A DNA stretch of 51,384 bases from contig CALWLK010000075.1 of assembly GCA_944381505.1 (NCBI GenBank), positions 1-51,384 on the forward strand, given 5' to 3'. The stretch comes from an uncultured Lachnospiraceae bacterium. Lineage in GTDB: Bacteria > Bacillota > Clostridia > Lachnospirales > Lachnospiraceae. Under the pieces are notes generated by a model. That model was not told the DNA's origin. It did not search any database and saw only the letters and a program-made list of their open reading frames with translations. The translations under genes and the position numbers were made by a program. How positions within the stretch are numbered: position 1 is the first letter of the stretch; every line of letters starts with the position of its first letter. Below, one piece after another: positions 1 through 51,384 of the stretch.

Positions 1-146
1 TTCAAGCTTGTGTCATCGCTGTTCGGGTCTCCGTGCTTGGGATCATCCTCCTCATAGACGTCTAAATTGGCCCCAAACGCCGCCACAGGGCTTACCATAA
101 ACATTGCCCCCGCCATAAGAAGGCTCAGTATTCTCTTTTTGTGCAT
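1..146 (-). CDS. secreted protein, N-terminal fragment (cut by window edge)
   Basis: Only the first 48 codons are in the window. The ATG at 146 follows a GGAGAGG ribosome binding site. A lysine-rich n-region, a hydrophobic core (SLLMAGAMFMVSPVAAF) and an Ala-x-Ala-like site form a signal peptide, so the product is exported. The first ~24 residues and the following Asp/Pro-rich stretch (DPKHGDPNSDDTSLK) closely match the start of the gene at 1737-3062, and the upstream DNA is also nearly the same, so the two are tandem duplicates. Function is unknown. By analogy with the complete paralogue it probably carries a cell-wall-binding C-terminus, but that part lies outside the window. Confidence 0.8.
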   Translation of the reverse strand, partial: MHKKRILSLLMAGAMFMVSPVAAFGANLDVYEEDDPKHGDPNSDDTSL

Positions 147-244
147 AGCTTCCCTCTCCTTTTGCTCTCTTAAATTTTTGATTTTTAAGCCGCAACAGGT
201 TGTCTCTATGCCCTAATTATACCCCCCCAGCCGGGAAAAACAAG
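147..244. repeat. upstream copy of a ~98-bp duplicated promoter/leader region
   Basis: This segment matches 3063-3163 almost base for base, including the ribosome binding site, the phrase gccgcaacaggttgtctcta, and the -10 box. The match stops abruptly at 244 (aaaaacaag). In the second copy the same phrase runs straight into the hairpin beginning at 3161. Confidence 0.8.
216..243 (-). promoter_or_regulatory. promoter of the truncated secreted-protein gene
   Basis: On the minus strand a -35-like TTGTTT (238-243) and a -10 TATAAT (216-221) are separated by 16 bp. The same arrangement, with an 18-bp spacer, lies before the paralogue at 3133-3162. Confidence 0.5.
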
Positions 245-336
245 CCGGTTTACCGCTTTTACTTCTCCTTGCCCCGGCTGTCTTTCGCCTTTGTACATAC
301 AACACCGTGGGGAAAAGAATACCTGCCCGAAAACTA

Positions 337-365
337 TTGATTTCATGCCATATTTCGATTAAAAT
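337..365 (+). promoter_or_regulatory. promoter of the DUF4143 ATPase gene
   Basis: TTGATT (337-342), a 17-bp spacer and TAAAAT (360-365) stand 45 bp before the start codon. The ATPase cassette therefore seems to carry its own sigma-A promoter. Confidence 0.55.
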
Positions 366-410
366 AAAATCACACTTTAGAAATATCGGTTTTTAGTCGA
401 GGTGAAACAT

Positions 411-1640
411 ATGTATATAACACGACATTTGGAAGGGCAAATACTTGAAGCTTCAAAACATTACCCTGTGGTCATGGTCTGCGGACAGCGACAGGTCGGA
501 AAATCTACCATGCTTAACCATATAAGAGAGGAGGGACGCCGTTATGTCACACTTGACGACGGCAATGCGCGCAGGCTTGCCGAAAATGACCCTTCCCTGT
601 TTTTTGAAACCTATGGTTACCCGCTTTTGATCGATGAGTTTCAAAGGGTCCCCTCGATCCTGCTTGAAATAAAAAGGATAGTGGATGAAAGAGCTCTAAA
701 CGGCGAAGATAACAGCGGAATGTTTTGGCTTATAGGTTCACAAAAATTCAGGATGATGCGGGATGTATCCGAATCCCTCGCGGGACGTGTGGCGATATTT
801 GATATGTCAAGCCTTTCATGTGCGGAAATCGAAGGCCGCCCCGCGATGCTCTTCCGGCCGGACACGGATTCGCTGCGGGAGCGCCTCCGTTACAGCAGAG
901 CAAAGACCATACATGAGATTTTCTCGGATATCTTCAGGGGAGGAATGCCCAAGCTCCGTACTGATAACTTTCTTGACAGAGATCGGTTTTATATGGACTA
1001 TGTAAATACATATATTGAGCGCGATGTAAGAGAGCTTGCTCAAGTCGGAAAGCTGAGCGAATTTTATGATTTCCTCGTATTCATGGCAGCCAGGACAGGT
1101 CAAGAATTAAAGTATGACGAAATAGCAAAAGCGGTAGGTGTTTCCGCTCCGACAGCAAAGTCATGGGTATCCATCCTTGAGAGCTCCGGAATTATCTACA
1201 TCCTCCGGCCCTATCACTCCAATATTACGAAACGGCTTGTAAAAACGCCTAAAACTTATTTCATGGATACAGGGTTGGCCGCTTACCTCTGCCGTTGGCC
1301 GAGCGCCGAAACTCTTGAAAACGGCGCGATGGATGGTGCGTTTCTTGAGACCTACGTTGTAACGGAAATCGTTAAGAGCTATTACAATGCGGGGAAGCCT
1401 GCCGATCTGTTTTATTACCGAGATATCGACAGACGTGAGATCGACCTGCTCATAGTGGAGGGCGACCGTATATACCCGATAGAGATCAAGAAGAACAAAG
1501 CCCCCTCCAAGCCTGACAAAAACTTCAAAGCTCTGCAACAGTTTAAATCGGATATTCAGCCGGGAATAATACTATGCATGAGCGATGATCTGATACCATA
1601 TGATCGGGAATCATGGTATTGTCCCATATCGGCGTTATAA
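411..1640 (+). CDS. AAA ATPase with DUF4143 C-terminal domain
   Basis: This is a 409-residue ATPase of the AAA_14/DUF4143 class. The Walker A motif GQRQVGKST is at residues 25-33 and the Walker B motif LLIDEFQ near 71. A winged-helix-like segment lies near 240, and the C-terminal part (REIDLLIVEGDRIYPIEIKK) resembles the nuclease-like fold end of DUF4143. The ATG at 411 is preferred over the GTG at 402 because GAGGTG at 399-404 is correctly spaced from 411. The gene is single, on the plus strand, and sits between two tandem copies of a secreted-protein gene; its left and right borders coincide with the break in the duplicated DNA. The family is common on mobile or variable loci and its cellular role is not established; I assign none. 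Confidence 0.85.
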   Translation: MYITRHLEGQILEASKHYPVVMVCGQRQVGKSTMLNHIREEGRRYVTLDDGNARRLAENDPSLFFETYGYPLLIDEFQRVPSILLEIKRIVDERALNGEDNSGMFWLIGSQKFRMMRDVSESLAGRVAIFDMSSLSCAEIEGRPAMLFRPDTDSLRERLRYSRAKTIHEIFSDIFRGGMPKLRTDNFLDRDRFYMDYVNTYIERDVRELAQVGKLSEFYDFLVFMAARTGQELKYDEIAKAVGVSAPTAKSWVSILESSGIIYILRPYHSNITKRLVKTPKTYFMDTGLAAYLCRWPSAETLENGAMDGAFLETYVVTEIVKSYYNAGKPADLFYYRDIDRREIDLLIVEGDRIYPIEIKKNKAPSKPDKNFKALQQFKSDIQPGIILCMSDDLIPYDRESWYCPISAL

Positions 1641-1652
1641 GTCAGTTACATA

Positions 1653-1695
1653 AAGAGCTGCAAAGACAGTTCCGGGTCTCTGCAGCTCTTTTAAA
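1653..1695 (-). terminator. intrinsic terminator/hairpin repeat, copy 1
   Basis: The arms AAGAGCTGC (1653-1661) and GCAGCTCTT (1682-1690) form a 9-bp stem downstream of the secreted-protein gene that ends at 1737. The sequence differs from the aroQ terminator at 3161-3206 at only two bases, so the hairpin is part of the duplicated unit. Confidence 0.65.
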
Positions 1696-1736
1696 AATAA
1701 ACTTCTTTATTCTTAAGATACTGATATGTTTTTCTG

Positions 1737-3062
1737 TTATCTCGCCTGCACCACGCCGTCTACTACCCACTCTCCGTTTGCATTTACCGTGTAGCCGTCA
1801 GGGGTAGTCGCATTTCTAAGCATCGCCCCCAGAGGAAGTCCGTTTGCCCCCGAGGTCTGATTGAAGTAATAGCACTCCTTAAGTCCGTCTCCGTTTCCGT
1901 CTATCCACTGCCAGCCTGTGAGCATCGCTCCGTAGTTTCCGTCCTCCGTGTCATGAAGCCAATAGATATTTCCGTCGGTGTCGGAAAGCCAGCCGTGCTG
2001 CATATACCCCGCACTGTCGAAGTGATACCAGCCTGAACCCGCCTCTGTAGTGCACTCCTGCCATATATTTGCGTGGTAGGTCCCCTCGTGTCTTTGGAAC
2101 CACCATCCTGTGTCATCTTTAAGCCAAGTGCCGTTTCCGGGGCGGCTCATAGCCTCCTCGCGGGCCTGATTATTTGCTTCAATCTCGGCGTTCCACTCGT
2201 CAAGGAACTCCTCCTTGTCGGGCCTTCCCTCATACATCATGGGAGTGTCCCCTCTCGGATCTATTCCCTGACTCTCTCGAAACTCGTTGATGGACGCAAC
2301 ACGCCTTGCCTCGTCCACGTCCTCTCCGGCTTCCAATACCCTGATGTTATTGGACCACCGGTCGCGAACGCGATATGCTCCGCACACGCTGCACTGATAC
2401 AGCTCCGCAAGTCCTTCCTTTTCCATAGTTTCGTGATAGCCCTCGTCTATAAGCTCCCAGTCGCATTGTTCGTCGTCAACCGAACCCCTATTGTCAGGCT
2501 TATATTTTCCGCATACCGTACATCTCTGTGCATGGTATCCCGGAACCTCGTCGCCGGTTTGGCCGTACTGCACCCACTTGTAGGAGTCATGGCCGCAGTT
2601 AAAAGCTTCGTTCACATAATCTATATAAATAGTATAATCCTGCGTGGTCTCTCCGTCCGCAGCCCTCACGGTAAATGTCCATGTTTTTCCTCCATCATCA
2701 GTCCTTAAATCCTCCACTGTTGCGTAATTATCGTCTTGAACAGTGTGGCCTTCGGACACCGCCGCTCCTCCTCCCAGAGGTATCCAACGATCTATGACTC
2801 CGTAGCTTTTATCATCATCCTCCACTCTTATATAAATTTCATCCTCGTCTGTAATATAATCGGGCCAATCACATTTTACCGTTATATCGGAACCATCTAT
2901 CTCTCCGCTTTTTGAGGCTACAGTTACGGATTTCAGACTTGTATCCGTACTGTTCGGATCTCCGAGCTTGGGATCATACTCCTCATCTGCAAACGCCGCC
3001 ACAGGGCTTACCATAAGCATCGCTCCCGCCATAAGAAGGCTCAATATTTTCTTTTTTCGCAT
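1737..3062 (-). CDS. secreted protein with C-terminal cell-wall-binding-like repeats
   Basis: This 441-residue protein has a cleavable signal peptide (residues 1-25, ending AAFA). Residues ~30-150 look like a beta-rich, acidic domain. Residues ~155-235 contain four CxxC-type or Cys/His pairs (CGH, CTVCGKY, CSVCGAY), suggesting a zinc-ribbon or disulphide module. Residues ~310-441 hold degenerate Trp/Gly/Tyr-rich repeats (GWWFQ, SGWYHFDSAGYMQHGW, GWQWIDGNGDG, CYYFN) typical of choline/cell-wall-binding repeats (CW_binding family), so it is probably retained on the cell surface. The ATG at 3062 has a GGAGAGG ribosome binding site. It is monocistronic, between its own promoter and a terminator, downstream of the aro operon terminator. 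Its duplicate starts at 146. No enzymatic motif was recognised; surface-binding is inference. Confidence 0.75.
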   Translation of the reverse strand: MRKKKILSLLMAGAMLMVSPVAAFADEEYDPKLGDPNSTDTSLKSVTVASKSGEIDGSDITVKCDWPDYITDEDEIYIRVEDDDKSYGVIDRWIPLGGGAAVSEGHTVQDDNYATVEDLRTDDGGKTWTFTVRAADGETTQDYTIYIDYVNEAFNCGHDSYKWVQYGQTGDEVPGYHAQRCTVCGKYKPDNRGSVDDEQCDWELIDEGYHETMEKEGLAELYQCSVCGAYRVRDRWSNNIRVLEAGEDVDEARRVASINEFRESQGIDPRGDTPMMYEGRPDKEEFLDEWNAEIEANNQAREEAMSRPGNGTWLKDDTGWWFQRHEGTYHANIWQECTTEAGSGWYHFDSAGYMQHGWLSDTDGNIYWLHDTEDGNYGAMLTGWQWIDGNGDGLKECYYFNQTSGANGLPLGAMLRNATTPDGYTVNANGEWVVDGVVQAR

Positions 3063-3163
3063 AGCTTCCCTCTCCTTTTGCTCTCGAAAATTTTTTGATT
3101 TTTAAGCCGCAACAGGTTGTCTCTATGCCCTTATTATACCTCCCCCCAGTCGGAAAAAACAAG
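3063..3163. repeat. second copy of the duplicated promoter/leader region
   Basis: This is nearly identical to 147-244. It contains a -10 TATAAT (3133-3138, minus strand) and a -35 TTGTTT (3157-3162) with an 18-bp spacer. The -35 box overlaps the edge of the aroQ terminator hairpin. Confidence 0.75.
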
Positions 3164-3206
3164 AGCTGCAAAGACAGTTCCGGGGCTCCGCAGCTCTTTT
3201 AAAAAT
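3161..3206 (-). terminator. terminator of the aro operon (hairpin repeat, copy 2)
   Basis: The minus-strand RNA forms AAGAGCTGC / GCAGCTCTT arms (3190-3198 with 3161-3169) plus inner GC pairs, followed by GTTTTTT. It lies 60 bp after the aroQ stop codon and matches 1653-1695. Confidence 0.8.
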
Positions 3207-3257
3207 ATTATTCCGGATACTTTATTATTAAGATACTGATATGTCTGCACCCCGCTG

Positions 3258-3692
3258 TCAGCTCTCCAAAAAGCTCTTTAAATAGAGTATGGCCTCCTCA
3301 TAGCCTGCAAAGCCCTTGCCGTAAAAGGTCTTCTCACAGGCTGCGGAGATGTAGGAGTGATGTCTGAACTCCTCCCTCTCATAAATATTTGACAGATGCA
3401 CCTCGCAGGCAGGGATGGACACGGCCTTTAAGGCGTCGAGTATGGCCACGCTGGTGTGGGTGTAGGCCGCAGGGTTAATGACTATGGCATCCTTTTTCCC
3501 ATAGGCCTCCTGTATCCTGTCCACTATGGCTCCCTCATGGTTTGACTGAAAAAACTCCACCTCTATATCGTTCTTTTCGCACACGCCCTTTATAAAAGAG
3601 ATGAGCCCCTCGTAGGTCTCCGTGCCGTAAATATTTTTTTCCCTTATGCCGAGCATGTTTATGTTGGGACCGTTAATCACCAAAAGCCTCAT
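3258..3692 (-). CDS. aroQ: 3-dehydroquinate dehydratase, type II
   Basis: This 144-residue enzyme dehydrates 3-dehydroquinate to 3-dehydroshikimate, the third step of the shikimate pathway. The type II signature is clear: the N-terminal INGPNINMLG, the catalytic-loop Tyr in IYGTETYE, FFQSNHEGAI, INPAAYTHTSVAI and VHLSNIYEREEFRHHS. Length is normal for the dodecameric type II family. It is the last gene of the aromatic operon and overlaps the preceding aroE-aroK fusion by 20 bp, so translation is probably coupled. A terminator follows. The family also includes quinate-catabolic enzymes, but the operon context settles a biosynthetic role. Confidence 0.96.
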   Translation of the reverse strand: MRLLVINGPNINMLGIREKNIYGTETYEGLISFIKGVCEKNDIEVEFFQSNHEGAIVDRIQEAYGKKDAIVINPAAYTHTSVAILDALKAVSIPACEVHLSNIYEREEFRHHSYISAACEKTFYGKGFAGYEEAILYLKSFLES

Positions 3693-4959
3693 ATTTTTTT
3701 AACTCCTCCACAATATTCCTCACGGTTTTCTCTATATCCCCGTTGTTATCCACAGTTATATCCGAAGCCTCCTCATAGAAGAGAAGCCTTCTTTTGTACA
3801 TGCCGTAGAGCTCCTCTCTGCTCTTTGAAAGGGGCCTTCCGTCAAGGCTCAATTTTTCTATATCACGCTTCAAAAACACCGTCACCGCGTTTTGTCTCAA
3901 GGCCTTTCTGTTTTCCTCTCTTAAAACGGCTCCGCCTCCCGTGGAGATGACAAGGCCCCTCTCCTTTGAGAGCTCAGCTATGACAGCGCTCTCCTTATCT
4001 CTGAAGCCCTGCTCCCCCTCTCTCTCGAAGATCTCGGGGATGGAGATTTCGTATTTTTCTTCAAGCACCGTGTCCGCGTCCTTAAACTCCTTTTTAAGTC
4101 GCAATGCCAGCTCTCTCCCCACAGTGCTCTTTCCCGAGGAGGGCATGCCCACAAGGACTATATTCGAAAGCTCCGAAAAGAGCTCCCTGCATATATGCTC
4201 CGTCTTCTCCTCGTCCTCGGAGGAAAGCTCCGGCTCCTCCTCGGGGATCCCCTGTCCTCTTTTTTCGGAGAAAAATATCCTGTCAGCCGCCACCGCCTGG
4301 GCCGCAAGCATGGGAAGCCCGTTGGAATATCTTATGTCTCTTTTTCGGGCCTCCTGAAGGAGCTCCGTCAGGAAGGGATTATAGATGACGTCCGCCACCG
4401 CCTCAAGGCGTGGGAAATCCGAAAGCTCCACGAGTTTCTCCCCGTTTTTGGGGTACATACCCACAGGGGTGGTGTTTATTATGACCTCGGCCTCCCTGTG
4501 CAGATACAGGTTTTCGTAATTATCCTCTCCCTTTCTCGATATGACTGTAACCGAGGCCGCTCCCATGTCCTCGCAGACTGTCCTTGCGGTGAGGGAGGTC
4601 CCGCCGCTTCCGAGTATCAGGACCTTCCTTCCGGAAAGCTCTATCCCTGCCCTGCAGAGCATGTATTTGAGTCCCGTATAGTCTGTATTAAAGCCCGAAA
4701 GCCTCCCGTCGGAGCCTTTTACCACAGTATTTACGCTCCCTATGCGCAGGGCCCTTTCGGATATGTGATCGAGAAAGGGCATCACTTCCTTTTTATAGGG
4801 TATGGTGACGTTTACGGCCTCAAAGGCCTTCTCCTCCATAAAAGCCGAAAGCCCGCCTCTCTCCACACAGAAAAGGCCGTAGTCCTCATTTCCCAAAAGC
4901 CCGTGTATCCTCGGGGAAAAGCTGTGGGCAAGCTTCTCCCCCAAAAGTCCGTACTTCAA
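3673..4959 (-). CDS. fused shikimate dehydrogenase - shikimate kinase
   Basis: This single 428-residue protein joins two consecutive steps. Residues 1-235 are AroE: the SFSPRIHG substrate-binding motif, catalytic Lys56 in VTIPYKK, Asp93 in NTDYTG, the nucleotide loop GSGGTS (117-122) and a C-terminal GLPMLAAQA motif. After an acidic linker (~238-262), residues 265-428 are AroK: P-loop GMPSSGKST (271-279), the DAD motif (294-296), Arg320, and GGG at 341-343. It would reduce 3-dehydroshikimate and then phosphorylate shikimate. The start is a TTG with GGGAGG eight bases upstream. There is no frameshift or stop between the domains, so the fusion is real unless it is a sequencing artefact. Its neighbours are pheA upstream and aroQ, which it overlaps, downstream. 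Confidence 0.93.
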   Translation of the reverse strand: MKYGLLGEKLAHSFSPRIHGLLGNEDYGLFCVERGGLSAFMEEKAFEAVNVTIPYKKEVMPFLDHISERALRIGSVNTVVKGSDGRLSGFNTDYTGLKYMLCRAGIELSGRKVLILGSGGTSLTARTVCEDMGAASVTVISRKGEDNYENLYLHREAEVIINTTPVGMYPKNGEKLVELSDFPRLEAVADVIYNPFLTELLQEARKRDIRYSNGLPMLAAQAVAADRIFFSEKRGQGIPEEEPELSSEDEEKTEHICRELFSELSNIVLVGMPSSGKSTVGRELALRLKKEFKDADTVLEEKYEISIPEIFEREGEQGFRDKESAVIAELSKERGLVISTGGGAVLREENRKALRQNAVTVFLKRDIEKLSLDGRPLSKSREELYGMYKRRLLFYEEASDITVDNNGDIEKTVRNIVEELKKYEAFGD

Positions 4960-4982
4960 GTTTGATCCTCCCGAAAATCTGC

Positions 4983-5009
4983 AAAAACAGTCCGATGCCG
5001 ACTGTTTTT
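4983..5009 (-). terminator. internal terminator-like hairpin between pheA and aroE-aroK
   Basis: The minus-strand RNA forms a 10-bp stem, AAAAACAGTC pairing with GACTGTTTTT, with a 7-base loop (arms 5000-5009 and 4983-4992), placed in the only gap of the distal operon. It resembles an intrinsic terminator with a short U run and could reduce expression of the last two genes or stabilise the upstream mRNA. Confidence 0.5.
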
Positions 5010-5026
5010 TTTCATATTTGACTTTT

Positions 5027-6169
5027 TTATATTATCTCCGAGTAGCTTCCCAGGAAGGTGAAGCGGTCGAACTCCTCGTCGAACTCGCCTATGAGCTTTA
5101 AGACCTTGGGGTCCTTCATGTTGGCGTTCAAGTCAAAGTAGAACATGAACTCGAAGTCCTTGCCGGGCATGGGACGGCTCTCAAGCTTCGTGAGGTTGAG
5201 CCCCAGCGCCGAGAATCTGGATATTACGTTGTAGAGTGCTCCGGGCTTGTGGGCTATGGAGAACATCATGCTTATCTTGTCCGCTCCGGGATATATCTCA
5301 AGCTTCTTTGATATACATATGAAGCGGGTGTAATTGTTGTCGTTGTTCTGTATTGTATCCGACAGCACCGAGAGGCCGTAGAGCTCGGCGCAGTTTTTGG
5401 AGGATATGGCCGCAATGTCGTCCCTCTTTGACTGAGCCACCAGCTTTGCCGCAGTGGCGGTGTTCTCGCAGACTGTTATCTTTACGTCCTTTAAGGTCTT
5501 TAAAAACTCACTGCACTGGTCTATGGCCTGCTGATGGGAAACTATCTCCTTTATATTCTCCAGCTTTGTTCCCTTCTTGACCAAGAGATTGTGATCTATG
5601 CGAAGCTTTATGCTCCTCACGATATAGAAATTATGCCTTTTCATAAGGTCGTAGACCTCGTTTACGGAGCCTGCGGTGCTGTTCTCTATGGGCAGTATGC
5701 CATATTTGCAAAGTCCGCTCTCCACCGCCTGGAACACGCCCTGGAATCTGTTGAAGTACATGATAGAGGGCGTCTGAAAAAGCTTGTCGCAGGCATACTG
5801 TGAGTAGGCTCCCTCAACACCTTGGCAGGCCACCACCGAGCGGGAGGGGAATACAGCCTCCGTCTCCTCAAGGGCTCTCTCTATATCTCCCGTGAGGGCC
5901 GTCCCCTCCTCCATGAGCTGCTTCTGGTAAGAGCGGCTCACGTCGAAAAGGGTGGTGTAAAGTATGCTTATGTAGCTCTCGAACTCGCTGCCGGCTCTGT
6001 CGCAGGCCTTGTTGAGGACCTCCCTCTCTCTGGTCTTGTCAAATACCGGAAGCCCGTTTTCCTTCTTGTATTTTCCTATTTCCCTCGCAAGCTCCATCCT
6101 CCTCACAAAGAGAGCCGTGAGCTCCGTGTCCACCTTGTCGATCTCGTTTCTTGCATCTGTGATATCCAT
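5027..6169 (-). CDS. pheA: bifunctional chorismate mutase / prephenate dehydratase
   Basis: This protein converts chorismate to prephenate and then to phenylpyruvate, the precursor of phenylalanine. An AroQ-class chorismate mutase helical domain (DARNEIDKVDTELTALFVRRM, about residues 5-90) is followed by the prephenate dehydratase domain (VACQGVEGAYSQYA near 115, PIENSTAGSV near 160). The protein ends with an ACT domain bearing the Phe-binding ESRPMPG motif, so feedback inhibition by phenylalanine is expected. I place the start at 6169 (MDITDAR) because AGAGGAG lies 9 bp upstream. An in-frame ATG at 6211 would overlap aroC by 4 bp and has no good ribosome binding site. Length is 380 residues. 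Confidence 0.95.
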   Translation of the reverse strand: MDITDARNEIDKVDTELTALFVRRMELAREIGKYKKENGLPVFDKTREREVLNKACDRAGSEFESYISILYTTLFDVSRSYQKQLMEEGTALTGDIERALEETEAVFPSRSVVACQGVEGAYSQYACDKLFQTPSIMYFNRFQGVFQAVESGLCKYGILPIENSTAGSVNEVYDLMKRHNFYIVRSIKLRIDHNLLVKKGTKLENIKEIVSHQQAIDQCSEFLKTLKDVKITVCENTATAAKLVAQSKRDDIAAISSKNCAELYGLSVLSDTIQNNDNNYTRFICISKKLEIYPGADKISMMFSIAHKPGALYNVISRFSALGLNLTKLESRPMPGKDFEFMFYFDLNANMKDPKVLKLIGEFDEEFDRFTFLGSYSEII

Positions 6170-6207
6170 TTCCTTAAACTCCTCTCGGTTTTTTCTTCTG
6201 TATCGTA

Positions 6208-7326
6208 TCAATCAATAAAGGCCCCTGTGCCTGCCATCAGGTCGCACAGTGAAAAGGCCACCGCCGCCTCTATGCAGGGCACGGCTCTCGGCACTATGCA
6301 GGGGTCGTGTCTTCCCTTTATGGTGAGCTTTTCTTCTCTCATCTCCCTCAGATCCACCGAATCCTGAGGGAGGGCTATGGAGGGCGTGGGCTTTATGGCG
6401 GCTCTCACTATGAGGGGCATTCCCGTGGTGATCCCCCCAAGTATGCCGCCGTTTCTGTTCGTCACGGTCCTCACCCTTCCCTCTCTTATCTCATAGGGGT
6501 CGTTGGCCCTGCTCCCGGTCATCCGAGAAAGGGAAAAGCCCTCTCCGAACTCCACGCCTTTTACGGCGGGGATGCCGAACAAAAGAGCCGCAATTATATT
6601 TTCCACCCCGTCAAACATGGGGTCCCCCAGCCCTGCGGGAAGCCCCGTGACGACGCACTCCACTATGCCGCCCACGGAATCCCCCTGCGCTTTTTTCTCC
6701 GCTATTACAGAGAGCATCCTCTCTCCCGCCTCATCGCTTATGGTGGAGAAAGCCTTGAGCCCCGGGGCCTCGGCCTCCTCCCCCGTCAGCTTTACGCTGT
6801 CAAAGGCCTCGTCCCTTATCTCTCCTATGGAATATATATGGGCTCCCACACTTATGCCCCTCTTTTTGAGCATTGACCGGCAGAGTGCTCCCGCAAAGCA
6901 AAGGGGCGCCGTCAGTCTCCCCGAGAAGTGGCCTCCTCCCCTTATATCGTTAAAGCCCTTATATTTTACATAGGCCGGAAAGTCCGCGTGGGAGGGCCTG
7001 GGAGTGTATCTCAAGTTTTCGTAGTCCTTTGACCTTGTATCGCTGTTTTCTATGACGGCGCATATGGGAGCGCCGCAGCTTAAATATATCTCCCCCTCGG
7101 CTCCCTCGTCTCTCAAAAGTCCCGAGAGTATCCTCGGCCTGTCGGCCTCTCTCCTCGCAGTGGAGTAGGACTGCCCTCCGGGGGCCCGCCTTCTCATGAA
7201 GCTCATTATCTCCGAGAGATCAAAGCTCTCCCCTGCCGGTATGCCGTCTATGACGGCTCCTATGGCCTCTGAATGGGACTGCCCGAATATGGACAGCTTA
7301 ATATTTTTACCTGTCTCAGATGACAT
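6208..7326 (-). CDS. aroC: chorismate synthase
   Basis: This enzyme converts 5-enolpyruvylshikimate-3-phosphate to chorismate using reduced FMN. Family motifs are visible: FGQSHSEAIG at the N-terminus, RRRAPGG, the RPSHADF region, GGGHFSGRLTAPLC, and the C-terminal RHDPCIVPRAVPCIEA. I chose the ATG at 7326 (MSSETGK) because GGAGGG lies eight bases upstream and family members begin there; an in-frame ATG at 7359 lacks this. The gene overlaps the aroA stop by 11 bp, suggesting coupled translation. Length is 372 residues. Confidence 0.96.
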   Translation of the reverse strand: MSSETGKNIKLSIFGQSHSEAIGAVIDGIPAGESFDLSEIMSFMRRRAPGGQSYSTARREADRPRILSGLLRDEGAEGEIYLSCGAPICAVIENSDTRSKDYENLRYTPRPSHADFPAYVKYKGFNDIRGGGHFSGRLTAPLCFAGALCRSMLKKRGISVGAHIYSIGEIRDEAFDSVKLTGEEAEAPGLKAFSTISDEAGERMLSVIAEKKAQGDSVGGIVECVVTGLPAGLGDPMFDGVENIIAALLFGIPAVKGVEFGEGFSLSRMTGSRANDPYEIREGRVRTVTNRNGGILGGITTGMPLIVRAAIKPTPSIALPQDSVDLREMREEKLTIKGRHDPCIVPRAVPCIEAAVAFSLCDLMAGTGAFID

Positions 7327-8572
7327 CCGCTTTCCCTCCAAGCTTTCTGAAATCTTCAAAAAATCCGGGGTAGGACTTTTTGACCGCCTCGGCCCCCTCT
7401 ATTATGACGGGTTTTTCGCACATGGCCCCTATGATGGCGGCGCTCATGACCATGCGGTGGTCGTTGAAGCCCGAGAGCCTCACTCCTCCCTCTATGCGGG
7501 GCCTTCCCTCTATTATAAGCTGATCCTCCCCCTCCTTTACAGCCACACCGAGCCTCGTAAGATTTTCGGCTGTGGCAGAGAGCCTGTCGCACTCCTTTAT
7601 CCTCAATCTCGCCCCGTTTATAAACCTCGTCTCGCCTCTCCTGAAGGCTGCGGTGACAGCAAGGGCCGGAACGAGGTCGGGGATCCCTGAAACTTCCACA
7701 GATACCTCCCCTTCCTCCTTCATCCTTCGGAGGATATCGGCCACCTCCTTGTCCCCCTGAGGCGAATCCTCGGAGAGCCCGGATATCTCTATAAGGTTTC
7801 CTCCGAGGGCTCCCCCGCAGAGCCACATGGCCGAATTCGACCAGTCGCCCTCCACCCTATAGCTTACGGGCGAGGTATAGCCGGGTTTTTTCTTTTCGAG
7901 CCTGTAGCCTCTCTCCGTGCGCTTAAGCTCCGCTCCGAAAGCCTTCATCACTGAGAGAGTTATATCCACGTAGGCCGAGGATTCCAGCTCCGTTGTTATC
8001 TTAAGCTCTGCCTCTCTCTCCTCCATAAGCGGAAAGGAGAGAAGGAGCCCTGTTATAAACTGGGAGGATATGTTTCCCTCTATCTCAAAGCTCTCCCCCT
8101 TAAGCCTTCCCTCCATGATGAAGGGAAGCTTTTCCCGTGAGAAGCCGACACCGTGTCCTTTGAGAAGTCGGGTAAGAGGGCCTATGGGCCTTTCAGGGAG
8201 CCGTCCCTCTCCTTTTACCTCATAGCTTCCGCCCACGGCCGCCGCCACGGGTAGCATGAATCTCAGGGTGGAGCCGCTCTCTCCGCAAAAAAGCTCCCTC
8301 GGCTCCTTTTCGGGGCTCTCCCCCTCTCCCCCGGCTTTAAAGGGAGCGGGAGTCACAGTAAAGCTTCCCCTTTCCGTATTTCTCTCTATCCCTGCTCCGA
8401 GGGCCTTTAAGCAATCCATAGTGGCCTCAATGTCTCTTGAGAGCAGGTTGCAGAAGATCTCCGTCGTCCTGTCGGAAAAGGCTGCGCAGATGAGGGCTCT
8501 GTGCATATCGGATTTTGATGAGACAGCTTCGAGCCTTCCCCCCAGTCTTCCCGGGGATATCTTTATATCCAT
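7316..8572 (-). CDS. aroA: 3-phosphoshikimate 1-carboxyvinyltransferase (EPSP synthase)
   Basis: This 418-residue enzyme transfers the enolpyruvyl group of PEP to shikimate-3-phosphate. Motifs include SSKSDMHRALICAAF (Lys near residue 20, Arg near 25), GESGSTLRFMLP (about 95-106), the central Asp region (QGDKEVADIL), RIKECDRL and the C-terminal GFNDHRMVMSAAI. It is distinct from the related murA in this window (37265-38557). The start at 8572 has an AGAGGAGA site upstream. It lies 23 bp after aroB and overlaps aroC. Confidence 0.96.
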   Translation of the reverse strand: MDIKISPGRLGGRLEAVSSKSDMHRALICAAFSDRTTEIFCNLLSRDIEATMDCLKALGAGIERNTERGSFTVTPAPFKAGGEGESPEKEPRELFCGESGSTLRFMLPVAAAVGGSYEVKGEGRLPERPIGPLTRLLKGHGVGFSREKLPFIMEGRLKGESFEIEGNISSQFITGLLLSFPLMEEREAELKITTELESSAYVDITLSVMKAFGAELKRTERGYRLEKKKPGYTSPVSYRVEGDWSNSAMWLCGGALGGNLIEISGLSEDSPQGDKEVADILRRMKEEGEVSVEVSGIPDLVPALAVTAAFRRGETRFINGARLRIKECDRLSATAENLTRLGVAVKEGEDQLIIEGRPRIEGGVRLSGFNDHRMVMSAAIIGAMCEKPVIIEGAEAVKKSYPGFFEDFRKLGGKADVI

Positions 8573-8595
8573 AGCTTAAATCTCCTCTCCCCTCA

Positions 8596-9651
8596 TTATC
8601 TCAGGCAGCCCTCAAGCAGCCCCGGAAGCTCTGATTTGTCCACAGGGTATAGCCTGCAGCTTCCTATGGCCTCAGGGAGTATGAGGGTTATCCGATCTCC
8701 TCTCCTCTTTTTGTCCGAGAGAGCCGCCTCGGCTATATCCTTAAGCTCCATGTCTGTCCCTGTGGGAAGGTTGTTTTTCTCAAGACACTCTCTTATCCTT
8801 AAAACCTCTCCGTCCCCTGTGAGGCCGAGCTTTTTCGCCACCCTTGCAGCTATTGCTGTGCCCGCCGCCACGGCATGGCCGTGGGTTATCTCAAAGGAGC
8901 TCAGCTTTTCTATGGCGTGGCCGAAGGTGTGCCCAAGATTAAGCAGCTGCCTTCTTCCGTTATCTCTCTCGTCCTCGGCCACCAGCCTTTTCTTTATGGA
9001 GACGCACTCAAATATCGTCTCCTCCATGTTTTCCCTGAATCCACCTGTCTCAAAGCTCTCAAAGAGGCTCTCCGAGGAGAGTATCCCGTATTTAATGCCC
9101 TCGGCCACCCCGTCTGAAAAGGTGACATCGGGGAGTGTGTCCAACGTTCTGTGATCACAGAGTACCAGGGAGGGCTGCCAGAACGCTCCTGCGAGGTTCT
9201 TCCCCGCCTTGAGATCCACCCCGGTCTTTCCTCCCACCGAGGAGTCTATAGCCGCAAGGAAGGTGGTGGGTATCTGCATGAATTTTATGCCTCTCTGGTA
9301 GGAGGCCGCGGCGAATCCCGCCACATCCCCGGGGACGCCTCCTCCGAGGGCTATCACCATATCGCTCCTTGTAAGTCCCTTCTTTGCCAAAAATTCAAGT
9401 ATATCCCAGAGGGTCTCCATAGTTTTTGAGGCCTCTCCGTTTTTAAAGACATAGTTTTCCGTCTCAAAGCCCGCATCTCTAAGGCTTTTTTCGACGATGT
9501 CCCCGTAGAGCTCCCTGACTCTGTCGTCTGTTATGATGGCGGTCTTTTTGGGAGAGGCAACTTCTTTAAGCCTCGCCCCCGCCTCCTCAAGTATCCCCTC
9601 TCCTATCAAGACCTCGTAGCTTCGGGAGGCCTTCACCTCAAGTCTTCTCAT
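8596..9651 (-). CDS. aroB: 3-dehydroquinate synthase
   Basis: This 351-residue NAD- and metal-dependent enzyme cyclises DAHP to 3-dehydroquinate. Evidence is the NAD/substrate-binding signature (ALGGGVPGDVAGFAAASYQRG), IPTTFLAAIDSSVGGKTGVD, KNLAGAFWQP, and the metal ligands in NLGHTFGHAIE and ITHGHAVAAG. It overlaps tyrA by 4 bp (ATGA arrangement), so translation is coupled. Length and motif order are normal. Confidence 0.96.
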   Translation of the reverse strand: MRRLEVKASRSYEVLIGEGILEEAGARLKEVASPKKTAIITDDRVRELYGDIVEKSLRDAGFETENYVFKNGEASKTMETLWDILEFLAKKGLTRSDMVIALGGGVPGDVAGFAAASYQRGIKFMQIPTTFLAAIDSSVGGKTGVDLKAGKNLAGAFWQPSLVLCDHRTLDTLPDVTFSDGVAEGIKYGILSSESLFESFETGGFRENMEETIFECVSIKKRLVAEDERDNGRRQLLNLGHTFGHAIEKLSSFEITHGHAVAAGTAIAARVAKKLGLTGDGEVLRIRECLEKNNLPTGTDMELKDIAEAALSDKKRRGDRITLILPEAIGSCRLYPVDKSELPGLLEGCLR

Positions 9652-10484
9652 ACTCTGTCTATCCCTTCCTTCATTTCACGCCCCTCCTTAAGGAGCCTTT
9701 TAAGCTCGTCCCTGTCTCCCTCAGCTATGGCCCTTCGGTATTGTGAGAGCCTCTCGCATATGCCGTCTATCTCCTCGAGAAGATACCCGGAATTGTCGAG
9801 GAATAGCTCGGTCCACATAGTCTCGTTGAGCTTCGCCACCCTGGTGAGATCCTTGTAGCTCCCCGCTGAAAATCCGTAGTGGAGAAGGGCCGTGGGGCTC
9901 TTTATGTAGGCGCTTGACACCACATGGGCCAGCTGGGAGGTAAAGGCTATTATCCTGTCGTGCTCCTCCTTGCCGGTCCTCGTTATGTCCTTGAAGCCAA
10001 GCTCCAAAAAGAAGCTCTCCGCCTTCTCTATCGCCGCCTTGTCCGGACAGTCCCCCTCCACAAGTATCATGGAGGCTCCGTCAAAGAGATCCGCCCTTGA
10101 GCTTGTGTAGCCGGAGCTCTCTGTGCCCGCCATGGGGTGGCCTCCTATATAGTTTACCCTCCTGCCTCGAAGCACCTCCTCCATGGGCTCCATGACGGCC
10201 TTCTTCACTCCGCACAGATCCACTATGGTTATCCCCTCGGGCAGGTCCTCTATATGTTCCCTGACGAAATCCACCGCCGCCTTGGGGTACAGAGCTATGA
10301 GGAGTAGCTCGCAGTCTCCGAGGTTTTCCGCCGAGAGCCTAAGATCCGCCGTTCCCTCGGAAAGAACCTTCCTCATCACTGTTTCGTCCCTGTCAAAGCC
10401 GTAGACCTCGTGGCCCCCTGCTCTCTTTATCGCCTTTGCCATGGAGCCTCCTATGAGGCCCAGGCCCACTATAGCCGCCTTCAT
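9648..10484 (-). CDS. tyrA: prephenate dehydrogenase
   Basis: This 278-residue NAD(P)-dependent enzyme oxidatively decarboxylates prephenate to 4-hydroxyphenylpyruvate, the tyrosine precursor. The N-terminal Rossmann motif GLGLIGGSMAKAIK (residues 7-20), GGHPMAGTE (~134-142) with the catalytic His, and the helical C-terminal domain (FTSQLAHVVSSA) identify it. There is no fused chorismate mutase or ACT domain, so allosteric control by Tyr is not obvious. The start follows a GGGAGCCGGG segment, 9 bp after the DAHP synthase stop. The mutase it needs is supplied by PheA in the same operon. Confidence 0.94.
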   Translation of the reverse strand: MKAAIVGLGLIGGSMAKAIKRAGGHEVYGFDRDETVMRKVLSEGTADLRLSAENLGDCELLLIALYPKAAVDFVREHIEDLPEGITIVDLCGVKKAVMEPMEEVLRGRRVNYIGGHPMAGTESSGYTSSRADLFDGASMILVEGDCPDKAAIEKAESFFLELGFKDITRTGKEEHDRIIAFTSQLAHVVSSAYIKSPTALLHYGFSAGSYKDLTRVAKLNETMWTELFLDNSGYLLEEIDGICERLSQYRRAIAEGDRDELKRLLKEGREMKEGIDRV

Positions 10485-10493
10485 CCCGGCTCC

Positions 10494-11507
10494 CTACCTG
10501 TACTTTTTGTTTACGACTCCCAGTATGGGGTCAAGGTCGTGCATGAGGGAGTCGAAGGCCTCGGGAGTTATGGACTGAGGGCCGTCGCAGAGGGCGTGCT
10601 GAGGGTCATTGTGCACCTCTATTATGAGGCCGTCCGCACCTGCGGCGGCGGAGGCCAGCGACATGGGCCTTACCATCCTTGACATTCCCGTGGAATGGCT
10701 GGGATCCACTATCACGGGAAGATGGGAGAGCTCCTTTATCACAGGTATGGCGGATATGTCCAGAGTGTTTCTGGTGTAGGTCTCAAAGGTCCTTATGCCT
10801 CTCTCGCAGAGTATGACCTGCTCGTTTCCTCCCGCCATTATGTACTCGGCGCTCATGAGGAGCTCCTGTATGGTGTTTGCAAGGCCTCTCTTTAAGAGTA
10901 TGGGCTTTCTTATGTGTCCCAGCTCCTTCAGAAGCTCGAAATTCTGCATGTTCCTCGCTCCCACCTGTATCACGTCCACCTCCTCAAAGAGGGGAAGGTG
11001 GGAGGCGTCCATTATCTCCGTGACTATGGGGAGTCCCGAGTATTCCTTGGCCTTTAAGAGAAGCTTAAGGCCCTCGGCTCTCAGTCCCTGAAAGGCATAG
11101 GGGGAGGTCCTGGGCTTGAAGGCCCCGCCTCGAAGCATGGTCGCCCCGGCCTTCTTTACCGCCATGGCTATGGTGCATATCTGCTCCTCGCTCTCCACTG
11201 AGCAGGGGCCCGCTATCACCTGAAACCAGCCTCCGCCTATCCGGTTTCCGCCCACATCTATTATGGTGTCATCCGGGTGGAATTTTCTGTTGGCGTTTTT
11301 GAAGGGCTCTTGGATCCTCTTTACGCTCTCAACGATATCGAGCCCCTCTAAAAGATCCGCATCCACCTTGGACGTGTCTCCCACAAGGCCCAATATGGTC
11401 TGAAATCTTCCCTCGCTCAGGTGGGTCTCCACTCCCTGAGTCTTAAGCCATGTAATCAGATTGTCTATCTGGGCTCTGTCAGTGTTTTCCTTCATTACAA
11501 GTATCAT
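10494..11507 (-). CDS. aroF: 3-deoxy-7-phosphoheptulonate (DAHP) synthase, type I-beta
   Basis: This 337-residue entry enzyme condenses PEP with erythrose-4-phosphate. Residues 1-65 form a ferredoxin-like regulatory domain of the kind found in Thermotoga-type DAHP synthases, where it senses Tyr/Phe. The barrel carries VIAGPCSVES, RGGAFKPRTSPYAFQG, GARNMQNFELL, RGIRTFETYTRNTLD and DPSHSTGM. A GGAGG site lies 8 bp before the ATG. It is the first structural gene of the eight-gene operon and lies directly after the attenuator at 11559-11717. The symbol follows common clostridial usage; some genomes call it aroG or aroA. Confidence 0.94.
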   Translation of the reverse strand: MILVMKENTDRAQIDNLITWLKTQGVETHLSEGRFQTILGLVGDTSKVDADLLEGLDIVESVKRIQEPFKNANRKFHPDDTIIDVGGNRIGGGWFQVIAGPCSVESEEQICTIAMAVKKAGATMLRGGAFKPRTSPYAFQGLRAEGLKLLLKAKEYSGLPIVTEIMDASHLPLFEEVDVIQVGARNMQNFELLKELGHIRKPILLKRGLANTIQELLMSAEYIMAGGNEQVILCERGIRTFETYTRNTLDISAIPVIKELSHLPVIVDPSHSTGMSRMVRPMSLASAAAGADGLIIEVHNDPQHALCDGPQSITPEAFDSLMHDLDPILGVVNKKYR

Positions 11508-11558
11508 ACTCTTTTCCTCCGCAAACCTCTTTTAAATTGAAATGGACATTTTATTGTT

Positions 11559-11592
11559 AAAAAAGAGCTCCGCAGTGTTCTCTGCGAAGCTC
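11559..11592 (-). terminator. attenuator terminator before the aromatic operon
   Basis: The minus-strand RNA forms an 11-bp stem, GAGCTTCGCAG pairing with CTGCGGAGCTC (one G-U pair), with a 6-base loop, followed by six U residues (11564 down to 11559). It lies between the Tyr/Phe leader peptide and the DAHP synthase start. Readthrough of this terminator is needed to express the operon from the promoter at 11757-11785. Confidence 0.9.
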
Positions 11593-11698
11593 CGATAACT
11601 CTTTGATATAAAAACTCGGATTCAAGTATTTCAGCAGCAAACACCAACAGACCTTACCTTTGAGAAAGTAAAGTAAAAGTAAAAGTAATATGCTGCTG
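11582..11698 (-). promoter_or_regulatory. alternative (pause and antiterminator) pairings of the aro attenuator
   Basis: The 1:2 stem is CAGCAGCA (11691-11698, the Ala codons just before the Tyr/Phe run) pairing with TGCTGCTG (11632-11639, the last codons and stop), 8 bp perfect. The competing 2:3 stem pairs CTGC-T-GAA (11630-11637) with TTCGCAG (11582-11588), nested around TCCGA (11616-11620) pairing with TCGGA (11591-11595). The 2:3 stem uses the 5' arm of the terminator and so would block termination. This is the geometry of a classical amino-acid leader attenuator; folding energies were not computed. Confidence 0.75.
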
Positions 11699-11717
11699 CT
11701 CCCATAACAGATTTCAT
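11631..11717 (-). CDS. 28-residue Tyr/Phe-rich leader peptide of the aromatic operon
   Basis: A short frame starts with ATG at 11717, with AGGA eight bases upstream, and ends with TGA at 11631-11633. After MKSVMGAAA it reads YYFYFYFTF: eight of nine consecutive codons are Tyr or Phe (4 Tyr, 4 Phe). It ends with two Cys codons whose DNA is part of the pairing region. It is 124 bp before a DAHP synthase gene that starts a Tyr/Phe operon, and is followed by a strong terminator. A ribosome stalled for lack of Tyr-tRNA or Phe-tRNA would cover the upstream arm and favour antitermination. It is too short to be an ordinary protein; the role as a sensor is inferred from codon content and RNA pairing. 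Confidence 0.88.
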   Translation of the reverse strand: MKSVMGAAAYYFYFYFTFSKVRSVGVCC

Positions 11718-11756
11718 ATACAAGATCCTATTTCTTCTCAGCTATTAATTTTTTTC

Positions 11757-11785
11757 ATAATATCACAATATTCTATTCCTGTAAA
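11757..11785 (-). promoter_or_regulatory. promoter of the aromatic amino acid operon
   Basis: On the minus strand -35 TTTACA (11780-11785) and -10 TATTAT (11757-11762) are separated by exactly 17 bp. Transcription would begin near 11750, about 33 bases before the leader-peptide start. Confidence 0.75.
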
Positions 11786-11856
11786 GGCGGAGAAAAAAGT
11801 TTTTCGGTTTTTATAATTTTTATTTTTTCGTAACACTTTATTATAATTTTGTTATG

Positions 11857-11885
11857 TTGTCTGCTTTGGCGATTTATGATAAAAT
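11857..11885 (+). promoter_or_regulatory. promoter of the NlpC/P60 lipoprotein gene
   Basis: TTGTCT (11857-11862), a 17-bp spacer and TAAAAT (11880-11885) are divergent from the aro promoter. The start codon is 25 bp downstream with a GAGGT ribosome binding site. Confidence 0.55.
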
Positions 11886-11910
11886 TCTAGATAATTGCGA
11901 GGTATAATTA

Positions 11911-13512
11911 ATGAAGAAAAAATTTTTATCAGGACTTCCCCTTGTGCTGTCCTGCCTTTTAATTTGCGGCTGCGGCGCTCGGGAGACTGTTACCGCAGGG
12001 GACGTGACTCCCGTCGGGGAGATAGTGATAGACGCCTCGGGAGACCCGGACTCTGCAGGTATTGCAAGGCTTGACCTTGACGGGGCGGTGCTTCCGGTGC
12101 TTCCGGACGTTACGACGGCGGCTGACAACAGCGAGCTTGCTCCCTCTCAGCTTAAGAAGGGGGACCAAAATCCCGTGGTCATGGAGCTCCAGGAGAGGCT
12201 CATGTCACTGGGATACATGGACAACGACGAACCTACGGATTTTTACGGAGACGCCACGGCGGTGGCTGTAATGCACTTTCAGAGACAAAACGAGCTTACT
12301 CAGGACGGCATATGCGGCACAGAGACCTGGGACAAGATCTTTTCCTCCTCCGCCCCCTACTACAAGGTAGTGAAGGGCACAGACGGAGACGACATAGCGC
12401 AGATACAGCAGAGGCTCTATGAGCTGGGCTACCTTGCGGATGCCTCCTCGGTGACAGGACACTTCGGCGACGAGACGGAGCAGGCGGTAATAAAGCTCCA
12501 GAGTGTAAACGGCCTGTCTCAGGACGGAGCCGTGGGCAAGGAGACCATAAACCTTCTATACTCCGATGAGGTGAAGGCCAACTTCGTGGCCTTCGGCGAG
12601 GAGAGCGAGATCGTAAGAAGGGCTCAGGCAAGGCTTAAGGAGCTGGGGTACTACACGGACGAGCCCGACGGCAAATTCGGAAACGGCACAATGGAGGCCT
12701 TGAGGCAGTTCCAGTCCTTCAACGATCTGGTGGTGGACGGATATCTCGGTCCCTCCACGAGACTTGCCCTCGACAGCCCGGACGCTGTATCCTTTGCCCT
12801 GAGAGTGGGAGACGAAAACAGCGCGGTCACCACGGTACAGCAGAGGCTTGCAAGCCTCGGCTATCTGAACTCATCAAACGTTACCGGATATTACGGCTCC
12901 ATCACGGAGTCTGCGGTAAAGAACTTCCAGAGCGTAAACGGACTTTCCTCCGACGGAACGGTGGGGGCCATGACCATGGCCAAGCTCAACAGCTCCGACG
13001 CAAAGAAAAAGCCCGCGGGCAGCAGCTCCTCCTCGGGAGGCTCCTCAAGCTCCGGAAACAGACGCCCCTCATCATCAGGGGGAAGCTCGGGAGGCTCCTC
13101 GAGCTCCGGCGGTTCATCATCGGTGGGCTCGGGCGGCGCTACGGTAAGCGGCTCCGCTCAGGCTCTCGTAAACGAGGCCTCCAAGCATCTCGGCAAGCCC
13201 TACGTATGGGGAGCCAAGGGCCCCAACTCCTTCGACTGTTCAGGCTTCGTATACTACTGCCTCAGACAGGTGGGCGTCAACCAGTCCTATCTCACCTCCT
13301 CCGGATGGAGAAACCCGGGGAGATACCAGCGAATCTCAAGCTTTGACAGTATTCAGGCGGGAGACATAGTTGTGGTGAGCGGTCACGTGGGCATAGCCGC
13401 AGGCGGAGGCACCGTCATAGACGCCTCCTCCTCAAACGGACGAGTGGTTCACAGATCTCTGTCAAGCTGGTGGAGAAACAACTTTATCGTCGCATGGAGG
13501 ATATTCGGCTAA
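11911..13512 (+). CDS. peptidoglycan-binding NlpC/P60 endopeptidase, lipoprotein-like
   Basis: This 533-residue exported murein hydrolase has an N-terminal signal with a probable lipobox (ICGC, Cys21), suggesting membrane anchoring. Four PG_binding_1-type repeats follow (about 82-145, 153-217, 231-290, 299-360; each with an LGY and a DG.xG motif). A Ser/Gly/Arg linker (~365-415) leads to a C-terminal NlpC/P60 domain: Cys443 in FDCSGFV, His492 in GHVGIA, and the downstream VIDASS. It should cleave peptide stems of peptidoglycan, as gamma-D-glutamyl-diamino acid endopeptidases do. It is followed 33 bp later by a two-component system and a D,D-carboxypeptidase on the same strand with no terminator between, implying a cell-wall operon. 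Substrate specificity cannot be told from sequence. Confidence 0.9.
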   Translation: MKKKFLSGLPLVLSCLLICGCGARETVTAGDVTPVGEIVIDASGDPDSAGIARLDLDGAVLPVLPDVTTAADNSELAPSQLKKGDQNPVVMELQERLMSLGYMDNDEPTDFYGDATAVAVMHFQRQNELTQDGICGTETWDKIFSSSAPYYKVVKGTDGDDIAQIQQRLYELGYLADASSVTGHFGDETEQAVIKLQSVNGLSQDGAVGKETINLLYSDEVKANFVAFGEESEIVRRAQARLKELGYYTDEPDGKFGNGTMEALRQFQSFNDLVVDGYLGPSTRLALDSPDAVSFALRVGDENSAVTTVQQRLASLGYLNSSNVTGYYGSITESAVKNFQSVNGLSSDGTVGAMTMAKLNSSDAKKKPAGSSSSSGGSSSSGNRRPSSSGGSSGGSSSSGGSSSVGSGGATVSGSAQALVNEASKHLGKPYVWGAKGPNSFDCSGFVYYCLRQVGVNQSYLTSSGWRNPGRYQRISSFDSIQAGDIVVVSGHVGIAAGGGTVIDASSSNGRVVHRSLSSWWRNNFIVAWRIFG

Positions 13513-13545
13513 GGCTTTGCATAAGGCATTCTGAAAGGAGTAAGT

Positions 13546-14241
13546 ATGCAGACTATATTGGTATGTGATGACGACAAGGAAATAGTTGAGGCCACTTCGA
13601 TATATTTGAACGGCGAGGGCTTTGAGGTGCTCAAGGCCTACGACGGATACGACGCTCTCAAGATCCTTGAAAAGCGCTCGGTGGACCTCATAATAATGGA
13701 TGTGATGATGCCGGGGCTCGACGGCATCAGGACCACTCTCAAGATAAGAGAGACCTCCTCGGTGCCCATCATTATACTCTCGGCAAAATCCGAGGACACA
13801 GACAAGATACTGGGGCTTAATATCGGGGCGGACGACTACCTCACCAAGCCCTTCAACCCCTTGGAGCTGGTGGCGAGAGTCAAATCTCAGCTCAGGAGAT
13901 ATACTCAGCTGGGAAACATCGGCGGCAGCACCGGAAGCTCCGTATATCGCTGCGGCGGCCTCATGATAAACGACGACAACAAGGAGGTGTATGTGGATGA
14001 CGAGCTCATAAAGCTCACTCCCATCGAGTACAATATACTCCTCCTCCTCGTAAAGAACGCCGGAAAGGTCTTCTCCATAGCCGAGATCTACGAGCAGATA
14101 TGGAACGAGGAGGCCATAGGAGCCGACAACACCGTCGCGGTGCACATCAGACACATAAGGGAAAAGATCGAGATAAATCCCCGCGAGCCCAGATACCTTA
14201 AGGTGGTATGGGGCGTGGGCTATAAGATAGAAAAGCAATGA
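13546..14241 (+). CDS. OmpR/PhoB-family response regulator
   Basis: This 231-residue DNA-binding regulator has an N-terminal receiver domain with acidic pocket CDDD (7-10), phospho-acceptor Asp52 in IIMDVMMPG, and the conserved Lys in YLTKPF (~104). A C-terminal winged helix (about 130-230) ends with RHIREKIE and VWGVGYKI. A GAAAGGAG site precedes the ATG. Its stop overlaps the start of the histidine kinase by 4 bp (ATGA), so the two are a cognate pair. Regulated genes are not visible; the adjacent hydrolase and carboxypeptidase are the obvious candidates. Confidence 0.95.
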   Translation: MQTILVCDDDKEIVEATSIYLNGEGFEVLKAYDGYDALKILEKRSVDLIIMDVMMPGLDGIRTTLKIRETSSVPIIILSAKSEDTDKILGLNIGADDYLTKPFNPLELVARVKSQLRRYTQLGNIGGSTGSSVYRCGGLMINDDNKEVYVDDELIKLTPIEYNILLLLVKNAGKVFSIAEIYEQIWNEEAIGADNTVAVHIRHIREKIEINPREPRYLKVVWGVGYKIEKQ

Positions 14242-16565
14242 AAAAAAATCTTTTGATAATCCTTCACACTCTTTCAGTCCTGCTGTTTGCGGCAGGACTG
14301 AGTATATTATATTTGGGCTCTCCCTACGGCTACGGGGTCTCCTGGGTAAACGACAAGAAATTCGAGGACTCTCCGGGCTTTTCCGCCATGGTGGACGAGG
14401 ATATTGAAAAGCTCCTCTCCTACGCCCGTCTTGCGGACGCCTTTGAGACGGACGGGGAACCTGATATGGACAATATAGTGGTCGATGCGGAGCAAAACGG
14501 CGACTATATCTCCTACACTCTCAGAGAGCTCATAAGCACGGCTCAAAAATACGGGTACTATTTTAATCCGAAGACTCACGATGTGACTACCGTATCCTCC
14601 TCGGGGCAGGCCCCCGCGGGAGACGGATCTCTCAGAGTCACCTACAAATACTACGAGCCGGATTACTTTGAAAATCTGCCCTACGGCCCGGGACAGGGCA
14701 TAACCACCCTCAAGGATCTCTCCGAGGAGGTGGTAAATAAGCTGGCCGAATACTATGATTTCAGGGACACCTACATATCGAATCCCTCGAACCTGAGCTT
14801 TTCTCTGAGGTATTCGGACGCCTTCGGGGATCCCTCCTCCTACACTAACACCACCGTCTCCTTAAGGGAGCTTAGGGAAGATCAAAAGTATATATACGTC
14901 AGCGGATCCGAGGCCGACGCGGACTCCAACATAGAGCCCGTGCCTGAGAAGGCCCTTACCTTTCTCGCTCTGACCCCTGACGAGGACGCGGACCCTTCGG
15001 AGAACTTTCTCTTCGTGTCAGTGAACACAGCCTATCCCTATAACGACGCCTACAAGGCCGCCTCGGAGGATTTCGCGGGGGACATATATATGGCCTATTT
15101 CGCCATGGCTCTTTTGGCTGCCGGAATACTAATGGCTGCGGTGACCTTCATACCTCTTGTCAGATATGATCTCTCTGTAAAAAAAGAGGAATTGGAGCTT
15201 TCCGCCTCGGACAAGCTGCCTCTGGGAATATACCTCCTTTTGACAGCAGCCCTTTACATCATACTGAGAGTCGTGGGGGATCAGACAGCCCTCAGAGTCT
15301 CCCATGTGCTGTTCCCCATGGACCAATGGGAGTACTGGAGACGGCTCATCCACGCGATGATACTCTATGGCGTGGCCATATTGGTGCTTCTCGCCCTTTT
15401 GAGAAGGTATAAGTCCGGAACACTATGGCAGAATTCCCTCACAGCAAAGGGGCTGCAGAAATTGTCGGATTATTTCTCCAACGCAAGGATAAGCGCGGCT
15501 CTCATATTGACCTACGGAAGCTTTACGGTATTTAACATCGCTCTGGCAGGCGCCTTCGTATTTATGCTTGTCAAGGGCGGGGATGCCCGCCATGAGACTG
15601 CGGCCACCGTCATGCTCGTACTTCTGATAGTCACGGACGCTGTAGTGTTCTCCGTGCTTTTCAACCGCGCAAAGGCCTCTCAGAGGTTCGACAGCGCCAT
15701 AGACAGCCTTTCCTCGGGAGATATAGGACATATGATAGAGCTTGAGGGCCTCAAGGGCAAGGAGCTCTCCACCGCCCAAAAGATAAACCATATATCCACA
15801 GGCCTCTCTCAGGCTATAAACGAGCAGGTTAAATCCGAGAGGCTTAAGGCCGATCTCATAACCAACGTCTCCCACGATTTAAAGACCCCTCTGACCTCCA
15901 TAATTAACTATGTGGATCTTATTAAGAGGGAGCACATAGACAACGAGAAGATAAACTCCTACATAGAGATACTCGACAACAAATCCAAGCGCCTTAAAAC
16001 TCTCACCGAGGATCTGGTGGAGGTATCGAAGGCAAGCTCCGGAAATCTGAAGCTCGATATAGCTCCCATAGATCTGGTGGAGCTTGTTTTGCAGACAAAC
16101 GCCGAATTTGAAGACAAGTTTTCGGACGCTACTCTGGAGCTTCTGTGCACCGTGCCTGACGAGCCCGCCGTGATCGAGGCCGACGGCAGAAGGCTGTGGA
16201 GAGTATTGGAAAATCTCTACAATAACGCGGCAAAGTACGCCCTCAAGGGGACAAGAGTATACGTGGACGTAGTCATCAGCGAAGGAAAGGTGACCTTTAC
16301 CATCAAGAACATCTCCGCTGCAAAGCTTAACATAAGTCCTGACGAGCTCACAGAGCGTTTCGTGAGAGGCGATGTCTCCAGGACCACCGAGGGGAGCGGC
16401 CTTGGGCTTTCTATAGCTCAAAGTCTCACAAAGCTTCAGGGCGGAGAGTTCACCATAGAGATAGACGGCGATCTGTATAAGGCTAACGTCAGCTTCCCCT
16501 TAAGAAAAGAGCCTGAGGCTTCAGAGGTTCCCGCTGACGATGAGGTGAGCAAAGAAGATGATTGA
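14238..16565 (+). CDS. membrane sensor histidine kinase
   Basis: This 775-residue kinase is the partner of the preceding response regulator. A first membrane segment (5-27) is followed by a ~255-residue extracytoplasmic region without recognised fold. Five further hydrophobic spans follow (about 287-307, 329-346, 371-389, 417-445, 457-475). The cytoplasmic part has the phospho-acceptor His546 in NVSHDLKTPLTS, the N box (ENLYNNAAKY, ~658-667) and the G box GSGLGLSIAQ (719-728). The polytopic design resembles envelope-stress sensors; the ligand is unknown. The 3' end overlaps dacF by 8 bp, so kinase and carboxypeptidase are translationally coupled. Confidence 0.93.
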   Translation: MKKNLLIILHTLSVLLFAAGLSILYLGSPYGYGVSWVNDKKFEDSPGFSAMVDEDIEKLLSYARLADAFETDGEPDMDNIVVDAEQNGDYISYTLRELISTAQKYGYYFNPKTHDVTTVSSSGQAPAGDGSLRVTYKYYEPDYFENLPYGPGQGITTLKDLSEEVVNKLAEYYDFRDTYISNPSNLSFSLRYSDAFGDPSSYTNTTVSLRELREDQKYIYVSGSEADADSNIEPVPEKALTFLALTPDEDADPSENFLFVSVNTAYPYNDAYKAASEDFAGDIYMAYFAMALLAAGILMAAVTFIPLVRYDLSVKKEELELSASDKLPLGIYLLLTAALYIILRVVGDQTALRVSHVLFPMDQWEYWRRLIHAMILYGVAILVLLALLRRYKSGTLWQNSLTAKGLQKLSDYFSNARISAALILTYGSFTVFNIALAGAFVFMLVKGGDARHETAATVMLVLLIVTDAVVFSVLFNRAKASQRFDSAIDSLSSGDIGHMIELEGLKGKELSTAQKINHISTGLSQAINEQVKSERLKADLITNVSHDLKTPLTSIINYVDLIKREHIDNEKINSYIEILDNKSKRLKTLTEDLVEVSKASSGNLKLDIAPIDLVELVLQTNAEFEDKFSDATLELLCTVPDEPAVIEADGRRLWRVLENLYNNAAKYALKGTRVYVDVVISEGKVTFTIKNISAAKLNISPDELTERFVRGDVSRTTEGSGLGLSIAQSLTKLQGGEFTIEIDGDLYKANVSFPLRKEPEASEVPADDEVSKEDD

Positions 16566-18255
16566 TATAAAAAGATTTAAAAAAGCGGCAGTCTGTGCCA
16601 TGGCCTGTCTTATGGCAGTCCTTCCCCTCTCCGCGCCCTTTCAAAAAAGCGCCTACGGAGCCGTGGCGGACTGGCCCTCAGGCTGCTACATAGACGCGGA
16701 GGGAGCCTGTCTTATGGACGCCGATTCAAAGACCGTGCTCTACTCCAAAAATCCCGACACTCCCTACTACCCGGCAAGTATAACCAAGGTGCTGACCGCC
16801 CTTTTGACCATAGAAAACTGTGACCTTGAGGAGATGGTGACCTTCTCCGAGGAGGCTGTGGCCTATGAGGAGGATAATTCCACCATCATAGGCGCCTCGG
16901 CAGGGGACAGGCTGACAGTCAGGGACTGCCTCTACTGCCTCCTTTTCCAATCCGCAAACGACGTGGCAAACGCTCTGGCGGAGCACGTCGGGGGCAGCCG
17001 TGAGGCCTTCGTGGCAATGATGAACGCGAAAGCCGCAGAGCTGGGGTGTACAGGGACACACTTCAACAATCCCTCGGGACTTACAGACCCCGATCACTAT
17101 ACCACCGCCCGGGACATGGCCCTTATCATGGCGGCGGCTGTGGATAACCCCGTTTTTTGTGAGATACAGGGGAGCCTCTATTACACCCACGCTCCCATAA
17201 AGCGCTATCCGGACCCCAACGATCCCTGGAATACAGTCTATGCCAAGCACAAGATGCTCAAGAGAAATTCCTACTACTATTATCCCGGAGTCTTCGCGGG
17301 AAAGACGGGATTTACCACCACGGCGGGAAACACTCTGGTCACGGCCTGCGAGAAGGACGGCATGAGGCTGATAGCCGTTATTCTTAACGGACACCTCACC
17401 CAGTATGAGGACACCGCCAAGATGCTGGATTTCGGCTACGACAATTTCAAATCCTTAAACATCAGCGAGAACGATGAAAAGTATTCCTCAGTCAAAAACG
17501 ATATGACTGTCATGGGGCTTCCGCTCCTTAACACTGTGGACATAAACTTAAACCCCGACAGCAACGTCATCCTTCCCGTGGAGGCCGAGTTTTCGGATCT
17601 GCAAACCGAGCTCGTATTTGATCTCGACGAGAAGGAGAGAGAGGACGACTCGAAGGCGATAGCCAAAATAAACTATTATTACGGCGACAGAGCTGTAGGG
17701 AGGGCATATCTCACAAGCGCTATAACCGGCTTGGGCTCCGAGCTTGAGGCCCTGAATGAGGATCCGCTTTTGGCACAGGAGGAGAGCTCACCCGAAGAAG
17801 CGGCGGGCGCCCTTGTCGCGGAGGCCGCAGTCCAAAGCCCTTCGGCATCAGAGCAGACACCTCCCTCCGGGCACCTCTCCGAGGCTTCGCCTGAAGCCGA
17901 GACTCCGAGCATAGAGGTAAATGAGGAGCTTATGCCGGCCGAGACAGGGGGAGGCGTATCCCTGCTCTCCAAGGTGCACGGGTTCCTCTCGGAGGATCAG
18001 GTCATTTTCGGAATAACAGTAAACTCATTTATAATAAAGATCTTTTTGGGAGTGTTGGCGGCTCTCGCGGCGGTGCTTGTAATAGGCTTCATACTCCTTC
18101 AGAATGAGAAGAGGGAGGCCAGAGCCAGAGCAAAGAGGAGATCCCGCAGGCTCCACCACACCAAGGATATGACAAGAAAACAGACCATGGACATGGACAT
18201 GATCATACAGAACAAAATGTTTGAAAAGCCCCGAAGAAGGGGAAGAAGGAAATAG
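16558..18255 (+). CDS. dacF: D-alanyl-D-alanine carboxypeptidase with C-terminal membrane anchor
   Basis: This is a serine penicillin-binding protein of the S11 family that trims the terminal D-Ala from murein pentapeptides. It has a signal peptide (1-35), active-site Ser74 in PASITK (SxxK), SAN at 132-134 and KTG at 249-251. At 565 residues it is longer than usual (~390-430). After a second beta-rich domain it has a Glu/Ser/Pro-rich spacer (~395-470), a membrane helix (~490-515) and a strongly basic cytoplasmic tail. This replaces the usual amphipathic anchor. It overlaps the kinase gene, placing D,D-carboxypeptidase expression under the same transcript. The dacF symbol is by similarity class; dacB-like naming is possible. 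Confidence 0.9.
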   Translation: MIDIKRFKKAAVCAMACLMAVLPLSAPFQKSAYGAVADWPSGCYIDAEGACLMDADSKTVLYSKNPDTPYYPASITKVLTALLTIENCDLEEMVTFSEEAVAYEEDNSTIIGASAGDRLTVRDCLYCLLFQSANDVANALAEHVGGSREAFVAMMNAKAAELGCTGTHFNNPSGLTDPDHYTTARDMALIMAAAVDNPVFCEIQGSLYYTHAPIKRYPDPNDPWNTVYAKHKMLKRNSYYYYPGVFAGKTGFTTTAGNTLVTACEKDGMRLIAVILNGHLTQYEDTAKMLDFGYDNFKSLNISENDEKYSSVKNDMTVMGLPLLNTVDINLNPDSNVILPVEAEFSDLQTELVFDLDEKEREDDSKAIAKINYYYGDRAVGRAYLTSAITGLGSELEALNEDPLLAQEESSPEEAAGALVAEAAVQSPSASEQTPPSGHLSEASPEAETPSIEVNEELMPAETGGGVSLLSKVHGFLSEDQVIFGITVNSFIIKIFLGVLAALAAVLVIGFILLQNEKREARARAKRRSRRLHHTKDMTRKQTMDMDMIIQNKMFEKPRRRGRRK

Positions 18256-18363
18256 AAGGCCGCTTGAAAGAAGGCCACCAATAAAGAAGAAACAGGCTTA
18301 CAGGATAAAAAACAAGAAAGAGTTATAGGCTTATAGAATAAAACATAAATAAAAGCAGCAAAA

Positions 18364-18413
18364 AACGGATACCCTGGGGTGAGGTGTGAACCTTCACAAA
18401 GGATATCCGTTTT
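18364..18413. terminator. bidirectional terminator between dacF and hppA
   Basis: The arms AACGGATA (18364-18371) and TATCCGTT (18404-18411) carry T runs on both strands (TTTTCTT on plus, TTTTTT on minus). The hairpin sits between convergent genes. Confidence 0.8.
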
Positions 18414-18425
18414 CTTATTATGCGA

Positions 18426-20438
18426 TTACTTTATCAGTCCGCCCACCTGCGCGATGATAGGCGCGAACACCAGTGAAATGATGGTCATGAGCTTTATAAG
18501 GATGTTGATGGAAGGTCCTGAGGTATCCTTGAAGGGATCTCCTACAGTATCTCCGACTACAGCAGCCTTGTGGGGCTCTGAGCCCTTTCCGCCGTAATTT
18601 CCTTCCTCAATGTACTTCTTTGCATTGTCCCAAGCTCCTCCCGCGTTTGAAAGGAATATAGCCATGAGAACGCCTGTTATGAGGGATCCCGCAAGCATTC
18701 CTCCCAGAGCCTCGGGCCCGAGGATAAGTCCCATTGCAAGGGGTGCAACCACCGCCAATATACCCGGCCTTATCATCTCTCTTAAGGCAGCCCTTGTGGA
18801 GATGTCAACGCACTTTGTATAGTCGGGCTTCGCCTTCTCCTCCATGATTCCGGGGATCTCTCTGAACTGACGTCTTACCTCCTCGATCATGCTGTAGGCA
18901 GCCTTTGATACCGAGGACATGGTCCATGCAGAGAATACGAAGGGAAGCATAGCTCCTATGAAGAGTCCTATGGTAACCATGGGATCCATGATGTTTATAA
19001 TTGCGTCCTCTCCCGCATTTAATGCGACCTCGGAGTAGGATACGAAAAGTGCAAGAGCTGTGAGGGCCGCAGAGCCTATTGCAAAGCCCTTACCCATGGC
19101 CGCTGTGGTGTTTCCTACGGCGTCAAGCTGGTCTGTTATCTCGCGGACAGAGTGATCCAGATGGCTCATCTCGGCGATTCCGCCGGCATTATCCGCTATA
19201 GGTCCGTAAGCGTCAACGGCTACGGTGATACCTGTTGTCGAGAGCATTCCGACGGCTGCAAGAGCTATGCCGTAGATGCCTGTGAAGTGATAAGCCACAA
19301 AGATTCCAAGGGCCACGAAAAGTATGGGCACCGCTGTGGAGAGCATTCCCACAGATATACCTGTTATTATGTTGGTGGCAGGGCCTGTCTGTGAGGACTC
19401 GGCTATCTGCTTAACAGAGCTGTAATCTCCCGAGGTATATATCTCAGTTACCTTACCTATTACAAGTCCTACAATAAGTCCCGCTATGATGGCGAAAGCC
19501 GCGTTGAGAGTTCCGTAGAAGAACATGGAAAGGGCTATGGAGGCCACAACGACTACAGCTGCCGCGAAGTATGAACCGCCGTTCAACGCCTTGGCGGGGT
19601 TTGTATTCTCTCCGCCCTTTACGAACATGCTTCCGATGATGGAGGCGATGATGCCCACGCCTGCAAGCACAAGGGGGAACACGGCTCCCATGCCGCCCTG
19701 AGCATAGGTCGCATCGATAAGTCCGAGAGTGATGGCTGAAACTATAGCTCCAACATAGGACTCAAAGAGGTCTGCTCCCATACCTGCAACGTCACCAACG
19801 TTGTCGCCAACGTTGTCGGCAATAACTGCAGGGTTACGGGGATCGTCCTCAGGGATACCTGCCTCGACCTTACCCACAAGGTCTGCTCCCACGTCAGCGG
19901 CCTTGGTGTAGATACCGCCTCCCACACGGGCAAAGAGAGCTATGGAGGATGCTCCCAGTGAGAAGCCCATTATAGCATCCGCATTCTCTGTGACAAGGTA
20001 GATAAGGGCGCAGCCCAGAAGTCCGAGGCCTACAACGCACATTCCCATTACAGATCCGCCTCTGAAGGCAACCTGCAGGGCCTTGGCCTTGCCGCCGTTC
20101 TTTGCCGCCGCAGCGGTCCTCACGTTAGCCTTTGTGGCAACGTCCATTCCGATATAGCCGGCAAGCACGGAGGCGAGGGCTCCGAACACAAAGCATACGG
20201 CTGTGACGGGACTTATGCCCACCGCAATGCACACAAAAAGAACTATGACAAATACTACGAGCACTCTGTACTCTGCAAAAAGGAAGGCTCTCGCTCCGCT
20301 GTGGATGGCGTGGGCCAGCTCCTTCATCCTGTCTGTTCCCGCATCCTGCTTGCTGACGAATGCAATCATCGAGAATGCAAACACAAGCGCGAGAATGGCC
20401 GCTACCGCCGCCAAAACAGTTAACAATTCGTTACTCAT
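18426..20438 (-). CDS. hppA: membrane-bound ion-translocating pyrophosphatase, K+-dependent type
   Basis: This 670-residue polytopic protein couples PPi hydrolysis to H+ and/or Na+ export. Hallmarks are the substrate-site motifs [13 protein letters not shown] and [19 protein letters not shown], a second acidic cluster ([16 protein letters not shown]), and the C-terminal [15 protein letters not shown]. The segment [10 protein letters not shown] has Ala at the position that distinguishes K+-dependent enzymes (Lys in K+-independent ones). The ion pumped (Na+ or H+) cannot be settled from this alone; Na+ pumping is common among anaerobic K+-dependent members. It is monocistronic, with its own promoter at 20523-20551 and a hairpin in the leader. 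Confidence 0.95.
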
Positions 20439-20472
20439 TTTTCTCTCCTCTACTCTAATTTTAAGACGAAAA

Positions 20473-20496
20473 CAAACGGAGCTTTAATTCCGTTTG
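20473..20496 (-). promoter_or_regulatory. hairpin in the hppA leader
   Basis: CAAACGGA / TCCGTTTG arms (8 bp) followed by TTTTCG lie between the hppA promoter and its start codon. It could be a weak attenuator or an mRNA-stability element. Confidence 0.4.
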
Positions 20497-20522
20497 CCTT
20501 CATCTTTTTATTAAGTTGGTTA

Positions 20523-20551
20523 ATTTTACCATAACAAAATCAGGAATGCAA
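20523..20551 (-). promoter_or_regulatory. promoter of hppA
   Basis: On the minus strand TTGCAT (20546-20551), a 17-bp spacer and TAAAAT (20523-20528). Confidence 0.6.
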
Positions 20552-20706
20552 GGAATAACCGTCAACATTTTGCATATATAACAACTATTTATTGCATTTT
20601 TTACTATGCATACCGAAATTTGTACCTTGTCTTTGTAGGATTTATTCATTTTTTGTAGCTTTTTGTATCTTTGTCCGCAAGCTCAGCAATTACCTTTTAT
20701 GTCGTT

Positions 20707-21474
20707 TCAATGCTTTGCAATTACATGATATGACATCCCCAGAACTATCGCTCCCCCTATAGTGTTTCCGAGAGATACAAAAAACAGGTTGTAGAAAAGC
20801 CCCGAGAGGGATATGGCGGTTTCCGAATGGGGGAGCAGCACTCCCAGAGACAGCATGGTCATATTTGCCACGCTGTGTTCAAAGCCGCAGATCACGAAAG
20901 TAAAGATACACCAAAATATGAGTATGAGCTTTCCGCTCTCGGTCTTCATCCTGTTGCTGCACCACACGGCAAGGCAGACAAGGATATTGCAGAGCACGCC
21001 TCTCCATATGAGGGCCTCGGGGGACATGGTCATCTTTAAAGCGGAGGTAGAAAGTATAAAGGACAGAGTATCTCCTGTGGCAAGCCCGGTCCCTATAAAC
21101 GCGGCGGCGCAGAGAAATGAGCCGACAAAATTGCCGATATATGAGAGCAGCCAGACTCCTACAAGCTCCGATAGAGATATCCTCTTTTCCAAGACTCCTA
21201 TAGTCATTACGAAGGTGTTTCCTGTGAAGAGCTCGGCCCCCGCAAATATCACAAGGCTCAGGGCAACAGGAAATACGAAGGCGTTCAAAAGCTTTGTCAT
21301 GGGGTGGGCGACTCCTGTGAGTACGCCTCCTATGGTGGCCATAGCCAACACTCCGAAGCCCACGAACAGGCCTGCCAGTGCCGAGGCCAGAAGATATTTG
21401 AACTTCGAGGATCTGAAAAATGCGGATTTTCCTTCAGCCGCCGATGCAATTACCAAGATGTCGTCTCTGAACAT
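20707..21474 (-). CDS. formate/nitrite transporter family channel
   Basis: This 255-residue FNT-family membrane protein has six hydrophobic helices. Family features include the ALAGLFVGFG helix start, LSLVIFAGAELFTGNTF (the TM2 region with the Glu-Leu-Phe-Thr-Gly-Asn signature), a WLLSYIGNFVGS helix, and GFEHSVANMTML with the central-pore His typical of FocA/NirC. It probably exchanges formate, or less likely nitrite or hydrosulfide, with proton coupling. No pyruvate formate-lyase gene is adjacent. It is monocistronic, with no clear terminator before the hppA promoter. Confidence 0.88.
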   Translation of the reverse strand: MFRDDILVIASAAEGKSAFFRSSKFKYLLASALAGLFVGFGVLAMATIGGVLTGVAHPMTKLLNAFVFPVALSLVIFAGAELFTGNTFVMTIGVLEKRISLSELVGVWLLSYIGNFVGSFLCAAAFIGTGLATGDTLSFILSTSALKMTMSPEALIWRGVLCNILVCLAVWCSNRMKTESGKLILIFWCIFTFVICGFEHSVANMTMLSLGVLLPHSETAISLSGLFYNLFFVSLGNTIGGAIVLGMSYHVIAKH

Positions 21475-21603
21475 AAAAGCTCCTTTCTTCTCGGATCATT
21501 ACCGGATAAAAGTGAATAATTCAGATTTTATTACATTTTTTGCATAAATCAATCCGCAAAGTCCGATTTGGAGCTATGTTTTGTTTATTGTACAATAGCT
21601 TCT

Positions 21604-21649
21604 TTTATGTTCCCGGTGCGATTCGAACGCACGACCTTTCGCTTAGGAG
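21604..21649. repeat. attachment-site copy: duplicated 3' half of tRNA-Arg(CCT)
   Basis: These 46 bases match 23829-23874 with one mismatch. In the latter they form the 3' end of an intact tRNA-Arg gene from the anticodon loop to the last base. The partial copy is in the same orientation, as expected for the far end of an element integrated into the tRNA 3' end. Confidence 0.85.
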
Positions 21650-21958
21650 CCCGGTGATCACTCACGAAAACCCGGAAAGGAGGATCATTTTGTTTAGGCC
21701 AACGAAATGATCGAAATTGGCAAGGGTGGGCAGTGCAAAACAAAGGATTACTTCAGATCGAACGAGAACAGATAAATCGACTTTAAAAACAAAAAGAATT
21801 TGATGCTTAATGAATAACCAACCATCTTTTTTTCATTTCGGCAGAAAAAAATAAACCGAAACATAAGAAAAAAGTGAAGATGTCAAGAAGACGACTTAAC
21901 TTTCTGTCAGAATGTGAAGATCATTGTCTTCCGTTTCTTAAGATTATCAAGAACTAAG
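21650..21958. other. island DNA without recognisable gene
   Basis: This is AT-rich sequence after the attachment repeat. No frame with a credible start, ribosome binding site and family match was seen. It may be remnant of a lost integrase region. Confidence 0.5.
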
Positions 21959-21986
21959 TTGACATTTCTATGGAAATCTATACAAT
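21959..21986 (+). promoter_or_regulatory. promoter of the island regulator gene
   Basis: TTGACA (21959-21964), a 16-bp spacer and TACAAT (21981-21986), 22 bp before the start codon with an AGGAGGTG ribosome binding site. Confidence 0.7.
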
Positions 21987-22008
21987 ATTAACTAGGAGGT
22001 GAATCTCC

Positions 22009-23496
22009 ATGGTAGAAACTGAACTGAAAGAGCTACTTGTCAAGATTCAAAATCGAAAATGTGAAGAACAGATTGTGGAAGTGAAGGCAGCACACAAGGG
22101 CTGTCCGGAAAAGTTATATGACACGTTATCCTCGTTTTCTAATCAGGACAGTGGTGGAACGCTGGTGTTTGGCTTGGATGAGAAACAGAACTTTGCCAAA
22201 GTAGGCGTATATGACCCACAGGACTTGCAAAAAAGGGTGATGGAATATGGTGAACAGATGACGCCGGTCGTGCGCCCTGTTTTTACTGTATATGCAGAAG
22301 AGGAAAAGGTGTTTGTCTCGGCGGAGATCCCTCCGGTGGATATAACGGAGAGACCTTGCTTTAAAACGGCAAAAGGCCGATTGCAGGGGTCCTATATTCG
22401 CGTGGGAGACGCGGATAAGCCAATGACCGAATATGAGGTTTACAGCTATGAGGCTTTCCGTAAGAAATATCGGGACGATATTCGAGAAGTGGCGGGAGCC
22501 TCCTTGGAAACGCTGGATCCAACGAAACTGGAGGATTACCTTCTGCGGAAGAAAAAAAACCGTCCCCACCTGGAAACAGTTCCAACGGAACAGCTCTATG
22601 AGCTGACAGGGGTTATGAAGAATGGAAAAGTGACCTTGTCGGCAGTTATGCTGTTTGGCTATTACCCGCAGGCATTTTTTCCACAGCTCAGTGTGATCGC
22701 TACCTGCGTACCCAGTACGGAGATGGGAATTTTGGATGAAACCGGACAGCGATTTACGGACAGCCGGCGCATTGAAGGGACCCTTCCGGAAATGCTGGAA
22801 GGAAGTTTGGCTTTTATCCGCACCAACATGCGGACAGCTACCACGATCGATCCGAAGACAGGAGCGAGGCGGGATACCCCGCAATACCCCATGGATGCTG
22901 TCCGTGAAGTGGTGCTGAACGCCTTGGTTCACAGAGATTACAGCATCCACACCGAAGGAATGCCAATTCAGCTGACCATGTATGCAGATCGGTTGGAAAT
23001 CTCAAATCCCGGCGGACTTTACGGAAGGCTGACGGTGGATCAGCTAGGGCATATACAGCCGGACACAAGAAATCCTGTCATGGTCACAGCCATGGAGGTG
23101 CTGGAACAGACTGAAAACCGCTATTCAGGAATCCCTCGTATTCGACATGCCATGGCAGAGTTGTCCCTCCCGGAGCCTGTTTTTTCGGATCGCAGAGGCA
23201 CCTTCATCGTCACGCTTTATAATCAGCGTGAGCCAATTCGGCATGAACGGAAGGAAAGTGCGGAAGTGACGCAGCAGGACACCGCTTACGATCCCAAGGG
23301 TCTGCTTGCTTTCTGTCAGAATCCGAAAACTCGGAAAGAAGTAATTGAATACCTGAATATTCCATCGGCACAGTATGCGCTACACAAGTATCTGGACCCA
23401 TTAGTGAAATGCGGAGCGATCCGACTGACAATTCCGGAGAAGCCCAAAAGCCCCAAACAAAAATATGTGACGATTGCAGGAAAGGATCGTGGCTAA
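22009..23496 (+). CDS. AlbA_2 (Schlafen-like) / HATPase_c_4 protein, probable transcriptional regulator
   Basis: This 495-residue cytoplasmic protein has an N-terminal AlbA_2-type domain (about 15-135; EQIVEVKAAHKGCPEKLYDT, then SNQDSGGTLVFGL). A central region leads to a GHKL-type ATPase segment (about 290-370) with the signature NALVHRDYSIHTEG and EISNPGGLYG. The C-terminus (~430-490) looks like a winged helix (TRKEVIEYLNI..QYALHKYLDPLVKCGAIR). The family is annotated as ATP-binding or helix-turn-helix regulators, common on islands; a target is not known. The ATG at 22009 has a perfect AGGAGGTG site. It is the sole intact cargo of the tRNA-Arg island. A broken relative is at 38700-39112. 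Confidence 0.88.
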   Translation: MVETELKELLVKIQNRKCEEQIVEVKAAHKGCPEKLYDTLSSFSNQDSGGTLVFGLDEKQNFAKVGVYDPQDLQKRVMEYGEQMTPVVRPVFTVYAEEEKVFVSAEIPPVDITERPCFKTAKGRLQGSYIRVGDADKPMTEYEVYSYEAFRKKYRDDIREVAGASLETLDPTKLEDYLLRKKKNRPHLETVPTEQLYELTGVMKNGKVTLSAVMLFGYYPQAFFPQLSVIATCVPSTEMGILDETGQRFTDSRRIEGTLPEMLEGSLAFIRTNMRTATTIDPKTGARRDTPQYPMDAVREVVLNALVHRDYSIHTEGMPIQLTMYADRLEISNPGGLYGRLTVDQLGHIQPDTRNPVMVTAMEVLEQTENRYSGIPRIRHAMAELSLPEPVFSDRRGTFIVTLYNQREPIRHERKESAEVTQQDTAYDPKGLLAFCQNPKTRKEVIEYLNIPSAQYALHKYLDPLVKCGAIRLTIPEKPKSPKQKYVTIAGKDRG

Positions 23497-23666
23497 AAGT
23501 TTGCCGCAAGTGACAACTTAGACACGCGAATCTTTTGACAAAAACCGATAGCCTTTCCGCTGTCGGACAATTTCTGTGAACGTCTCAGAGAGGATTCGAA
23601 CCGCAGGCCTCACGCTTAGGAGTATGGCGTTCGACTTCGCACAATGTTTACCTGATGACTTCCAAT
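23497..23666. other. island tail with decayed tRNA-Arg-like 3' fragment
   Basis: Between 23586 and 23626 the minus strand reads an anticodon-loop-like CTCCTAAGCG followed by a T-loop-like GGTTCGAATCC, resembling the 3' half of tRNA-Arg(CCT) but with poor stem pairing. The rest shows no gene. It may mark an older attachment site. Confidence 0.5.
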
Positions 23667-23791
23667 GATTTCTCATTGTAAATAGCCTCACCCGGCGCGG
23701 GAGGCCTTATACCATCCGCATTTCCGGAAAGTCCTTTGAAGATTGGCTTGGAATGGAAGAAGCGGAAGAAGCCGCAGAAGAAATAGAATAA
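23667..23791 (+). pseudogene. C-terminal remnant of an unidentified island gene
   Basis: An open frame without a start ends at TAA 23789-23791, reading RPYTIRISGKSFEDWLG followed by an acidic helix (EEAEEAAEEIE). It is immediately followed by a strong terminator, which suggests it is the 3' end of a formerly complete gene. The family is not recognised. Confidence 0.35.
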
Positions 23792-23826
23792 GGGCGTGTG
23801 AAAAAACAAAAGTTTTTCACACGCCC
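23792..23826. terminator. strong bidirectional terminator at the island end
   Basis: A perfect 14-bp stem, GGGCGTGTGAAAAA / TTTTTCACACGCCC, with a short A-rich loop abuts the attachment repeat and the 3' end of the tRNA gene. Confidence 0.85.
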
Positions 23827-23832
23827 ACTTTA

Positions 23833-23906
23833 TGTTCCCGATGCGATTCGAACGCACGACCTTTCGCTTAGGAGGCGAACGCTCTATCCTGCTGAGCTAC
23901 GGAAAC
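23833..23906 (-). tRNA. tRNA-Arg (anticodon CCT)
   Basis: The 74-base gene folds into a full cloverleaf on the minus strand. The acceptor GTTTCCG pairs with CGGGAAC; the D arm has GCTC/GAGC; the anticodon stem TTCGC/GCGAA encloses loop CTCCTAA, giving anticodon CCT (reads AGG); the T stem GTGCG/CGCAT encloses TTCGAAT. CCA is not encoded. Its 3' half is duplicated at 21604-21649, marking it as an integration target. Confidence 0.93.
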
Positions 23907-23973
23907 ACACTATAAGGTTTCTCTCGAAACTATGATATTATAGCATAGCGATAACTCTTTTATCAAGGCTAAA

Positions 23974-24729
23974 TTAAATTAATTTTCCCTTTTCGGCTTC
24001 AAGGGCTTTGCCTGCCGATCTTCTCCTCTTTAAAAATATGATGCTCAGGGCGCACAGAAAGAGCACCGACCCCAAAAAGAGTCCCAGTATCCTCGCAGCC
24101 GTGTCAAAGAAAAAGCCCTCCGGGACGATATTTACCAGCATGTCCACCCTCGGATCCAATATCCACAGATCATTGTCGAAAAATATGTGGTGGAAGGTTA
24201 CAAAGGCCTCGGAGAAATTCGTTGCGAATATCACTCCCAAAACACCGCAGGCCCCAGCGGAAATCGCCGTTGCCGCAAGAATACCCTTTGACAGGGCGCA
24301 AAGGACCTCCCGACCGCTCCTTAAAATAAGCGCAAGTATTGCCACAGCAGCTGCCGCCGCAGCTACAGCGGCGCGCCTGAGAACTATGGCCCCCACAAAA
24401 AGATCCCTCACGTCCTCCATGTGAGCTATCTCTCTGTCGGTAAAGAAGCCTCTCATCTCTCCGTCCATAAGGGCCTCAACCTGAAGCTCCTCCTCGTCTC
24501 CCCTGAGGTAGGCCATCATGTGCTCCGTCACCTTCATGAGACCATCCTCCTCGCTCATAGTCATCTCGGGAAGAGAGGAGAGGACGTCGTACTTCTCATA
24601 CTCCCTCTCAAAATATCCCGGTATGTAATAGCACACTGCCTCCACTGAGGTAATGAGAAGGGTAAATATCACGCATATGGCAAATATAAATCCGAGCCCT
24701 TGGCTCAATATCCCTTTAAGAGTCCGCAT
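23974..24729 (-). CDS. TIGR01906/DUF1461 integral membrane protein
   Basis: This 251-residue protein has an N-terminal membrane helix (8-35). An extracytoplasmic loop carries MTEDGLMKVTEHMMAYLRG-like and FTDREIAHMEDVRDLF motifs characteristic of the DUF1461 family. Three more helices follow (about 110-135, 140-170, 205-230) and a basic tail. Function is unknown; the family is widespread in clostridia and lactobacilli. It lies 6 bp downstream of a DUF3881-like gene, so the two form a bicistronic operon. Confidence 0.85.
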   Translation of the reverse strand: MRTLKGILSQGLGFIFAICVIFTLLITSVEAVCYYIPGYFEREYEKYDVLSSLPEMTMSEEDGLMKVTEHMMAYLRGDEEELQVEALMDGEMRGFFTDREIAHMEDVRDLFVGAIVLRRAAVAAAAAAVAILALILRSGREVLCALSKGILAATAISAGACGVLGVIFATNFSEAFVTFHHIFFDNDLWILDPRVDMLVNIVPEGFFFDTAARILGLFLGSVLFLCALSIIFLKRRRSAGKALEAEKGKLI

Positions 24730-24735
24730 TGTATT

Positions 24736-25632
24736 TTATTCCTCCCCGGGCAGCACGGGATTTGTGAAATCCACCCTGCCCTGCAGCCAGATCCTTCCCT
24801 TAAAGCGCCTGCCCTTCTCCGGCACGCCCAGAAGGTCCGCCTCCCTTATGCCAAGGCGGAATTCTATCTCATTGCTCACGACCTTAAGCTTATATATCTT
24901 GTCGTCCGTATATGTGTTCACAGTTGATTTTACGTCCGTTATCTCGCCGAGCACAGAGTAAAGGTCGCACTCCACGCCGCAGGGAATAAAGCTGGACTCC
25001 ACAATGGAGTACAGGTCCTCGCTCTCTATCCTCTTTGATACCTGAGAATAGGCGTCCATATCCGCAACTGTGAGGGTCTCTATGGCCTCCTCGTCTCCGT
25101 TTTTGGCCTTTTCTATGAGGCTGTCCTGCTCCCGCTTTTTCCTGAGCATGTCCTCGGAGGGCTCATAGCTTAAAATGGGCAAAAGCACCGTGCCGGAATT
25201 ACAGAAGGCAGAAAGATACGTGCCGCGGAATTCCGTCTGCCTGCCGGCATCGGGAAGGAGCCTGTAGTCGCAAGGGTTGTTCACAAAAAATATGAGGGAA
25301 AGTCCTATCTTGTACTCGTCGGTAAGCCCTGCCAGGCTCTCCTTGTCGGTATAGCGCTCCACTATGCATATCTCCTTTGTGGAGACGTCGGGATTATACA
25401 AATAGGGGAAGCAGCTCACGTTTTGTCTCCCTGAGCGAAAGCTCTCCACGAGAGCGCATACGCCTATGCCCTCCCCTGTCTTTAATCTGTATTCCCTTAT
25501 GACGGAGCCTCCCTCGGAGGCGAACTCCGAGCTCAGGTTTCCCTCTCTTATGACCTCGTTAAAGAGGAAGTTGTCAAGGTCTGTATTGTTCTTAAGCTGG
25601 TGCAGGCCTATGGCCCTCAAATAATTGTGCAT
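24736..25632 (-). CDS. DUF3881-like cytoplasmic protein
   Basis: This 298-residue protein has no signal peptide or membrane segment. The start MHNYLRAIG, the central DNPCDYR-like segment (FFVNNPCDYRLLP) and the C-terminal EIEFRLGIREADLLGVPEKGRRFKGRIWLQGRV agree with my recollection of DUF3881, a family largely restricted to Lachnospiraceae. It is first in an operon with the DUF1461 gene, from a promoter at 25673-25700. Function is unknown. Confidence 0.72.
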   Translation of the reverse strand: MHNYLRAIGLHQLKNNTDLDNFLFNEVIREGNLSSEFASEGGSVIREYRLKTGEGIGVCALVESFRSGRQNVSCFPYLYNPDVSTKEICIVERYTDKESLAGLTDEYKIGLSLIFFVNNPCDYRLLPDAGRQTEFRGTYLSAFCNSGTVLLPILSYEPSEDMLRKKREQDSLIEKAKNGDEEAIETLTVADMDAYSQVSKRIESEDLYSIVESSFIPCGVECDLYSVLGEITDVKSTVNTYTDDKIYKLKVVSNEIEFRLGIREADLLGVPEKGRRFKGRIWLQGRVDFTNPVLPGEE

Positions 25633-25672
25633 ATAAACTCTCCAAAAGTATTTATTTTGAGGATAATAGGAT

Positions 25673-25700
25673 ATTATACCATGGTGCCGGGAAAAGTAAA
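25673..25700 (-). promoter_or_regulatory. promoter of the DUF3881-DUF1461 operon
   Basis: On the minus strand TTTACT (25695-25700), a 16-bp spacer and TATAAT (25673-25678), divergent from the promoter at 25707. Confidence 0.55.
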
Positions 25701-25706
25701 GTATAC

Positions 25707-25735
25707 TTGACTATCCGAGTATATATGTATATAAT
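25707..25735 (+). promoter_or_regulatory. promoter of the small DUF4190-like gene
   Basis: TTGACT (25707-25712), a 17-bp spacer and TATAAT (25730-25735). Confidence 0.75.
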
Positions 25736-25782
25736 GATGTCGTCTGAAAACACATTCTTTATTAATACGGAGGTTTATGAGT

Positions 25783-26028
25783 ATGGCAGTTGCTTCATTG
25801 GTTTTGGGTATTATATCAATTGTAATCGGACTGTTCGTTTCCGCATGGGGCTGGGCAGGCGCTATAATCGGTATAATAGGAATCATCCTCGGAGTACAGG
25901 GAAGAAAGGATCCCGAAAAGAAGGGCCTTGCTACAGCCGGACTTGTTTGTTCCATCATCGGAACTGTTCTTTGCGTGCTTTTCTTCCTCGCCTGCGCAGC
26001 TTGCTTAGGCACACTTGCTATGGCATAA
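25783..26028 (+). CDS. small DUF4190-like membrane protein
   Basis: This 81-residue protein has two hydrophobic hairpin segments (about 3-35 and 50-78) joined by a short charged loop (GRKDPEKKGLATAGL), the layout of DUF4190. The ATG at 25783 is preferred over 25777 because the GGAGG at 25769-25773 is 9 bp away from it and only 3 bp from the other. It is monocistronic, with its own promoter and terminator. Function is unknown. Confidence 0.8.
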   Translation: MAVASLVLGIISIVIGLFVSAWGWAGAIIGIIGIILGVQGRKDPEKKGLATAGLVCSIIGTVLCVLFFLACAACLGTLAMA

Positions 26029-26051
26029 TGCATCCACAGGATATTTGTAAG

Positions 26052-26088
26052 GAGCCCGGAGTTCATACCCTCGGGCTCTTTTATTTTT
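26052..26088 (+). terminator. terminator after the DUF4190-like gene
   Basis: A GAGCCCG / CGGGCTC stem (26052-26058, 26072-26078) is followed by TTTTATTTTT. Confidence 0.85.
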
Positions 26089-26101
26089 ACCGGAGGAAAA
26101 T

Positions 26102-26893
26102 ATGGGAATAGATTTTAATGTGCTTGGGCGCACCATACCCTACTACGGCTTTTTTATAGTCCTCGGGGTCGGGACGGGAGCCGCCCTCGGCCTTTTGCAA
26201 TGTAAAAAACATGAGCTGTCCTATGGGGACTTTATAACTCTCGCCTGCTTTGGCGCCTTGGGAGGGATTTTAGGGTCAAAGCTTCTGTACCTCATAGTCT
26301 CCTTCAAAGACATAGAGCCCGAAAGGCTCTCGGACCCCGCCTACCTTCAAATGCTTTTCGGCGGCGGCTTCGTCTTTTACGGAGGCCTTATAGGCGGCAT
26401 AGCCGCTCTGTTTGCAGGAGCTCACATCTTTAAGATAGAGCTTTGGCCTTATGTGACGGCGGGAATACCCTGCCTTCCCCTTGCCCACGCCTTCGGACGC
26501 ATGGGCTGCTTCATGGCAGGCTGCTGCTACGGAGCACCCTACAGCGGTCCCCTCTGCGTCACATATACCGCCTCGCCCTTTGCTCCGCGAAACATAGGGC
26601 TCTTTCCCGTGCAGGCTGCGGAGGCCCTGTGCGACCTCGTTATCACAGCAGTACTTCTCTATTGCTCAAACCGGCCAGGAAGGCTCAGGGCTCACTGCCT
26701 TTGGCTCTACGTCCTTCTTTATGCCTCCGTGAGATTTATTTTGGAATTTTTCAGGTATGACGACAACGAAAGAGGAGTATGGCTTATGTTCTCCACCTCT
26801 CAGTGGATAAGCCTTGCCATGCTCCTCTTTTCAGTCATATATTACATATTAAAGATACACAAAATTCCAAAGGACTTAACCGGAAACAGCTGA
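26102..26893 (+). CDS. lgt: prolipoprotein diacylglyceryl transferase family protein
   Basis: This 263-residue protein has seven hydrophobic helices. It matches the Lgt family (transfer of diacylglycerol from phosphatidylglycerol to lipobox Cys) through the N-terminal YYGFFIVLG helix, the GGGFVFYGGLIGG loop, GRMGCFMAGCCYG and a C-terminal VRFILEFFR. However, residues conserved in canonical Lgt differ: a Tyr stands where HGG is usual, and Cys residues replace the Asn and Glu of GRIGNFxNGE. It could therefore be a divergent Lgt or a paralogue with another acceptor. GGAGG precedes the ATG. The gene stands alone after a terminator. Confidence 0.75.
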   Translation: MGIDFNVLGRTIPYYGFFIVLGVGTGAALGLLQCKKHELSYGDFITLACFGALGGILGSKLLYLIVSFKDIEPERLSDPAYLQMLFGGGFVFYGGLIGGIAALFAGAHIFKIELWPYVTAGIPCLPLAHAFGRMGCFMAGCCYGAPYSGPLCVTYTASPFAPRNIGLFPVQAAEALCDLVITAVLLYCSNRPGRLRAHCLWLYVLLYASVRFILEFFRYDDNERGVWLMFSTSQWISLAMLLFSVIYYILKIHKIPKDLTGNS

Positions 26894-26912
26894 CGCCCGA
26901 TTTATGTCCCAC

Positions 26913-27899
26913 TTACTTTTCATCAAAATGATGGCAGGCAACAAAGTGTCCGCCTCCCACGTCCTTAAGCTCAGGCTCAACGGTGTCGCAGTTTTCGCAC
27001 TTGTCGAAGCACCTTGAACAGAAGCGGCAGCCCTTGGGGGGATTTATGGGTGTGGGCACGTCTCCCGAGAGGATTATCCTCTTTTTCCTGTTCTTTATAT
27101 CCACAGAGGGTATGGCGGAGAGCAGAGCCTGAGTGTAGGGATTTAAGGGCTCGTCGTATATCTCCTTTTTCCCCGCTATCTCCATGAGCTTTCCGAGATA
27201 CATAACTCCTACTCTGTCGCTTATGTGCTTAACCACATTTAAGCCGTGAGCTATAAAGAGGTAGGTGAGTCCGAACTCGTCCTTGAGCTCGTCAAGGAGG
27301 TTCAACACCTGGGCCTGAATAGACACGTCAAGGGCCGATACAGGCTCGTCGCAGACTATGAGCTTGGGCTCTACAGCAAGGGCTCTCGCTATTCCCACTC
27401 TCTGTCTCTGGCCTCCCGAAAACTCGTGGGGGTATCTGTTTCTCTGGTGGTTTGCAAGGCCCACACATTCCAAAAGATAATTTACCCTGTCCTCTATCTT
27501 ATCCTCGGGAAGGAGCTTGTTTATCCTTATGGGCTCCGCTATGATGTCCCCTATGGTCTTTCGCGGATTCAGGGAAGCATAGGGATCCTGAAATATGAGC
27601 TGTATGTCCTTGCAGTACTTTCTCCTCTGCTTCTCCGGGAGAGCCGCAAGGTCGGTTCCCTCGTATATGATCTGTCCCGCCGTGGGCTTGTAGAGGTCCA
27701 CCAGCATCTTTCCTATAGTGGATTTTCCGCAGCCGGACTCTCCAACAAGTCCGAAGGCCTCTCCCTTATATATCTTGAAGGACACGTCATCCACCGCCTT
27801 GAGGACGGTCTTCGGCCTTCCGAATATATCGGACTCGAGGGTGAAATACTTTTTCAGGTTTTTCACTTCCAAGAGGACTTCTTTTTTTTCTTCACTCAT
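26913..27899 (-). CDS. oppF: oligopeptide/dipeptide ABC transporter ATPase, OppF type
   Basis: This 328-residue ATPase has Walker A GESGCGKST (about 54-62), the Q-loop LIFQDPYASLNP, the ABC signature FSGGQRQRVGIARAL, Walker B LIVCDEPVSALD and a switch His in LFIAHGL. The C-terminal oligo_HPY region has the Cys-rich GCRFCSRCFDKCENC segment typical of OppF/DppF. It is last in a five-gene operon and starts 3 bp after oppD. With OppD it forms the nucleotide-binding heterodimer that powers peptide import. Confidence 0.95.
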   Translation of the reverse strand: MSEEKKEVLLEVKNLKKYFTLESDIFGRPKTVLKAVDDVSFKIYKGEAFGLVGESGCGKSTIGKMLVDLYKPTAGQIIYEGTDLAALPEKQRRKYCKDIQLIFQDPYASLNPRKTIGDIIAEPIRINKLLPEDKIEDRVNYLLECVGLANHQRNRYPHEFSGGQRQRVGIARALAVEPKLIVCDEPVSALDVSIQAQVLNLLDELKDEFGLTYLFIAHGLNVVKHISDRVGVMYLGKLMEIAGKKEIYDEPLNPYTQALLSAIPSVDIKNRKKRIILSGDVPTPINPPKGCRFCSRCFDKCENCDTVEPELKDVGGGHFVACHHFDEK

Positions 27900-27902
27900 G
27901 GC

Positions 27903-28877
27903 TTACTCCTCCTCAACGTCATCATTTTCGAGGAAGCATCTGACAGCCCTTCCTTCGCCTGTCTTCACAAGCTTGGGCATGGCTTCCCTGCACTTATCCA
28001 TACATCTGTCGCAGCGGTCCGCAAAGGGGCAGCCCTTGGGCAGATTCGTGGGGTCAGGGACGATCCCCTTTATCATATAGAGGGGCTTTACGTCCTTGTC
28101 CATCCTGGGAATGGAGTCGAGGAGCCCTCTCGTGTAGGGGTGGCGGGGGTCCGTGAATATATCCTCCACGGTTCCCTTCTCCACTACCCTTCCGCAATAC
28201 ATTACAACAACCTTGTCCGCTGTCTCGGCCACCACACCCAGATCGTGGGTTATTAGAAGCACGGACATGTTGAGCTTTTCTCTGAGGCTGTTTATAAGGT
28301 CAAGTATCTGAGCCTGTATAGTCACGTCCAAGGCCGTGGTGGGCTCATCGGCTATAAGGAGCTCGGGATTGCAGGCGAGGGCCATGGCTATCATGACTCT
28401 CTGACGCATTCCTCCGGACATCTGGTGGGGATAGTCCTCAGCTCTCCTCTCCGGATCAGGTATGCCCACAAGGCGGAGCATCTCCACGGCGTGCTCCTCC
28501 GCCTCCTTCTTCGTCATCTTCGTGTGGGTGAGTATGCTCTCCATTATCTGGTCCTTTATCCTATAGACAGGATTCAAGGAGGTCATGGGCTCCTGGAATA
28601 TCATGGATATCTTGTCGCCCCTTATGGCCTGCATCTCCTTCTTGGAAAGCTTCGTCAGATCTTTTCCGTCAAATATTATCTCTCCCTTACTGATCCTTCC
28701 GGGCTTTTCGATAAGGCCCATCACCGAGAGGGAGGTAACGCTCTTTCCGGAGCCGGACTCCCCGACTACAGCCAGTATCTCGCCCTTCTCTATCTCGAAG
28801 CTCACGCCGTTTACGGCCTTTACGAGGCCTCTTTTTACTTTAAATTCCGTTTCAAGGTTTTTTACTTCAAGAAGCAT
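27903..28877 (-). CDS. oppD: oligopeptide/dipeptide ABC transporter ATPase, OppD type
   Basis: This 324-residue ATPase has Walker [10 protein letters not shown] (~36-44), [12 protein letters not shown], signature [15 protein letters not shown], Walker [13 protein letters not shown] and [10 protein letters not shown]. Its C-terminus holds the oligo_HPY cysteine cluster ([15 protein letters not shown]). It lies 10 bp after oppC and 3 bp before oppF. Whether the transporter prefers di- or oligopeptides, or nickel complexes, cannot be told from the ATPases. Confidence 0.95.
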
Positions 28878-28887
28878 TTTGCACCCC

Positions 28888-29799
28888 CTATACCCTTTCC
28901 TTCGGATCGAGGGCGTCTCTCAGGCCGTCTCCGAAAAGATTGAATGCAAGCACAGCTATGGTTATCATAAGTCCCGGGAAGACGAGGGTGTAGGGAGCAG
29001 AGAATATGTAGCTTCTCGCCCTGCCCAGCATATCGCCCCACTCGGCCATGGGAGGCTGAACTCCCATTCCCAAAAAGCCCAGAGCCGCTGTGTCAAGTAT
29101 GGCTGTGGAGATGCCGAGGGTAGCTCTCACCACTATGGAGGAGATCACGTTGGGAAGTATGTGGACGAAGATTATCCTCCTGTCGGAGTTTCCTATAACC
29201 TTCGCCGCAGCCACATAGTCGTTTTCCTTTACCGAGAGTATGGAGCTCCTCACTATACGGGCATACTCAGGTATGGACACGGTACCTATGGCTATTATGG
29301 CCTTGTCAAGGCCCTTTCCCAATGCCGCCATAAGTGTGATGGCAAGGAGTATGGAGGGTATGGAGAGCATTATGTCCATACATCTCATTATTATGAGATC
29401 CGTCTTTCCTCCGAAATATCCCGCTATGGAGCCCAGCACCGTTCCTATTATGAGAGAGTAGGCCACGGCGGCAAGTCCCACGAAAAGAGATACCTTCGTT
29501 CCCGAGAGCACTCTTGAGAATATATCTCTTCCAAGCTGGTCGGTTCCGAACCAGTGGTCGGCGCAGGGAGGTATGAAGGCAAGGGACATATTTGAATACT
29601 CGGGGTCCCAAGGTGCAAGGAGGTCTCCGAACACTGCAAGAAACAGGAATATTACTATGACCACAAGTCCGGCTACTGCTGCCTTGTTAAGCTTTAACGT
29701 ATCCCACATTACCTTGAGCCTTGACTCGGGCTTTTCTATAACGACGCCGTTACCGTCCACTGACGCCTTCGTCTGATTTTTCTTTTTTCCGAAAGCCAT
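28888..29799 (-). CDS. oppC: peptide ABC transporter permease, OppC type
   Basis: This 303-residue permease has an N-terminal cytoplasmic tail, a first helix (~40-60), the OppC_N region ([34 protein letters not shown]) and five further helices. The EAA loop [20 protein letters not shown] contacts the ATPases. It lies 4 bp after oppB. Confidence 0.94.
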
Positions 29800-29803
29800 A
29801 TCC

Positions 29804-30820
29804 TTACACCTCCTTCTTTGCGTACTTTATTCTCGGATCCAGGAAGGCGTAGAGCACGTCCACCAGAAGATTCATGAGAACGAATATCACAGCTATGAGA
29901 AGCACCACTCCCTGAATAACGGGGAAGTCTGACTTCATGATACACTGTACCGTGTAGTTTCCGAGGCCGGGCCAGGAATACACCGACTCCGTGAGCACCG
30001 CTCCTCCAAGAAGGGATCCCAGCTGAAGGCCTATTACCGTAACTATGGGCATCATGGCGTTCCTCAGAGCGTGCTTCGTGTCCACCTTGCCGTCGGATAT
30101 ACCCTTTGCCTTTGCTGTGCGGATATAGTCCTGCTTCAGGGTGTCAAGCATGCTCGATCGGGTCATCCTTGCGATTATCGCCATGGAATATAGGCTCAGA
30201 GTCACCGCCGGAAGCACCATATGTCTGAAGGCGTCCCAAAAGGCCTCCGTGTCACCCTGCAGGAGACAGTCTATAAGCATAAATCCCGTGATGGTATCGG
30301 GCCTTAATGCAGGGTCTATCCTTCCCGATGAGGGCAAAAGATGCATGGTTCCCGAAAAAAGTATTATGAGCATTATTCCCAGCCAGAATATAGGTACCGA
30401 CACACCCACCAGAGAGAGGAGCATACCTCCGTTATCGAATATGGAGTTCTTCTTCACCGCGGATATGACTCCAACCCCCACTCCCAAGAGGGAGGCGAGG
30501 ACTATAGCCACAAGAGCGAGCTCCACTGTAGCGGGAAATCTCGCCATGATCTCCTCGGTTACAGGAGCCTTTGTGAAATATGAGGTCCCCAGATCTCCTG
30601 TGAGGGCGCCCTTGATGAAATCTATATACTGAACGACTATGGGATCATTGAGTCCGTTTGCTTCTCTCCACGCGTCCATGCTCTCCTGAGTCGCATGCTG
30701 TCCGAGGACTATGGGCGCCGGATCCGGAGCGCAGACACGCATCAAAAAGAAAACTATGAGAGATACCCCGAATAATACCGGTATCAGCATCAATAATCTT
30801 TTTCCTATATACTTTAACAT
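29804..30820 (-). CDS. oppB: peptide ABC transporter permease, OppB type
   Basis: This 338-residue permease starts MLKYIGKRLLMLIPVLFGVS, the usual OppB/DppB N-terminal helix. It has six membrane segments and an EAA loop (YIRTAKAKGISDGKVDTKHALRNAM). It is separated from the upstream binding-protein gene by 135 bp containing a long hairpin, so permease expression is probably lower than that of the binding protein. Confidence 0.94.
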   Translation of the reverse strand: MLKYIGKRLLMLIPVLFGVSLIVFFLMRVCAPDPAPIVLGQHATQESMDAWREANGLNDPIVVQYIDFIKGALTGDLGTSYFTKAPVTEEIMARFPATVELALVAIVLASLLGVGVGVISAVKKNSIFDNGGMLLSLVGVSVPIFWLGIMLIILFSGTMHLLPSSGRIDPALRPDTITGFMLIDCLLQGDTEAFWDAFRHMVLPAVTLSLYSMAIIARMTRSSMLDTLKQDYIRTAKAKGISDGKVDTKHALRNAMMPIVTVIGLQLGSLLGGAVLTESVYSWPGLGNYTVQCIMKSDFPVIQGVVLLIAVIFVLMNLLVDVLYAFLDPRIKYAKKEV

Positions 30821-30868
30821 CTTTTATCCTTTCTCTGCCTCGAAAGATGAGCCTTTACTTACCGTAGC

Positions 30869-30920
30869 AAAGGCTGATTTCAGGTTTGCTCGGACTCTGC
30901 GGCACCTAAAATCAGCCTTT
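30869..30920 (-). terminator. long hairpin between oppA and oppB
   Basis: A 17-bp stem (30904-30920 with 30869-30885, one G-U pair) encloses an 18-base loop. There is no long U run after it on the minus strand, so it may act as a leaky terminator or, more likely, as a 3' stabiliser that gives excess binding-protein mRNA over the permease genes. Confidence 0.7.
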
Positions 30921-30955
30921 TGGATCTGACTTGGCTTTACTTAAATACTAATTAT

Positions 30956-32626
30956 TTAGTTCTTGTATGTCTTTGCAAGATATACGTTTCCTGTGGGATG
31001 TGCAATGTAGTTCTGCACATTTGAAACGTAGCCTGAGAGGTTCTGCTGGTGTGAGATGGGAAGCCATACATTATCATCCGCAACAAGCTGCTCCATCTCT
31101 GCGTAAGCCGCATTCCTCTCGTCTCCGTTGGGAAGCGCTGCCGCTGCAGAGAGCATCTCATTGAACTCCTCATTCTTGTAGTTTGCAACGTTCATGGTAG
31201 GATCCTCATGAGCAAGGAGATACATGAAGTTGTCGGGGTCACCGTTGTCTCCGATCCATCCGTAGAGGCACATATCGTAGTCGCCTGAGGGGATCCTCTC
31301 CTTGTATGTGGTCCAGTCGTAAGAGTCGATAGTAACGTCAACGCCTACCTGAGCCCAATATCCCTGAAGAGCCTCTGCAAGAGTCTGGCCTGTAGCTGTG
31401 TTGTAGGGCCTGGGGTTGGTGTAGGTCATAAGCTTAAGGGAAGTGATACCCTTGTCCGCAAGGATCTGCTGAGCCTCCTCGGGGTTGTAAGCTGTCTGCT
31501 TTACGTCAGCGCTGTATCCGGGCATGAAGCTGGGGAGTATGGAATTTGCCTCCGAAGCATATCCCTGATAAAGGCTTGCTACGAGCTCGGGAACATTTAT
31601 AGCCTCGGAAAGGGCCTTCCTGACCTCAGGATCGGTCATCCTGTCCATGTTGTAAGCGAGGTAGTTGATGTTCATTCCCTCTGTCTGATAGAGCTTGCAG
31701 CCTGCCGAGGTGATCTGATCAACAACATTTGCGTCGATTCCGTCGATTATGTCAACCTCTCCGTTTGTGAGGGCAACGACTCTCGCCGAGTTGTCTGTTA
31801 TGGTCCTGAACACGATGGTCTTTGCCACGGGAGCCTCTCCCCAGTAATCATCGAAGCGCTCCATAACTACTGACTCGTTCTTGTCCCATCTTACGAACTT
31901 GTAGGGGCCTGTTCCGCAGGGATTCTCGTTGAGGTTGTTATTGTTTGCCTCACATGCGGTAGGGCTTACCATGGGAGCCGCAAGGCTCATTGCAAGGTTG
32001 TTCAAGAAAGGTGTAACTGCCTTATTGAGAACGAACTCTACTGTGTAGTCATCTATCACATTGCACTCTGCAACGTCTCCGTAAACGAATGAGCCGTAAG
32101 CCATGTCGGCTGTAGCGTTCACAGTCTGTCTGTCAACATTGTACTTAACAGCCTCTGCGTTGAAGTCTGTTCCGTCGTGGAACTTTACGCCCTCTCTCAA
32201 ATGGAAGGTGTAGGTGAGTCCGTCATCGCTGATGTCCCAGCTCTCTGCAAGGCAGGGCTCAACCTCTGTAGTGCTGTCTCCGAACTTGAGAAGTCCCTCG
32301 TACATCTGTACTATGGGCTTTGATGACTCTCCGTCATCGACAAGGGCGGGATCAAGGCCTCTGGGGTCTGCTCCCTGAGCATAGGTGATAGTCTGCTCGC
32401 GGTCAACGTCCTCAGGTACATCTGCGAATGCTCTAAGCATCTCCTCGGTAGCTTCCTTCTGCTCTACCTGAGCTTCTGTCTCCTCGGAAGCTGCGCCCTC
32501 ACTGCCTGACTCTGCAGCCGCAGCAGCCTGAGAGCTCTCGAGGACTTCGTTTTTCTTTGTGCAGCCTGATGCGACAGTCACCGCAAGAGCTGTGCAGAGA
32601 AAAAGTCCAAGCAATCTCTTTTTCAT
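30956..32626 (-). CDS. oppA: peptide-binding lipoprotein of the ABC transporter
   Basis: This 556-residue solute-binding protein of SBP family 5 has a lipoprotein signal peptide with lipobox ASGC (Cys22), an acidic Ala/Glu-rich linker (~30-65), and the family motifs PRGLDPALVDD, YEGLLKFGD and YTFHLREGVKFHDGTDFNAEAVKYN. It captures peptides outside the membrane for OppBCDF. The start has an AAGGAGGAGA site. It is the first gene of the operon from a consensus promoter at 32711-32739. Confidence 0.94.
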   Translation of the reverse strand: MKKRLLGLFLCTALAVTVASGCTKKNEVLESSQAAAAAESGSEGAASEETEAQVEQKEATEEMLRAFADVPEDVDREQTITYAQGADPRGLDPALVDDGESSKPIVQMYEGLLKFGDSTTEVEPCLAESWDISDDGLTYTFHLREGVKFHDGTDFNAEAVKYNVDRQTVNATADMAYGSFVYGDVAECNVIDDYTVEFVLNKAVTPFLNNLAMSLAAPMVSPTACEANNNNLNENPCGTGPYKFVRWDKNESVVMERFDDYWGEAPVAKTIVFRTITDNSARVVALTNGEVDIIDGIDANVVDQITSAGCKLYQTEGMNINYLAYNMDRMTDPEVRKALSEAINVPELVASLYQGYASEANSILPSFMPGYSADVKQTAYNPEEAQQILADKGITSLKLMTYTNPRPYNTATGQTLAEALQGYWAQVGVDVTIDSYDWTTYKERIPSGDYDMCLYGWIGDNGDPDNFMYLLAHEDPTMNVANYKNEEFNEMLSAAAALPNGDERNAAYAEMEQLVADDNVWLPISHQQNLSGYVSNVQNYIAHPTGNVYLAKTYKN

Positions 32627-32681
32627 AATTCTCCTCCTTTGTATGTTTCATTGCTTTCCCGCTTTACCGGAAAAGCATATT

Positions 32682-32739
32682 ACATCAATAAATTGACGTG
32701 TAATAATCGCATTATATATTCTCACTCCTCATAAATCAA
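32682..32739 (-). promoter_or_regulatory. oppA promoter with adjacent palindrome
   Basis: On the minus strand TTGATT (32734-32739), a 17-bp spacer and TATAAT (32711-32716). Just downstream a near-perfect inverted repeat, ACGTCAA-TTTA-TTGATGT (about 32682-32699), overlaps the probable start of transcription and could be an operator. Confidence 0.65.
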
Positions 32740-32842
32740 CCGTTTTTATCACTTTATTGCCGGTTTTCCGGTGCGAACAATTGTTTTTACCCCGCGTATA
32801 TAATCTCATGTTATGATTGATAAAACTGACAGTAATATAAGC

Positions 32843-32890
32843 CGCCTCCCTGCTCGGCCTGACAAATCATACTTTCCGCTCGGGGAGGCG
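32843..32890 (-). terminator. hairpin after adhE
   Basis: CGCCTCCC / GGGAGGCG arms (8 bp, 32843-32850 and 32883-32890) lie 57 bp after the adhE stop. The U run is weak, so termination is likely but not certain. Confidence 0.55.
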
Positions 32891-32946
32891 TATTCATATT
32901 TATAATATTCGTTTCTTTTATCTTATATTATAATTTAAACATTCCC

Positions 32947-35589
32947 TTACTTTATATCCTCTGCGCTTATCTCGGAGGGCTCCACATAGTCCTTCCCGTA
33001 ATACGCCATGAGGTAGAGCTTTTTGATCTCCGACATGAGGGGATACCTGGGGTTCGCTCCGGTGCACTGGTCATCGAAGGCGTTCTCCGTCATCTCGTCG
33101 AGAGTTTTGAGGAAGTCCTTCTCCTCTATGCCGTAATCGCGGATGGAATCCTTTATGCCTATGCTGTGCTTCAAGTCGGTGAGCTTCTTTAAGAACTTTT
33201 CGAATACCTCCTCATCGTCCTTTCCCGAGACGCCACAGGCCATTGCCGCCTCGGCATAGCGTGAGAGGGTGTGAGGGTACTCATACTGAGGGAAAGTACC
33301 CATCTTTACAGGCTTCTCGGAGGCATTGTACTGAAGCACGTAATTTATAAGGAGAGCGTTTGCCGTTCCGTGGGGGAGATGGTGGTAAGCTCCAAGCTTG
33401 TGGGCCATGGAATGGCAGAGGCCGAGGAAGGCGTTTGCAAAGGCCATTCCCGCTATGGTGGAGGCGTTTGCCATGTGGTCTCTCGCCGTAACATCTGTAC
33501 CGTCCTCATAAGCCTTGGGCAGATGCTCGAATATGAGCTTCATGGCCTTTACGGCGAGGCCGTCGGTATAGTCCGAGGCCAACATTGAGCCGTAAGCCTC
33601 AAGGGCATGAGTCATGGCGTCTATTCCCGAGGCCGAGGTGAGGCCCTTGGGCTGGCTCATCATGTTGTCGGTGTCTATTATGGCTATGTCAGGCATGAGC
33701 TCATAGTCCGTTATGGGATATTTTACTCCCGTGGTCTCATCTGTGATGACAGCAAAGGGCGTCACCTCGGAGCCTGTTCCCGAGGAGGTGGGTATCGCAA
33801 TGAAGAGGCACTTTTCTCCCATCTTGGGGAAGGTGTAGACTTTCTTCCTTATATCTATATAGCGCATGGACATATCGGCAAAGGAAGCCTCGGGGTGCTC
33901 GTATAGGAGCCACATGATCTTTGCGGCGTCCATGGCGGAGCCGCCTCCGAAGGCTATGATGCAGTCGGGCTTGAAGCTCTCCATTGCGTCGGCGCCCTTT
34001 CTCGCGTTTTCAAGGGTGGGATCCGGCTGAACATCCGAGAATACTGTGTACTCAATGCCCATCTCCGAGAGCTTCTCCTCCACGGGCCTTACATATCCGT
34101 TCTCAAAGAGGAATCTGTCCGTAACCACAAAGCATCTTTTCTTGTCATAGTAGGCCTTCAGCTCGTCAAGAGCCACAGGCATACATCCCTTCTTGAAATA
34201 TACCTTTTTGGGCATCCTCATCCAAAGCATGTTCTCTCTCCTTACAGCGACTTTTTTATAGTTGAGAAGGTTACCTGCTCCCACATTGTCGGAAACCGAG
34301 TTTCCTCCCCATGAGCCGCAGCCCAAGGTAAGGGAGGGTGTGAGCTTGAAATTGTAGAGATCTCCTATTCCTCCCTGAGAGGAGGGTGTGTTAATGAGTA
34401 TCCTGCAGGTCTTCATGGCCTCGCAGAAGCACTCGGTCTTTTCCTTTTCCCTCACATCTATGTAGAGGGAGGCAGTGTGTCCGTAGCCGCCGTCAGCCAC
34501 AAGGCGCTCGGCCTTCTTTACTGCCTCGTCAAAGGTCTTTGCCTTGTAGAGAGCCAAAACGGGGGAGAGCTTTTCATGGGCGAACTCCTCAGTGGGCTCC
34601 ACGGATTCGGCCTCACCTATTAGTACCTTTGTGTCCGAAGGGACCTTCACTCCCGCAAGCTCGGCTATAAAGGGAGCAGGCTGACCTACGATCTTTGCGT
34701 TCACAGCGCCGTTTATTATCACGGTCTTTCCGACCTTCTCCTTCTCCGCCTTCTTCAATATATAGCAGCCGCGCTTTGCAAACTCCTCCTTCACCCTGTC
34801 GTAGACCGACTCAAGGACAGTCACTGACTGCTCGGAGGCGCAGATCATTCCGTTATCGAAGGTCTTTGAGTGGATTATGGAGCTTACCGCAGAGCATATG
34901 TCCGCAGTCTCGTCAATTATCACCGGAGTGTTTCCCGCTCCCACGCCGATGGCAGGCTTTCCCGAGGAATATGCGGATTTCACCATGCCCGGACCTCCTG
35001 TTGCGAGTATGCAATCAGCCTCCTGCATGAGCGCGTTTGTGAGCTCAAGTGTGGGCTCGTCTATCCAGTCTATGATGTTTTCAGGGGCTCCCGCCTTCAC
35101 CGCAGCCTCCAATACTATGCGGGCCGCCTCAATGGTGCACTCCTTTGCCCTGGGATGAGGGGAGATAACTATGGCGTTTCTCGTCTTTAAAGCGAGTAGA
35201 GCCTTGAAAATGGCTGTGGAGGTGGGGTTCGTGGTGGGGATGACTGCAGCAATTATCCCCAGGGGCTCAGCTATGACCTTGTATCCGAAGGCCTCGTCCT
35301 CCTCAACAACTCCGCAGGTCTTTGTATTTTTGAATTTATTGTAAATGTACTCGGAGGCGTAGTTATTCTTTATGACCTTGTCCTCAACGACACCCATTCC
35401 TGTCTCCGCCACCGCCATCTTGGCAAGGGGTATGCGGGCCATGTTCGCCGCAGTGGCCGCAGCCTTGAATATTTCGTCAACCTTCTCCTGAGAATAATGA
35501 GAAAACTCCAGCTCCGCCTTCCTCATGAGCTCAAGGCGCTCGGAAAGCTTTTCCAACGATGTTATCTTTTCTCTCTTTTTTACAGGCAT
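32947..35589 (-). CDS. adhE: bifunctional acetaldehyde/alcohol dehydrogenase
   Basis: This 880-residue fermentative enzyme reduces acetyl-CoA to acetaldehyde and then ethanol. Residues ~1-440 are a CoA-acylating aldehyde dehydrogenase with catalytic Cys250 (NGMICASEQS) and the ATGGPGMVKSAY nucleotide region. Residues ~450-870 are an iron-dependent alcohol dehydrogenase: GGGSAMDAAK, IPTSSGTGSEVTPFAV, and metal-binding GLCHSMAHKLGAYHHLPHG. Length is normal for spirosome-forming AdhE. It is monocistronic, with a consensus promoter flanked by a Rex-like inverted repeat, suggesting control by NADH/NAD+ ratio. Confidence 0.97.
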   Translation of the reverse strand: MPVKKREKITSLEKLSERLELMRKAELEFSHYSQEKVDEIFKAAATAANMARIPLAKMAVAETGMGVVEDKVIKNNYASEYIYNKFKNTKTCGVVEEDEAFGYKVIAEPLGIIAAVIPTTNPTSTAIFKALLALKTRNAIVISPHPRAKECTIEAARIVLEAAVKAGAPENIIDWIDEPTLELTNALMQEADCILATGGPGMVKSAYSSGKPAIGVGAGNTPVIIDETADICSAVSSIIHSKTFDNGMICASEQSVTVLESVYDRVKEEFAKRGCYILKKAEKEKVGKTVIINGAVNAKIVGQPAPFIAELAGVKVPSDTKVLIGEAESVEPTEEFAHEKLSPVLALYKAKTFDEAVKKAERLVADGGYGHTASLYIDVREKEKTECFCEAMKTCRILINTPSSQGGIGDLYNFKLTPSLTLGCGSWGGNSVSDNVGAGNLLNYKKVAVRRENMLWMRMPKKVYFKKGCMPVALDELKAYYDKKRCFVVTDRFLFENGYVRPVEEKLSEMGIEYTVFSDVQPDPTLENARKGADAMESFKPDCIIAFGGGSAMDAAKIMWLLYEHPEASFADMSMRYIDIRKKVYTFPKMGEKCLFIAIPTSSGTGSEVTPFAVITDETTGVKYPITDYELMPDIAIIDTDNMMSQPKGLTSASGIDAMTHALEAYGSMLASDYTDGLAVKAMKLIFEHLPKAYEDGTDVTARDHMANASTIAGMAFANAFLGLCHSMAHKLGAYHHLPHGTANALLINYVLQYNASEKPVKMGTFPQYEYPHTLSRYAEAAMACGVSGKDDEEVFEKFLKKLTDLKHSIGIKDSIRDYGIEEKDFLKTLDEMTENAFDDQCTGANPRYPLMSEIKKLYLMAYYGKDYVEPSEISAEDIK

Positions 35590-35625
35590 AGATCTTCCTC
35601 CTCATGATGTAAGAATGATATTTTT

Positions 35626-35668
35626 TTAACAATGCCTGTATTTTATACTATTGTTAATTTTTTGTCAA
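35626..35668 (-). promoter_or_regulatory. adhE promoter with Rex-like inverted repeat
   Basis: On the minus strand TTGACA (35663-35668), a 17-bp spacer and TAAAAT (35640-35645). A perfect 8-bp inverted repeat, TTAACAAT (35650-35657, read on minus) and ATTGTTAA (35626-35633), flanks the -10 box. The half-sites match the Rex half-site TTGTTAA, although their spacing differs from the usual compact site. Confidence 0.65.
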
Positions 35669-35711
35669 GATATGATTGTACCTTTATTCAGTGATTGTGG
35701 TTGTTACATCT

Positions 35712-37007
35712 TTATTTTTCAAGGCATTTCGGGTCCAGCAGAAAATCATAGATATTTACGGTCAGGATGCCATATTCATCATACTGCGCCGGCACCATGT
35801 CCTTGGTAATAATGATTTTCTTGAAAGAATCATCAATCTTTCGGAATGGCCTGACCTCCTGAGTGCGCTTAGCTTCATCCGGCAGGGAGTAAGCGGATTG
35901 AATATAGTATCTGGAAGAACCGAGATTACACACAAAATCAACTTCCAACTGCTTGCGCGTCACTTTCCCATTCCGATCTTTTTCGGCGACAGGCACAACT
36001 CCTACGTCCACACTGTAGTCACGCATACGAAGCTCATTGTAAATCACATTTTCCATGGAGTGAGTCTGCTCAACCTGACGAAAGTTGATTCTTGCATTCC
36101 TAAGTCCAAGGTCGGAAAAGTAATACTTTTTTGGAGTTTCAATATATGCCTTTCCCTTGATGTCATAGCGCTGCGCAGACTCGATCAGGAAGGAATCTTC
36201 AAAATAATCCAGATATTTTTTTATAGTGTTAGAAGTTATTTTAGAGTTCTTCACACTCCTGAAGGTGGTCTTAAGCTTCTCCGGATTGGTCAGAGAGCCA
36301 ATTGCAGAAGAAAGAATGTTCAGCAGGTCCTCCAATTCGCCAATGTTCTTGACACGGTTTCTCCTGAATATATCTTGGATATATATCTCACTGAACAAAT
36401 TCTTTAGTACCGCAGCCTTATCATCTGCTCCGTTGCGCAGAACGACTACCGGAATGCCGCCATATAACATATATTCGGACAATCCCATATACTTATCACC
36501 TTCATATACGGACATAAACTCTGCAAAGCTCAAAGGGTACATATGGACTTCATCGCCGCGGCCGGCAAACTCAGTGGCAATATCCTTTGACAGGAGTTTT
36601 GCATTACTTCCTGTCACAAATACATCCATGTTATCTTTGCGCAGGTAACTGTTCAGTACAGCTTCAAAGCAATCCAACATCTGAACTTCATCAAGCAGCA
36701 AATAATACATTTCATCATCAACGACTTTGGACCGGATATAAGCCATAAATTTTTCCGGGTCTGCTCCACGCTTTTCCTTTTCGATCCCAATAGGGCTTTC
36801 ACCTATCAGAAACAGATCGTCCGCTGAGTCAAAGGCAAAACGTATGATATGGTCAGAATCCACGCCACTCTCCAATAAATAATGATAGAAAAGGTTATTG
36901 AGCAGATATGACTTGCCACACCTTCGAATACCGGTGATAACCTTAATAAGTCCGTTGTGCATTCTTTTAATCAATTTATCCAAGTAAAAATCTCTGCGAA
37001 TCTCCAC
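35712..37007 (-). CDS. AAA ATPase with DUF4143 domain (second copy type)
   Basis: This 431-residue ATPase has Walker A GIRRCGKS (26-33), Walker B YYLLLDEVQML (~110), a sensor segment DVFVTGSNAKLL, a mid-protein winged helix and a C-terminal DUF4143 nuclease-fold segment (KQLEVDFVCNLG). It belongs to a different branch of the same family as the gene at 411-1640. Codon usage is more AT-rich than in adhE or murA on either side, consistent with transfer. It is monocistronic. Function is unknown. Confidence 0.85.
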   Translation of the reverse strand: MEIRRDFYLDKLIKRMHNGLIKVITGIRRCGKSYLLNNLFYHYLLESGVDSDHIIRFAFDSADDLFLIGESPIGIEKEKRGADPEKFMAYIRSKVVDDEMYYLLLDEVQMLDCFEAVLNSYLRKDNMDVFVTGSNAKLLSKDIATEFAGRGDEVHMYPLSFAEFMSVYEGDKYMGLSEYMLYGGIPVVVLRNGADDKAAVLKNLFSEIYIQDIFRRNRVKNIGELEDLLNILSSAIGSLTNPEKLKTTFRSVKNSKITSNTIKKYLDYFEDSFLIESAQRYDIKGKAYIETPKKYYFSDLGLRNARINFRQVEQTHSMENVIYNELRMRDYSVDVGVVPVAEKDRNGKVTRKQLEVDFVCNLGSSRYYIQSAYSLPDEAKRTQEVRPFRKIDDSFKKIIITKDMVPAQYDEYGILTVNIYDFLLDPKCLEK

Positions 37008-37175
37008 TCAACAACCTCCTTGCGAAAGATTTTTGCAACTTGACACTGTTTTCTGTTCTATTTTATCATGAAACAAATGACGGCTCAATATATCAGCATG
37101 GCTTTGGAAAGGATTTTTGCAACTTTCGACATTTTTCCGGTTTAAGGCACGACCTTTTTCGGTTTAAACTGAGTA

Positions 37176-37206
37176 AAGCCGCCTGTCTTCAACAAACAAG
37201 CGGCTT
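37176..37206 (-). terminator. hairpin after murA
   Basis: AAGCCGC / GCGGCTT arms (37176-37182, 37200-37206) lie 59 bp after the murA stop. There is no U run, so the role as terminator is weakly supported. Confidence 0.4.
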
Positions 37207-37264
37207 ACCATGTAAAACATTAAATAATTGTTACGCCGGAGCGGATAGGTGGTATCTATCCCTC

Positions 37265-38557
37265 TCAGCTTACCTTAAGCATAAATTTTCTCGCGGCCTT
37301 CTCGGAGTCAACCTTCTCTATCGCTCCGCCTATGCCCTTTATCTTCTCCTCAAAGCACTCATAGCCTCTCTGGATGTAGCCGATCTCCTCAACAACGGTG
37401 AAGCCGTCGGCGCAAAGCCCCGCTATGACAAGGGCCGCTCCGGCTCTCAGGTCGGGAGCGTTTACCGTGGCCCCCGTGAAGCCCTCTATGCCGTCTATGA
37501 CGGCCACATTTCCCTCGACCTTTATGTTTCCGCCCATCCTTGCGAGCTCATCCACATACTTGAACCTGTTCTCAAATATGCTCTCCGTAACCATGCTGCT
37601 GCCCTCGGCAAGAGCAAGACTTACGGCCATCTGAGGCTGCATGTCAGTGGGAAAGCCGGGATAGGGAAGGGTCTTGATATCCGTATGCCTCTGGTACTTC
37701 GCACCTATGACTCTGACGGCCTCATCGTACTCAATGACCTCGTTGCCCATCTCGATGAGCTTTGCGGAGATGGACTCAAGGTGCTTGGGGATAACGTTCT
37801 TTATGAGGACATCCCCTCTGGTGGCTGCGGCCATGCACATGAAGGTGCCGGCCTCTATCTGATCAGGTATGATGGAATATTCCGTGCCGTGGAGTCTCTT
37901 CACTCCGGTGATGCGGATGGTGTCAGTTCCGGCTCCCTTGATGTTTGCTCCCATGCTGTTCAGGAAGTTCGCCACGTCAACTATGTGGGGCTCCTTGGCT
38001 GCATTTTCAAGTATAGTCCTGCCCTCAGCCATTGCCGCGGCCATCATAACGTTGATAGTGGCTCCGACTGAGACCACGTCAAAGTATATATGAGCGCAGC
38101 TGAGAGTCTCTGCAGAGGCAATGACAGCGCCTCTCTCAATGCTTACCTTGGCTCCGAGAGCCCTGAAGCCCTTAATATGCTGGTCTATAGGACGCGAGCC
38201 TATGTTGCAGCCTCCGGGAAGGGGTACCTGAGCCTTCTTGTACTTGCCGAGGAGCGCCCCTATGAAATAGTAGGAGGCTCTTATCTTCCTTATATATTCG
38301 TCATCGACGGAAACCTCTTTTATGTTGCCGCCGTTGATCTTCACCGTATGTCTGTCTATCCTTTTGACCTCGGCGCCGATCTCGCCTATGGCCTCGAGCA
38401 GCACATTTATATCTCTCACGTCCGGAAGATTTTCGATTATCACGTCGTCATCCGTCATGACGGCGGCGGCCAAAATGCCCAGCGCCGCGTTCTTGGCTCC
38501 GCCTATCTCGACTTCGCCCTTAAGCGGCTTTCCGCCTTTTATTATATACTGTTCCAT
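37265..38557 (-). CDS. murA: UDP-N-acetylglucosamine 1-carboxyvinyltransferase
   Basis: This 430-residue enzyme performs the first committed step of murein synthesis, adding enolpyruvate from PEP to UDP-GlcNAc. [11 protein letters not shown] (Lys22, Asn23) and the catalytic Cys117 in [16 protein letters not shown] identify MurA and predict fosfomycin sensitivity. [11 protein letters not shown] and the C-terminal [13 protein letters not shown] are also present. The start follows GAGG. The leader contains an intrinsic terminator hairpin (38573-38601). Confidence 0.96.
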
Positions 38558-38572
38558 ACATACCTCGTCATT

Positions 38573-38601
38573 AAAAAAGCATCCGTTAAACAGATGCTTT
38601 T
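38573..38601 (-). terminator. terminator hairpin within the murA leader
   Basis: A 9-bp stem, AAAAGCATC / GATGCTTTT, with a 9-base loop and a run of six U on the minus strand ends only ~16 bp before the murA start. It lies downstream of the murA promoter at 38619-38646. It may be an attenuator, or a terminator for transcripts from the other side. Confidence 0.75.
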
Positions 38602-38618
38602 ATTTTATATGTACGTTA

Positions 38619-38646
38619 ATTATAACACAATTTTCAGATTTGTAAA
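38619..38646 (-). promoter_or_regulatory. promoter of murA
   Basis: On the minus strand TTTACA (38641-38646), a 16-bp spacer and TATAAT (38619-38624). Transcription would start about 10 bases before the leader hairpin. Confidence 0.65.
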
Positions 38647-38699
38647 CCTTAAGGGCTCATACCTCGATGACACAGGGCTCATCATAATCCTCAGATGAG

Positions 38700-39112
38700 G
38701 TAAAATAATAGTATCACGTATTGAAGGAGAAAAGGCCTATGATGACCCGAGAAGCAGATAAGAAAAGGGAACGGATCTCTATGAGAGGATCTTCGGGACG
38801 GCTAAAGAGATGCATGGCCTGAGATATACGAACGAGGAACTCCTGCTCTCTTATGACGAGGTACACGGCTCAATTCTTGAACAAATCGACAAGATTGTGG
38901 AACCGGTATATCTCAAGTACAAGAGGGCCAAAATCACTTATAAATGGATGCAGCGAATCGAGCGGTACTTTGTGCCGGAAGAAGCCCTGCGGGAAGCTTT
39001 GCTGAACGCTCTGTGCTACAAGCAGTATCAATCCGGCGTACCTATTCAGATTAGCGTCTATGAAGATAATCTGTACATTGCCAATTGCGGATGCCTGCCG
39101 GAAAACCTATAG
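38700..39112 (+). pseudogene. broken AlbA_2/HATPase_c_4 gene
   Basis: One frame reads VSRIEGEKAYDDPRSR and stops near 38760. Another frame then continues KGTDLYERIFGTAKEMHGLRY and so on to 39112, including EEALREALLNALCYKQYQSG and an ISVYEDNLYIANCG segment that match the GHKL ATPase region of Schlafen-like regulators such as the gene at 22009. The 5' part is missing, a frameshift lies near 38760, and the 3' end is cut, so this is a gene remnant. Confidence 0.75.
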
Positions 39113-39228
39113 ACATGCTCCCACACATGATAGCGAGTGAACAATTCCGCCACCTGTTTTCCCGTCAGATCCTTTGTATTTTTGTATATTTCAACGCAAT
39201 AAATGAGAAAATTTCCCTGCTTACTCAT
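39058..39228 (-). pseudogene. DUF3791-like gene, 3' truncated
   Basis: A 56-residue frame begins MSKQGNFLIYCVEIYKNTKD and continues with LTGKQVAELFTRYHVWEHVY, the N-terminal two thirds of a DUF3791 protein. From about 39110 the frame runs into the antisense strand of the neighbouring AlbA_2 pseudogene and stops at 39058-39060. The start is 2 bp after the stop of the upstream gene, with GAGGAGG 10 bp before it, so the pair were co-translated. Confidence 0.65.
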
Positions 39229-39230
39229 GT

Positions 39231-39470
39231 TTAACCCTCCTCGGGTATCTCAAAATCTCCTGTCCTTTTTTCCTCTTCAAACATATTAAATAATGTGATC
39301 GGACTGAAATGCCAGACTTTTGTATCCTCCCGTTCCAACGGAGAATACACCTTTGAGCCATAAAGGTTTTTAGAAGCTGTCACTTCATCCATAGAGTATT
39401 TGTCGCAAATCATTCTGACAACCTCGGGAACCAATAATGTCAAAATAGCTTCAAACTTTTTATCCGACAT
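39231..39470 (-). CDS. small protein of a DUF3791/DUF3990-type cassette
   Basis: This 79-residue protein starts MSDKKFEAILTLLVPEVV and contains WHFSPITLFNMFEEEKRTG and a terminal PEE. I recognise this pattern from small genes that precede DUF3791 and DUF3990 genes in clostridial accessory cassettes, some of which are suspected toxin-antitoxin-like modules. Here no DUF3990 partner remains. A GGAGGAG site precedes the ATG. It lies 26 bp after the stop of the 834-residue gene and might ride on that transcript. Function is unknown. Confidence 0.65.
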   Translation of the reverse strand: MSDKKFEAILTLLVPEVVRMICDKYSMDEVTASKNLYGSKVYSPLEREDTKVWHFSPITLFNMFEEEKRTGDFEIPEEG

Positions 39471-39496
39471 TAAACTCCTCCTCCGTCGTATTTTTC

Positions 39497-42001
39497 CTAC
39501 TTCACCTGCCTCACTATGCAGATAAAATCGTTCTCCTCCGAATCGAAATAGGCCTCCGCCTCGGCTTCTCCCAGAAGCTCGAAGCTTTCGCTTGCGGGGT
39601 CATATATCCTCATATTATTATATTGGTCGTAGCCGCAGACGAGCTTATATCCTTCCTCGCTGTCTGTCCTGAGGATCACAGGGGTTCCCTTGAACACGTA
39701 ATACTGCACTTGGTTCAGATTCATTCCCTGAGCGTAGAGTAGTATTATTCCGTCTTCATAGGCCTGTGTATAGCTGAAATCCTCGTAGTGAGCCAGGGCG
39801 TCGGCTGCCGCAGTCATGGGGTCTCTAAGCTCCGCCGTGCCGAGCTTTGCCGCCCTGTTGTAGACCAAGGTCATATTGTCGGCTATGACGTAGCCTATGT
39901 CGTCGTAGCATTGTCCGAGGGCGGTCATGAAGCTTGAGCTGTGTCCCTTGAGCTTACCGTTCGAGTAGCTGTAAAAGCTCATTGCAGCCGAGTCGGTGCT
40001 GCTTATGAGTTCTATATTTGCTGAGCCCTCGTAGGATATCCTTCTCGGCACGCTTATGTTCACGCTTCGGGTATTTATTATCTCCTCCGAGAGGGCTATG
40101 TAGTATACCTTCTTCTTGCTCTCTGACATGTAGGAGGATATGCCGGGTGTCTCCTCGTTCTGCAGTCCCTCCTTATAAACTATGGTGTCCGGGCTGTCGT
40201 AGGCATAGCTGTTCTCCCCGGTCTTTACAAGCTTATCGAGGTGTATCCTCGTGCCCTCGGGCCTGACGTTTTCGATGTAGGTGTTTTCGCCTCCATAGCT
40301 CTTGAGCTCGTTTAATTCTCCGTCCCTTATGGACAGCCTGTACATGGGTATCCCCACGGGATTCCCGTTTATGTCCCTCCTGTCGGACTCTCTGCAGTAG
40401 CCGATTATTATGTCATTGTCCATGAAGCCGGGTAGCCTCAAATATTCGCCCTCCCCCGCCTCCAGGGTGTAGGTCCTTCCGCTTGAGAGGTCCATGAGCT
40501 GCAATTTCTTTGAATAACCTGTGGAGTCATCCAGCCAAGCTATCTTTGAGCTGTCTCTGCTGACTGCAAAGCTCACGTCCGAAAGCCCCGAGGCTATATC
40601 CATGGTCTCCCCGGACCTAAGCTCCACCGCCGTGACGGAGTTGTTCTGCAGCACGTAGAACATGTCGCTGTCGTTCTTTGTGCAGAGCTTGTCAATCTCC
40701 TCCTTTATCATCTCGAAGGGCTTTGCCACGGGGATGAAAAAGCTCTCTGTGATGGTGTTGGTGTCCCTGCTGTATTGATAGTAGGCTATTCCGTTGTAGC
40801 CCTCATGCCTGCCGCGGTTCATGTATCCGTACACTATGAAATCCGCGTCTCCGCTGTCGTTGACGGAGAGTATCTTTATGTCGTGCCTGTCGTAGTTCGC
40901 CCTTACTCCGTCGTCCTCTCCACTTCTGAAGGAGAAGATGTTTACCGCAGTCTTTTCCTCCTCGTCATAGCACCAAAGCTCCCTGTCAGCCTTGAAGGCT
41001 ATAAACCTTCCGTTGTCGCTTTTCATTGACTGAAACATATCCGGAGCGCTGATGCCTATATTTATTCTCTTTCCGGCGAACAAATGCTTGCTTCCCTCAA
41101 ATATCTGGTTGGTCTCCCTCTCGTAATTGAGAAGATATATCCTCTCCGTGCCTGTCCTTAAGGTGAACCTGTCCTTTATCTGATATCTCTCGTTGTTTCC
41201 CAGATTGTCCGTCCTCTCGGCCATGTAGTTGACCTCCACCACGCCCATGGCCCCGTCGTATTCCCTTAAGGTAGCCTCCGTGTCCGTGGTAAGTCTCATG
41301 TCAGACCCCGCCCATGTGAGCTGAGAGAAGCTTGAGTTTATATTTACATATCCCAAATCGTCGTTTGGCGCTGACTGAGAGCTCTCGAGATAGGTGACCA
41401 ATTCCCCTGCCGCAGCCTCATAGTTGAAGGTGAGGCTTGAAAATCTCTCTGCGAAGGCAAGCATCTGCGCGGCCTCCGTGGGGTCTGTCCACACTATCTT
41501 CGTATAATAGTTGATATTTTTTTCTCCCGTGTCCAAGTGGATTATCAGAAGGTATTGGCTGTCCCTCTCTATGAGGTTCTGGATGGGAAGCTCAGCGTAC
41601 AGAAAGCCGTCCCTTCTCTCCATGTCCCTTACCTCTGTGCTCTCTATATAATGGCTCAGGTCAAGGCTCCTTATCTCGTAGCTTACCTTCGTCACCATGT
41701 TGTCGTACTCGGATATCCTTAATCCAAGCCTTCTGTCCTCAGGTATCACCGTGATACAGTCTGTTGCGGCCTTGTTTCCCATGTCCTGAAGATAGCCGTA
41801 GAGGCAGTTCTCATGACCTCCCTCCATCTGAGCGTAGACCACCGGCAGGGTGGGTTCCTCCATAGAGGTGTATACTGTATACTCTCTCTCCGCATCTCTT
41901 GTTGTCATGAAGAAGTATACGGCAAGGGCAACTAAAAACACTGCCCCAAAGAAGACGACATTAAGTATTTTGTTTTTCGTGTTTTTTTTCAGTTTAGCCA
42001 T
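39497..42001 (-). CDS. large membrane-anchored extracytoplasmic protein, function unknown
   Basis: This 834-residue protein has a Lys-rich N-terminus, one membrane helix (about 12-32) and a large outside domain. Residues ~310-830 are rich in beta-strand-like repeats with WLDDSTG, NGRFIAFKADRELWCYDEE and similar segments, suggesting a WD40/TolB-like propeller. No catalytic motif was recognised. Its ATG overlaps the stop of the DUF4446 gene by one base, placing it in the parB-DUF4446 transcript. A role in the envelope near the division or segregation machinery is only a guess from context. Confidence 0.7.
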   Translation of the reverse strand: MAKLKKNTKNKILNVVFFGAVFLVALAVYFFMTTRDAEREYTVYTSMEEPTLPVVYAQMEGGHENCLYGYLQDMGNKAATDCITVIPEDRRLGLRISEYDNMVTKVSYEIRSLDLSHYIESTEVRDMERRDGFLYAELPIQNLIERDSQYLLIIHLDTGEKNINYYTKIVWTDPTEAAQMLAFAERFSSLTFNYEAAAGELVTYLESSQSAPNDDLGYVNINSSFSQLTWAGSDMRLTTDTEATLREYDGAMGVVEVNYMAERTDNLGNNERYQIKDRFTLRTGTERIYLLNYERETNQIFEGSKHLFAGKRINIGISAPDMFQSMKSDNGRFIAFKADRELWCYDEEEKTAVNIFSFRSGEDDGVRANYDRHDIKILSVNDSGDADFIVYGYMNRGRHEGYNGIAYYQYSRDTNTITESFFIPVAKPFEMIKEEIDKLCTKNDSDMFYVLQNNSVTAVELRSGETMDIASGLSDVSFAVSRDSSKIAWLDDSTGYSKKLQLMDLSSGRTYTLEAGEGEYLRLPGFMDNDIIIGYCRESDRRDINGNPVGIPMYRLSIRDGELNELKSYGGENTYIENVRPEGTRIHLDKLVKTGENSYAYDSPDTIVYKEGLQNEETPGISSYMSESKKKVYYIALSEEIINTRSVNISVPRRISYEGSANIELISSTDSAAMSFYSYSNGKLKGHSSSFMTALGQCYDDIGYVIADNMTLVYNRAAKLGTAELRDPMTAAADALAHYEDFSYTQAYEDGIILLYAQGMNLNQVQYYVFKGTPVILRTDSEEGYKLVCGYDQYNNMRIYDPASESFELLGEAEAEAYFDSEENDFICIVRQVK

Positions 42002-42489
42002 TAATCCTTGATATATCCCAGAGCTCTCTCAAGAGCCTCCTTCTCCTCGGCGCCCAGAGCCGTATCCGTCGCCCCTGCGTCTATCTCCTTGATATAAAGG
42101 AAGCAGCCCTCCCTCGAGTGCATGCAGTTTAAGACGAAGCCTGAATTCGTGTAGTCAAGCACAGCCATGGCAAAGGACATTTTTCCGCCCATCCCCGAGA
42201 AGGCGTCGTAATGCACTATTCCGGTCTTCTGGAAGGAAGCTCTGAGGCTTCTGTTCATGACCCTCATGGCCTCCTTGTTGTTTTTGTCCTCCTCCTGAAG
42301 GGCCATTATCTCCTCCTTTTCGTTGTAGATAAAGTCCTCAAGAGTCTCGGCGTCCCTGCCCCTCATGAACATATCGTAGTGCTGATAGAGCTCTCTGTAT
42401 TTTATTATGGCAAATATAGCTATGCCTAGGCTCACAAGGCTCAAAAGAGCGCTCAATATTATAACCGGATTTACTGTAAAACCTATCAT
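42001..42489 (-). CDS. DUF4446 family protein
   Basis: This 162-residue protein has one N-terminal membrane helix (~8-28), a coiled-coil-like segment (~45-80) and the family signature around QKTGIVHYDAFSGMGGKMSFAMA-like residues, followed by DYTNSGFVLN. It is commonly found next to parAB in clostridia. It overlaps the parB stop by one base. Molecular function is unknown. Confidence 0.88.
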   Translation of the reverse strand: MIGFTVNPVIILSALLSLVSLGIAIFAIIKYRELYQHYDMFMRGRDAETLEDFIYNEKEEIMALQEEDKNNKEAMRVMNRSLRASFQKTGIVHYDAFSGMGGKMSFAMAVLDYTNSGFVLNCMHSREGCFLYIKEIDAGATDTALGAEEKEALERALGYIKD

Positions 42490-43472
42490 TATTTTCTCCT
42501 CAAAATCTCCGTGATCCTTTCCAGATCCTCAGACGAATAGTACTCTATACTTATCTTGCCTCTGTTGCGGGGGCCTTGAGCTATACTTACCTTTGTTCCA
42601 AGGCTCTCCGTGAGCTTTTCCGCAAGGTTTTCAAGGTAGAGAGCGATCTCGTCATTTTTGTTCTTTGCGGGCTTTTTTGGCGAGGGGGATTTCTCCCTCT
42701 TTAAGAGAGCCTCGGCCTCCCTCACACTCATCCCCTTTTCTATTATCTCTCGGGATAGCTCGTACTGTCTGTCCTTATCCTCCACAGTGACAAGGGTCCT
42801 CGCGTGTCCGCCTGAGAGCTTTCCCTCGGAAAGAAGCTCCCTCACCCTTTCGTCAAGGCTAAGAAGCCTCAGGCTGTTGGTGATGGTGCTGCGGTTTTTG
42901 GAAAGTCTCTGAGCCAGCTCCTCCTGGGTAAGTCCGAACTCGTCTATCAGTCTCCTGTAGGCCTCGGCCTCCTCCACAGGATTCAAGTCCTCTCTCTGGA
43001 TGTTCTCTATGAGGGCTATCTCTGCGGCTTCCTTCTCCTGAAGCTCCTTCACTATGACAGGTATCTCTTTAAGTCCCGCCAGCTTCGCAGCCCTCCATCT
43101 TCTCTCTCCGGCAATTATCTCGTACATATCGCCGTTTTTCTTTACGAGAAGGGGCTGAAGGACCCCGAATTTTTTCATGGAATCAGAGAGCTCTCTCAGG
43201 CTCTCCTCCTCAAACCTTTTTCTGGGCTGGTTCCTGTTCGGCTCCACAAGGGAGGTCTTCACCGTGCTCACAGCCCTCGGGTCCGAAGACTCCTTTCTAC
43301 CGCTTCCATATGAGTATCCTTCTCCGAGGGAGATGGCTACCTCCTCCTTTTCTCTGTGGGCGGGAGCGGTTTTTCTGCGCTCGCCGGCCTCCTTCTCTCT
43401 CTCCTTGAGGCTCTCGCTGAAGTCCTCTCCGAATATAGCTCCGAGGCCCTTTCCCAATGCCTTTTTTGCCAT
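42489..43472 (-). CDS. parB: chromosome-partitioning protein ParB (Spo0J)
   Basis: This 327-residue CTP-dependent DNA clamp loads at parS and spreads. The N-terminal CTPase domain contains NRNQPRKRF and the GERRWRAAK motif. LIENIQREDLNPVEEAEAY follows, then the helix-turn-helix (TQEELAQRLSKNRSTITNSLRLL) that reads parS, and a C-terminal dimerisation domain. A GGAGGAAA site precedes the ATG. Its targets are present in this window at 44306-44321 and 45618-45633. Confidence 0.96.
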   Translation of the reverse strand: MAKKALGKGLGAIFGEDFSESLKEREKEAGERRKTAPAHREKEEVAISLGEGYSYGSGRKESSDPRAVSTVKTSLVEPNRNQPRKRFEEESLRELSDSMKKFGVLQPLLVKKNGDMYEIIAGERRWRAAKLAGLKEIPVIVKELQEKEAAEIALIENIQREDLNPVEEAEAYRRLIDEFGLTQEELAQRLSKNRSTITNSLRLLSLDERVRELLSEGKLSGGHARTLVTVEDKDRQYELSREIIEKGMSVREAEALLKREKSPSPKKPAKNKNDEIALYLENLAEKLTESLGTKVSIAQGPRNRGKISIEYYSSEDLERITEILRRK

Positions 43473-43515
43473 GGTTGATGTTTCCTCCTGTGTATCCTGT
43501 AGGGGATATATTGTA

Positions 43516-44283
43516 TTAAAGATCCGATTCCTTGCTCATTATCTCCGCGGCCAAAAGCCTGTAGCTCTCGGCTCCTGTGGATCTGGTGTCGTAAATGTTG
43601 ATGGGAAGCCCGTGGCTTGGAGCCTCCGCAAGCTTTATGTTTCTGGGTATCACAGTGTCGTAAATACTCTCCCTCAGGTTTTCTCTGACTGTCTCCACCA
43701 CCTGCTCCGAGAGGTTTGTCCTGGAATCATACATTGTAAAGAGAACGCCCTCCACCCTAAGCTTGGGGTTGAGCTTTTTTCTCACCAGATATATGGTCTT
43801 TAACACCTGATTCAATCCCTCCAAGGCATAATACTCGCACTGTATCGGGATTATGGCGGTATCGGAGGCGGTCAGCGCGTTTATGGTCAATACACTCAGA
43901 GAGGGAGGGCAATCTATGATTATGTAATCATAATTATCCTTCTCCCCCTTTATAGCCTCCGAGAGCTTGCTCTCCATATGTTCGATATCCTGAAATTCGG
44001 CCTCGGCTCCCGCCAGATTCATGTCCGAGGGGATGAGGTCCAGGTTTTCTACGGATTCTCGTATGACGCAGTCTTTAAATTCAGCGTTGCCGCATATGAG
44101 ATCATATACGGTGTTCCCTTTCTTTATCTCGGCTCCCAGACCGCTTCCGGTGTTCCCCTGAGGGTCGAAATCTATGAGTAATACTCTCTGTCCCGCCTCA
44201 GCCAAGGCAGCGGAAAGATTTATGGCGGTGGTTGTCTTGCCAACGCCTCCCTTTTGATTTGTTATAGCTATAGTTCTGCCCAT
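43516..44283 (-). CDS. parA: chromosome-partitioning ATPase ParA (Soj)
   Basis: This 255-residue deviant-Walker ATPase has KGGVGKTTTAINL at residues 11-23, DFDPQGNTGSGLG, and DYIIIDCPPSLSVLT. It lies 43 bp before parB and drives origin segregation together with ParB. The leader holds a parS site 22 bp before the ATG. Confidence 0.96.
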   Translation of the reverse strand: MGRTIAITNQKGGVGKTTTAINLSAALAEAGQRVLLIDFDPQGNTGSGLGAEIKKGNTVYDLICGNAEFKDCVIRESVENLDLIPSDMNLAGAEAEFQDIEHMESKLSEAIKGEKDNYDYIIIDCPPSLSVLTINALTASDTAIIPIQCEYYALEGLNQVLKTIYLVRKKLNPKLRVEGVLFTMYDSRTNLSEQVVETVRENLRESIYDTVIPRNIKLAEAPSHGLPINIYDTRSTGAESYRLLAAEIMSKESDL

Positions 44284-44305
44284 TTCTCAGTCCTTGTCTT
44301 TTGAA

Positions 44306-44321
44306 TGTTTCACGTGAAACA
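44306..44321. promoter_or_regulatory. parS: parS site in the parA leader
   Basis: The perfect 16-bp palindrome TGTTTCACGTGAAACA is the canonical ParB binding site. It lies between a probable parA -10 box (TATTAT, 44342-44347 on minus) and the parA start, so ParB binding could also repress parAB. Confidence 0.97.
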
Positions 44322-44396
44322 TAGAATGTCAGGTGACAACTATAATAGCACATATCAGTTGATAACTGAATACCTGAATGTAAAAATATGGATAGT

Positions 44397-45806
44397 CTAC
44401 TTTCCCATGCAGAATTTGCTGAATATCTCGTCAGCAAGATCCTCCTTTACCTCCTCGCCTATTATATAGCCCAGCTCCTCGTAGGCTCTCATAAGGTCAA
44501 TGGTAAAGAAATCCTCGCTCATTCCCGCCTCTATGGACTCTATCACCTGCTCCGTTGCCTCAAGGGCATTTGAGAGAGCGGTCTTTTGTCTCTCGGAGGT
44601 CAAAAAGATCTCGTCGTTATAGTTTATCTCTCCGGAGTAGAACATCTCCTCTATGGCTTTCTCGAGGTTCTCAAGTCCAAGCCCTGTCTTTGCGGACATG
44701 GGAAGTATCCTCGGTTTTTTCTCAAAGAGCTCGGAAAGCTCTCTCTCCTCTGTCCTCGAGTTCAGGTCGCTCTTATTAAGGAGAACGAGAAATCTCTTTT
44801 CGTGAGAGTTTATGAAGTCTATTATCTCTCTGTCGGAATCATCCAGAGAAACGCTGGAGTCGGCGACGAATATCAAGAGGTCCGCCTCCTCTGCGGCTCC
44901 GAGAGCTCTCTCTATCCCAATCTTTTCCACCTTGTCCTCTGTGTCCCTTATTCCAGCCGTGTCCTTTATGTTGAGAGTTATCCCCGACAGATTGAAGCTC
45001 GCCTCAAGGGTGTCCCTTGTGGTCCCCGCTATATCCGTGACTATGGCTCTGTCCTCTCCGATGAGCATGTTAAGAAGTGAGGACTTGCCGGCATTTGGTT
45101 TACCGAGGATCACGGTGTTTATGCCTTCCTTTATGAGTTTTCCGTTCTCCGATGACCTGAGAAGCTCCTTTATCTCATTTACGGCTCTCCTCACATCACC
45201 CTCCAGCTTTTCTTCAAATCCCTCAAGCTCTATGTGCTCAGGGTCGTCCAGCGCCGCCTCTATGTAGGCTGTGTCCTCAAGGAGGACTGCTCTTATCTCT
45301 TTGATCCTCTCAGAAGCCCTTCCCCTCAGTTGGGCTACGGAGGCCTTCAGGGCTCTGGTGTTCTTCGCGTTTATCACGTCTATAACAGCCTCGGCCTGAC
45401 TTAAGTCTATCCTCCCGTTCAGAAAGGCTCTCTTTGTGAATTCTCCGGGCTCCGCAGGTCTTGCCCCTGCTCTGAGGACGTTTTCAAATATTTTTTTCAT
45501 CATGAGGACCCCGCCATGGCAGTCTATCTCCACCGTGTCCTCACCTGTGTAGGAGCGGGGCCCCTTCATATTCAGGACCAGCACCTCGTCCAGCACATCA
45601 CCTGTTTCACAGTCAGATGTTTCACGTGAAACATTGTATATAAATCCGTAGTGTACCCTGTGGCTCTCCCCAAGGTCTATCCTCCCTCCGGATTTTGTTC
45701 TGAATATCTCTGATATTATCCTGTAGCTGTCATTTCCTGATATTCTGACTATTCCTATTCCTGACTCTGTAAGTCCTGTGGCTATGGCGGCAATGGTATC
45801 GCTCAT
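44397..45806 (-). CDS. mnmE: tRNA modification GTPase MnmE
   Basis: This 469-residue enzyme, with MnmG, installs carboxymethylaminomethyl groups at U34 of tRNAs. It has an N-terminal folate-binding domain (IAAIATGLTESGIGIVRISG; KRAFLNGRIDLSQAEAV), a G domain with GKPNAGKSSLLN, DIAGTTRD and NKSD, and the C-terminal CMGK motif. It contains an internal parS at 45618-45633. It lies 9 bp after rsmG. Its position after rsmG, instead of between jag and mnmG, is unusual. Confidence 0.97.
   Translation of the reverse strand: MSDTIAAIATGLTESGIGIVRISGNDSYRIISEIFRTKSGGRIDLGESHRVHYGFIYNVSRETSDCETGDVLDEVLVLNMKGPRSYTGEDTVEIDCHGGVLMMKKIFENVLRAGARPAEPGEFTKRAFLNGRIDLSQAEAVIDVINAKNTRALKASVAQLRGRASERIKEIRAVLLEDTAYIEAALDDPEHIELEGFEEKLEGDVRRAVNEIKELLRSSENGKLIKEGINTVILGKPNAGKSSLLNMLIGEDRAIVTDIAGTTRDTLEASFNLSGITLNIKDTAGIRDTEDKVEKIGIERALGAAEEADLLIFVADSSVSLDDSDREIIDFINSHEKRFLVLLNKSDLNSRTEERELSELFEKKPRILPMSAKTGLGLENLEKAIEEMFYSGEINYNDEIFLTSERQKTALSNALEATEQVIESIEAGMSEDFFTIDLMRAYEELGYIIGEEVKEDLADEIFSKFCMGK
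45618..45633. promoter_or_regulatory. parS: parS site inside mnmE
   Basis: A second perfect TGTTTCACGTGAAACA lies within the mnmE coding sequence, 1.3 kb from the first, consistent with a ParB-loading cluster near the origin. Confidence 0.96.
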
Positions 45807-45815
45807 TTTTTTCTC

Positions 45816-46559
45816 CTATTTTAAAGGCTCCTTTGACGGGATCCCCGCCTTGCGGGGATATTTTGTCGGCGTACTGCCTGTCTTTTCTATTATTATCAGG
45901 GATCTACCCATATCTGTGTCGGGTATATTATATTTTATAAGCTTTTTGAATTTTCCACCCAAAACTCTCACAGCCTTTTCGGAATCTCCCAATTCCTCTT
46001 CCACGTCTCCTGATTTGTAGGGAAGGAAGACTCCACCCTTCTTCAAAAGGGGAAGGCAGTACTCCGACAAAGTCGAAAGATTAGCCACAGCTCTCGACAC
46101 GGCTATGTCAAAGCTTTCCCTGAATTTGGGATCTCTTCCTATATCCTCGGCTCTGCCGTGGAGAGTGGAAATGCCTTTAAGTCCAAGCTCAGCTGTCACC
46201 TCGTCCAAAAAATTGAGTCTTTTTTTCAGGGAGTCGAAAAGCACCATGTTTATGTCGGGGAAAATTATCTTTATTATTATTCCGGGCATTCCGGCACCGG
46301 TCCCGACGTCTATGAGCCTTGCTCCTTTATCCGAGAGAAGGCTTGTTATCTCCTCCCCTGCTTTTACTATAGCCATACTGTCGGCGATATGCTTTATGGC
46401 GAATTCCTGCTCATCTGTTATAGCGGTAAGGTTCATCACCTTGTTCTTTTCAACCACCATTCTGTAATATGAATAAAGCTTCGAGAGCTTGTCCTCAGAG
46501 AGCTCTATCCCGAAGGCACTCGCCTCGCCCGTAACTGTTTTTCTGAAACTGTCAGTCAT
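45816..46559 (-). CDS. rsmG: 16S rRNA m7G527 methyltransferase
   Basis: This 247-residue SAM-dependent methyltransferase has [20 protein letters not shown], the SAM motif [14 protein letters not shown], and the segment [26 protein letters not shown]. The start overlaps the mnmG stop by 8 bp, so translation is coupled. It is about normal length. Confidence 0.95.
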
Positions 46560-48489
46560 TTTTTTGTTCCGCTCTTTTTTTCATTTGTTCAAGGTGTACC
46601 AAAAGTACGGATATGTCAGCGGGGGACACACCTGATATCCTCCCTGCCTGTCCAATGTTTTCAGGCCTTATCTTTGAGAGCTTCTGACAGGCCTCTATGC
46701 GAAGTCCCTTCAGATCCTCATATACTATATCTGAAGGGATCCTCCTTCTCTCAAGCTTTTTGAAGTGCTCCACCTGCTGCTTTTGTCTCTCTATATAGCC
46801 CTTGTACTTTATCTCTATATTTACCTGCTCCCTTACTCTCCATGGAAGCACCGGTCTCTCCGGGTCTATCTCGGAAAGCTCCTCATAGCTCAGCTCGGGC
46901 CTCTTTATGAGCTCGCTGAGGCTGAGCCCTGCTCCCTCCTTGAGCTCCGTGGATCCGTGCCTTCTCAAAAACGAGTTTATCCTGTCGTTGCAGCCTGCTA
47001 TGGTCTGCGAAAGCCTGTCCACCTCATTTTTTATGAGCTTCTTTTTCTCAAGGAGTTTTTCGTATCTTTCGTCATTTATGAGCCCTATCTCGTGGCCCTT
47101 TTCCGTAAGCCTGAGATCCGCGTTGTCCTGCCTGAGAAGGAGCCTGTACTCGGCTCTGGAGGTCATCATCCTGTAGGGCTCCGCAGTCTCCTTTGTCACC
47201 AGATCATCTATGAGAACTCCTATATAGCCCTCGGATCTGTCTATGACTACCGGATCTCTTCCCTGAAGTGACATGGAGGCGTTTATCCCCGCCATAAGGC
47301 CTTGGACCGCCGCCTCCTCATATCCCGATGAGCCGTTTATCTGGCCTGCAGCATAAAGACCCTCTATGTTTTTGAACTCAAGGGAGCTTTTAAGCTCCGT
47401 GGCGTCTATGCAGTCGTACTCTATGGCATAGGCGAGTCTCACTATCTCCGCATGGGAGAAGCCCTTCATGGTCCTTATCATGTCTGTCTGCACGTCCTCG
47501 GGAAAGGATGAGCTCATTCCGCTGAGATACATCTCGTTTGTATAATAGCCCTCGGGCTCCACAAATATCTGATGTCTCTCCTTCTCAGGGAACTTTACCA
47601 CCTTATCCTCTATTGAGGGGCAGTATCTGGGTCCTGTGCCCACTATCTCCCCGGAAAAAAGGGGAGACCTGTCTATATTCTTTCTTATAATCTCATGGGT
47701 CCTCTCGTTTGTGTAGGTGAGCCAGCAGGAGGCCTGCTCCCTCTCTATGTCCTCGGGTTCGTTGGTGAAGGAAAAGGGCCTTATGAATTCGTCTCCTTTT
47801 TGCTCCTCAAGCTCCGAGTAGTCTATGGTCCTTCCGTCCACCCTCGCAGGGGTCCCTGTCTTGAATCTTCTCACAGTGATGCCGTTTTTTATGAGGGAAT
47901 CCGTGAGCCGGTTGGCGGCTCTCAGCCCGTTGGGCCCTGTGTATTCGCTGATGTCTCCGTATATGCATCTCGCCTTGAGATATACCCCTGTGCAGAGTAT
48001 CACCTTTTTGGCGTAATATATCGCTCCTGAGCCTGTGACTACTCCTCTTATCCTTCTCCTCTCAAAGCCCTCTGTCAAAAGCTCCGTCACCTCGGCCTGC
48101 TTTATCCTGAGATTTTCGGTGTTTTCGAGGGTCCTTCTCATCTCTCTTATGTAATCCTGCTTGTCCGCCTGAGCCCTGAGGCTGTGTACAGCGGGGCCCT
48201 TTGACTTATTCAGCATCTTCGACTGGATAAAGGTCTTGTCTATACATTTTCCCATCTCCCCGCCGAGGGCGTCCAGCTCACACACTAAATGTCCCTTTGA
48301 GGAGCCCCCTATATTGGGATTGCAGGGCATGAGGGCTATGGAATCAACGCTGACAGTGAAGATGACCGTCTTAAAGCCCAAGCGCGCCGCCGCAAGAGCC
48401 GCCTCGCAGCCCGCATGGCCGGCTCCCACTACTATTACGTCGCAGTATTCCACTATATGATTTTTCTTATTATTTATCTCATTATCCAT
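46552..48489 (-). CDS. mnmG: tRNA U34 carboxymethylaminomethyl-modifying enzyme MnmG
   Basis: This 645-residue FAD enzyme is the partner of Mnm[20 protein letters not shown] is the FAD loop (about 20-38); [28 protein letters not shown] and [21 protein letters not shown] are further signatures. The ATG at 48489 lacks an obvious ribosome binding site and lies only ~8 bp after a -10-like TATACT, so the mRNA may be nearly leaderless. No better start was found. Confidence 0.96.
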
Positions 48490-48497
48490 AATATTTA

Positions 48498-48526
48498 AGT
48501 ATATAACAAAAGTATTTCCATGTATA
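48498..48526 (-). promoter_or_regulatory. possible promoter of mnmG
   Basis: On the minus strand TATACA (48521-48526), a 17-bp spacer and TATACT (48498-48503). The predicted start of transcription would be within a few bases of the mnmG ATG. Confidence 0.4.
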
Positions 48527-48565
48527 TATTTATCTTTCCCCTATTTGCTACTACAGATTAAAATA

Positions 48566-48634
48566 AAAAGATTTTATATCTTGTCCTTTAGCCTGCCTTT
48601 GAAGCTCTTATTTTGACGAGATATAAAATCTTTT
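48566..48634. terminator. large hairpin terminator between jag and mnmG
   Basis: Arms of 20 bp (48566-48585 and 48615-48634, one G-U pair) enclose a 29-base loop. On the minus strand the second arm ends in a U-rich TCTTTTTATTTT. It would end the rpmH-rnpA-yidD-yidC-jag transcript. Confidence 0.8.
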
Positions 48635-48689
48635 GTATATTTTTAATAATTAACTGATTATATTTTATCAGTTTATCTCTTCCGTCTAT

Positions 48690-49328
48690 TTATTTCTTCT
48701 TGCAATATATCACAACGTGCCTGTAGGGCTCCTCACCCTCGGATCTCGTTGCCACCTTTTGGTCTCCCTGTAAGGTTGAATGTATTATCCTTCTCTCATA
48801 GGGATTCATGGGCTCAAGGGCAAAGGGCTTTCCGGTCCTCTTTACCTTGTAAGAGATATTTTTTGCAAGGTTCTCGAGAGTTGATTTTCTCCTCTCTCTG
48901 TAATTCTCGGTGTCGAGCTTTACTCTTATGTAGGAGTCCTGAGTTTTGTTTACCACCTGTCCTGTAAGATATTGAAGGGAATCCAGGGTCTGTCCTCTCT
49001 TTCCTATGAGTATCCCCATATCGTCTCCGGAGAGATTTACATCGAGCTCCCTCTCCTTCTCGTTGTACTTGGCATCAATGCTCACATCGGTCTGCATTCC
49101 CTCAAATACTGATGCCAAAAACTCAACTGCAGCCTCCTCGGGAGTCTTCTTGGGCTCTTCCTTTATTCTTGCGCTTATGACATATGGCCTTGCTCCTATT
49201 CCCAATATTCCTGAGGATCCTGTTTCCACTATATCATACTCTATGTTGTCAGAGGCAGTTCCAAGCTCTATACATGCTTTAGTTATGGCTTCATCCAAGG
49301 TCTTTGCCGATACTCTCAATGCTTCCAT
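48690..49328 (-). CDS. jag: RNA-binding protein Jag (KhpB)
   Basis: This 212-residue protein has an N-terminal Jag_N domain (MEALRVSAKTLDEAITKAC), a middle KH domain (~110-135, GILIGKRGQTLDSLQYLTGQ) and a C-terminal R3H domain (MNPYERRIIHSTLQG). It binds RNA, probably with KhpA, and influences cell division in Firmicutes. I prefer the ATG at 49328, which has GGGTGG just upstream; the ATG at 49343 overlaps the yidC stop and lacks a site. Confidence 0.93.
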   Translation of the reverse strand: MEALRVSAKTLDEAITKACIELGTASDNIEYDIVETGSSGILGIGARPYVISARIKEEPKKTPEEAAVEFLASVFEGMQTDVSIDAKYNEKERELDVNLSGDDMGILIGKRGQTLDSLQYLTGQVVNKTQDSYIRVKLDTENYRERRKSTLENLAKNISYKVKRTGKPFALEPMNPYERRIIHSTLQGDQKVATRSEGEEPYRHVVIYCKKK

Positions 49329-49342
49329 CTTTCCACCCCCCA

Positions 49343-50608
49343 TTATTTGTTATGCTTTTCGTTGTACTGCTGTACCATCTTGGCCCTCTCGGCTATGGAA
49401 CCGGTATGGTAATACTTATTCGACTCCTCTACCCTTTCCTTGGTCTTTGTGATGGCAGCCTGTCTCTTCTCTTCCTCTCTCTGCTCCTTCATCTGAAGCT
49501 TTTTGAATTGGTTCTCAGTAGCCTTCTCATTTATGGGAGGAAGACCCTTTTTAGCCCTCTTGGCATTGGTCTTTTCTATGTTCTGCTTTATCATGGCGTC
49601 AACATCCATCTTCCTGAAATGTCTGTTGAGGAAATACTGCTGCAGTCCCATTATAAAGGAGCTGGCTATCCAGTAAACGCCTATACCTGAGGCAAAGGTA
49701 AAGCAGAACCATACCGACATGAGGGGAAACATTATGTTCATGGTCTTCATGGTGCTCGCCATGGGGTTTTCATCCCCTGAGGGAGTCTGCTGCTGAGACT
49801 GTATGAGCTTTGTGGAAAACCACTGTGAAAGTCCCGCAAGTATGGGGATTATCCATGCCGGATTGGGATTTCCCAATCCTCCCGCTCCGGGAGCCGTCGC
49901 AAGGTTTATCCCGAAGAAGTTGTTCATGTTTATTATGTTGTTTACGCTCTCAGTAACTACGGAGTTTCCTGTGAGATTGAAATTCTGAGTGAACAGATCC
50001 CACTGGGCGGGATTCAATCTGTAAAGGAAATCTATTATGTGATCTCCGGTAGCTATACCTGCTATTCCGTCGGGTATCCTGGCCTGAGTCACAAGGCTTT
50101 CGAGGCCGTTTGAGCTGATGAAATTCTTTAAAGCCTCTATTCCTCCGACTCCTCCTATTGCGTCAACCACGTTGGTAAAATACTGTTTGACCGAGGGAAC
50201 GTAAGCGGGAATGTTTAATATTACCTGATAAAGGGCAAGTATGATGGGCATCTGTATTATAAGCTGAACACATCCTCCCGTCATGCTGGTTCCGTACTTT
50301 TCATATACGGCCTTTATCTCTGCATTCTGCATCATCATTGACTGCTGGTCAGTCTTTCCGCTGTACTTCTTCTGGATCGCGGTAACCTCAGGCTGTATTA
50401 TGCTCATCAGCTTCTGAGATTTTGCCTGCTTGTAAGAGAGGGGGAACATCAAAACTCTCGTAACCAAGGTGAAGAGAATGATGCAAAGTCCTATATTTAC
50501 CACTCCGAAATTATTGGTAAATCTGAAAAGAGCGTCCATTATAACGCCCATTATCTCAGCTATAGGGCCTAATATTCCTCCTGTCTTCGTCAAAAACACT
50601 TCTGTCAA
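49343..50608 (-). CDS. yidC: membrane protein insertase YidC/Oxa1
   Basis: This ~421-residue insertase helps Sec-dependent and independent membrane insertion. It has an N-terminal helix and a conserved core beginning VVNIGLCIILFTLVTRVLMF, with the positively charged QAKSQKLM hairpin, QMPIILALYQV and a C-terminal helix pair. A basic tail ends the protein (KRAKKGLPPINEK and beyond). The start is probably TTG at 50608, which has AGAGGAGG seven bases upstream, rather than the in-frame TTG at 50629 that overlaps yidD. A ~65-residue insertion between the second and third core helices is larger than in Bacillus homologues. Confidence 0.94.
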   Translation of the reverse strand: MTEVFLTKTGGILGPIAEIMGVIMDALFRFTNNFGVVNIGLCIILFTLVTRVLMFPLSYKQAKSQKLMSIIQPEVTAIQKKYSGKTDQQSMMMQNAEIKAVYEKYGTSMTGGCVQLIIQMPIILALYQVILNIPAYVPSVKQYFTNVVDAIGGVGGIEALKNFISSNGLESLVTQARIPDGIAGIATGDHIIDFLYRLNPAQWDLFTQNFNLTGNSVVTESVNNIINMNNFFGINLATAPGAGGLGNPNPAWIIPILAGLSQWFSTKLIQSQQQTPSGDENPMASTMKTMNIMFPLMSVWFCFTFASGIGVYWIASSFIMGLQQYFLNRHFRKMDVDAMIKQNIEKTNAKRAKKGLPPINEKATENQFKKLQMKEQREEEKRQAAITKTKERVEESNKYYHTGSIAERAKMVQQYNEKHNK

Positions 50609-50625
50609 AATAATACCTCCTCTTG

Positions 50626-50841
50626 TCAAGGTACAGGGTCATAACCGCCTTTGGCAAATGGATTACATCTCAATATCCTCCAAATTGCCAACAAACTTCC
50701 TTTGAACGCGCCGTACTTTTTTAGTGCCTCAATGGCGTATTGAGAACACGTAGGCGTGTATATACAGTGAGTTCTTATTTTCAGAGGCGAAAGGTACTTC
50801 TGATAGCCTCTGATAAGCTTTATCATTAATTTCGTAAGCAT
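50626..50841 (-). CDS. yidD: membrane protein insertion efficiency factor YidD
   Basis: This 71-residue amphipathic protein has the family signature [26 protein letters not shown] and [14 protein letters not shown]. The start at 50841 lies 4 bp after the rnpA stop. It assists YidC, whose gene follows. Confidence 0.94.
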
Positions 50842-50845
50842 AAGA

Positions 50846-51211
50846 TCACTTCGATTCCTGATTCTTCTCATCGCTCTCTGCGATGAGGTTATGACGTCCT
50901 GCAAGGCGCATATATGCGTCGTTCAATCTTCGGTACTCCGCATCCTTCGCGGGCATCCTTATAACCGTTACGATGTCAAAGCCTGTCTTTAAATTAGCGT
51001 TGTTTAATCGAAAGATCTCCCTCATCTTCCTTGATATGCCGTGCCTTACCACGCTGTTTCCAACTCTCTTTGATACTGATATTCCGAGACGGTTCTCATC
51101 AAGGCCGTTTTCGAGGATATACATCACCAAAAGATCGCAGGAAAGGGATCTTCCCTTTTTATATACGGTGGAAAACTCGGTATTCTTTTTAATGGAAGGA
51201 AATCTCTTCAT
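50846..51211 (-). CDS. rnpA: ribonuclease P protein component
   Basis: This 121-residue basic protein binds the catalytic RNA of RNase P and aids 5' maturation of tRNAs. Family features are [20 protein letters not shown] and [22 protein letters not shown]. The usual RNR motif is replaced by RHGISRK. The start at 51211 fits the family and has GAGAG upstream; an in-frame ATG at 51253 would overlap the hairpin that follows rpmH. Confidence 0.94.
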
Positions 51212-51242
51212 ACAGTTTCTCTCTTTTCCCAATAAAGAAAAG

Positions 51243-51268
51243 AAGAACCGCATTTTGATACGGTTCTT
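51243..51268 (-). terminator. hairpin between rpmH and rnpA
   Basis: AAGAACCG / CGGTTCTT arms (51243-51250, 51261-51268) are followed on the minus strand by CTTTTCTTT. It probably partly separates highly expressed rpmH from rnpA. Confidence 0.65.
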
Positions 51269-51278
51269 TTATGCTGAA

Positions 51279-51384
51279 TTAAGCTGATAATTTTGCTCTA
51301 CCCTTAGCTCTTCTTGCAGCAAGCACTTTTCTTCCGCCTGCGCTGCTCATTCTCGCTCTGAAACCATGAACCTTAGCTCTTTGT
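51279..51384 (-). CDS. rpmH: 50S ribosomal protein L34 (5' end beyond window)
   Basis: The visible 34 codons read [20 protein letters not shown] and continue [14 protein letters not shown], the C-terminal part of L34. The first ~10 residues lie outside the window. Its place at the head of rnpA-yidD-yidC-jag is the standard origin-proximal order; dnaA is expected beyond the edge. Confidence 0.97.

Follow-up and report, generated by a model that had tools for sequence, protein, structure and literature searches.

What controls transcription of an operon for tyrosine and phenylalanine synthesis, when a short ORF with a run of codons for these same two amino acids precedes its first gene? The locus that raises this question lies on the minus strand of the window, by which we mean the whole stretch of 51,384 nucleotides that was analysed, and a preliminary description had proposed a complete leader-peptide attenuator there. 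Our analysis indicates that the region is very probably a ribosome-mediated transcription attenuator, which would read the charging of tRNA-Tyr and tRNA-Phe and control the aro-tyr-phe operon (Table 1). The proposal is strongly supported by the leaders and terminators of relatives and by co-evolving 1:2 and 2:3 pairings, whereas stalling of the ribosome and the readthrough that follows it are what we infer from them.

Leader and operon in the window

The promoter that had been proposed was recovered, as a match of the sigma-70 type. On its own, this match is weak evidence and not notable by count (three promoter-type sites in 701 bases, with 1.4 expected); in addition, CTTTACA was found at the corresponding place in 11 of the 11 nearest relatives fetched (L003–L013). 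The leader of 28 codons was also present as described, with its eight Tyr/Phe codons in nine, and this block of codons is beyond chance: when the 700-base region upstream of aroF was shuffled 2,000 times with dinucleotides preserved, no ORF reached at least eight aromatics per 10 codons, the maximum being six.

The operon downstream of the leader makes the amino acids of the control codons, as it includes tyrA and pheA together with shikimate genes. Its eight ORFs, in the order aroF-tyrA-aroB-aroA-aroC-pheA-aroEK-aroQ, follow one another on the minus strand with spacings from overlaps up to 67 bases, and the end of the leader T run (11559) lies 51 bases upstream of the DAHP synthase ATG (11507). 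Judging from gene order, control of all eight genes by the leader is plausible. A small hairpin followed by five T is found between pheA and aroEK on the minus strand (4983–5009) and could act as a weak internal terminator; for this reason we consider it no more than likely that transcription continues into aroEK and aroQ, the last two genes. The scan for terminators flags this hairpin on the plus strand only. Across the operon, the promoter and terminator scan gave 12 terminator-like sites (9.3 expected), and the sole site on the minus strand is weak and located inside aroF. Downstream of aroQ (3154–3198, minus strand), AAGAGCTGC...GCAGCTCTT followed by G and six T was noticed by eye; this hairpin with its T run is a possible end of the operon transcript, although the terminator scan did not flag it. 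Further downstream, an ORF at 1737–3062 shows weak matches to choline-binding repeats, under the curated cut-offs.

Taken together, the locus holds codons for the end products in an ORF, a matching operon, a terminator, a 2:3 antiterminator and a 1:2 pairing, the parts by which an attenuator is recognised.

Table 1. Features of the putative attenuator and of the operon behind it, with positions in the window
Feature	Position	Strand	Basis or remark
Promoter match, sigma-70 type, TTTACA-17-TATTAT, TG ahead of second hexamer	11757..11785	minus	10/12 matches
Likely Shine-Dalgarno AGGA of leader	11726..11729	minus	8 nt ahead of ATG; judged from sequence
Leader peptide ORF MKSVMGAAAYYFYFYFTFSKVRSVGVCC, 28 codons + TGA	11631..11717	minus	ATG at 11717; similar leaders in all L003–L013
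Segment 1, 5' arm of 1:2 stem	11691..11698	minus	8 bp in MFE without ribosome
Control codons 10–18, YYFYFYFTF, 8/9 Tyr/Phe	11664..11690	minus	aromatic class kept in L002–L013, Tyr/Phe swapped
Segment 2, antiterminator core GUGUUUGCUGC	11634..11644	minus	pairs with 11585–11575; fold, duplex and swap-test evidence
3' arm of 1:2 stem	11632..11639	minus	pairs with 11698–11691; reaches leader stop codon
Segment 3 GCAGAGAACAC, top of terminator 5' arm + loop	11575..11585	minus	pairs with segment 2
Putative intrinsic terminator hairpin, 12 pairs	11564..11593	minus	equivalents in 71/77 leaders vs 6/385 shuffles
Terminator run, six T	11559..11564	minus	read from sequence
aroF, DAHP synthase with ferredoxin-like domain	10494..11507	minus	family match
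tyrA, prephenate dehydrogenase	9648..10484	minus	family match
aroB, 3-dehydroquinate synthase	8596..9651	minus	family match
aroA, EPSP synthase	7316..8572	minus	family match
aroC, chorismate synthase	6208..7359	minus	family match; start codon uncertain
pheA, chorismate mutase-prephenate dehydratase	5027..6211	minus	family match
aroE-aroK fusion, shikimate dehydrogenase-shikimate kinase in one ORF	3673..4959	minus	family match
aroQ, type II dehydroquinase	3258..3692	minus	family match

Alternative pairings of the leader RNA

The leader RNA has an MFE of −55.1 kcal/mol, whereas its shuffles average −42.6 (z = −3.25), and 0 of 200 was as good. Folded without a ribosome, it contains both the 8-bp 1:2 stem, which encloses the control codons as had been proposed, and the terminator, whose hairpin with six U ahead of the DAHP synthase gene was confirmed. 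The competing 2:3 pairing had been described as overlapping the leader stop codon and as using the 5' arm of the terminator. Overlap with the stop codon is predicted in the window, and the stretch that crosses it (GAA with UUC) is predicted in L003 too and partly in L004, but it is altered or absent in L005–L013, and the core of the pairing is 11644–11634 with 11585–11575, containing one mismatch. As for the terminator arm, its upper part is indeed used, with the refinement that the terminator loop is included as well.

In the mechanism that we propose, when Tyr and Phe are ample the ribosome would reach the leader stop and cover segment 2, and the 3:4 terminator would form (11593–11559). With either charged tRNA scarce, the ribosome would stall within the YYFYFYFTF block, covering segment 1; in this stalled state, segment 2 would take the upper 5' arm and the loop of the terminator before its 3' arm exists, leading to readthrough into aroF. 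Were the leader left untranslated, 1:2 would form and the terminator would prevail. Because the Tyr and Phe codons interleave, the device should behave as an OR gate, opened by a shortage of Tyr or of Phe alone. Ribosome stalling, the response to Tyr and Phe supply and how far the transcript extends are the points at which we infer beyond the pairings themselves.

These states were modelled on partial transcripts ending at 11575, where segment 3 has been made and the 3' arm of the terminator is absent, with the ribosome-covered RNA masked. In the MFE of the window leader, 2:3 is present for A-site codons 7–11 and 15–21, keeps seven of its pairs for codons 22–23 and is lost for codons 24–29. 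The folding check suggested in the preliminary description, with the leader masked or unmasked, was favourable at codons 7–11 and 15–21, but not at codons 12–14, where 2:3 is absent and another fold is predicted, nor at full length, where the terminator is favoured at every ribosome position tested. E. coli trpL, taken as a yardstick, behaved alike in the same calculation, the terminator winning at full length too, and the idea that the full-length MFE would show antitermination was rejected on these grounds. Since the terminator is the full-length MFE in every state tested, antitermination would have to be kinetic, as in the classical case. Extending the calculation to 124 leaders with segment 3 just made, a 2:3 pairing of at least 6 bp appeared in the MFE of 111 when the ribosome was placed on the first aromatic codon, and of 52 when it was omitted; with the ribosome at the stop it appeared in 0 of the 124, which is largely the result of the masking itself.

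Evidence on the pairings independent of any single fold came from a swap test, in which the predicted pairing of each segment 2 with its own segment 3 was compared with its pairing to the segments 3 of every other leader. Own partners paired more stably both in 71 leaders (−13.42 against −9.59 kcal/mol for swapped ones) and in 53 others obtained by a draw across the class (−14.44 against −9.10 kcal/mol), with p = 0.00005 in each case and also in a non-redundant set of 66; this value is the floor for 20,000 permutations. Shared ancestry makes such permutation p-values optimistic, an effect that the non-redundant set lessens but does not remove. The own-partner effect for 2:3 holds within the 12 nearest leaders as well (p = 0.0002). 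An effect was also obtained for 1:2 in the same wide sets (p = 0.00005), whereas the 12 nearest leaders, in which segment 1 hardly varies, gave none (−12.23 for own and −12.82 for swapped partners, p = 0.80). The covariation that had been put forward as a check is thus seen for 2:3 both near and wide, and for 1:2 only in the wide sets. Control pairings, of a stretch ahead of the leader with segment 3 and of segment 1 with segment 3, gave no own-partner effect (p from 0.09 to 0.77).

Compensatory changes in 2:3 can be followed in individual sequences, with AGUUUU/AAAACU in L009–L010 and GGUUUU/AAGACC in L008, and among the nearest relatives, substitutions at the start of segment 2 are accompanied by substitutions at the end of the terminator loop. 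The 2:3 helix of L002–L007 and L013 contains one mismatch. As gaps of the MAFFT alignment fall inside segment 2 (GTGTTT--TGC), helices were compared by duplex predictions and by ungapped segments. The anatomy of the putative attenuator, its conservation and the co-evolution of its pairings are documented in this way at the level of sequence.

Alternative hairpins alone would suit several devices, and a protein or a ligand, in the manner of TRAP or of an undescribed riboswitch, might select between the two. Leaders regulated by TRAP carry a series of (G/U)AG repeats. With such a switch, the Tyr/Phe codon block would have no role at the place where it stands, and in the leader region no Rfam family, riboswitches and T-box included, was found at the gathering score, with nothing credible at E values up to 10; we give this explanation virtually no chance. 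The absence of a T-box noted in the preliminary description was borne out by the same search, and a T-box as regulator of the aromatic operon was rejected, with no match to RF00230 in the leader region. The Phe, Trp and His leader families of Rfam were not matched at the gathering score in this region either.

Aromatic leaders in relatives

Further support for the ribosome-mediated attenuator was found in regions upstream of other DAHP synthase genes. With this enzyme as bait, 30 loci from whole genomes (the window's own included) and 80 from named genome contigs were collected, the latter mostly labelled Clostridia, Oscillospiraceae, Lachnospiraceae and similar, with some other labels. An ORF with at least six aromatics per 10 codons was present in 81 of these 110 upstream regions, compared with 5 of 110 on the antisense strand and 29 of 1,090 shuffles. 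With at least seven aromatics, the figures were 66 of 110 regions, 1 antisense and 6 of 1,090 shuffles, and with at least eight, 40 of 110, 0 and 0 of 1,090. By the six-in-10 test, 29 of the 110 regions had no leader, and five of the 110 were shortened by contig ends. After filters on position and length, 77 leaders were kept, most of them with a terminator-like hairpin and T run ahead of aroF (71 of 77, against 6 of 385 shuffled sequences). Their aromatic blocks contain 280 Y, 287 F and 5 W, and both Tyr and Phe occur in 76 of the 77. In the 12 nearest leaders, the block is 8/9 or 6/6 aromatic, with Tyr and Phe exchanged and the block length varying; conservation of Tyr/Phe codons among related genomes, another check that had been suggested, was confirmed in that the aromatic class is kept throughout L002–L013.

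Phe codons in the 77 blocks are mostly TTT (246, against 41 TTC), whereas in the DAHP synthase genes of these loci TTT was counted 331 times and TTC 383 times; a preference that serves structure or slow decoding is suggested. In addition, Tyr/Phe leaders upstream of aroF were found on contigs labelled Lentisphaerae, Thermoguttaceae, Treponema and Treponemataceae (L055, L066, L067, L080), which would reflect either horizontal transfer or mislabelled bins. The cultured relative Angelakisella massiliensis (L033) has the leader as well.

Conservation of the ORF, together with its promoter match and terminator, might also be expected of a gene in its own right, encoding a small functional (for instance membrane) peptide, with the terminator merely closing its transcript. 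Outside the aromatic block, however, the 77 leaders vary in sequence, and their length ranges from 17 to about 52 residues. Moreover, the upper arm and the loop of the terminator co-evolve with the 3' end of the leader, which an independent gene would not need, and we consider this explanation extremely improbable.

The residues around the block are more constant in the nearest leaders: in most of the 12, Ala residues stand ahead of it and G/S-K/R-V after it. This pattern would suit a nascent-peptide arrest, in the manner of TnaC, sensing free Tyr/Phe or another ligand instead of stalling on uncharged tRNA. Nevertheless, Tyr and Phe replace each other within the same 12 leaders, whose blocks also differ in length, and the constant residues can be explained by RNA pairing, since segment 1 contains the Ala codons and the inner part of the 1:2 hairpin contains those for K/R-V. 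A second leader type also bears on this point. It carries a motif like SWGFYFSAG, matched in 14 leaders by the expression used (L023, L101, L102, L167, L172, L177, L193, L194, L197–L199, L202, L212, L223). One position in these 14 is W, R, L or Q, always with an NNG codon, and the preceding codon always ends in C, which suggests that nucleotides are conserved above residues and that an RNA element overlaps the control codons. An arrest-peptide reading of this second type is weakened by nucleotides being kept more strongly than residues. For the locus studied here, an arrest peptide appears very unlikely, and stalling on uncharged tRNA is the reading that we retain.

Distribution, T-boxes and known systems

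The preliminary description had regarded a device of this kind as unusual, a view that a class-wide draw did not support; similar uORF candidates have also been published (see below). The draw comprised 147 genomes, with DAHP synthase matches in 109, and the regions upstream of 140 matches from 101 genomes were analysed, namely the listed matches that start at query residue 1 or 2; this set omits the window's own region and G052. An aromatic leader was detected in 61 of the 140 regions (6 antisense), and 53 of the 61 had a terminator. The 53 regions with both features belong to 27 of the 45 families, and Tyr/Phe leader-peptide attenuators are accordingly predicted to be common in the class, although its members are better known for the T-box.

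The core motif of the T-box, with one mismatch allowed, was found in 24 of the 140 regions, together with any leader in three and with a leader plus terminator in only one (Fisher p about 0.0001). Leaders with a terminator precede 53 of the 92 more similar DAHP synthases and 0 of the 48 less similar ones, while T-box cores precede 7 and 17 of them, respectively, in a split that ranks the enzymes by similarity alone, with a dividing line chosen after the list was seen. An Rfam scan of 20 loci of the first set gave one T-box (L020). On this basis we moderately favour the view that dual Tyr and Phe leader-peptide attenuation is a principal and old control of aromatic biosynthesis across what is probably the clostridial class, and that it gives way to T-boxes depending on which type of DAHP synthase is present. 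If so, a two-amino-acid OR gate, beyond the reach of a single-specifier T-box, would operate in genomes that use T-boxes elsewhere.

With the enterobacterial trp, phe and his attenuators, the leader of the window shares the short ORF with regulatory codons, the 1:2, 2:3 and 3:4 alternatives and the terminator before the first gene. In contrast to them, it combines two amino acids in one interleaved block, its segment 2 pairs mainly with the upper arm and the loop of the terminator, its host probably belongs to the Clostridia, and it matches no Rfam leader family. The T-box (RF00230) also reads tRNA charging and controls the same kind of gene, but it reads one specifier codon, whereas the leader would read two amino acids.

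Among published candidates, two uORFs with Phe and Tyr are "associated with shikimate metabolism genes" according to the legend of Fig. 6 in a comparative genomics study (PMC6429828); going by that description, they and the window leader are alike Phe/Tyr uORFs at shikimate genes. The uORFC-13-1 motif ahead of aroF is described with 24 representatives, having at least one Phe residue, from Acholeplasma and environmental DNA only (PMC8632094), and by the same description it shares with our leader a uORF with Phe codon(s), a terminator and a DAHP synthase downstream. Other amino acid leader peptides of Firmicutes, serving other amino acids and other genes, are proposed as attenuators in the accessible text of three sources, for hisS*/hisZ in Bacillus (PMC2965389), for ilv-leu in S. 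aureus, with mutants and promoter activity mentioned (PMC5794164), and for his operons in some Eubacteriales, Erysipelotrichales and Bacillus cereus group species (PMC9413887). The accessible parts of PMC11109978 and PMC2494555 name no Tyr/Phe leader of this kind, and our search of the open-licence literature turned up no description of Tyr/Phe leaders as a frequent means of attenuation in the Clostridia.

The principle of the mechanism is known, and beyond the single case it is the frequency of the device, its dual specificity and the way it alternates with T-boxes that deserve attention. If these hold true, a form of attenuation taught as proteobacterial would be a common aromatic control in many, mostly uncultured, gut and rumen bacteria, with one device sensing two end products, and leader peptide and T-box would replace each other ahead of the same enzyme. 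In addition, 124 natural antiterminator-terminator variants are at hand, and the finding, if true, could aid the annotation of aroF operons.

The host genome itself contains four T-boxes, located before thrS, pheS, a gene for a MetN-like ABC transporter (a match below the family cut-off) and a gene cut by a contig end, with specifiers read by eye from the alignments as ACC, UUC, AUG and possibly UGG. Given the T-box ahead of pheS (L282, G000:C85), with its specifier UUC by eye, the host probably senses the charging of tRNA-Phe in two ways, with a T-box controlling the synthetase and a leader peptide controlling the pathway.

Within the genus, 4 of 25 genomes gave a trpE match. The host (86.6% complete) and its 11 nearest leader-bearing relatives gave none, nor did any of these 12 have a trpB match over the family cut-off; hisG was not found in 11 of the 12 closest-leader genomes and is present in G015. 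Six congeners (G001, G004, G013, G017, G022 and G024) have trpB over the cut-off and yet lack a trpE match, which makes the trpE search weak when taken by itself; nonetheless, because 12 genomes and two genes agree, the operon in the host lineage probably serves Tyr and Phe synthesis for the most part, in keeping with the absence of Trp codons from the leader. The stronger statement, that Trp codons are missing because the host cannot make Trp, is suggestive only: the leaders of the Trp-capable G012 and G023 (L017 and L016) are also Trp-free, and the link between Trp codons and Trp synthesis is therefore not strict. The one leader with Trp among the congeners (L015) belongs to G017, which has trpB. 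A search for leader peptides at the other loci of the genus gave one weak Trp candidate (L126) among the four trpE loci and none for His among the 13 hisG loci. Finally, the host T-box with the possible UGG specifier (L281, G000:C79, at a contig end) lies before a truncated ORF without a family match, a gene that could serve to import Trp into a host in which neither trpE nor trpB was detected.
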